A stretch of DNA of 36,073 nt from Myxococcaceae bacterium. GTDB taxonomy: Bacteria; Myxococcota; Myxococcia; Myxococcales; Myxococcaceae. The notes beneath the pieces are model-generated. The model worked only from the letters and a program-made list of their open reading frames with translations. It was not told the DNA's origin and did not search any database. How positions within the stretch are numbered: the stretch's first letter is position 1; each line of letters starts with the position of its first letter. The translations under genes were made by a program, and so were the position numbers. Shown in pieces: positions 1-36,073 of this stretch. The DNA lies in contig JADCJJ010000005.1 of the NCBI GenBank assembly GCA_020247085.1, positions 1 to 36,073 of the forward strand, written 5' to 3'.

Positions 1-270
1 CCGCGAGTCGTCGCCTCACGGGCCTCGCCTCGCGTCGACGCCCCCGACCCCGACGACGCGGTTTCCGGCCGCGTGCCCCAGCGCCTGGCACCGCGAGTCG
101 TCGCCTCACGGGCCTCGCCTCGCGTCGACGCCCCCGACCCCGACGACGCGCTCCCCGCTCGCGTGCCCCAGCGCCTGGCACCGCGAGTCGTCGCCTCACG
201 GGCCTCGCCTCGCGTCGACGCCCCCGGACCCGACGACGCGGTTTCCGGCCGGCCGACCCAGCGCCCGGCA
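1..270. repeat. 90-bp tandem repeat array, three copies, running off the left edge
   Basis: Three head-to-tail copies occupy 1-90, 91-180 and 181-270. The first 60 bases of copies 1 and 2 are identical and copy 3 differs from them by two bases. The last 30 bases vary more, at about five positions in each comparison. A much decayed fourth copy starts at 271. The unit length is a multiple of three, and the plus strand is open from base 1 to a stop at 517-519, giving a 30-residue Pro/Arg/Asp/Ala repeat. This could be the repetitive tail of a gene entering from the left. The minus strand also has open frames, so coding status is unresolved. The array lies downstream of the pseudouridine synthase gene, whose stop is at 488. 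Confidence 0.85.
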
Positions 271-487
271 CCGGGAACCGTCGCTCTCGGGGCTCACCCC
301 GCATCGACGCCGCAGCCTCGACGACGACCTGCCCGTCCGACGGCTGGCCCGGCAGCGCTCACCGTCACGCGCAGGCCTTTTTCCGCCGGCGCAGCAGCCA
401 TGGCCTCGACGACGACGCGTCCGTCTGGCGAGTGGCCCGGCACCTCGCACCGCCACGCACCGACGGCGCAGCCTCGGTTGCGCTTCG

Positions 488-2155
488 TTAAAAGGGCGCC
501 GCGGCCTCGACGACGATGAGGCGGCCGTCGGATGGGTGGTGGAACTCGAGCCGCTCGGCGTGCAGGCACAGGCGCTGCGCGGGCGCTCCGTAGAGCCGGT
601 CTCCGACGATGGGCAGCCCGAGCCCCCGCGGGTGCGCCGCGTGGACGCGGAGCTGATGGGTCCTGCCCGTCTTCGGGAAGAGGTGAACGCGGGTGCGGCC
701 GGCGGCGCGCCCGGTGACGCGGAACTCGGTGAGCGCCGGCCTCCCGTGCTCGAAGTCGACGAGCTGCCGCGGCCGCTGCTCGAGGTCGACCCTCAGCGGC
801 AGCGTCACCTGCCCCTCGTCGGGGCCCAGCGTCCCGTCGAGCACCGCCACGTAGCGCTTGCCGACGCGGCGCTCGATGAACTGCCGCTGGAGCGCCACGT
901 AGGCGTCCGCGTCGAGCGCGACGAGGAGCAGCCCCGACGTCTCGACGTCGAGGCGGTGCACCAGGAGCGGCCCCGTCGCGGCCGCGTGCCGGGCGCGCAC
1001 CCGCGCGAGCACCGAGTCGACCACCGAGGCATCCGTCCCGGGCACCGACAGCAGGCCCTCGGGCTTGTTCACCACCAGCACCCGCTCGTCCTCGAGGAGC
1101 ACCGCCAGGGCATGCGTCTCGCGCGGCGGCGGGCGGTAGCGGCGCGAGGGCGCGACGTCGAGCCCCTCGAGGAGAAACGGGAGCAGCGGACCGCACTTGT
1201 CCCGGCAGGCCGGGTAGCAGGCCCCCTCGACGCGGCCGCCGCCCGGTGGGGGCGCGCCCCACCAGAACTCCACCAGCCCCAGCGGGACGAGCCCGGCCCG
1301 GCGCGCGAACACCAGCAGCTTCGGCGCCGCGCAGTCGCCCGTGCCCGACGACGGCACGGCCGGGGCGAACAGCGCGCGGAGCGACCGCTGCTGCCCTCGC
1401 GCGTTCTCGAAGAGGTAGGTGTCGTAGAGCTGCCACGAGACGACCTGCGAGACGATGCGGCGCAGGCGCTCGAGGGCCTCGAGCCGACGCACCTCGCGCG
1501 CCACCTCGGCTTCGAGGCTCGCACGCTCGTCTCGCCACGTGCGGCGCGCCGCCCGCAGCTCGCGGTCGTCGGCCTGGCTCATTCGGGCGAGGGCCTCGAG
1601 CTGCGCGCTCGCGTCGGCGCCGCCCTGGCGAAGCGCCTCCCGCCGAAGGTGCCGCTCTCGACGGCGCGCCTCGTGCAGCGCCGTGAGGGACGCTCTGGCG
1701 CGCGCCTGCGCGTCGACGAGCGCCCCCAGGGCCGCCTCGAGCTCGCCACGGCGGCCGCTCGCCCGGGCCGCCTCCACCCGGGCCGTCAGCGCCTTCACCA
1801 CCGCCTCGCCCCGGGGCTCGACGGCGGAGCGCGCCGCGCGGTCAAACACCGGCGGCACCCACCCCTCGACGTCCCACGACTGCTCGAGCTGCCCCGAAAA
1901 GGCCTTGAGGAAGCCCACCCGGCCGTCGGGCGCCCGGGCGACCAGCACCCCGAACATCTTCCCGCCCGCAGGGCCGCGCAGCGCCGACGTCGAGCGCCCC
2001 GGCCCCAGCTGCCCGGCTGCCAGCTGGGCCTTCACCACCTCGGCCGCGCGCGCGACGAGCGGGTGCGGTGGCTCGACGTCGAAGGGGCTGTTGAGCCGCA
2101 GCGGGAGCTCGTCGGGCAACGGCCCCGGCGCGAACCAGGTGAGGAAGGATTCCAC
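488..2155 (-). CDS. RluA-family pseudouridine synthase, long form with N-terminal coiled-coil domain
   Basis: 555 residues. The C-terminal 200 or so residues are a classical RluA catalytic domain: VVNKPEGLLSVPG near 361-373, the signature HRLDVETSG at 400-408 with the predicted catalytic Asp403, and the late motif TGRTHQLRVH. Such enzymes isomerise uridine to pseudouridine in rRNA and/or tRNA. The first 345 residues are an extension: a globular start, a charged coiled coil at roughly 110-240, and a Cys cluster (ACYPACRDKCG, 312-322) just before the catalytic part. From memory, similarly extended RluA proteins of about 560 residues with the same Cys cluster occur in other proteobacteria, so this is probably a known subfamily and not a new fusion. 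The target nucleotide cannot be assigned. The gene is transcribed leftwards, away from the sigma-factor gene. Confidence 0.9.
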   Translation of the reverse strand: MESFLTWFAPGPLPDELPLRLNSPFDVEPPHPLVARAAEVVKAQLAAGQLGPGRSTSALRGPAGGKMFGVLVARAPDGRVGFLKAFSGQLEQSWDVEGWVPPVFDRAARSAVEPRGEAVVKALTARVEAARASGRRGELEAALGALVDAQARARASLTALHEARRRERHLRREALRQGGADASAQLEALARMSQADDRELRAARRTWRDERASLEAEVAREVRRLEALERLRRIVSQVVSWQLYDTYLFENARGQQRSLRALFAPAVPSSGTGDCAAPKLLVFARRAGLVPLGLVEFWWGAPPPGGGRVEGACYPACRDKCGPLLPFLLEGLDVAPSRRYRPPPRETHALAVLLEDERVLVVNKPEGLLSVPGTDASVVDSVLARVRARHAAATGPLLVHRLDVETSGLLLVALDADAYVALQRQFIERRVGKRYVAVLDGTLGPDEGQVTLPLRVDLEQRPRQLVDFEHGRPALTEFRVTGRAAGRTRVHLFPKTGRTHQLRVHAAHPRGLGLPIVGDRLYGAPAQRLCLHAERLEFHHPSDGRLIVVEAAAPF

Positions 2156-2696
2156 GATCCAACTCTTCGCACACCTCGCCGCGCCGCCGCACGCTCCGCT
2201 GCGCCCCGGCCCGAAGCGACGGTACCCACGGCGCGGCGCCTCCCACGCCCGGCTCGCTCGTCGGGCCCTCCCTCCAGCCGCTCGAGGCCGAGCGATTTCA
2301 GGTACCTTTCATTCCGACGAACTTTGCTCCAGCTCCGGTTCCTCACCCTCGAGTCGCGAAGGCCATCGCCCCGTAGCGCACCATGCCGACGTTCTTCGAA
2401 CAGGCCAGTCTCCCCACGTGTCCCGTCGCGCTGCCCGGCGGCGCGCTCGTCGCGGAGGCCGCGAGTGCCCGGGGCATCGCCTCCGACGGCCGGTCGGCCT
2501 GCGCGCGCGGTCCGCGCTCGGCGATTGGCGCGAACGCGTCGCTCGACGTCGCCGGCGCGTGGCGGTCGACGCCAGTGGCACCCGCGCCGGAGCCTCGCGC
2601 GGCAGCAGCCTGCGACGCCCTCCGCCTCGCGCGCCCCTCGCGCCTCCCCACGGCAACACTGCCCCGCACGCCGCCCCTCTCCTGAGCCGCCACCCC
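2156..2696. other. 541-bp intergenic region between the rluA-like gene and the sigma-factor gene
   Basis: This gap separates divergently read genes. I see no convincing gene. A 100-codon plus-strand frame (2383-2685) has no recognisable content. Bases 2290-2345 are the least GC-rich part and include CGAACTT at 2318-2324 followed about 15 bases later by GTTCCTCA. That resembles a weak ECF-type -35/-10 pair and could be an autoregulated promoter, but the match is poor and its distance to the sigma start (over 350 bases) is long. No clear hairpin followed by a T-tract is visible. Confidence 0.4.
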
Positions 2697-3239
2697 GTGT
2701 CCGCCGCTTCCGACGAGTCGCTGTACCTCGAGTGGATCGACGGAGACCTGCGCGCCTTCGACGCGCTGTACGAGCGCTATGAGGGCCCGCTCTACGGCTT
2801 CCTGCGGCGCCAGCTCGGCGACGCCGCGGCGGCCGAGGACGCGATGCACGAGACGTTCCTCGCGTTGCTGAAGGAGCGTGAGCGCGGCCGGCGGGCGAGC
2901 AGCCTCAAGGCGTGGGTCTTCGAGGTGGCGCGCCACCTCGTGCTCAACCGGGCGAGGACCATGCACCGCGCCAGGCGGGCCCACGACGGCGCGGCGCACC
3001 TCGTCGAGCTCGAGCCGGCCGGCGCTCCACCCGATGAGCTGCTCCAGCACCGGCAGGCGACGGCCGCCGTCACCGCGGCGCTCTCACGGCTCCCCGCGCC
3101 GCTCGTCGAACTGTACCGCCTTCGCGCGCAGGGCCTGTCGTACGACGAGCTCGCGGCGGTGCTGTGCCTACCGTTGGGGACGGTGAAGTCGCGGCTCCAC
3201 GAGCTGGTGAAGCGACTGCAACAGGAGGTGTCGTCGTGA
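2697..3239 (+). CDS. ECF-like RNA polymerase sigma-70 family factor
   Basis: 180 residues from a GTG start at 2697. This start was chosen because the protein then begins a few residues before the usual sigma region-2 opening (DGDLRAFDALYERYEGPLYGF); upstream in-frame sequence is low-complexity. Region 2 spans about 20-90 (AEDAMHETFLALLKE, AWVFEVARHLVLNRAR, the core-binding and -10-recognition helices). Region 4 spans about 125-175 with the helix-turn-helix GLSYDELAAVLCLPLGTVKSRLHE, which contacts the -35 element. There is no region 1 or 3, which is the group-IV layout. The stop overlaps the GTG of the following zinc-finger membrane protein, its predicted anti-sigma factor, so the two are expected to be translationally coupled. 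The regulon and signal are unknown. Confidence 0.9.
   Translation: MSAASDESLYLEWIDGDLRAFDALYERYEGPLYGFLRRQLGDAAAAEDAMHETFLALLKERERGRRASSLKAWVFEVARHLVLNRARTMHRARRAHDGAAHLVELEPAGAPPDELLQHRQATAAVTAALSRLPAPLVELYRLRAQGLSYDELAAVLCLPLGTVKSRLHELVKRLQQEVSS
3222..3228 (+). promoter_or_regulatory. Strong Shine-Dalgarno for the anti-sigma gene
   Basis: AGGAGG lies about 8-9 bases before GTG 3236 and within the last codons of the sigma gene. It supports the GTGA-overlap start and near-equal production of sigma and anti-sigma. Confidence 0.75.
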
Positions 3240-3607
3240 CGTGTGATGAGCTTCGCGGTGAGCTGCTCGCTTTTCATCTCTCGACGCTCGAGGACCCGCA
3301 ACGTGCCGACGTCGAGCAGCACCTCGCCGGCTGCGCCGCCTGCGTCACCGCCTTTCTCACCTTCAGGCGCGACGTCGACCGCTCGCCCCCGGCGACCGAG
3401 CGTCCCCGCCCGCAGCTCCGCGCCTCGGTGCGCCGCGCCGTCGCGCTCGAGATGGGGCGGCTGCCCTCACCGCGGCCGTGGTGGGAGCGCCCGCTGGCCG
3501 CCTCCGTCGCCCTCGCCGCGGTCCTCGTCGCCATCACCACCGTCCAGCTCGTCGCGACGTCGCCGCCCTCGCCCCCGGTGGGCCTGCCCCGTCGCGCCGG
3601 GCCGTGA
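3236..3607 (+). CDS. Minimal zinc-finger transmembrane anti-sigma factor
   Basis: 123 residues from GTG 3236, which overlaps the sigma-factor stop as GTGA. A strong ribosome-binding site (AGGAGG, 3222-3228) lies just upstream, inside the sigma gene. The N-terminus carries a zinc anti-sigma motif: Cys3, then His29-x3-Cys33-x2-Cys36 (HLAGCAAC). This fold binds and holds an ECF sigma factor. A Pro/Arg-rich linker leads to one predicted membrane helix at about 86-107. Only about 16 residues follow it, so there is almost no periplasmic sensor domain. That suggests the signal is sensed through a partner protein, through the zinc site (for example redox) or by proteolysis. The role is inferred from domain layout and the gene pair. 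Confidence 0.85.
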   Translation: MTCDELRGELLAFHLSTLEDPQRADVEQHLAGCAACVTAFLTFRRDVDRSPPATERPRPQLRASVRRAVALEMGRLPSPRPWWERPLAASVALAAVLVAITTVQLVATSPPSPPVGLPRRAGP

Positions 3608-3630
3608 CGTCTGGTAGGCACAGGCTCCTG

Positions 3631-4299
3631 ATGCCGACCGCCCTCCCCCGCGGAGTCCTCGTCGCCTTCGAAGGCATCGACGGCTCCGGCAAGTCGACGC
3701 AGGCCACCCTGCTCGCCGACTGGGCCACCCAGCGCGGCCTCGACGTCGTCCGCACCCGGGAGCCGACGAACGGCCCCTTCGGACGCAAGGTGCGCGAGTC
3801 GAAGGTCAGCGGGCGGCTGTCACCTGACGAGGAGCTGCGCTGCTTCCTCGAAGACCGCAAGGAGCACGTGGCGACGCTCATCGCGCCCGCCCTCGCCCGG
3901 GGCGCCCTCGTCGTCATCGACCGCTATTACTACTCGACGGCCGCCTACCAGGGCGCCCGTGGGCACGACCCCGCCGCGCTCCTCGCGCAGAACCGGGCCT
4001 TCGCCCCGCGGCCCGACGTGGTGTTCCTGCTCGACGTCGACCCCAGAGACGGCGTCACCCGCGTCACCGCGCGCGGCGGCGGCGCCGACGCCTTCGAGAC
4101 GCTGCCGGCGCTCACCCGGGCCCGCGACATCTTCCTGTCCCTCGATGAGCCGCACGTCGTGAAGCTCGACGCGCGCCAGCCGCCCGAAGCGCTCCACGCC
4201 TCGGTGCTCTTCCACCTGTTGCGGGGCCCCTTGCGGGACTCGGCGTCGCAGCTCGGCCTCGACGCGCTGCCCGACGAGGCGTCACTTCCCGTGCGCTGA
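3631..4299 (+). CDS. tmk: Thymidylate kinase (dTMP kinase)
   Basis: 222 residues from ATG 3631. The enzyme phosphorylates dTMP to dTDP with ATP in the cytoplasm, an essential step of dTTP synthesis. The P-loop GIDGSGKST is at 15-23, the TMK signature IDRYYYSTAAYQG at 96-108 (Asp97-Arg98), and a strand ending LLDVD precedes the lid region. The protein is of usual family length plus about 15 C-terminal residues. It starts 24 bases after the anti-sigma stop, so it may be read through from that operon. Its last 18 bases overlap, tail to tail, the 3' end of the opposite-strand dipeptidase gene. Confidence 0.95.
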   Translation: MPTALPRGVLVAFEGIDGSGKSTQATLLADWATQRGLDVVRTREPTNGPFGRKVRESKVSGRLSPDEELRCFLEDRKEHVATLIAPALARGALVVIDRYYYSTAAYQGARGHDPAALLAQNRAFAPRPDVVFLLDVDPRDGVTRVTARGGGADAFETLPALTRARDIFLSLDEPHVVKLDARQPPEALHASVLFHLLRGPLRDSASQLGLDALPDEASLPVR

Positions 4300-4893
4300 C
4301 GTACCCGAGAAGGGCTCGTCGCGCAGCGGGTAGCGGCGCGCGTCTGGCAAATCGTAGTGCCACCACTCCATCGGGTTGATGGTGAAGCCGGCGCCCGTCA
4401 TCGCGGCCGCGAGGCGCTCCCGGTTGGCCCGGGCCTCGGCGGTGCCTCCATCGAAGCCATGGTGGGCCGCGGGCCCGAAGAAGTCGTAGGGCGAGGGCAT
4501 CGCCACGGCGCCGCCGTCGAGCGTGACGAGCGACAGGTCGACGGCGCCACCGCGGTTGTGGTTCGAGCCCTTGCGTGGGTCGGCGACGTACCCAGGCTTC
4601 GGGAACACCCTCCAGAGCTCCCACTGCACCGAGCGCGGGCGGTAGCAGTCGTACAGCCGCAGCCGGTAGCCCTGCGCGCGCAGGGTGGTGGCCGCCACCT
4701 CGAGGCGTCGCGCCGAGGGTTCGACCAGCAGGCAGCGGGCCGTCGGCGGGTAGACGGCCTTGCCCATGAAGTTCTCGGCCGTCGCGTAGCGCAGGTCCAC
4801 CACCGCGTCGGGAAGCCGCGCGGCGACGTCGACGAGCGCCGGCACCCCGCCGTCGGGCGCCGCCGCGAGCGCCAACGCCAGCAGTGACGTCAC
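4282..4893 (-). CDS. D-alanyl-D-alanine dipeptidase (VanX/DdpX family, peptidase M15D)
   Basis: 203 residues from GTG 4893, whose last three bases form part of the queC stop (GTGA overlap). Zinc-peptidase residues are all present: [10 protein letters not shown] (His112, Asp119), EWWHYD (Glu176, His179) and the family Arg in [10 protein letters not shown] (Arg85). The enzyme hydrolyses the D-Ala-D-Ala dipeptide. In vancomycin-resistant bacteria this removes the antibiotic target; in many Gram-negatives (DdpX, PcgL) it recycles wall peptides. The start [13 protein letters not shown] looks like a short export signal, though it lacks a positive n-region. An alternative ATG at 4965 would supply Arg residues but overlap queC by 76 bases. 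No vanH, vanA or vanRS neighbours are seen, so wall recycling is more likely than resistance. Confidence 0.88.
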
Positions 4894-5579
4894 GTCACGT
4901 ACCTCGTGGGGTCCGGCACGCCAGCCTCGAGGAAGCCCTTGCGCCGCAGCAGGCAGCTGTCGCACCGCCCGCAGGCCCGCCCGTCATCGGCCGGGTCGTA
5001 GCAGCTATGGGTGAGCGCGTAGTCGACGCCTGCCGACACCCCCGCGCGAATGATGTCGGCCTTCGTCAGCCCGGACAGCGGCGCGTGCACGGTGAAGCGC
5101 GCGCCCTCGACGCCGGCTTTCGTCCCCAGGGCCGCGAGCCCCTCGAAGGCGCGGATGAACTCCGGCCGGCAGTCCGGGTAGCCTGAGTAGTCAACGGCGT
5201 TGACGCCGATGAAAACGTCGGTCGCGCCGACGACCTCGGCGAGCCCGAGCGCCAGCCCCAGGAAGATGGTGTTCCGCGCCGGCACATACGTCACGGGGAT
5301 GCCGGCCTTCACCTGCGAGACGTCGTCGTGCTTGGGCACCTCGAGCGCGTCGGTGAGCGCCGAGCCGCCGATGGCCCGCAGGTCGAGCGACACCGTGCGG
5401 TGGTCCTCGACGCCCATCGCCTTCGCGACGGCCCTCGCGCGCTCGAGCTCGACGGCGTGCCGCTGCCCGTAGGCCACCGACAGGCACACCGGCTCGAAGC
5501 CCGCGCGCCGCGCCAGCGCGAGGCACGTCGTCGAGTCGAGCCCGCCGGACAACAGCACCACCGCCTTCTTCTTCGTCAT
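4890..5579 (-). CDS. queC: 7-cyano-7-deazaguanine (preQ0) synthase QueC
   Basis: 229 residues. QueC uses ATP and ammonia to turn 7-carboxy-7-deazaguanine into preQ0, the precursor of queuosine in tRNA. The PP-loop LSGGLDSTT is at 10-18, GQRHAVEL at 38-45, the substrate-site segment [10 protein letters not shown] at 98-107, and the zinc site Cys193, Cys203, Cys206, Cys209 near the C-terminus. The length is normal. The ATG overlaps the stop of the upstream lipoprotein gene (ATGA) and its stop overlaps the dipeptidase start. No queD, queE or queF lies in this window, so the rest of the pathway must be elsewhere. Function is certain from motifs; the operon placement is unusual. Confidence 0.96.
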
Positions 5580-6217
5580 CGCCGCTCTCCCACCAGCGTG
5601 AAGCGCACCGCGCAGTCGGCGCAGGCCGGCTCACACTCCGAGTCCGACGCCGCCGGCTCGACGAGGGCCACCGAGAAGCCCAGCTCCCCGCATGCGTACA
5701 GCGCGTCGAAGCCCTCATCGCCCGTCCGCGGCCCGGTGAGGCCGCCGTCTCCGTTTGGCCGGGGCACCCCTCCGTCGAGCGGCGCGGGCGGGCATCGCCG
5801 GCCGACAGCCTCGGACTGAGACAAGCTCAAGAGCGCCACGGTGAGGCGCTCGGTCGCCACCGTCGCCGGGCAGGCCCGGCACGACGGGAAGAGGCGCCGG
5901 GCCGAGGCCACGCTGTCGAGCACCTGCCCGTCCCAGCCGGCGTCGCGGGGGTACCCTCCGCCGAGCGTCAGCCAGGCGGCGCCCGTCTCGGGGTCCCTCG
6001 TGAAGACGGCGTCGAACCGGAACGGCGCCAGCGACACCTCGGGGAGCTCGCACGCTGGACGCCCGTCGGGGCGCAGCTCACCCGCGCCGCCATCTGGCAG
6101 CCCCAGCACCGGCTCGGCCACGAACACCCACGCGCCGAGCGGCTCGCTGCCGGGGGGCGGGGGGAGCGCCGTGCAGCCAGCCACGAGCCCCGCGATGACC
6201 CACGCGCGCCGCATCAC
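5576..6217 (-). CDS. Small Cys-rich predicted lipoprotein, unknown function
   Basis: 213 residues if started at GTG 6217, or one less at ATG 6214; both touch the stop of the upstream TPR gene. The N-terminus ([15 protein letters not shown]) is a lipoprotein signal with lipobox LVAGC and lipidated Cys15. The +2 residue is Thr, with no Asp retention signal, so outer-membrane location is likely. The mature part contains CRAC-type and CEPACADC clusters and Gly/Asp/Pro-rich stretches, and no domain I recognise. Its sandwiched position between the giant TPR protein and queC, with coupled starts on both sides, suggests shared expression with the TPR protein, perhaps as its membrane anchor or partner. 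That is inference only. Confidence 0.75.
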
Positions 6218-9200
6218 CCCGCCGTGAGGCGCTCGAGCGCCGCGTGGGCCACCGCGCGGAAGGCCTCGCTGTCACACAACAACGCCGGCACGTCGACGGC
6301 CCGCACGTCTCCGCCGCGGACGCGCTCGTCGAGGAAGGCCACCACCTTGCCCAGGGCCCGCGACGACGGCATCGCCCGGAAGGCCGTCGCGCAGGCCTCG
6401 GCGAAGTGCGGCACCTCGCCGGGCTCGGCCAGGCGGCGGGCGTCGTCACCGAGCGCCGCCGCGACGGCGATGAGCGACACCAGCTCGGCCGGGCCGAAGA
6501 CCGCCAGCGCCCCGGCGCCGATGACGAGGCGCCGCTCGTCGGCGAACCACGCCTCGACACCTCCGCCGGTGTCGAGCCACACGCCCGGCGCCTCGAGCCC
6601 CAACGCCCGCGTCGCCTCGCTCAACACCTGCCAGAGCCGCGGCATCGAGGTGGCCGTCACGGCGGCGGCCGAGGCAGGCGTCGAGACGTTGGCCGTGAGC
6701 GGCCCGCGCACCACGGCGGTGGGCACCACCATCGGCGCGTGCCCCGGCGTCCCCGACAGCACCGCTCCAAAGCCGTCGGCGAGGCGCGCGTCGGCCTCAC
6801 GGCCGAGCTGCGTCAGCGCCTCGGCGAACATCGTCCACCCATCGGCGTCGGCCACGCCCGCCTCGAGCAACCGGGGCCAGGCCCGCGCCGCCAGCGCCGC
6901 TCCCTGCGCCGTGTTCGACAGCCGCTCCGCGAGCCGGCGCCGCGCCGCCGGGGTGAGCGCGCCCTCGTCGAGCAGCCTCGCCCCGAGGCGCGCCGCGAAG
7001 GGCACCAGCTCGACGTCGAGGTAGCCGAGGAGCACCGCCTCGAGCTCGGCGGGCGTGCTGGCGAGCCGCTCGCGCAGCGGGAGCGCCTCGCCCCGCAGCC
7101 CCAGCCGCTCGAGCAGCCCGGCGCGGCGCGCGAGGCGCTCAGGCGTCTCGTCGAGCGTCGCCAGGGCGCGCACGGCCTCCTTCAGCCGGCCGAGCGCCTC
7201 GTACGCGTCGACGAGTTGCGGCCGCACCGGGTCGAGCGAGGCGTCACCGGCCAGCTCGGCCAGCCGCTCGGCCATCGGCACGAAGCGCTCCGGGTCGCCG
7301 GCGAGCAGGTCGAGGAGCTCGCGCACCGCGGCCACCTGCGTGGCGTCGTCGACGAGCGCCCGCTCGAAGGCGAGGCGGGCCGCGGGCCCGTCGCCGAGGC
7401 GGTGCCGCAGCACCTCGCCGCGCTCGACGTGAAGGGCGGCGCGCGCCTTCGGGTCCTCCTCGAGCGACGCCAACTGCGCGAGCGCCGACGCGGCGTCGGC
7501 CCAGCGCTGGTGCGTCATTCGGAGCGTCGCCACCTCGCGCAGCGCGACCCGCCGACGCTCCGGCACCACGTCGGCCAGGGTGACGAGCAGGCGCTCCCGG
7601 CGCGCGACGTCGACCTGACCGGCGTGCTCGAGGAGCCTGGCGACGGGCCGCGGCGCGCGCGCGTCGAGGGCGGCGTCGAAGGCGGCCGTCAGGCGGCCGC
7701 ACCGCACCAGCGCCGCGAGGGCCTTCGCGTCGTCCGAGGTGACGAAGAGCACGCACCACAGCGGCTCGGCCACGTCCAGCGCCTGCTGCTGCTCCGCGAG
7801 GGCCGCGTAGCGCGCCCGCGCCTCGTCGTCGGCGTCGTCGAGCAGCGCGCGCGCCCTCGCGTCCGCGACGTCGCGCTCGGCCAGGGCCCACCGCGCCGCG
7901 CGCGCCTCGGGCTCAGCCCCGGCGCGCAGAGCGAGGTCCAGGGCCCACCCGGCCTCACCCGCGGCGAGCGCCGCGGAGAACCCCACCTCGACGGCGCGCC
8001 CCGGCGCCCCCAGCGCGAGGAACCGCTCGGCCTGCGCCTGGCGCGTCAGGCGCCCCGGGGCCTCGCGGACGAGGCGCTCCAGCACCTCGAGCGCGGCGCT
8101 CGGCGCGCCGCCACGTGAGGCCGCCTCGACGGCCTCGAGGAGGAGCTCCGGCCGCGCGGCCGCCTCGCCGGCGTCGGCGGCGTGAACGAGGGCCTCGGCC
8201 AGCGCGACGTCGCGCCCGGCCTTGCGGAGCACCTCGAGCAGCATCGCCCAGGCCTCGGACGTGGGGCGCTCGGCCACCGCCTCTCGCAGCACCGCCTCGG
8301 CGCGCGCGAGGGCCCCCCCGCGCACCAGCGCCTGCGCCGCGTCCTGCTGCCGCGCGCTCCGGGCCGCGCCGGTGACGAGCCCTGCTTCGGCCAGCCTCAG
8401 CTCGGCGAGGCCGACGTCGTCACCTCGCGCCTGCGCGAGGCGCACCAGGCCCTCGAGCGCCTGGGCGTAGCCGGCGGCCGACGGGCCAGCGCCCCGAATC
8501 GGCGCGAGCGCCGCGGCCGCCCGATCCAGGTCGCCGCGGGCCTCGAGGGCGCCGGCCAGCTCGAGCGTCGCCGCGGCCTTCGCCGTCTCGTCCAGCGGCG
8601 CCGTGACGAGGCCCTCGAGGGCGCCGATGACGCCCACCTCGTCGGAGCGGCGCCGCGCGTCGTCGAGCAACGCCAGCAGCACCTCGACGTTCGTCGGGTC
8701 GAGCCGCGCCGCCTCCTGCTTGAGCTCCAGCGCCCGCGCCGCCTCCCCCAGCTCGCGCCCGGCCACCTCGCTGGCCGCCAGCAGCGCCAGGGCGCCCCGG
8801 CCTCCGCCGACGGCCTTCGCGAAGCGCTCGTGCAGCCCCAGCACGTCGCCGAGCCGCCCGCGCGCGCGGTACGCCCGAACGCCGACGTCATACAGGTCGG
8901 CGTCCGCCGGGTGCCTCGGCAACAACACCTCGAGGGCCTCGATGGCCTCTTCGGGGCGCTCCCGCAGCGCGAGGGCGCGGCGGTACTGCGCCTCGGCGTC
9001 GGCAGGGCCCGCCAGGCGCGCGAGCCGAAGCACGGTGCGGTACTGGCCCTCGACGTCGGCGAGGCGGCCGTAGGCCTCGTCGAGCGACGAGAGCACCTCG
9101 AGCCCTCGTGGGCCGTCGGGGTCGATGGCGAAGGCCGCCTCGAAGGCGTCGACGGCGTCGCGGAAGGCGCTCGACTCCATGGCGGCCTGCCCGAGGCGGA

Positions 9201-12200
9201 GCCACAGACGCAGGCGCAGCGCGCCGCTCAGGCCGTCGCCACCGAGGGTGACCAGCCGCCGGTCGTACGGCTGCGAGGCCCGCGCGCCGCCGCCCTGGGC
9301 CGCGAGCTCGCCGCGGCGCTCGAGCGCCTCGAGGTCGTCTGGAGCGGCGGTGAGGGCGTCGTCCCAGGCGGCGGCGGCAAGAAGCGTCTCGCGCGCCGCC
9401 TCGAGCGCCTCGGCGCGGCGCTTGAGCAGCACGCTCGCCTCGCCCGGCACCGCCCGCGCCCGCGCCGCCAGCACGTCGGCGCGGCGCCGGGGGTCGTCGG
9501 CCGTCTGGGCGAGGAGCGCCTTGAAGGCCTCCTGGCTCTGCGGCGACGCCTCGAAGGCCTGCGCCTCGCACACCCGGGCGCGCTCGCTGGCGCCGGCACG
9601 GTGGAAGGCCGCCGCCGCCTCGAGCCAGCGCGCCGCGGCGACGTCGCCCTGCTCCTGCTCGGCGCGGCCGCTCAGCAGGTGCGCCAGGCCCTGCTCGTCG
9701 CCGGTGTCGGCAAGAAAGGCGCGGTGGCGCTCGAAGACGGGGTGCAGCGGCGCCTTCTCGAGCAGCAGCGCGTCGAAGTCGGCCGCGTCCTGGCGGCGGC
9801 CGAGCTCCCAGAGCTGGTCGGCCACCCGCTGCGTGAGGCGGTCGTCGTCAGGGCTCGAGGCCCGCGCCGCCAGCAGCGCCGCCGCCGCCTCGTGCGGGCG
9901 CCCCGCCCTGTCCTTGTAGAGGGCGGCGGCCTTCAGCAGCTGCTCGGCCCTTCGGGCGCCGCTCGGCTCGCGGGCCGCGGCGGCCTCGTAGAAGGCCGCG
10001 ACGTCGGCGACGCGGTCCTGGCGCTCGTACAGCGCCAGCAGCATCGCCTCGGCCTCGGCGTCGGCCGGCGCCAGAGCGAGCGCCTGCTGCAGCGCCGCCT
10101 CGGCTTGGTCCGGCGCGAGCAGCGCGGCGGTGCCCACCTCGGCGGCGCTCCCCTGCGACGGCAGGCCCAGGTGCAGCCGCGCGAGCGTGACGAAGGCGCG
10201 GGCCCGCTCCGCCGGCGGCAGGCCGGCGAGCGTCCGCTCGAGCCACTCGACCTCGGCGTCGCGGTCACCCCGCCGGCGCGCGAGCTCGATGGCCATCTGC
10301 GCGAAGGCCGGCTGGGGGGCCAGGGCCCAGGCGCGCTCGAGGGCGTCGGCGGCGTCGTCGAGGTCGAGGCGGGCGTCGCGCAGCAGCTCGGCGCGGCGCA
10401 GCATGGCCGCGGCGGCATCGGCGGCGCGCCCCTCGTCCTCACAGACGTCGGCGATGGCCGCCAGCGAGCGCAGGGCGTCGTCGGTGCGGCCGAGGCCCTC
10501 GGCGAGGCGCGCCTCTTCGCCCCAGGCCGCCAGCGCCGCGTCGACGTCACCGGCGGTGAGCTCGAGCTGCGCAATCTCGACCAGCTCCTCCATCAGCGCC
10601 GCGGGCCGCCCGGCGTCGCGCAACATCGCCGCCGCCTCGCGGCGGATGGCGAGGGGCGCGTCGTGCCGCGCGGCGGCGAGCTGGAAGAGCCGCAGCGCGA
10701 GCTCGACGTCGGGCGGCGGCGAGAGCGCCTCTCTGGCCAGCAGCACCAGCCGGTCGGCGGTGCGGGCGCTGGCCGACAGCTGCTCGAGGTGGCGGGCGCG
10801 AAGGTCGATGGAGGCGCGCCGCTCGCCCCGCGCGGCGAAGATTGCGGCGAGCCGCTCGACGGCCTGGGTGAGCAGCGGCCGCTCGGCCACCAGCCGGCGC
10901 AGCGTCGCTTCGGCCACCGCCTGGTCGCCGAGCTGCTCGGCGAGGTCTGCCAGCCGCAGGAGCGCACGCTCGGCGTCGTCCGGACGGTCCTCGAAGGAGA
11001 CGGCGGCGGCGAGGGCCTGCTGCAGCGGCAACGCCTCGGCGAAGGCGCCCTCGAGGAAGAGGGCGTCGGCCAGCGCCTCGAGGTCGGCGCCCGTCGCCGG
11101 TGCCAGCTGGTGAGCGCGGCGCAGCAGTCGCAGCGCCCCCTCGTCGTCGCCGGCCTGCCGCGCCAGGGCCGCCGCGCGCCGCAACACGAGCGCGCCCTCG
11201 GCCGGGGCCACGAGGGCCGACACCGCTTCGAGGAGCTCCACGGCCTCGCCCAGCCGACCCTGGCGCTCGAGCAGCCCGGCCAGGCGCTCCCGGGCGCCCG
11301 CCTCGCGCGGGTCGAGCGCGACGAGCCGGCGCAGCGCCGCCTCGCCGGGGCCGGGCAGCGACAGCCGGTCGAGGTACAACGCCGCCAGCTCGGCGTAGAG
11401 CGGCGCCGCCTTCGCGCGCGGCGTCTGCGTCACCTCGGCGGTGAGCAGCTCGGCCAGCCCTGCCCAGTTCGACAGCGCGCGCAGCGAGCGCTTGAGACCG
11501 TCGGCGGCGACCGGGTGCCGCGGGGCCATCGAGAGGGCCGCCTCGAAGGCGACGGCCGCCTCCTGCGTCGCGCCGCGCCCCTCGAGCAGCCCGGCGCGCT
11601 CGAGCAGCGCCTCGACGCGCTTCTGCACCGGGCCCTGCCTCGAGGCCTCGAGCAGCGCCCCTTCGGCGCGCAGCGGCGCCGAAAGGCGCGCCGCCTGCGA
11701 CAGCCCGTACCAGGCGTCGAAGCGCTCCGCGGCCGGGAGCGGCAGCGTGACGAGCAGCTCGAAGGCCTCGAGCGCGCGCGACGCCTCGCCCGCGGCGGCG
11801 CGCCCCCGCGCGATGGCGCCGACGCGGCCCGCGACGGCCGCGAGCGTTTCGGCGTCCTGCGGGGCGGCTGCGAGCACCAGGCGCAGCGCCCCGAGCTCGG
11901 CCGCCTCGTCGAGCGACTGCCGCGCCAGCTCGGCGAGCTGCTGCAGCAGCGGCAGCGGACGGGACGAGGCCTGGGCCGCGTCGAGCAGGTCGGCGCGGGC
12001 TGCCACCAGGTTGCCGACGAGCCGGTGCAGCTCGGCGCGGCGGGCCAGCAGCTCGGCGCGCGCCTCGCCGCGGGCGCTCCCCACCAGGCGGCCCAGCAGG
12101 TCGAGCCGCTCTGCGGTCGTGGTGTCGTCGACGGGCACCAGCGCCAGCAGCCGGCTCGCGGCCCACTCGTCGTCGGGCACGTCCACCAGGATGCTGCGCA

Positions 12201-15200
12201 GCACGTCCATCGCGGCGCCGGTACGGCCCAGGGCGAGCGCGCCCTCGGCGTACTCCCGGCGGGCCGAGGTGCGCCCGGTCCCCTCGAGGCGGGGCCACAG
12301 CTCGCCGAGCAGGTCGACGAGCGGCTCGAGGGCTCCGGCGCGGCGGTGCAGCTTCACCAGCTCGAGCTGCGCTTCGAGGTCTTCGGGCCGCTGCGCGACG
12401 TACCTGCCGAGGAGCCGCCGGGCGGCGTCGGCGTGACCCGACTTGAGCGCCGCGAAGGCCGCGCGGCGCGTCAGCGCCACCCGGTCGAGCTGCAGCGCGG
12501 CGACGTCGGCGTCGCTGTCGTCGGCGCCGAGCACCACCTCGAGGTCGACCATGGCCTCGCGGGGGTTCGTCAGCTCGGCCAGCTCGGCGCGCCGGAGCCT
12601 CGCGGGCGCGAACGCCGGCGCCACCTCGAGGGCCTGAGCCAGCAGCGGGCCCTCGCGCGGCGTGTCGCGCACCAGCGTCGCGGCGCGGAAGAGGAAGCGG
12701 GCGGCCTCGGCCGCCTCCTTCGCCACCTGGGCGCGCCGGGCGTACAGCCGCGAGGCCTCGACGGCTCCGCCGCGGTCGAGCTCGAGCTTCGCCATCGCCT
12801 CGAGCACCTCGCGGGCGCTGTCTCCGGTGGGCGAGGCGTCGAGCGCAGCGGTGAGGCGCAGCATCGCGCCCGAGGCGTCGCCCTGGGCGAGCTGCGCCTG
12901 GGCCGCCTTGTAGAAGAGCGGCGCGGCGTCGTGCGCGCGGCCGGCCTGGAGCAACGCCTGGGCCCGCGAAGCCCACAGGTCGGTCAGCTCTCGGCCGAGC
13001 CGCGCCTCGACGTAGAGCGCCTCGAGGCGCCCGGCCAGCTCGTCGTCGAGGCGCCGCAGCGGGAAGGCGAGCGCGTAGTTCTCGCGCGCCGCGTCCTTGT
13101 CACCGAGCAGCTCGCAGGCCCGGCCCAGGCGGGCGCGCACCTCGGCGAGCTTCTCGGGCGGGGCGTGCCGGGGCAGCAGCGCCAGGGTGTCTTCGAGGGC
13201 CCGACGCGCGTTCGGCGCGCGCTCGAGGCGAAGGCAGAGGGTCGCCAGCTCGAGGAGCGCGTTGGCGTCGGGGTGCAGCCGGGCGGCCTTCTCGAGCGCC
13301 ACGAGCGCCTCGCCAGCGCGGCCCAGGCGCACGTCGAGGACCTGCCCGAGCTCACGCAGCGCCGCCGCGGCGAGCCGCTTGTCACCGGCCGACTCGGCCG
13401 CCCGCGCCCGCTGCTCGAGCGCCCACGCCAGGCCCCCCATGTCGCTGCGGCGCCGCTCGAGGGCGGCGAGCTCTCCGAGCACCGGCAGGTCGTCGGGCTC
13501 GACGCGCAGCACCTCGCGGTAGGCGTGGACGGCCAGGTCGAGGTCGAAGGCGAGGTCGCGCGCGGCCACCGCGAGCCGGCGGTGGAAGCGCACGCGCTCC
13601 TTCGGCTCGGCCGTCAGCTCGGCGAGCGCGCGCAGGGCCCGGCACAGCAGCGGCCCGTCGCGGCGGCTCTCGGCCAGGGCGAGGCTGCCCTCGAGCGCGA
13701 GACGGTTCTTCGGGTCGGCCTCGAGCGCCTGCGTAAGCAGCCGCTCCGCGCGCTCCGGCTGCCCGAGGCGCCCGCGGTAGAGCTCCCCCGCCTCGGCCCA
13801 CAGCGCCGCGCGGCGGGCGGGCTCGTCGATGACCGCCGCTGCCTTCTCGCAAGCGTCGGCGAGCTCGACGGACTTGCCCGCGGCGCGGAAGTACGGGAGC
13901 AGCTCGTCGAGGGCGACGGCGTCGGTCGGGTCGAGGGCCAGCGCCGCCTCGAGGTGCTCCCGCGCGCGGGCCGGCTCTCCCAGCTTCGTCTTCAGCAGCC
14001 GCGCGAGGGCGCGGTGTGACTGGTGGGCGGCCTCGCGCATCGCCGGCGCGGCCGGTGACGGGCCGGCGAGCTCGATGGCCTGCTGGTAGCCGGCGACGGC
14101 CTCTTGCACCTTGCCGAGGGCCTCGCAGACGCGGGCGGCGAGGGCGAGCGGCTCGGCGTCTCCGGGCAACAGCGAGGCGGCCTCGCGGTAGCGGAGCAGC
14201 GCGTTCTCGGGCTGCCCCAGCCCCGCCTCCCACACCCTCCCGGCCAGCAGGTTGGCGCGCCCGATGCGGTCGACCTCGTGGCGGCCCAGCGCCACCTCCC
14301 GGAGCCGGTCGAGCGCCTTGATGGCGCGCAGGTGCTCGCCGGAGCGGTGGCACAGCGACCCGAGCTGCATCAGCGCCTCGGGGTGGTCGGGCGCGAGCCG
14401 CAGCGCGGCCTCGCAGTGCAGGCGGGCGCCGGCGAGGTCGTCTTCGGTCTCGGCGCACAGCCGGGCGAGCTGCACGTGCGCGTCGGCGGCCTCGGCGGGC
14501 TCCCGGGCGAGCGCCGCCAGGCGGCGGTAGGCGCGGATGGCGCCGGCGCGGTCCTTCGCCTGGTCCGAGGCGCGGGCGAGGGCCTTGAGCGAGGGCAGGT
14601 GGTCGGGCTTGAGGCCCAGCATCTCGTGCAGCGCGCGCACGGCCATCTGCGGCGCGGCGTCGCGGGACGAGCGGGCGGCGGCCTCGGCGGCGAAGAAGGC
14701 CCCCGCCTCTTCCTGGTGCCTCCGGGCGTGGTTGCAGAGCGCGAGGAAGCGCTCCGAGGCGCGGGCGAACTCCCCGCGGCGCTCCCGCACCACGGCCTCG
14801 GCCCACAGCGCCGTCGCCGAGCGCTCGCGGCGGCGGGCGAGCGAGGCCGCGACGTCGAGCGCCAGCTCATGGGCCTGCGGGTCGGCGACCAGCAGCGTCA
14901 GCAGCCGCTCGACGGCGAAGGGGTGCGCCTCGACGGCGTCGCCGAGCCGCAGGTAGGCCTGCCGCGCCTCGACGAGCTGCCCCTGCGCGACGAGCTCCTC
15001 GGCGTCGGCGAAGGCGCGGGCGCCCTCGAGCGTCAGCAGCAGGTCCTCGTCGAAGGCCGCCGGCGGCGGCAGCCCACCGGACGAGAAGCGAAGCCGCAGC
15101 CCCTTCGACGACACGACCGCCTCGGAGAGGCGCGCCTGGTCGAGGGTGGGCATCTTGTAGCCCCGGCCCACGGCGGCCTGCTCGACGAGCGGCGGCAGCA

Positions 15201-15750
15201 GCCTCGAGGTGAAGCCGTTGGCCCCACGGCGCTCGACGTCGGGGAGCACGCCCAGCGTCCGCAGCGCCTCGGCGACCAGCGCCGGCACACGCGCCGCCGG
15301 CGTGGTACTGAAGGCGTAGAAGCGCACGTCGTAGAAGTAGACGGCCAGCTGGTCCTGGTCGCCGTCGAAGGCCACCTTGAAGGTGACCGGCGCGCGCTCG
15401 GGCCCACGCAGGCGGGCCTGCACCTCGAGCGCCCCCGGGCGGAAGTGGAGCCTGACGTCGTCGAGCTCGGGCACCTTGCCGGCCACCGCCTGGGCGGCGC
15501 GCTGAATGACCTCGGCCGACACCGACACCTCGAGCAGGCCGAAGTCGAGCTTCTTCTTCTGGTACTTCGCCGCGCCGCCCGAGACGTTGAGCGGGAAGGT
15601 GACGTCGGGAATCGACAGGGCGAAGTCGACGAGCTCGACCCCCGGCGAGAGCGTCAGCGGCGGAAAGCCGACGAACGCCCGGCGGTCGAGCAGCCGAAGC
15701 TCGGGGCCCGGAATGCGGGCGCTCGTCGATGTGGAGTCTCTCTCGGCCAT
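6214..15750 (-). CDS. Giant tetratricopeptide-repeat protein (3178 residues)
   Basis: The largest gene of the window. Residues 1 to about 230 form a mixed, strand-rich N-terminal domain without a signal peptide. It contains alternating hydrophobic segments such as [14 protein letters not shown] and [13 protein letters not shown] and might be a lipid-binding-like fold. From about 240 to 3030 the sequence is almost entirely helical TPR/TPR-like repeats (typical: [37 protein letters not shown]). The last 130 residues form a compact non-repeat domain ([19 protein letters not shown]) seen, as far as I recall, in other large myxobacterial TPR proteins; no peptidase HExxH is present. Such superhelices act as protein-binding scaffolds. 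The partner is unknown; the coupled downstream lipoprotein is a candidate. Translation is uninterrupted over 9.5 kb. A 5.8-kb open frame on the opposite strand is a compositional shadow. Confidence 0.9.
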
Positions 15751-15901
15751 GCAGGTGACGCAGCCAGCGGACCATCAGCGTATCACCGGTACCGTAAGCA
15801 CGGAATCTTTCGCGGTTTTCAGAAAGCGAGAGAGACGGTGGAGTCCACGCGCGCAGGGGAGGGGCGCCCGCGCAAGGGCGCCTGCCGACGTGGATCAGCC
15901 G

Positions 15902-15917
15902 TGGCACACGCCCTGCT
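15902..15917 (+). promoter_or_regulatory. Sigma-54 (RpoN) -24/-12 promoter
   Basis: TGGCACACGCCCTGCT matches the RpoN consensus TGGCAC-R-N4-TTGCW at every fixed position except one (C for T before TGC). The GG and GC pairs have the obligatory 10-base spacing. Transcription would start near 15928, leaving a leader of about 32 bases that contains GGGGGC, a Shine-Dalgarno-like stretch, before ATG 15960. The upstream 150 bases of the divergent intergenic region could hold enhancer-binding-protein sites. Confidence 0.75.
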
Positions 15918-15959
15918 CTGAGGGGCGGCCATCACACGCAGTCCCAACGGGGGCAGTCC

Positions 15960-17087
15960 ATGCGAATCAACGGTCGAAGTGGAGCGGAGCAGGTGGCGGC
16001 GAAGGTGAAGCGGGGGTCGGCAGAGACGGCGCTGGCGCGGCGCGAGCGCCCGGCGGCGGTGCACCGGGTCGACGTGTTCGAGGCGACGACGCGCGACGTG
16101 CCGGTGGCGCAGGCGGGCACCGTGCGCCAGCAGCGGCAGGCGCTGGTGACGGGCGACCTGGGCGGGGTGCGGCAGGGCGCGACGAACGCCTGCGGCCCCA
16201 TCGCGCTGTGGCTGGCGCTCGGGCAGTTCGGCCGGGCGAGCGCCGACTGGCGGCAGCTCGACGCCGAGCTGCGGCCCTGGGGCCTCGGCACGTCGCCGGG
16301 GGTGCTGGTCGAGGCGGCGCGGGAGCGCGGGCTGCAGGCCGAGCTCTACAACCGCGGCACCTTCGACGAGCTCGAGCGCGAGACGCGGCTGGGTCGCGCC
16401 GTGCTGGTGATGGTGGACGTCGGCGGGTACGAGCGGCCCAACGGAGACATGCGGCCGGGCGACGGCAGGGACCTCGAGACGCACTGGATGCGGCTCACCC
16501 GGGCCTGGCGCGACTCGCTGGGCCGGCGCTGGGTCGAGTACGAGAACCCCTGGGGCACGCGCGAGGTGCTGCGCTACGAGGCCTTCGAGGCGCTGTGGCG
16601 CGACCAGCGACTGGGCGGGGTGCCGACGGGCTACGACCGGGCCTTCATCCTCATCGACCGGGCGAAGGCGCGGCCGCTGCCCACCACGTCGGCCGACGAC
16701 GTCATCGCCGTGCGCTCGGTCACCGACGGGGCGCAGACCTTCGCGCGGGGCGTCGACGCGCTGCTGCGGGGTCAGCCGCTCGTGGGGGCCGGGAGGCTCG
16801 TGGGGGGCGCCCTGTCGACGCTCTTCGGGGCCGCCGGCGCCGCGCTCGCGCTTCCGGGGGCCTGGCTGCAGCGGGCCGGAGATGCGCTGCTGACGGCCTC
16901 GCAGGAGGCGCTGTCGTCGGGCGGGCCCCGGGCCCTCGCGGGGCTGGTGGCCGGCGCCGCGGGGCTGGTGGCCACCGGCGTGGGCGCCATCGCTGGCGCG
17001 CTCGGCAACGCGGTGGGCTTCGTGGGCCAGGCGCTGTCGGCGATGGTGCAGGGCGCCCTCGGCGCGCTCGGCCGGCTCTTCGGGTGA
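15960..17087 (+). CDS. Papain-like (C39/calpain-like) cysteine peptidase candidate with hydrophobic C-terminal region
   Basis: 375 residues. A probable cysteine-protease triad is visible: Gln72 and Cys78 in [15 protein letters not shown], His175 in ETHWMRL, and Asn196 in YENPWG. Order and spacing match papain-fold enzymes; NPWG is the calpain-type Asn motif and ACGP the C39-like nucleophile context. The second half (about 250-375) is Gly/Ala/Leu-rich with several membrane-length hydrophobic stretches, for example around 265-290 and 320-372. It resembles a membrane-inserting or amphipathic segment. No N-terminal signal peptide is seen. The gene stands alone between a sigma-54-type promoter and a hairpin terminator, so it is probably induced on its own under a specific condition. 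Possible roles are a secreted or predation-linked effector, a maturation peptidase or a housekeeping peptidase; the sequence does not decide. Confidence 0.7.
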
Positions 17088-17107
17088 GCCCGCGGGCGGC
17101 TCGTTTT
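17084..17107 (+). terminator. Probable intrinsic terminator of the cysteine peptidase gene
   Basis: GAGCC (17086-17090) pairs with GGCTC (17098-17102) around a 7-base loop, extendable by two G-T pairs, and is followed by GTTTT (17103-17107). It overlaps the stop codon. The stem is short but T-runs are very rare in this DNA, which adds weight. Confidence 0.55.
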
Positions 17108-17149
17108 GGGGTGCAGCCCAGGTCGGTTTGGCCCTACACGGCGCCCCGC

Positions 17150-17563
17150 ATGAAGACGCTCACCGAGTACCTGTGGTTCGAGACCCAGAAGAAGCGCGAG
17201 CTGGTGCGGGTGACAGACACGGTGGCGCAGCTGGTGAAGAAGGCAGGCATCAAGGAGGGCTTCGCGCTCGTCTCGGCGATGCACATCACCGCCGGCGTCT
17301 TCGTGAACGACAATGAACCCGGCCTCTGGGAGGACATCTGGGCGTGGCTCGAGGGGCTGGCGCCCGAGCGGCCCGACTACCGCCACCACGCCACGGGCGA
17401 GGACAACGGCGACGCGCACCTCAAGTCGCTGCTCGTTCACCACCAGGTGCTGGTGCCGGTGACGAAGGGGCAGCTCGACCTGGGGCCCTGGCAGCAGGTC
17501 TTCTACGCCGAGTTCGACGGCCAGCGCCGCAAGCGCGTCATCGTGAAGGTGATGGGGGAATGA
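17150..17563 (+). CDS. YjbQ / UPF0047 family protein
   Basis: 137 residues from ATG 17150, giving the usual family start ([17 protein letters not shown]) and the usual family length. The conserved UPF0047 core is complete: [18 protein letters not shown], then [11 protein letters not shown], the His-containing [15 protein letters not shown], and [16 protein letters not shown]-type ending. Family members such as E. coli YjbQ have reported weak thiamine-phosphate-synthase activity, but the physiological role is unsettled. The gene is followed after one base by the thioesterase ATG (TGAGATG), so the two form an operon. No clear Shine-Dalgarno is seen before this start. Confidence 0.9.
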
Positions 17564-17564
17564 G

Positions 17565-18047
17565 ATGACCGAGGCCCTGGTGCTCGATGGGCGGCTCTTT
17601 GGCGAGGGGCAGCCGTGCTTCGGCTGCAGCCCGACGCACCCGCACGGGTTCCGCCTGGCCTTCGCGCGGGAGGGCGACGACGTGGTGGCGCGGCTCGTGC
17701 CCGGGCCGCTGCACCAGGGGCCGGTCGGGGTGATGCACGGGGGCCTGGTCTCGACGCTGGCCGACGAGGGCGCCGCCTGGGCCGTCATCGCGGCCACCGG
17801 CAAGTTCGGCTTCACCACCTCGTTCTCGGCGCGGCTGCACCACCCGGTGCGCGTCGGCGTCGAAGCCGAGGTGCGCGCGCGGGTGACGAGCCGCTCGTCG
17901 CGGGTGGTGAAGGCCACGGCCGTCATCCGCCAGCACACGCGCGACTGCTTCGCGGGCGACTTCGTCTTCGCCCTGCTCGACAAGGCCGCCGCCGAGCAGG
18001 TGATGGGCGGGCCGGTGCCGCCGGCCTGGGAGCGCTTCTGCCGGTGA
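17565..18047 (+). CDS. PaaI-like hotdog-fold thioesterase
   Basis: 160 residues. The hotdog thioesterase motif is GVMHGGLVSTLADEGAAWA (55-73), with His58-Gly59-Gly60 and the acidic pair Asp67-Glu68 expected at the active site. The N-terminal CFGCSPTHPHGFRL (18-31) is the conserved Cys/Asn-Pro-type opening of one PaaI-like subfamily. These enzymes hydrolyse acyl- or aryl-CoA thioesters in the cytoplasm; the substrate is not evident. The start codon is one base after the yjbQ stop, with GGGGGAATGAG upstream as a plausible ribosome-binding region. Confidence 0.88.
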   Translation: MTEALVLDGRLFGEGQPCFGCSPTHPHGFRLAFAREGDDVVARLVPGPLHQGPVGVMHGGLVSTLADEGAAWAVIAATGKFGFTTSFSARLHHPVRVGVEAEVRARVTSRSSRVVKATAVIRQHTRDCFAGDFVFALLDKAAAEQVMGGPVPPAWERFCR

Positions 18048-18095
18048 GCGGTGAGGAACGTTGTCATCGTCGGGGCGGCGGCTAACGTGTGGGGC

Positions 18096-20936
18096 GTGCG
18101 CACACTCGCCTGCGTCCTCGCGGTCGCCCTCGCGCCCGTCGCCCGGGCCGACAACGCCGCTGACGAAGCCGACCTGGCCTTCTCGCGGGGGGTGCAGGCG
18201 TACGGGCGGCACGACTACGAGCAGGCGCTGTCGAGCTACTTCCTGTCGTACCGGCTGGTGCCCAACCGCAACGTGCTGTTCAACATCGCCCGCTGCTACG
18301 AGGCCCTGAGCCGCTCCGACGAGGCCTACCGCTACTGGCACGACCTGTTCGTCGACCCGACGCTCCCCGCCGGGGACCGCAAGGAGGTGAAGGCCGCGCT
18401 GGAGCGCCTCGGGCCGCAGGTGGCCCTGGTGACGGTGACGACGAGTGGCGGCGCCGGAGAGGTCTTCATCGACCGGGAGGACCTGGGCAGCCGCGGCCGC
18501 ACGCCCCAGACGGTGGCGGTGAGGCCGGGCCCCCACACGGTGCTGGTGAAGGCGAGCGGCTTCCGCCCCGCGCAGGCGGCGGTGACGGCGACCCGCGGCC
18601 GCGAAGCGAAGGTCGCCCTCGAGCTCTTGCCCATCGTCGGCACGGTGGAGTTCACCGGTACGCCCCCCGGCGCCGAGGTGCGAGAGAGCGCCGACGGCCC
18701 GGTGGTGGCGACGGTGCCCTCGACGCTGGCGGCGTCACCGGGGCAGCACCTGTACCTGGTGCAGGCGCCGGGGCACCTGCCGCAGCAGGTGCTGGTCGAC
18801 GTGAAGGCCGAGGCGACCGTCACCGCCACCGTCGCGCTGCCGGACAAGCCGCGCCCGACCGGGAAGGTCATCGTCACCGCCAACCGCGAGGCGGCGCTGG
18901 TGCGCGTCGACGGGAAGGATTCGGGCTTCACCCCGGTGGTGCTGACGCTCGCCGAGGGGCGGCATGCGCTCGAGGTGACGAGCGCCGACGTCGCGCCGCT
19001 GACGCAGACGCTCGACGTCGTCGCCGACCAGGAGCAGCGGGTGTCGGCCGACCTCCGCTACGCGCCTCCCCGGGTCACCGCGGCGAGCAAGCAGCTGCTG
19101 TCGCTCGACCAGGCGCCGGCGTCGGTCACCGTCATCACGCGCGAAGAGATTGCCGCCTTCGGCTACCAGACGTTGCCTGAGGCGCTGCGGGCGGTGCGCG
19201 GGCTCTTCTTCACCGACGACCGCATCTACACGTACATCGGCATTCGCGGGTTCGCGCCGCCGGGCGACCTCAACACGCGCATCCTCATCTTGTACGACGG
19301 GCACCCGGTCAACGACGTCTGGGCCGGCCAGGGCTTCTCGGCGCGGGACCTCGACGTCGACCTGGCCGAGGTCGACCGCATCGAGGTGGTGCGCGGTCCG
19401 GCGTCGCTGCTCTTCGGCACCGGCGCCTTCTTCGGCGTCATCAACGTCGTGCCGCGCGACCGCGTCGGCGAGGACAAGCACGTCGAGGGCGTGGTGGGCG
19501 CGGGCGGCCCGGGCGGGGTGAAGGCGCGCGCCACCGGCAGCCTGGGCACCGACGAGGCCTCGGTGCTGCTGTCGGCGGCCGGCTACACGGCGACGGGCGC
19601 CGAGCTGACCGACCTGGGGGCGGCGGGCGTCGTGCGGGGCCTCGACGACGAGCGCGCCCTCGGCGCGACGGCGCGCGCGAAGTGGAAGGGCTTCACCCTG
19701 TCGTCGAAGTGGAACCAGCGGCGCAAGCAGGTGCCGACCGGGCCGCTCGGCTCGCAGCTCGGCGTGCCAGGCACGGTGTACACCGACGCCCGCGGCTTCG
19801 CCGAGCTGCGCTTCGACCACGCCTTCTCACGTGTCGCCCTCTCGGCGCGGGCGGCCTACGACGGATCGAGGTACCGCGGGCTGTACGCCTCGCTCGACGC
19901 GAACGGAGACGCCTTTCGCACCACCGACACCGGCGGCGGCGACTGGGCGGTGGCCGAGGTGCGCGCGGGCATCTCGCTCTTCGAGGGCAACCGCCTCACC
20001 GTCGGCGTCGAGGGCCAGGCGCAGCTCGTCTACCAGCAGCCGGTGCAGGCCGACGTCAGCCGGACCACGCGCTTCCTGGTATCGGGCACGCTCTTCGACG
20101 AGTGGCAGATGCTGGGAGGCCGCCTCTTCCTGCAGGCCGGCGTGCGCGTCGACAAGTACAACGACCTGGCCGAGTTCGCGCTGTCGCCCCGGGCGGCGGT
20201 GGTAGCGCGGTTCTACCAGGCGGGGCTCACCAAGCTCGTCGCGGGCCGCGCGTTTCGCGCGCCGACCATCTACGAGCTGTACTTCAACGACGGCGGGGCG
20301 ACGCAGACGGCGCCGCCGCCGGGCACGCTGACGCCCGAGTACATCACCACCTTCGAGCTCGAGCACTCGCACGACCTGACGCCCGAGCTGCGAGCCACGG
20401 TGGGCGGCTACTACAACCTCATCGACCGGCTGGTGGTGCTCTCGGAGGAGGCGCTCGACACGCCGCGGTGCGGCCAGGGCACGGCGCAGTGCTTCGTCTA
20501 CCGGAACAAGACGCGCGGCCTGACCGCGCTGGGCGCCGAGGCGCAGCTCCGCTGGCAGCCCGGGCGCTTCACCCTCATCGAAGGGATGTACTCGTTCGTG
20601 ATGCTGGGCGGGCCCGGCGTGAGCGACGCGCCCTCGTACCCGACGCACCTCGCCTCGGCGCGCGCGATGTTGCCGCTCAAGCAGGGCCTGGTGCGGCTGT
20701 CGGCCCAGGCGACGTACCAGTCGGGCCGCCTCGACCGGGACACCGGCGGGAGCGTCGGCGAGGCGCTGTTGCTCAACGTGGGGCTGTCGGGCGAGTACGG
20801 GCCGCTGCGCTACTTCGCCGGCGTCAACAACCTGCTCGACGCGCGCGTGGTGCTCCCGGTGGTGAGCGAGGTGGGCGCCAGCCAGATTCCCCAGTACGGG
20901 CGCACCTTCTGGCTCGAGGCGTCGACGCGCTTCTAG
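18096..20936 (+). CDS. TonB-dependent outer-membrane receptor with N-terminal TPR-like and PEGA-like domains
   Basis: 946 residues from GTG 18096, chosen because it opens a compact signal peptide (MRTLACVLAVALAPVARA, cleavage near 18); a GTG at 18051 would add 15 residues. After the signal come a TPR-like segment (about 20-85, FSRGVQAYGRHDYEQALSSY), then three PEGA-like beta modules (about 108-178, 180-248, 255-322) of the type VDGKDSGFTPVVLTLAEGRH. The TonB plug follows (about 335-445, APASVTVITREEIAAFGYQTL and VDRIEVVRGPASLLFGTGAFFGVINVV), then a 22-strand-type barrel ending in aromatic Phe. Such receptors import siderophores, B12, glycans or other large ligands using ExbB-ExbD-TonB. The periplasmic TPR/PEGA front end is unusual and could bind peptidoglycan or a periplasmic partner. 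The ligand is not inferable. Confidence 0.92.
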   Translation: MRTLACVLAVALAPVARADNAADEADLAFSRGVQAYGRHDYEQALSSYFLSYRLVPNRNVLFNIARCYEALSRSDEAYRYWHDLFVDPTLPAGDRKEVKAALERLGPQVALVTVTTSGGAGEVFIDREDLGSRGRTPQTVAVRPGPHTVLVKASGFRPAQAAVTATRGREAKVALELLPIVGTVEFTGTPPGAEVRESADGPVVATVPSTLAASPGQHLYLVQAPGHLPQQVLVDVKAEATVTATVALPDKPRPTGKVIVTANREAALVRVDGKDSGFTPVVLTLAEGRHALEVTSADVAPLTQTLDVVADQEQRVSADLRYAPPRVTAASKQLLSLDQAPASVTVITREEIAAFGYQTLPEALRAVRGLFFTDDRIYTYIGIRGFAPPGDLNTRILILYDGHPVNDVWAGQGFSARDLDVDLAEVDRIEVVRGPASLLFGTGAFFGVINVVPRDRVGEDKHVEGVVGAGGPGGVKARATGSLGTDEASVLLSAAGYTATGAELTDLGAAGVVRGLDDERALGATARAKWKGFTLSSKWNQRRKQVPTGPLGSQLGVPGTVYTDARGFAELRFDHAFSRVALSARAAYDGSRYRGLYASLDANGDAFRTTDTGGGDWAVAEVRAGISLFEGNRLTVGVEGQAQLVYQQPVQADVSRTTRFLVSGTLFDEWQMLGGRLFLQAGVRVDKYNDLAEFALSPRAAVVARFYQAGLTKLVAGRAFRAPTIYELYFNDGGATQTAPPPGTLTPEYITTFELEHSHDLTPELRATVGGYYNLIDRLVVLSEEALDTPRCGQGTAQCFVYRNKTRGLTALGAEAQLRWQPGRFTLIEGMYSFVMLGGPGVSDAPSYPTHLASARAMLPLKQGLVRLSAQATYQSGRLDRDTGGSVGEALLLNVGLSGEYGPLRYFAGVNNLLDARVVLPVVSEVGASQIPQYGRTFWLEASTRF

Positions 20937-20987
20937 CGACGCGGCCAACCCGGGGCGCGCCACGCGGTGGGGCCGACCGACCCGCGC

Positions 20988-21782
20988 TCAGCCGCCTGCC
21001 GACGTGTACCGGGCGAGGCTCGCCTTCCACACCACCCGCGCGGCGAAGCCGAAGCCCAGGGCGCCGAGGACGCTGGCGGCCAGCGTCGTGCCCGGCAGCC
21101 GCCCCAGCAGCGCCTCGGCCGGGAACGTCGTCATCACCACCAGCGGAATGACGAAGGTGAAGACGACGCGGAACGCGCCGCGGAACACCGGCGCCGGCCA
21201 GCGCGCGGCGTCGAAGATGCTGGTGAAGAGCGAGCCCAGGTTGTCCACCTTCACCGCGAAGAAGCTGACGCTGACGATGAGGAGCCAGAGCGAGTACAGC
21301 AACAGCGTCGAGGCCGTCAGGAGCACCAGCGCCTGCGCGACGCCGGACAGCGCCGGCCCCCGGCCGACCTCTGAGAAGCCTACCGCGAAGACGACGCCGG
21401 CGTGCACCAGGCCCGCCACGCGCCAGGGGTGGAACCGCGCCGTCGAGACGAGCAACTGCGCGTCGTGCGGCTTGAGCAGGACGAAGTCGAGCGTACCCTT
21501 GCGGACGTGGTCGAGCACCGACGTCAGCGAGGGCGAGATGGCGCCGTCGATGACCGCCTGCAGGGTGATGAAGCAGCCGACGACGAGGAGCGTCTCGCCG
21601 AACGTCCAGCCGGGCACGCCGGCCTTCGACGACCCGCGGTAGACGACGACGAGGGGCAGCACCGCGGCCACCGTCCAGAAGGCGCCGATGAGCAGGTCGA
21701 GCACGAAGTCGAGGCGGTATTGCGCCGCCAGCATCACCGACGCCCGGAGCTGCACGAGGACGAGGCTCGCCGCGCGCCGCAT
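20988..21782 (-). CDS. ABC-2 type transporter permease (second subunit)
   Basis: 264 residues with six predicted membrane helices (for example LDFVLDLLIGAFWTVAAVLPLV, ALVLLTASTLLLYSLWLLIV, FTFVIPLVVMTTF). It matches the ABC-2/DUF990-like permease family: VRKGTLDFVLLKPHD after the second helix is the conserved cytoplasmic motif. It is the downstream partner of the adjacent permease, three bases away, and the two probably form a heterodimer. No ATP-binding subunit is found in the window, so the energy source must be encoded elsewhere, or the system has lost it. The substrate is unknown. The gene converges on the TonB receptor gene with a 51-bp gap. Confidence 0.87.
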   Translation of the reverse strand: MRRAASLVLVQLRASVMLAAQYRLDFVLDLLIGAFWTVAAVLPLVVVYRGSSKAGVPGWTFGETLLVVGCFITLQAVIDGAISPSLTSVLDHVRKGTLDFVLLKPHDAQLLVSTARFHPWRVAGLVHAGVVFAVGFSEVGRGPALSGVAQALVLLTASTLLLYSLWLLIVSVSFFAVKVDNLGSLFTSIFDAARWPAPVFRGAFRVVFTFVIPLVVMTTFPAEALLGRLPGTTLAASVLGALGFGFAARVVWKASLARYTSAGG

Positions 21783-21785
21783 GCA

Positions 21786-22604
21786 TCACCCGCCGAAGGC
21801 CTGGAAGCGGCGAACGCCGAAGCGCCAGGTGGCCGCGGCGACGCTCCCCAGCACGCCGAGCCAGGCGGCCTGCCGCAGCACCAGGCCCAGCGCCTCGTCG
21901 AACGCGGCCCGGCCGGTCATCACCTCGACGGGCACCGCCAGCACGTAGCGGAACGGCAGCCACGCGCTCAGCGCCTCGAGCCACGGCGGGAAGAGTTCCA
22001 GGGGCACCAGGTAGCCCGAGAAGACGAAGAAGAAGGCGAACCACAGGTCCATCAGCTTCAGCGAGCTGTCCGTGACGAAGGCCAGCGCGCCGACCGTCAC
22101 GTTGACGAAGAAGGTGATGCCCCAGGCGCAGGCAACCGACACCGGCCACAAGAGCCAGGCGCGCAGGTCGGTGGCGAGCGCGTCACGGTGCGTCACCACC
22201 AGGAGCGCCACCACCGGCAGCGTCACCAGCGTGCGCAGCGGAAGGTAGGCGAGGTTCGACGTGGCGAACGCGAGGAGCGGGTGAATGGGCCGGAGCAGCC
22301 GCAGCGCGAGGGTGCCCTGGCGGATCTCGAAGTTGAGCTCCCAGGCGGCCCACGCGGCGACGAGCTGGCGCACGATGAAGACGGACAGGAAGTAGCCGAC
22401 GAAGTCACCGCTCGACCATGCGGCGCCGCCCGCCCCCTGCACCGCCGCAACGTCGGCGATGCTCGTCCACAGCAGCATCATGACGAGCGGCATCGTGGTC
22501 GACAGCACCCACACCACCATCTCGGTCCGGTAGGCGGCGGCCTCGGCGAAGCCCACCCTGAGCAGGGTGGGCACGGCGCGAAGGCTCGCGAGGGCTGGCG
22601 TCAC
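21786..22604 (-). CDS. ABC-2 type transporter permease (first subunit)
   Basis: 272 residues from GTG 22604, selected because GGAGG lies about 7 bases upstream and because the in-frame sequence further upstream is Arg/Pro-rich noncoding-like DNA. Six helices are predicted (MVVWVLSTTMPLVMMLLW, GYFLSVFIVRQLVAAW, LVTLPVVALLVV, WGITFFVNVTVGALAFV and others), with the family motif FEIRQGTLALRLLRPIHP. It is related to the neighbouring permease and would pair with it for export or lipid/polymer transport. In this family the ATPase gene usually directly precedes the first permease; here the upstream DNA is a repeat-containing gene-poor region with no Walker A motif. Confidence 0.85.
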   Translation of the reverse strand: MTPALASLRAVPTLLRVGFAEAAAYRTEMVVWVLSTTMPLVMMLLWTSIADVAAVQGAGGAAWSSGDFVGYFLSVFIVRQLVAAWAAWELNFEIRQGTLALRLLRPIHPLLAFATSNLAYLPLRTLVTLPVVALLVVTHRDALATDLRAWLLWPVSVACAWGITFFVNVTVGALAFVTDSSLKLMDLWFAFFFVFSGYLVPLELFPPWLEALSAWLPFRYVLAVPVEVMTGRAAFDEALGLVLRQAAWLGVLGSVAAATWRFGVRRFQAFGG

Positions 22605-22995
22605 CTGGGCCCTCCGTGAGCGGGTGTCGGCGAAGGCGCGGCGGCGCGACGGGCCCCGCGCGGCGCTCCGGCGGAGCGGACGCTCCCAGCGAGGGCGGCG
22701 CGCGGCCGGGCGCCGGAGCGACCCAGCGGGAGCGCTCCTTCGGTGCAGTCTGAGCAGGGCCTGGAGAACGGCACGGGGCGATGGCCTGATAGCGCCCCAG
22801 GGCGCTAGGCGCGACGTGAGAGTGCGGGGCCTCGGGTCGCGCTCGTCGTCCCAGCGTGCGCTCCCTCGCCCGTGACTGGCGCCCGCTGGAGGCAGGGGAC
22901 CGATGAGCGGCTCGACGCGAGGGCGGTGCTCGCTTCGGCGCCCGTGCGTCTCAGCGCGCTGGCTGAGGGCCCCTCGACCACCCTCGACAGGCGCG

Positions 22996-23207
22996 CCCGG
23001 CACCTCGGGGGCCGACGACCACCTCGAGCGATGAAGCCACGCCCACGCGCCGGGCCCACGCAGGGCACGCGCTCCACCTGAACGCGGCGACGGGCGCGCC
23101 GCCCGGCACCTCGGGGAGCGACGGCCACCTCGAGCGATGAAGCCACGCCCACGCGCCGGGCCCACGCAGGGCACGCGCTCCACCTGAACGCGGCGACGGG
23201 CGCGCCG
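22996..23207. repeat. 106-bp tandem duplication
   Basis: Two adjacent copies, about 22996-23101 and 23102-23207, differ at only three or so positions within the first 30 bases (GGGGGCCGACGACC against GGGGAGCGACGGCC). The unit is not a multiple of three, so it shifts frame between copies and is unlikely to encode protein. The near identity points to a recent duplication. Confidence 0.92.
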
Positions 23208-23403
23208 CCGCCCCGTGGCTTGACTCGGGCGTGACGACGAGCACTGGGCGAGGCGGGCTCCCCTGGCAGAGCAGGCGCGGCTCCCGCTCGACCTCGACGG
23301 CGCGCCCGATGGCACCTCGAAGCAGCCGGCCCGCGCCTCCTCGCCCCATCAACTCCATGAAGACGACGCGCGAGGTGACCGAGGCGGCCGCGTGGAGCCG
23401 CAA

Positions 23404-23420
23404 CGGTTCGACTCGAACCG
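23404..23420. promoter_or_regulatory. 17-bp perfect palindrome, operator-like
   Basis: CGGTTCGA-C-TCGAACCG has two 8-base arms around one central base, 184 bases before GTG 23605. Its symmetry is typical of a dimeric repressor or activator site. It superficially resembles a tRNA T-arm, but the flanks cannot form the rest of a tRNA. Confidence 0.45.
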
Positions 23421-23604
23421 GGGCGAGGCGTCGAGCGCGCGCGTAACGTCGCCTCACGCCAGCCCCGCGCGTCAACCCGAGCGACGACGCGGCCAGGAGG
23501 AGACGAGGCGGCGCAGACACGCGGGCGCCTGGAGCCGCGCCATCCGGCCAGGGGCGTACGCCACCTCGAGGAACGCGCCATGCGGCCGGCGATGTCGCAG
23601 GGCC

Positions 23605-25005
23605 GTGCGCTCACTCATCGTGCTCGGGGTCGTGCTCCTCTCTCCACTCTGCGCCGAGGCTCCCAGCGAAGACGGCAGCGCCCCCCTGCCCTTCCCCTCG
23701 GCGCTCACTCACCCCGTCCTCGCCGACGCGGGCCCACCTTCGAACGTCCACGGGAGCGCCTCCTCCGCGGCCGGCGCGCGCCCACCCGCGGCCTCTAGCT
23801 TGAGCGGGCCCCCGGTGACCGACGCGCGCCAGCCTGCGGCCCCAGGCGGGAGCTCGCGCTCCGCGGCCGATGCGCGCCCACCCGCGCCCGTCGACGAGCG
23901 CGCCCTCGCCACGCTGGCCGACGCAGAGCCCGCGCTCGTGCTGCAGCAGCGCCTGCGCGCCTACGTCCCGGAGCCCACGGCGGTGGCGCTCGAAGACCAC
24001 CTGCGCCGCACCGCCACGGCCCTCCACGCCCGGCTCCGACGCGTCGAGGCCTGCGACGCCGACGACGTGACGCTGCAGCTCACCCGGCACGTCGCCGCGA
24101 ACCTCGTCGAGAAGCACCGCGCGGGCTTCCCGCTCGACGCCGAGCGCCTGCGCCGGCAGGTCATCGAGGCCGAGGCGTTCAAGCTCGAGACCTTCGTCGC
24201 GACCGGCGTCTACCCCAAGCGCTACTTCGGCTACCTCGACGAGCAGTGGGACACCGCGGACTTCGAGCGGCGCCTGAAGGTCGCCGCCCGAAAGGCCGCC
24301 GCCGCCTGCAACCGCTGGCTCGAGAACGCCCACGCCCCGTTCCGCGTCACCGAGCAGGAGCTCGTCGTCACCTTCCTCGCCGAGGGGGGCGCCGTGCTGC
24401 TGCGCGAGCGCCAGGCCGAGCTCGAGTCGATTCACCCCGTGCTGGGCATCGGGCTCGACGACATCGCCCGCGGCTTCGTCGACCTCGCGCCGCTGGTGCG
24501 GCTGCTCGACGAGGAGGTCGGCACCCGGCTCGAGGGCGTCGTCGCCTGGCGCGGCGGCGCGCCGGTCTTGACGCGCACCTTCCGCTTCGAAGAGGCCATC
24601 GCCGGCACCGCCGTGATGTGGGTGTGGGAGAAGCAGCTCGCCGAGCGGAAGCTCGTCGCGAAGGGCCGCGCCAGCCTCGGGGGACGGCCGCTCGACGAGC
24701 AGTTCGTCATCACCTCGCTCGTCTACAACTCGGGCCTCCTCTTCGACGAGAAGACCATCGCCCGCGTGCGCGCGCTCGACACCGGAGGCTCGCTGTACGC
24801 GCTCTCCGAGGCCTCGAAGGCGAAGCGGTGGGCGCTGCCGGTGTTGCCTCCGGCGCGGGGGCTCCGCTGGCTCCTCGGCGGCTCCGAGTACCCTCACCAG
24901 CCCACGAGCTGGTCAGCGCTCTACCACGTGCTCCAGCGCGCCGGCGCCGCGCAGGGACTCTCACGCTTCACCGACGCCTTCGACGACCGGGGGCGGCTGC
25001 GCTGA
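23605..25005 (+). CDS. Exported protein of unknown function with 16-residue linker repeats
   Basis: 466 residues from GTG 23605, chosen because it opens a signal peptide (MRSLIVLGVVLLSPLCAEA); the frame is open further upstream but Arg-rich. Residues 42-97 are a linker built of 16-residue repeats beginning ARPPA or variants. The folded part (about 98-466) is helical. It includes VVTFLAEGG (254-262), HPVLGIGLDDI (277-287) and FVITSLVYNSG (367-377). The pattern Glu-Gly, then a Gly-x-Gly segment, then a late YNSG helix is faintly like lysozyme-type muramidases (GH24), which would make Glu260 the acid. That is a weak hypothesis; no family can be assigned with confidence. It converges on the PanE-like gene with a 27-bp gap. 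Confidence 0.75.
   Translation: MRSLIVLGVVLLSPLCAEAPSEDGSAPLPFPSALTHPVLADAGPPSNVHGSASSAAGARPPAASSLSGPPVTDARQPAAPGGSSRSAADARPPAPVDERALATLADAEPALVLQQRLRAYVPEPTAVALEDHLRRTATALHARLRRVEACDADDVTLQLTRHVAANLVEKHRAGFPLDAERLRRQVIEAEAFKLETFVATGVYPKRYFGYLDEQWDTADFERRLKVAARKAAAACNRWLENAHAPFRVTEQELVVTFLAEGGAVLLRERQAELESIHPVLGIGLDDIARGFVDLAPLVRLLDEEVGTRLEGVVAWRGGAPVLTRTFRFEEAIAGTAVMWVWEKQLAERKLVAKGRASLGGRPLDEQFVITSLVYNSGLLFDEKTIARVRALDTGGSLYALSEASKAKRWALPVLPPARGLRWLLGGSEYPHQPTSWSALYHVLQRAGAAQGLSRFTDAFDDRGRLR
23728..23883 (+). repeat. 48-bp in-frame repeats encoding a Pro/Ala/Ser linker
   Basis: Three 16-codon units, diverged, plus the start of a fourth encode residues 42-57, 58-73, 74-89 and 90 onward of the exported protein. 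The most constant part is ARPPA followed later by S-rich and AAD-like ends. They form a flexible linker between the signal peptide and the folded domain. Confidence 0.7.
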
Positions 25006-25032
25006 CGTCGAGCGCCAGCCTGCGCGCGCCGC

Positions 25033-25995
25033 TCACCGGCTGGTGGCACCGGCGGCGCTGCCCACGCCCGCGGCCACCACCTCGAGGGCGTCGACCGGCA
25101 GCCCCGCCTCGCGCCCGTCCCGCACGAGGTCGCCCAGCAGCAGGCGGGACTGCGGCGCCACCTTCGTGAAGTGCACGCGCAGGTACGCCTCGAGCTCGAA
25201 CGGCACCACCACCGGCCCGAGCCGAGCGGCCAGCGACACGACGGCGGCGCTCGCCACCAGCCGCGGGCCGAGGGGGCTCGAGGTCGACAGGCGGCGCTCG
25301 GCCACCGCGAGCGCCTGGGCCGCCGCGCGCGCGGTGAGCGAAGGGTCGGCGGCCAGGGCCGCGAGCGACCAGCCCTTCAGCTCGAGGGCCCGCACCGCCA
25401 CCAGGAGCGCCGCCGTGAAGAACACGAGCTCGCGCTCGAGCCCCGGCCGGGCCACCGCCGGCATGCCGCCCCGCCGCAGCTGGGCCACCACCGGCTCCAG
25501 CCGCGCCCCGGGGCCGTCGAAGGCCCACGGCGACCCCGGCGGGAACCAGTACGCCGTCCCCTCGTCCTGAATCGATGACGTCGGCGACAGCGGCGTGTGA
25601 AAGGCCACCAGGCCGACGAGGCCGCGCACCAGGCGCCGCTCGTCGACGCCGAGGGCCTCGAGCCGTCGCCGATCCTCGAGGCCGGGCTGCAGGGCCACCA
25701 CCGTCGCCGCGCCGAAGCCGGGCGCCAACCCCGCGAGGAAGTCGCCCGTCAGCGCGTCGGAGGGCACCGTGAGGAAGACGACGTCGAAGGGCTCCAGCCC
25801 GACGAGCGAGGCGACCGCCGGCAGCGCCGGGAGCTGCTCGCGGCGCGGCGCTCCGAAGGCTCGCAGCCGGAACAGCGCCGCCTCGCGCACCGCCTCGGGA
25901 CGGCGGACCGCGACGGTGACGTCAGCGCCGCTCTTCGCCAGGTGCAGCGCCAGCACCTGGCCCACCGCGCCGGCCCCGACGACGAGGGCGCGCAT
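25033..25995 (-). CDS. Ketopantoate reductase (PanE/ApbA)-family oxidoreductase
   Basis: 320 residues. The N-terminal Rossmann motif GAGAVG (7-12) and VVFLTVPSDAL near 73-83 fit the PanE/ApbA NAD(P)H-binding domain. The C-terminal helical half (ELVFFTAALLVAVRALELKGWSL) is diverged. True ketopantoate reductases reduce 2-dehydropantoate to pantoate for coenzyme A, but many paralogues act on other 2-oxo acids, and the catalytic Lys/Glu pattern is not clear here, so only family level is given. It follows the outer-membrane protein gene after three bases, in one operon; a functional link between them is not obvious. Confidence 0.75.
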   Translation of the reverse strand: MRALVVGAGAVGQVLALHLAKSGADVTVAVRRPEAVREAALFRLRAFGAPRREQLPALPAVASLVGLEPFDVVFLTVPSDALTGDFLAGLAPGFGAATVVALQPGLEDRRRLEALGVDERRLVRGLVGLVAFHTPLSPTSSIQDEGTAYWFPPGSPWAFDGPGARLEPVVAQLRRGGMPAVARPGLERELVFFTAALLVAVRALELKGWSLAALAADPSLTARAAAQALAVAERRLSTSSPLGPRLVASAAVVSLAARLGPVVVPFELEAYLRVHFTKVAPQSRLLLGDLVRDGREAGLPVDALEVVAAGVGSAAGATSR

Positions 25996-25998
25996 GCG

Positions 25999-26880
25999 TC
26001 ACTGCCCGACCTGGAGCTTCAGCGTGAGCGCCAGCATCCGCCCCTCGGCGCCGCCGAGCTCGTGCCGGTAGGCGATGTCGATGCCCGAGCCCTGCACGAA
26101 CCAGCCCAACCCGCCGGAGACGTAGTGGTGGTTCATGATGCCGTCGTACTGGTAGCCGACGCGCACTGGTACGGTCGCGCCGATGAGCCACTCGAGGCCT
26201 CCGTGGTACGCGAAGCGTGGGGTGGGCCCGTTGAAGTCGGCGCGCAGGTCGAAGCACGGCGACAGCTGCTCGAAGAGCATCGCGCTGGCCGAGGCGACGA
26301 AGTACCGGGTGATGTCGGCGTTGAAGTTGTTGATGAGGTTGTGGCCCGACACCCCGATGGAGATGAACGGCACGGGCTTGATGACGAGGCCGGCGTTCAT
26401 CGTGATGCTGTTCGTCTGCGAGGCCCCGATGAGCACGTGGTGGCGCCCGCTGACGCCCAGGTGAATCCAGTCGGCGATGGAGTAGGCCAGCGCCACCGTC
26501 GTGATGTGGCCCCACCGGCGCTCGAGGCCCCCGAAGGTGGCGAAGTGGTACGAGAGCCCCAACGCCAACGGCCCCGTCGAGTCGGCGACGCCCAGGGTGG
26601 CGAAGCCCATGCCGTTGGGCACGTCCCACGCGCCGCTGCCCTCGAGCTGGTAGCGCTTGTAGGCCGACAGCGCGGCCGGGTTGCCGCCGACGGTCTCGAC
26701 GCCGTAGCCCAGCGACATGTACGCGCCGCCCATCGCGAGCGTGCGGGCGTGCCCGAAGTCCCGCAGGTCGGGCCCTGCGGCCTGCGTCGCCCCCTCGGAG
26801 GGCGTGGGCTCGGGGCCGCCCCCCTCATCCGCGAGGGCGGCCGGCGCGACGAGGCTGACGACGAGGCAGAGGCGCCACAT
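25999..26880 (-). CDS. PorV/UPF0164-like outer-membrane beta-barrel protein
   Basis: 293 residues from ATG 26880, with signal peptide MWRLCLVVSLVAPAALA. A short Pro/Glu-rich stretch precedes ARTLAMGGAYMSLGYG and VGGNPAALS. This opening is typical of the FadL-fold UPF0164/PorV/PorQ group, whose members line the outer membrane and, in Bacteroidetes, serve type IX secretion. The remainder shows alternating beta strands with Gly/aromatic girdle residues. No other type IX component is present in the window, so a transport or structural role in the outer membrane is all that can be said. It is divergent from the LolA-like gene; the 123-bp gap between them has no clear promoter. Confidence 0.78.
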   Translation of the reverse strand: MWRLCLVVSLVAPAALADEGGGPEPTPSEGATQAAGPDLRDFGHARTLAMGGAYMSLGYGVETVGGNPAALSAYKRYQLEGSGAWDVPNGMGFATLGVADSTGPLALGLSYHFATFGGLERRWGHITTVALAYSIADWIHLGVSGRHHVLIGASQTNSITMNAGLVIKPVPFISIGVSGHNLINNFNADITRYFVASASAMLFEQLSPCFDLRADFNGPTPRFAYHGGLEWLIGATVPVRVGYQYDGIMNHHYVSGGLGWFVQGSGIDIAYRHELGGAEGRMLALTLKLQVGQ

Positions 26881-27003
26881 GGCGAAACGAGTTTGTAGCG
26901 CGCCGCGCCCGGCCCCACGAGTTTCCAGCCTGCCCTCCGGGGCGGCACCGGCGGCCGGTTGACGCCCCCGGTGGCGCCGATTCCGGGTAGAGAGCCACCC
27001 TGC

Positions 27004-27744
27004 ATGCGCCTCTTCGTCGCCGCGCTCACCCTCGCCTACGTGATGCCGACGTATTCGATTCTTCGCCGCTTCGCGGCGACGCGCGACGACCTCACCCTCA
27101 CCGGGCTGAAGGTCGACGGCAGCGCGGCGGCCTCGCCCGCCGTCGCGAAGGGCCTGGCGGCGGCGCTCGGCAGCACCTGGACGTCGGGCGACCTGCAGCT
27201 CACCGCGTCGCTCGCCATCAAGTTCCCCGGCCGGTGCCGCCTCGACCTGTCGAGCGTCGAGTCGAGCCGGTCGCTCACCGTGGCGACGTCGAACGGCAAG
27301 CGCCGCGCCGAGGGCCCCGAGTTCGCCGCCGCGCAGGTGGCCCTCGACCAGCTCTGCGCGCTCTTCGCGGTCAAGAGCGGAGGCGAGGGCGAGACGCGGG
27401 CCCTCATCGAGCGCCACCTCGCCACCCTGAAGGTCGACACGAAGCAGGTCTCGCACGGGCGCTTCATGGGGCAGCTCGGCTTCATCATCGGCGCCCGCGC
27501 CGACGGGAGCCCGCAATACTGGGTGTACCGCGACCGGGTGCCGCCGGACCGGTTCCTGCCGGCGCGGGTGCGCTTCACGGACGAGCGCGGCGCCTGGGAC
27601 GTGCGCTTCATCGACTTCACCTCGGCCTCGGTCGGCGACTGGGTGCCGCGCGTCGTCGAGGTGTACCGGGGCGACGAGCTGCAGCTGCGCCTGACGGCCC
27701 TCGCGTCGGACACGCGGGCCGACCTCGACTCCACGAAGTTCTGA
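27004..27744 (+). CDS. Exported LolA/LolB-like superfamily protein (tentative)
   Basis: 246 residues from ATG 27004. A short hydrophobic start (MRLFVAALTLAYV) is followed by YSILRRFAATRDDLTLTGLKVDG, then several beta strands (LQLTASLAIKFPGRCRLDLSS, ARVRFTDERGAWDVRFIDFT, VVEVYRGDELQLRLTAL). This order, a leading helix then an open half-barrel of strands, is that of LolA-fold proteins, which bind lipid or the acyl chains of lipoproteins in the periplasm. Sequence identity to a named member cannot be shown by eye. It lies 17 bases before priA, so they may be co-transcribed. Confidence 0.6.
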   Translation: MRLFVAALTLAYVMPTYSILRRFAATRDDLTLTGLKVDGSAAASPAVAKGLAAALGSTWTSGDLQLTASLAIKFPGRCRLDLSSVESSRSLTVATSNGKRRAEGPEFAAAQVALDQLCALFAVKSGGEGETRALIERHLATLKVDTKQVSHGRFMGQLGFIIGARADGSPQYWVYRDRVPPDRFLPARVRFTDERGAWDVRFIDFTSASVGDWVPRVVEVYRGDELQLRLTALASDTRADLDSTKF

Positions 27745-27761
27745 CGTCCACGAGCGCCGAC

Positions 27762-30020
27762 GTGAGCCAGGCGCTCTTCGACCGTCCCTTCGCCGCCGTC
27801 GCCGTGGGCCGCCCGGTGCGGGGGGAGTTCACCTACGCCGTGCCCGACGCGCTGGGCCCGCAGCTGGCGCCGGGCGTGCGGGTGAAGGTACCCTTCGGGC
27901 GCTCCGTCAGCCTCGGCTTCTACCTGGGCCCGGCGCCGGCGCCGCCGCAGGCCGTCGAGGCGCGGGTGAAGCCCATCACCGCGGTGCTCGACCGCGAGCC
28001 CGCGCTGACGCCCGACGTCGTCGAGCTGTGCCGCTTCGCCGCGCAGCACTACCGCTACCCGCTCGGCGAGGTACTGCGCGCGGCCCTGCCACCCGGGCTC
28101 TCGGCCCCCAGAGAGGAGCGACAGGCCCGGCCCGACGTCGTCCACGTCGCCGTCGCGCTGCCTGGCGCCGAGCCCCTGGCGCTGCACCGCGCGCCGGCCC
28201 AGCAGGCGACGCTCTCGTACCTGCTGGCCGTCGGCGGCCGCGCCAGCGTCGACGAGGTGGCCCACGCCATCGAGGGCGCCCGGGGCCACCTGCGCGCGCT
28301 GGTGAAGAAGGGCCTGGTGCGCCTCGAGGCCGAGGCCGTCGACCGGCCCGTGGCCGAGGGGCTGGGCAGCGCGCGGCCGGCGAGCCTGACGCCGGAGCAG
28401 GCCTCGGCCGTCACCCGGCTCGAGGCCCTGCTGGCGGCCGGCGGGTTCTCACCGGTGCTGCTCCAGGGCGTGACGGGGAGCGGGAAGACCGAGGTCTACC
28501 TGCGCCTGGTCGAGCGCGCGCTGGAGCAATCGCACGGCGCGCTGGTGCTGGTGCCCGAGATCGCGCTGACGCCGCAGCTCGTCGGCCGCTTCCGCAGCCG
28601 CTTCGGGCCGAAGGTGGCGGTGCTGCACTCGGCCCTCACCGACACCGAGCGCCTGCGGGCGTGGCAGCACCTGCGGCGGGCCGAGGTGAAGGTCGCGGTC
28701 GGCGTACGCTCGGCCGTGTGGGCGCCGGTGGCCGACCTGCGCGTCATCGTCGTCGACGAGGAGCACGACCCGTCGTTCAAGCAGGACGACAAGCTGCGCT
28801 ACCAGGCGCGCGACCTGGCGGTGGTGCGGGCGCGGCAGGCGGGCTGCCTGGTGGTGCTGGGGAGCGCGACGCCCAGCCTCGAGACGCTCGAGAACGCGCG
28901 CCGGGGGCGCTACCAGCACCTGCACCTGCGCCGGCGCGTCGACGACCGGCCGATGCCGGCGCTGCACCTGGTCGACCTGCGCGTCGAGCGCCCCCGCACC
29001 GAGGAGAACGCCGACACCGAGCCGCCGATGCTGTCGGCGCCGCTGCGCGCGGCGATGACCGAGACGCTCGAGCGCGGGCAGCAGGTCATCCTCTTCCTGA
29101 ACCGGCGGGGGCACGCCACCTTCGTCACCTGCGAGGTGTGCGGCCAAAACCTCAAGTGCACCGACTGTGACGTCTGCATGACGTATTACCGGGCCTCGAA
29201 CCGGGTGCAGTGCCACTACTGTGGCCGGGCGCACCCGCTGCCCCGCCAGTGCCCCGACTGCTCCGGGCCGCTGCTGCAGCTCGGCGTGGGCACCGAGCGC
29301 GTCGAGGCCGAGGTGGCCGACGCCTTCCCACGGGCGCGGGTGGGGCGCCTCGACCGCGACGCGGTGACGACGAACGAGCGGCTGACCGACCTGCTGTCGA
29401 GCTTCGCCCGGCGCGAGCTCGACGTCCTCATCGGCACGCAGATGGTGGCGAAGGGCCACGACTTTCCCGGAGTGACGCTGGTGGCGGTACTCCTCGCCGA
29501 CTCGGCGCTGTCCCTGCCCGACTTCCGCGCCGCGGAGCGCACCTTCCACCTCCTCACCCAGGTGGCCGGGCGCGCCGGGCGGGGCCAGGACCCCGGCCGC
29601 GTGCTGGTGCAGACGTACAACCCCGAGGCACTGCCCATCGCCGCCATGCTTCGGAACGACTTCGACGGCTTCTCGGAGGCCGAGCTGCGGCGGCGCCGGC
29701 TGCTGGCCTGGCCGCCGCTGACGCGCATGGCGGCCATCAAGCTCGAGGCAGACGTCGCCGAGCGGTGCGCGGCGGCGGCCCAGCGCCTCGCGGCCGTCGC
29801 GACGCGGGCGCTGCCGCCACCGAGCGTGGGCGTGCGGCTCCTCGGCCCGGCGCCGGCCCCCATCGCCCGCATCAAGGGCAAGACGCGCTGGCAGCTGGTG
29901 CTCAAGGCGCCGACGCACGCCGCGCTCGCCGGGCCGCTCGACGCCATCGAGCGCGAGCTGCCGGCGCTGCCGTCGGGGGTGCGCGTCGCCATCGACGTCG
30001 ACCCCGGGGCCATGCTGTAG
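27762..30020 (+). CDS. priA: Primosomal protein N' (replication restart helicase PriA)
   Basis: 752 residues from GTG 27762, where the protein opens with the normal PriA DNA-binding domain. PriA recognises abandoned replication forks and reloads the replisome, moving 3' to 5'. Walker A GVTGSGKTE is at 236-244, the DEEH box at 332-335 (VVDEEHDPSFKQ), and GSATPS follows. The zinc-binding insertion has paired cysteines between about 457 and 505 (CEVCGQNLKC, CHYCG, CPDCSG), then the late helicase motifs GTQMVAKGHDFPGV and QVAGRAGR. All key residues are present and the length is normal. It starts 17 bases after the LolA-like gene stop. Confidence 0.97.
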   Translation: MSQALFDRPFAAVAVGRPVRGEFTYAVPDALGPQLAPGVRVKVPFGRSVSLGFYLGPAPAPPQAVEARVKPITAVLDREPALTPDVVELCRFAAQHYRYPLGEVLRAALPPGLSAPREERQARPDVVHVAVALPGAEPLALHRAPAQQATLSYLLAVGGRASVDEVAHAIEGARGHLRALVKKGLVRLEAEAVDRPVAEGLGSARPASLTPEQASAVTRLEALLAAGGFSPVLLQGVTGSGKTEVYLRLVERALEQSHGALVLVPEIALTPQLVGRFRSRFGPKVAVLHSALTDTERLRAWQHLRRAEVKVAVGVRSAVWAPVADLRVIVVDEEHDPSFKQDDKLRYQARDLAVVRARQAGCLVVLGSATPSLETLENARRGRYQHLHLRRRVDDRPMPALHLVDLRVERPRTEENADTEPPMLSAPLRAAMTETLERGQQVILFLNRRGHATFVTCEVCGQNLKCTDCDVCMTYYRASNRVQCHYCGRAHPLPRQCPDCSGPLLQLGVGTERVEAEVADAFPRARVGRLDRDAVTTNERLTDLLSSFARRELDVLIGTQMVAKGHDFPGVTLVAVLLADSALSLPDFRAAERTFHLLTQVAGRAGRGQDPGRVLVQTYNPEALPIAAMLRNDFDGFSEAELRRRRLLAWPPLTRMAAIKLEADVAERCAAAAQRLAAVATRALPPPSVGVRLLGPAPAPIARIKGKTRWQLVLKAPTHAALAGPLDAIERELPALPSGVRVAIDVDPGAML

Positions 30021-30035
30021 GCCGGGCCGGTTTTT
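30003..30035 (+). terminator. Weak terminator candidate at the end of priA
   Basis: GGCC (30008-30011) pairs with GGCC (30020-30023) around an 8-base loop, with further bulged C-G pairing, and a TTTTT run follows at 30031-30035. It overlaps the stop codon. T5 runs are rare in this window, but the stem is imperfect. Confidence 0.3.
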
Positions 30036-30063
30036 CGACACCCCGGCGCGCGTGTAGCAACGT

Positions 30064-33000
30064 GTGGCTGCGCCCATGGCCCCGCCGATTCTCCTCGTCG
30101 CCGACGACCTCTCGACCATCGCCGCGGTGAAGCGGGCGCTGGGGCGCGAGGGCTACGAGGTGATTCTGGCCACCAGCGCCGCCGACGCCATCATCGCCTG
30201 GGGGCACCACCTGCCCGGGCTGGTGGTGCTGCAGCCGTCGGTGGAGTCGGACCGGGGCGCGGTGGTGCTCGAGGAGCTGCGGCACCAGCCGGAGGCGCAG
30301 CTGCTGCGGGTGGTGCTGCTCGGCGAGGCGGTGCCCGGGTTCGGCTACCACGTCGAGCCGCTCCCGCTCGACGCGGCGCGCTTCACCAGGGCGGTCGAGG
30401 AGAACGTGCGCGCGGCCGAGGTGCCGCAGGACTGGACGGTGTCGGAGCCGGCCAGCGCCGCCGGGGCCCCGCCCGCCCCCCCGAGGCTCGACGACGCGGA
30501 GCCCTGGCGGGCGACGAGCCCTTCGGCCGTGACCCGCGGCGGGCCCGCGGCGACTTCGCCCGCCGCTCCGCAGGAGCGCACGTCGGCGTCACCCTCGGTG
30601 ATGGTGCGGCTCTTCGGTGACCTGCCGAGCCTCGAAGACGCCATGCACCGCGACGTCGAGGCGCAGCTGCGCGCGTCGCTCGAGTCGACGCTCCCGCCGT
30701 TCGCGGCGAGCGCCGCAGAGCTCGAGCAGGTCGAGGCCGAGGCGCGCGCCGAGGCGGCCCGGCGGCAGGGCCAGCTCGAGCCGCTGAAGCCGACCATCAC
30801 CCCGCCGCCCATCGCGCCCGTCTCGCGCCAGCGTGACGTCACGTCGTTCGGCGGTCCGGGCGACGACGCCGCGGGGCCCGGCAGGGACGAGCGGGCCGCC
30901 TTCGCCGAGGCCGCCGGCGCCGCGGCCTTCGACGAGACGTCCTTCGCCGGCCTCGAGACATCGTCGTCCGACGGAGACGACGGAGCGGCCTTCGACGAGA
31001 CGTCCTTCGCCGGCCTCGAGAAGACCCCACCTGGCGGGGGCCGCGCCCTGCCGACCGACGACGGCGCCCTCCCCCCACCCTCGCCAGACGCGACGCCGCC
31101 CGACGCGCGCGGGGGCTCCGCAGAGGGCGACGCCGCGACCGCCTCGGGCGAGGACACGCTGCCGCCGCTCCCACCCCAGCGCGAGACGAAGGGCGACGAA
31201 GCGGGCCCCGGAGAGTGGCCCCGAGCCGGCCTCTCCAGAGGCACGGGCGACGCGACCCAGGCCGTCGAGGTGCTCGCGCGGGCCGAGGCCATCGCGCACC
31301 AGGGCCGGTCCACCGCGCTGGCGCTCCGCGAGGCGCTCGACGCCGAGGCCAGGGCGCTGCGGCGCGAGGCCGAAGAGGCCCGGGCCGAAGCGCGGCGCGA
31401 GCGCGAGGCCCGAGCCGACGCCGAGGCCAGGGTGGCGAAGTCTTCCGCCGACCTCGACGCGGCGATGGCGCTCGCGGCCGAGGTCGAGGCGGCCCTGACG
31501 GGCGCCCGGGTCGAGCTCGAGGCGACGCAGACCGACTTGTCCGACGCCCGCCGGGCGCTCGGGGCCCAGGCGCAGCGCGGCGACGCCGAGCGCGTCTCGA
31601 GCGCGCGCCTCGTTGAACTCGAGGCCACCGTCAAGGAGCTCGAGGCGAGACGCGAGGCAGACGCCGAGGCGCTCGAGCGCCTCGCCGGGCAGCGCGTGGT
31701 GGCCGAGCGAGCCCTCGCCGACGCCACCCGGCGCGAGAACGACGCCACCGAGCGCCTCGCCGAGCAGCGCGCGTCGGCCGAGCGCGCCCTCGCTGAAGCC
31801 ACCCGGCGCCTCGCGGAGCAGCGCGAATCGACCGAGCGGGCACTCGCCGACGCCGCCCGGCACGAGGCCGAGCGCGAGGCGCTCCTCGCCGACCTCGCGG
31901 CGGCCGAAGAGCGCGCTCGGGACGCCTCGGCGCAGCGCGACGCGCTCGAGCAGGCGCGGGCGTCGCTCGAGGCCGGGCTCGTCGAGCTCCGCGAGCGGCT
32001 CTCGACCTCGGCCGAGAAGGAGCGCGCCCAGGCTGCGCAGCTCGATGACGAGCGTCTCGCGCGGCTCGGCGTCGAGGAGCAGCGAGACGAGCTCTCCGAG
32101 CAGGTGACCGCGGCGAGCACCAGGGAGCAGCAGGCGCGCGCCGACGTGGACGCGGCGCTGAAGCTCGCCGGAGAGCTCGAGGTCGCCCTGGCGAAGGCGC
32201 GGAGCGAGCTGACCGCGACCAGGGAGGCGCTCGAGCGCGCTGACGCCGCGCACGCCCGGCTCGAGGGCACCGTCGAGGAGGAGCGCCGCCGGCTCGACGC
32301 CAGGCTCGACTCGCTCGAGGCGGAGCGCCTCGCCACCGCCGAGGCACACCGCGCGGCGCTCGAGGCGCTCCAGGCGCGGCTCGATGCCACGGCGGCGCGC
32401 GGCCGGGCGCTCGATGCGGACCTCGGCGCGGCGCGTGACGCCCTCGAGGCGCAGCGAGCGCGGGCGGACGAGGCCGAGGCGCTGGCGCAGTTGCTCGGTG
32501 AGCGCCTGAAGGCGCTCGAGCATCGCCAGGTGATGAACCTCGCGCTCCCCGGGCGGCGGGCGCTGGGTGTTCCCCGCAACGGCACCGTCTCGCTGGAGCA
32601 GCTCGCCGGCCTCGTCGCCACCCTCGTCGCGACCGAGGCCGACGTGCGGCTCGAGCTCGGCGTGCGCGGCGGCACCCGCACCCTGTGGTTCAAGCGCGGC
32701 GCGCTCCACGGCGCCGAGTCGTCGTTCGACCACGAGTCCCTCGTCGACCGCGCCCGCCGCGACGGGCTCATCGACGCGCGCCAGGAGGCCGACCTGCGGC
32801 TCCTGCGGACGGCCACCACCTCGGAGCAACTCGAGGCGATGAAGGGGCGCGGCTTTCTGCGCGAGGTCGAGACGGTGCCCTTGCTGCAGCGGGCGACCGA
32901 GCACATCGCGCTCGAGGCCTTCGGCGAGGAGTCGACGCAGTACCGGCTCTCCGACGAGCCCCCCTCGACGAGCGTGCTGCTGGTCGCCGTGCCGCGGGCG

Positions 33001-33579
33001 ACGCTGCCGCTGGTGGCCGAGGCGCTCCGACGCGCCGTGCCCGCAGACACCCTGCTGGAGCGGCTCGGCGGCGCCGAGGCGGTGTGCGTGCCGACCGACA
33101 GCGCGCTCGACCTGCGCGCCCTGGGCTTCACGGACCGCGAGCGCAAGATGCTCTCGTGGGCCGACGGCGAGGCCACCGTCGAAGACCTGGCGCTGGCCTC
33201 GGGGCTCAAGAGCGAGGCCTCGTTCCGGGCTCTGCTGGTGGCGCGGCTGCTCGGCGTCATCGAGGTGCGGCCCCCTGCGAAGCCGACGCCCGCCCCCTCT
33301 GGAGACCTCGACGTGCGGCGCCTCGAGGCGAAGTACGACGAGGTGCAAGACGCCGACTACTTCACCATTCTGGGGCTGACGCGCGGGGCCTCGGGTGACG
33401 AGGTGGAGCGCGCCTATCGCCGCCTCAGCGAGGAGTTCGACCCCCTGAAGTACTCGGGGCACCCCGACGCCTCGCTCCAGCAGCGGGCGCAGGTGGTCTC
33501 GTCGCTCCTCGAAGAGGCCGCGCGCGCCCTCGAGGACGAGCGCCGAAGGGTCGAGTACGCGCGGCACCTGCTCGACTGA
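30064..33579 (+). CDS. Pseudo-receiver / coiled-coil / DUF4388-like / J-like domain scaffold protein
   Basis: 1171 residues from GTG 30064 (ATG 30076 is an alternative). Residues 8-115 form a CheY-like receiver (ILLVADDLSTIAAVKRALGR), but the phospho-acceptor Asp is replaced by Gln57 (LVVLQPSVES), so it probably cannot be phosphorylated. Residues 120-395 are Pro/Ala/acidic and disordered, with a duplicated AAFDETSFAGLE. A long Ala/Glu/Arg coiled coil spans about 398-818. A DUF4388/PATAN-like region (about 820-1080) is followed by a J-domain-like end (1090-1171, YFTILGLTRGASGDEVERAYRRL). In that end the HPD that stimulates Hsp70 is replaced by DPL. Myxobacteria have families of such receiver-DUF4388 proteins in motility and polarity control. 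This one looks like a structural adaptor. It begins 43 bases after priA. Confidence 0.82.
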   Translation: MAAPMAPPILLVADDLSTIAAVKRALGREGYEVILATSAADAIIAWGHHLPGLVVLQPSVESDRGAVVLEELRHQPEAQLLRVVLLGEAVPGFGYHVEPLPLDAARFTRAVEENVRAAEVPQDWTVSEPASAAGAPPAPPRLDDAEPWRATSPSAVTRGGPAATSPAAPQERTSASPSVMVRLFGDLPSLEDAMHRDVEAQLRASLESTLPPFAASAAELEQVEAEARAEAARRQGQLEPLKPTITPPPIAPVSRQRDVTSFGGPGDDAAGPGRDERAAFAEAAGAAAFDETSFAGLETSSSDGDDGAAFDETSFAGLEKTPPGGGRALPTDDGALPPPSPDATPPDARGGSAEGDAATASGEDTLPPLPPQRETKGDEAGPGEWPRAGLSRGTGDATQAVEVLARAEAIAHQGRSTALALREALDAEARALRREAEEARAEARREREARADAEARVAKSSADLDAAMALAAEVEAALTGARVELEATQTDLSDARRALGAQAQRGDAERVSSARLVELEATVKELEARREADAEALERLAGQRVVAERALADATRRENDATERLAEQRASAERALAEATRRLAEQRESTERALADAARHEAEREALLADLAAAEERARDASAQRDALEQARASLEAGLVELRERLSTSAEKERAQAAQLDDERLARLGVEEQRDELSEQVTAASTREQQARADVDAALKLAGELEVALAKARSELTATREALERADAAHARLEGTVEEERRRLDARLDSLEAERLATAEAHRAALEALQARLDATAARGRALDADLGAARDALEAQRARADEAEALAQLLGERLKALEHRQVMNLALPGRRALGVPRNGTVSLEQLAGLVATLVATEADVRLELGVRGGTRTLWFKRGALHGAESSFDHESLVDRARRDGLIDARQEADLRLLRTATTSEQLEAMKGRGFLREVETVPLLQRATEHIALEAFGEESTQYRLSDEPPSTSVLLVAVPRATLPLVAEALRRAVPADTLLERLGGAEAVCVPTDSALDLRALGFTDRERKMLSWADGEATVEDLALASGLKSEASFRALLVARLLGVIEVRPPAKPTPAPSGDLDVRRLEAKYDEVQDADYFTILGLTRGASGDEVERAYRRLSEEFDPLKYSGHPDASLQQRAQVVSSLLEEAARALEDERRRVEYARHLLD
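30922..31021 (+). repeat. 63-bp-period in-frame duplication in the disordered segment
   Basis: A stretch of about 37 bases encoding AAFDETSFAGLE occurs at 30922-30958 and again at 30985-31021, nearly identical, 63 bases apart. It sits in the disordered region of the scaffold protein and could be a duplicated short linear binding motif. Confidence 0.8.
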
Positions 33580-33590
33580 CGGGCGCCCCG

Positions 33591-33600
33591 CCCCCCCCCC
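33591..33600 (+). repeat. C10 homopolymer tract
   Basis: Ten consecutive C in the 66-bp gap between the scaffold gene and def. It is non-coding. Tract length may vary by slippage, or may be an assembly uncertainty. Confidence 0.9.
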
Positions 33601-33609
33601 TGGCACCGC

Positions 33610-33639
33610 TTGGCGCGTCACCGTTTCAGGCGTTACAAA
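33610..33639 (+). promoter_or_regulatory. Possible sigma-70 promoter of def
   Basis: TTGGCG (33610-33615) and TACAAA (33634-33639) lie 18 bases apart, each matching 4 of 6 consensus bases. The predicted start point falls at about the def ATG (33646), which has no clear Shine-Dalgarno, so the transcript could be leaderless or nearly so. Confidence 0.4.
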
Positions 33640-33645
33640 GACGGC

Positions 33646-34218
33646 ATGGTTCGCGAAATCCTGGTGTGGCCCCACCCCGTCCTGAAGCAGAAGGCCCAGC
33701 CCGTCACGGTCGTCGACGACTCGATACGGGCGCTCATCAAGGATCTCTTCGACTCGATGTACGCCGCCGACGGCGTGGGCCTGGCGGCGCCACAGATTGG
33801 CGTCCTCAAGAACGTCATCGTGCTCGACACCACCCCGCGGCAGCCCGAGTCGAAGCCGCTGGCGATGGTGAACCCGCAGCTGCTCTCGTTGGAGGGCACG
33901 GTGGACTACCGCGAGGGGTGCCTCTCGGTGCCCGGCGAGGCGGAGGATGTCGAGCGCGCCGCCATCGTCACCGTGCGCTACCTCGACGAGCAGGGCGTGG
34001 AGCAGACGCTGCGGTGCGACGGGCTGCTGGCCATCGCGGTGCAGCACGAGACCGACCACCTGTCGGGCACGATGTTCGTCGACCACATCTCGACGCTCAA
34101 GCGCGAGCTCATCCGCAAGCGCATGAAGAAGCTGCAGGCCGCGCAGGAGGCCGAAAGGAAGGAGGCCGCCGCCGCGGCGAAGAAGGCGCGGTCCGGCGGG
34201 CGCTCCGAGGCCCGGTGA
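33646..34218 (+). CDS. def: Peptide deformylase
   Basis: 190 residues from ATG 33646; an upstream in-frame start at 33610 would only add a basic tail. Peptide deformylase removes the formyl group from the N-terminal Met of new proteins at the ribosome. All three metal-site motifs are present: GVGLAAPQ (43-50), EGCLS (90-94, with the metal-binding Cys92) and QHETDH (133-138, with both His ligands and catalytic Glu135). The C-terminal 35 residues are a Lys/Ala/Glu-rich helical tail beyond the catalytic core, possibly for ribosome contact. No fmt gene follows, unlike in many bacteria. Two small hairpins after the stop (34231-34243; 34244-34269) may end transcription. Confidence 0.96.
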   Translation: MVREILVWPHPVLKQKAQPVTVVDDSIRALIKDLFDSMYAADGVGLAAPQIGVLKNVIVLDTTPRQPESKPLAMVNPQLLSLEGTVDYREGCLSVPGEAEDVERAAIVTVRYLDEQGVEQTLRCDGLLAIAVQHETDHLSGTMFVDHISTLKRELIRKRMKKLQAAQEAERKEAAAAAKKARSGGRSEAR

Positions 34219-34230
34219 GCGACCAGGCGG

Positions 34231-34269
34231 GGTGACCCTCACCGCCCGCGCCCGCCCAACGACGCGGGC
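34231..34269 (+). terminator. Pair of hairpins after def, possible terminator
   Basis: GGTGA-CCC-TCACC (34231-34243) is a perfect 5-bp stem. Next, GCCCGCG (34244-34250) pairs with CGCGGGC (34263-34269). There is no T-run, so intrinsic termination is uncertain. Confidence 0.3.
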
Positions 34270-34354
34270 CTGATGACCTGGCCGCGAACAGCCGACAGCG
34301 AGCGCCGGCGCGGCGCCTCCGGGTGCTGAAGTCCAGCGGGCGTTCCGTGTCATC

Positions 34355-36046
34355 ATGACGCTCGTGACGTGGCTGCTGCTCAGCCTCGCGGTGGCGCAGA
34401 CCGGCCTGCCCGCGCCCATGGACGGGGGGTCCGAGGCGGCGCCGGGCGACGCGGGACTCGACGAGGGCCCGCTGCTGTGCGGGGGCGTCACGCTGTCGAA
34501 GCCGCCCTTCCCCGTGCACTTCGAGGGGAACCTGGTGCTGGCCGACGAGGTGTACCGGGCGGTGCTCGACGTTCCGCCGGGGTCGCTCGCGGAGCCCGAG
34601 ACGGCGCAGCTCGTCGCCGACCAGGTGCAGCGCTTCCTGCTGAAGAGCGGGTACGAGTTGGCCCGGGTGCGCGTCACGCTCAACGAGGGCGGCCTCACGG
34701 TGCGGGTCGACGAGGGGCGCCTCGAGAAGGTGGTGTTCCGCGGGCGCTTCACGCTGCCGATGCTGCGCTTCAAGGTGGCGCTCGACCTCCCGAAGGAGGT
34801 CTTCAACCGGCCCCAGCTGGAGCGCGAGGTGGCGCGGCGCTCGAAGGAGCTCGGCATCGCGCCGCCCACGTGGGAGCTGGTCGAGACGGAGGAGGTCCGC
34901 CACGAGGGCGTGCAGGTGAGCGAGACCCCAGAGCTCGTCATCGCCGGGCGCGCCCTCATTCGCCCGCAGCAGCGCTTCGAGCTGCACTTCACCTTCGGCG
35001 AGCCGGCCTGGAGCACCGGCCCCGGCGTCGACGTGCGCACGAGCTGGATGGACGGGCTCGAGCTGGGGCTCTCCTATCAGTCGCGCGGCCTGGCGTTCGA
35101 GGGGGACCGCTGGCGGGTCGCGCTCACCGGCGGGCTCGGCCTGCGCAACGACCTGCCGCAGAGCAACGTCTACGTCTTCCCCTCGCGCGTCATCGCCGAC
35201 GCCCTCTGGTCCTCGCCGTCCATCGACGACAGCGGCACCTCGCGCGCGCTGCTGTCGCTGCACACCGAGGGCATCGCGCGGCAGCGGCGCGACTTCGGGC
35301 TCGAGAACTTCCTCGCGCTGCGCACCGAGCTGTCGGCGAGCCTCTCGGTGCGGCCCACGGCCGGGGTGAGCCTGTCGGGCGGCGCGGGGCTGCAGTACTT
35401 CCTGGTCACGGGGCTGCGCGAGGCGCTCGGGGCGCCCCCGCCCGAGCTGCCGCCCTTCGCCTTCGGCGCGGCCGCCACGGACCCGACGCGCCTGCGGCAC
35501 TTCGTCGAGGCGCGGCTCGACCTCGTCTTCTTCGACGGCGACTCACGGCACGACCGCCGGCACTCGCTCTTCGTCGAGGGGCGGCTGGCGGCGAGCCTCA
35601 CCCGCTTCGACCTGCCCCCCTTCGCCGAGGCGCGGCTGGGCTACCAGGTCGTGGTGCCCGTCGGGTGGCATGACGTCTGGGTGCGCGCGAAGGGCACGTG
35701 GATGAGCGGAGACGTCGTGTTCCCCTTCGAGGAGGTGCTGGGCGAGCACCTGCCGGCGGTGTTCGGCGACGTCTGGGTGCAGAAGGCCGCGGGCGTGCGC
35801 GCCGAGTTCCGCTACAGCCTCGCGCGAGACATCTTCAAGGTGGGGGTCTTCGCCAACGGCCTCGTCTTCGGCGAAGAAGACCGCCGCTCCGGCACCACCA
35901 CGCCCCGCGCCGGCGGCGGCGTCGGCCCCTCGGCGCACCTGCTCGTCGAGGGCATCTTCCAGGTCGACCTGTTCCTCAACTTCGCGCTCCTGTCGAACGG
36001 CCGCTTCTCGACAGGCCTGCTGGTGTGGCTCAACAAGGTGTTCTGA
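34355..36046 (+). CDS. POTRA-containing outer-membrane beta-barrel protein (Omp85/BamA-TamA-like)
   Basis: 563 residues from ATG 34355, with a signal peptide MTLVTWLLLSLAVAQ. A POTRA-like domain covers about 52-130: VHFEGNLVLADEVYRAVLDV, then helix LVADQVQRFLLKSGYELARV, then strands LTVRVDEGRLEKVVFRG. A second POTRA-like stretch may follow at 131-190. The rest (about 195-563) is rich in beta strands and ends VWLNKVF, the aromatic C-terminus recognised by the BAM machinery. Omp85 proteins insert or secrete outer-membrane and surface proteins. This one is shorter than BamA (five POTRAs) and closer in size to TpsB/ShlB transporters or small TamA-like proteins, but no TpsA partner is seen nearby. 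The substrate is unknown. Confidence 0.8.
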   Translation: MTLVTWLLLSLAVAQTGLPAPMDGGSEAAPGDAGLDEGPLLCGGVTLSKPPFPVHFEGNLVLADEVYRAVLDVPPGSLAEPETAQLVADQVQRFLLKSGYELARVRVTLNEGGLTVRVDEGRLEKVVFRGRFTLPMLRFKVALDLPKEVFNRPQLEREVARRSKELGIAPPTWELVETEEVRHEGVQVSETPELVIAGRALIRPQQRFELHFTFGEPAWSTGPGVDVRTSWMDGLELGLSYQSRGLAFEGDRWRVALTGGLGLRNDLPQSNVYVFPSRVIADALWSSPSIDDSGTSRALLSLHTEGIARQRRDFGLENFLALRTELSASLSVRPTAGVSLSGGAGLQYFLVTGLREALGAPPPELPPFAFGAAATDPTRLRHFVEARLDLVFFDGDSRHDRRHSLFVEGRLAASLTRFDLPPFAEARLGYQVVVPVGWHDVWVRAKGTWMSGDVVFPFEEVLGEHLPAVFGDVWVQKAAGVRAEFRYSLARDIFKVGVFANGLVFGEEDRRSGTTTPRAGGGVGPSAHLLVEGIFQVDLFLNFALLSNGRFSTGLLVWLNKVF

Positions 36047-36073
36047 CGGGTGCTCCTCGCTTGGGCTCCGCGA

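Follow-up and report, generated by a model that had tools for sequence, protein, structure and literature searches.

A double pseudo-domain coiled-coil protein of Myxococcaceae with a conserved, rewritten J-domain loop

A 36,073-nucleotide stretch of a Myxococcaceae bacterium genome (GenBank assembly GCA_020247085.1, contig JADCJJ010000005.1; hereafter the window) encodes a protein in which an N-terminal receiver domain and a C-terminal J domain have both lost key residues. This double pseudo-domain protein is real and vertically inherited; the double-loss state is not a matter of chance, since the orthologous family has inherited it throughout. On balance, we consider the protein somewhat more probably than otherwise to be a phosphorylation-independent, cytoplasmic and probably multimeric coiled-coil scaffold, the J loop of which has been re-used in Myxococcaceae. 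Both pseudo-receiver coiled-coil proteins and pseudo-J proteins are known already, and what is new is a variant of these. No paper on this gene was found among the literature matches listed. The features of the gene are collected in Table 1.

Table 1. Positions in the window of the gene and of the parts of its product, with the basis of each assignment.
Feature	Positions	Strand	Basis
Whole gene, likely ATG start (ORF from GTG at 30064)	30076..33579	+	
Domain order: pseudo-receiver, linker, coiled coil, DUF4388-winged helix, pseudo-J	30076..33579	+	
Pseudo-receiver without helix alpha-4 (aa 5-119)	30076..30420	+	Pfam, alignment with intact paralogue, AF2 model, fold search
Gln57, phospho-acceptor column	30232..30234	+	Alignment of 53 distinct full-length orthologues
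WRATSP short motif, disordered linker	30505..30522	+	Related motif in orthologues
LFGDL short motif, disordered linker	30610..30624	+	LF[GN][DE][LMP] in orthologues
Coiled coil, Pro-free run with heptad periodicity (aa 387-828)	31222..32547	+	Periodicity test
DUF4388-like domain (aa 842-990)	32587..33033	+	Pfam, AF2 model
Winged-helix-like part (aa about 993-1072)	33040..33279	+	Structure search
Pseudo-J domain (aa 1097-1167)	33352..33564	+	Pfam, AF2 model, structure search
Rewritten apical loop EFDPLKYSGHPD, DPL instead of HPD, plus conserved GHxD	33433..33468	+	Conservation analysis

The reading frame is open over 30064..33579 on the forward strand (1171 codons counted from the GTG), and third-position GC lies between 0.88 and 0.97 in every 300-base block across it. 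As the ATG at 30076 falls in the alignment column of the orthologues' first Met, the mature protein is probably 1167 amino acids long, with Gln57 becoming Gln53 in ATG numbering; residue numbers given here are counted from the GTG unless stated. Pfam matches were read against cut-offs of 30.2 bits for Response_reg (PF00072), 25 bits for DUF4388 (PF14332) and 27.8 bits for DnaJ.

In the window, priA, the gene and def are close neighbours with the same orientation, and a syntenic orthologue (priA–X–def) was present in Myxococcaceae and in four other families of the order. Across 89 orthologue loci (43 + 46, duplicates kept in), def was found downstream on the same strand in 84 and priA upstream on the same strand in 58, sometimes several kb off. 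Loci without priA were mostly at a contig or locus edge; L046, L053, L081, L086 and L090 had no priA despite enough room upstream. One locus, L031, had neither priA nor def in the stretch examined and is possibly an additional copy in genome G010. Searching with the C-terminal 339 amino acids gave some match in 60 of 60 related genomes (E <= 0.001), many of these being J paralogues only, and a profile search at E <= 1e-25 gave matches in 129 of the 145 genomes of the order, with rows weaker than about 1e-41 being mostly paralogues. A further 46 loci were added after 33 weak J-only rows had been set aside, and these included Myxococcus, Corallococcus, Archangium, Pyxidicoccus and M. xanthus AM003 (L117). 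No link of the gene to a named M. xanthus locus was found, the L117 gene being cut at its 5' end by a contig edge, and a plasmid search with the C-terminal domain gave no match. One family of the set, f1, was taken as Myxococcaceae and is so called below.

For the receiver, Response_reg was matched at residues 9–85 below the cut-off (E 1.5e-4, 22.4 bits). Alignment with an intact paralogue receiver placed Gln57 in the phospho-acceptor column, and the loss of the acceptor Asp claimed by the first-pass annotation was borne out. In the 53 distinct orthologues, target included, this column holds Ala (39), Gln (10), Ser (3) or Gly (1) and never Asp; adding five further order-level receivers inspected by eye (Ala, Ala, Gly, Ala and Ser) brings the count to 58 of 58 readable orthologues without the acceptor Asp. 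Receivers truncated at a contig end do not enter these counts. In the same 53 sequences the DD1 column reads His 37, Ala 11 and others 5 (Ala in the target), the T/S column Gly 45 and Ser 8 (Gly87), the Lys column Leu 46, Arg 4 and others 3 (Leu100), and the DD2 column Asp throughout, so that four of the five receiver catalytic residues are gone in the target and the DD2 Asp alone is kept. The domain is a pseudo-receiver, with the receiver fold and without its catalytic residues, and judged by those residues it is unable to accept phosphate by known chemistry. An alignment gap of about 10 residues relative to the intact paralogue falls on helix alpha-4, and an AlphaFold2 model (34 sequences, pLDDT 92.6) shows a 9-residue loop and no helix between beta-4 and beta-5. 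The model aligned with DivK over 114 residues (Z 18.2, rmsd 1.8), a match tied with many others. Retention of both folds had been proposed previously; this held for the J domain (below), whereas the receiver fold is incompletely kept, as its helix alpha-4 segment is missing.

Two short patterns stand out in the linker. Both were picked after the sequences had been inspected, and compared with shuffles that ignore kinship, LF[GN][DE][LMP] occurs in 38 of 58 orthologues against 0.07 expected and W[RHQ][AVTS][TSPQA]xP in 33 of 58 against 0.5 expected. Outside Myxococcaceae, LFGDL was seen in L035, L037, L039 and L040; it was absent from the f5 sequences examined. The Pro-free run that follows is 442 residues long with a hydrophobic period of 3.5, and the power at this period was reached in 0 of 300 shuffles with LIVMFY as the hydrophobic set and in 16 of 300 when Ala was counted as hydrophobic. 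Full-length orthologues range from 538 to 2333 amino acids. Beyond the coiled coil, the DUF4388 match of the target is weak (15.4 bits, under the cut-off); four orthologues gave 52.5 (L043), 41.6 (L035), 33.0 (L039) and 22.1 bits (L066), the last also under 25. A structure search with the C-terminal model gave no clear match for the DUF4388 part, the rows covering mainly model residues 260–339, and residues 161–239 matched GATOR1 and SEA-complex chains at borderline level (Z up to 8.3). DUF4388 is a domain which we take to be PATAN. PATAN/DUF4388 response regulators such as PixE, PixG and LsiR share with the present protein a DUF4388-like and a receiver-like domain, but their CheY-like receivers are working ones, in contrast to the pseudo-receiver here.

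At the C terminus, DnaJ (PF00226) was matched at residues 1098–1165 above the cut-off (E 3.7e-7, 30.6 bits). J helices I to IV are present in the C-terminal model (28 sequences, pLDDT 91.1), which aligned with a Plasmodium J domain over 70 residues (Z 10.2, rmsd 2.0). DPL at residues 1126–1128 occupies the HPD columns, as the first-pass annotation had read it, and the domain is a pseudo-J of type IV, recognisable as a J domain with a non-conservative HPD change. Among 70 distinct orthologues (90 minus 20 that share their last 118 amino acids with another), the HPD columns read HPL in 37, DPL in 13, DPI in 6, HPD, NPL and HPM in 2 each and eight other forms once. When 13 order-level sequences were added to the 70, HPD was kept in 3 of 83 orthologues, these being 0 of 62 in Myxococcaceae and 3 of 21 outside.

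Relaxed decay would make both domains dead remnants and leave only the coiled coil and the DUF4388 part to matter. The receiver acceptor does drift among Ala, Gln, Ser and Gly, and among the 21 order-level orthologues outside Myxococcaceae there are 16 different forms of the HPD triplet, with the loop (residues 1124–1135) more variable than other J positions (1.72 vs 1.04 bits). In the 62 Myxococcaceae sequences, however, the loop is among the most conserved parts of the J domain, with a mean entropy of 0.52 bits vs 0.93 for other J positions. The relationships among these sequences are closer than in the order-level set, and the comparison was controlled by the other J positions and by thinning: at 80, 75 and 70% identity, which leaves 12–21 Myxococcaceae sequences, the loop still ranked first of 62 windows for the contrast between Myxococcaceae and the rest. 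The conserved form is x-P-[LIMV]-[RK]-[FYW]-x-G-H-x-D, with Pro1127 and Gly1132 in 62 of 62, His1133 and Asp1135 in 61 of 62, and Leu, Ile, Met or Val at the third HPD position in 61 of 62. Decay is also opposed by the invariant DD2 Asp of the receiver. The HPD loop, free to decay elsewhere, is frozen in Myxococcaceae, which argues for re-use, and we regard relaxed decay of the two domains as unlikely. The preserved new motif suggests that the loop is part of the scaffold in this family, but its conservation could also reflect folding needs.

The order of the two losses was read from a FastTree tree of 69 sequences, with the root assumed on eight order-level members; L036, a 122-amino acid fragment, was left out, and for L034 and L042 the start of the C-terminal part was extended manually. 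Receivers without Asp lie on either side of the root, and the J triplet varies among the tips. One protein, L039, combines a Ser acceptor with an intact HPD, and the two losses are therefore separable. The distribution of residues on the tree makes it likely that receiver loss is older than J loss. A coordinated loss of both sites, as proposed in the first-pass annotation, is not supported, in view of L039 and of a receiver change found on both sides of the root (no Asp in any readable orthologue) set against lineage-dependent, tip-level J erosion. By our reading, HPD was lost at least five times if only losses are allowed, and one loss with two regains is shorter if reversals are allowed. The HPD-bearing L201 is nearly identical to relatives with HPE and may have regained HPD by reversal.

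Other J domains of the same genomes mostly keep the motif: HPD is intact in 9 of 11 in the window's genome, 12 of 14 in G028 and 9 of 11 in G045 (30 of 36 across the three), where L181 and L190 are partial matches covering the motif. The six without HPD are the three orthologues plus L162, L180 and L185, a second J family grouped by eye. In the window's genome, paralogue L164 combines receiver, DUF4388, J and TPR domains that each score above their Pfam cut-offs, and none of its DD, D, S, K and HPD residues has been lost. L164 shares the order receiver, DUF4388, J with the present protein but differs from it in these intact residues, in its terminal TPR and in having no long coiled coil seen. 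The genome thus holds active J paralogues of the same DUF4388-J layout, with which a regulatory pseudo-J domain might pair or compete in the style of Pam16/Pam18, or it might recruit DnaK without stimulation. A review gives Pam16 as a precedent for a pseudo-J domain, along with DNAJB13 (HPL), a component of the ciliary radial spoke (PMC13254874), and TbPam18 offers a further parallel (PMC11349236). DNAJB13 and Pam16 likewise have a J fold with a non-conservative HPD change, and HPL is the commonest form here too, but the present protein is bacterial, is fused to a pseudo-receiver and has a conserved GHxD and a hydrophobic third position. Helix II of the target keeps its basic residues in part (Arg1116, Arg1119 and Arg1120), and with the J match above the Pfam cut-off this makes a weak Hsp70 contact possible; according to the same review, Hsc70 can be stimulated by a designed J analogue that lacks HPD (PMC13254874). 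Against a regulatory role of this kind stands the almost invariant Glu1124 (61 of 62 in Myxococcaceae) in helix II just before the loop, and we hold such a role to be improbable.

A polar motility regulator of the FrzS/AglZ type was likewise considered. In Myxococcus xanthus these proteins have an N-terminal receiver without acceptor Asp followed by a long coiled coil; the present protein has both parts, with a DUF4388-winged helix-J end added. FrzS has Ala53 in place of the acceptor Asp and requires His92 and Tyr102 of its alpha4-beta5-alpha5 face (PMC1974792), and its pseudo-receiver binds SgmX (PMC12632262, PMC11580455). Published work also ties a cyanobacterial PATAN domain to PilB1 (PMC7690835) and places PATAN genes near mglA/mglB in some genomes (PMC4316618), which would favour a motility role. 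However, FrzS keeps alpha-4, whereas here the helix is absent and the switch-aromatic position (K-3) is Val, and a receiver without alpha-4 must use a binding mode different from that of FrzS. FrzS was only one of many equal Foldseek matches of the receiver model. Co-occurrence was also examined as a clue to a type IV pilus link, and the idea was rejected: PilT is present in 143 of the 145 genomes of the order, which makes its co-occurrence uninformative, and G144 has an orthologue without a PilT match. The analogy with pole-localised motility proteins drawn in the first-pass annotation therefore holds for the layout but is weak, and we consider a regulator of this type quite improbable.

That the GHPD at residues 1132–1135, seven residues downstream and absent from the first-pass annotation, is a relocated Hsp70 motif is very improbable: G-H-x-D is nearly invariant in Myxococcaceae, but the Pro of GHPD is replaced in 5 of the 62 sequences, the canonical HPD position is the end of helix II, and in the alignment GHPD lies opposite GLDDP of the HPD-bearing L038, in the helix III N-cap column, with helix III of the model starting directly after it.

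The lost acceptor, the kept DD2 Asp, the absent alpha-4, the frozen loop, the intact J fold, the intact paralogue and the conserved priA–X–def arrangement together suggest a scaffold. In such a coiled-coil scaffold, the N-terminal receiver would serve as a fixed protein-binding module for which, from its lost residues, Asp phosphorylation could not act as a switch any more. The disordered linker would carry short docking motifs, a role proposed from their conservation, and the coiled coil, by its heptads and length variation, may set reach and drive self-association. At the far end, the DUF4388/winged-helix unit and the J fold, both predicted, would form a second binding head. There the Myxococcaceae J loop, which would contact Hsp70, has been rewritten to the motif given above and is now strongly constrained; it may bind a new non-Hsp70 partner, or a J or J-like partner without stimulation of the Hsp70 ATPase, a role that we liken to that of DNAJB13.

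Whether deviations from HPD are accidental or selected is called "enigmatic" in a 2026 review (PMC13254874). One syntenic orthologue offers a natural comparison: the loop decays freely elsewhere and is frozen in Myxococcaceae, and the intact paralogue serves as a control. We tentatively propose, as a possibility, that in Myxococcaceae a dead J loop has been re-engineered as a docking motif for a putative partner, with a switch-less receiver at the other end of the rod. If true, a J loop would have been positively re-used, and not decayed, in a bacterium that still holds the same domain set intact.

In the same genome, all active-site residues were found intact in a paralogue of the pseudo-receiver/pseudo-J gene, locus L164 (G000:C620), in which the domains are ordered Receiver-DUF4388-J-TPR. 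A DUF4388-J-TPR-like protein (L165, G000:C396) carries the sequence SLADSLFDDV in its linker, which resembles the target family's LFGDL motif. For the target itself, residues 161–239 of the predicted C-terminal structure (model m61a56658a236), corresponding to the winged-helix part, resemble part of the GATOR1/SEA complex subunits, with borderline Z values of up to 8.3.

HPD was also absent from another J-domain family, grouped by eye, in 3/3 genomes (L162, G000:C321; L180, G028; L185, G045), where it is replaced by the triplets ADD, SPD, and GPG. In L162, the J domain is N-terminal and is followed by a long Ala/Pro-rich stretch.

Repeat in the target linker and other genes of the window
Feature	Position	Strand	Description
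Exact repeat AAFDETSFAGLE	30922-30957 and 30985-31020		two copies, disordered linker of target
3178-aa protein	6214-15750	(-)	many TPR-type repeats
TonB-dependent receptor	18051-20936	(+)	two PEGA domain matches in front

Record BNCN01000002.1 (L113), titled Comamonas sp. KCTC 72670, holds a copy of the target gene of the typical Myxococcus kind, flanked by priA and def, and its organism label therefore looks wrong.
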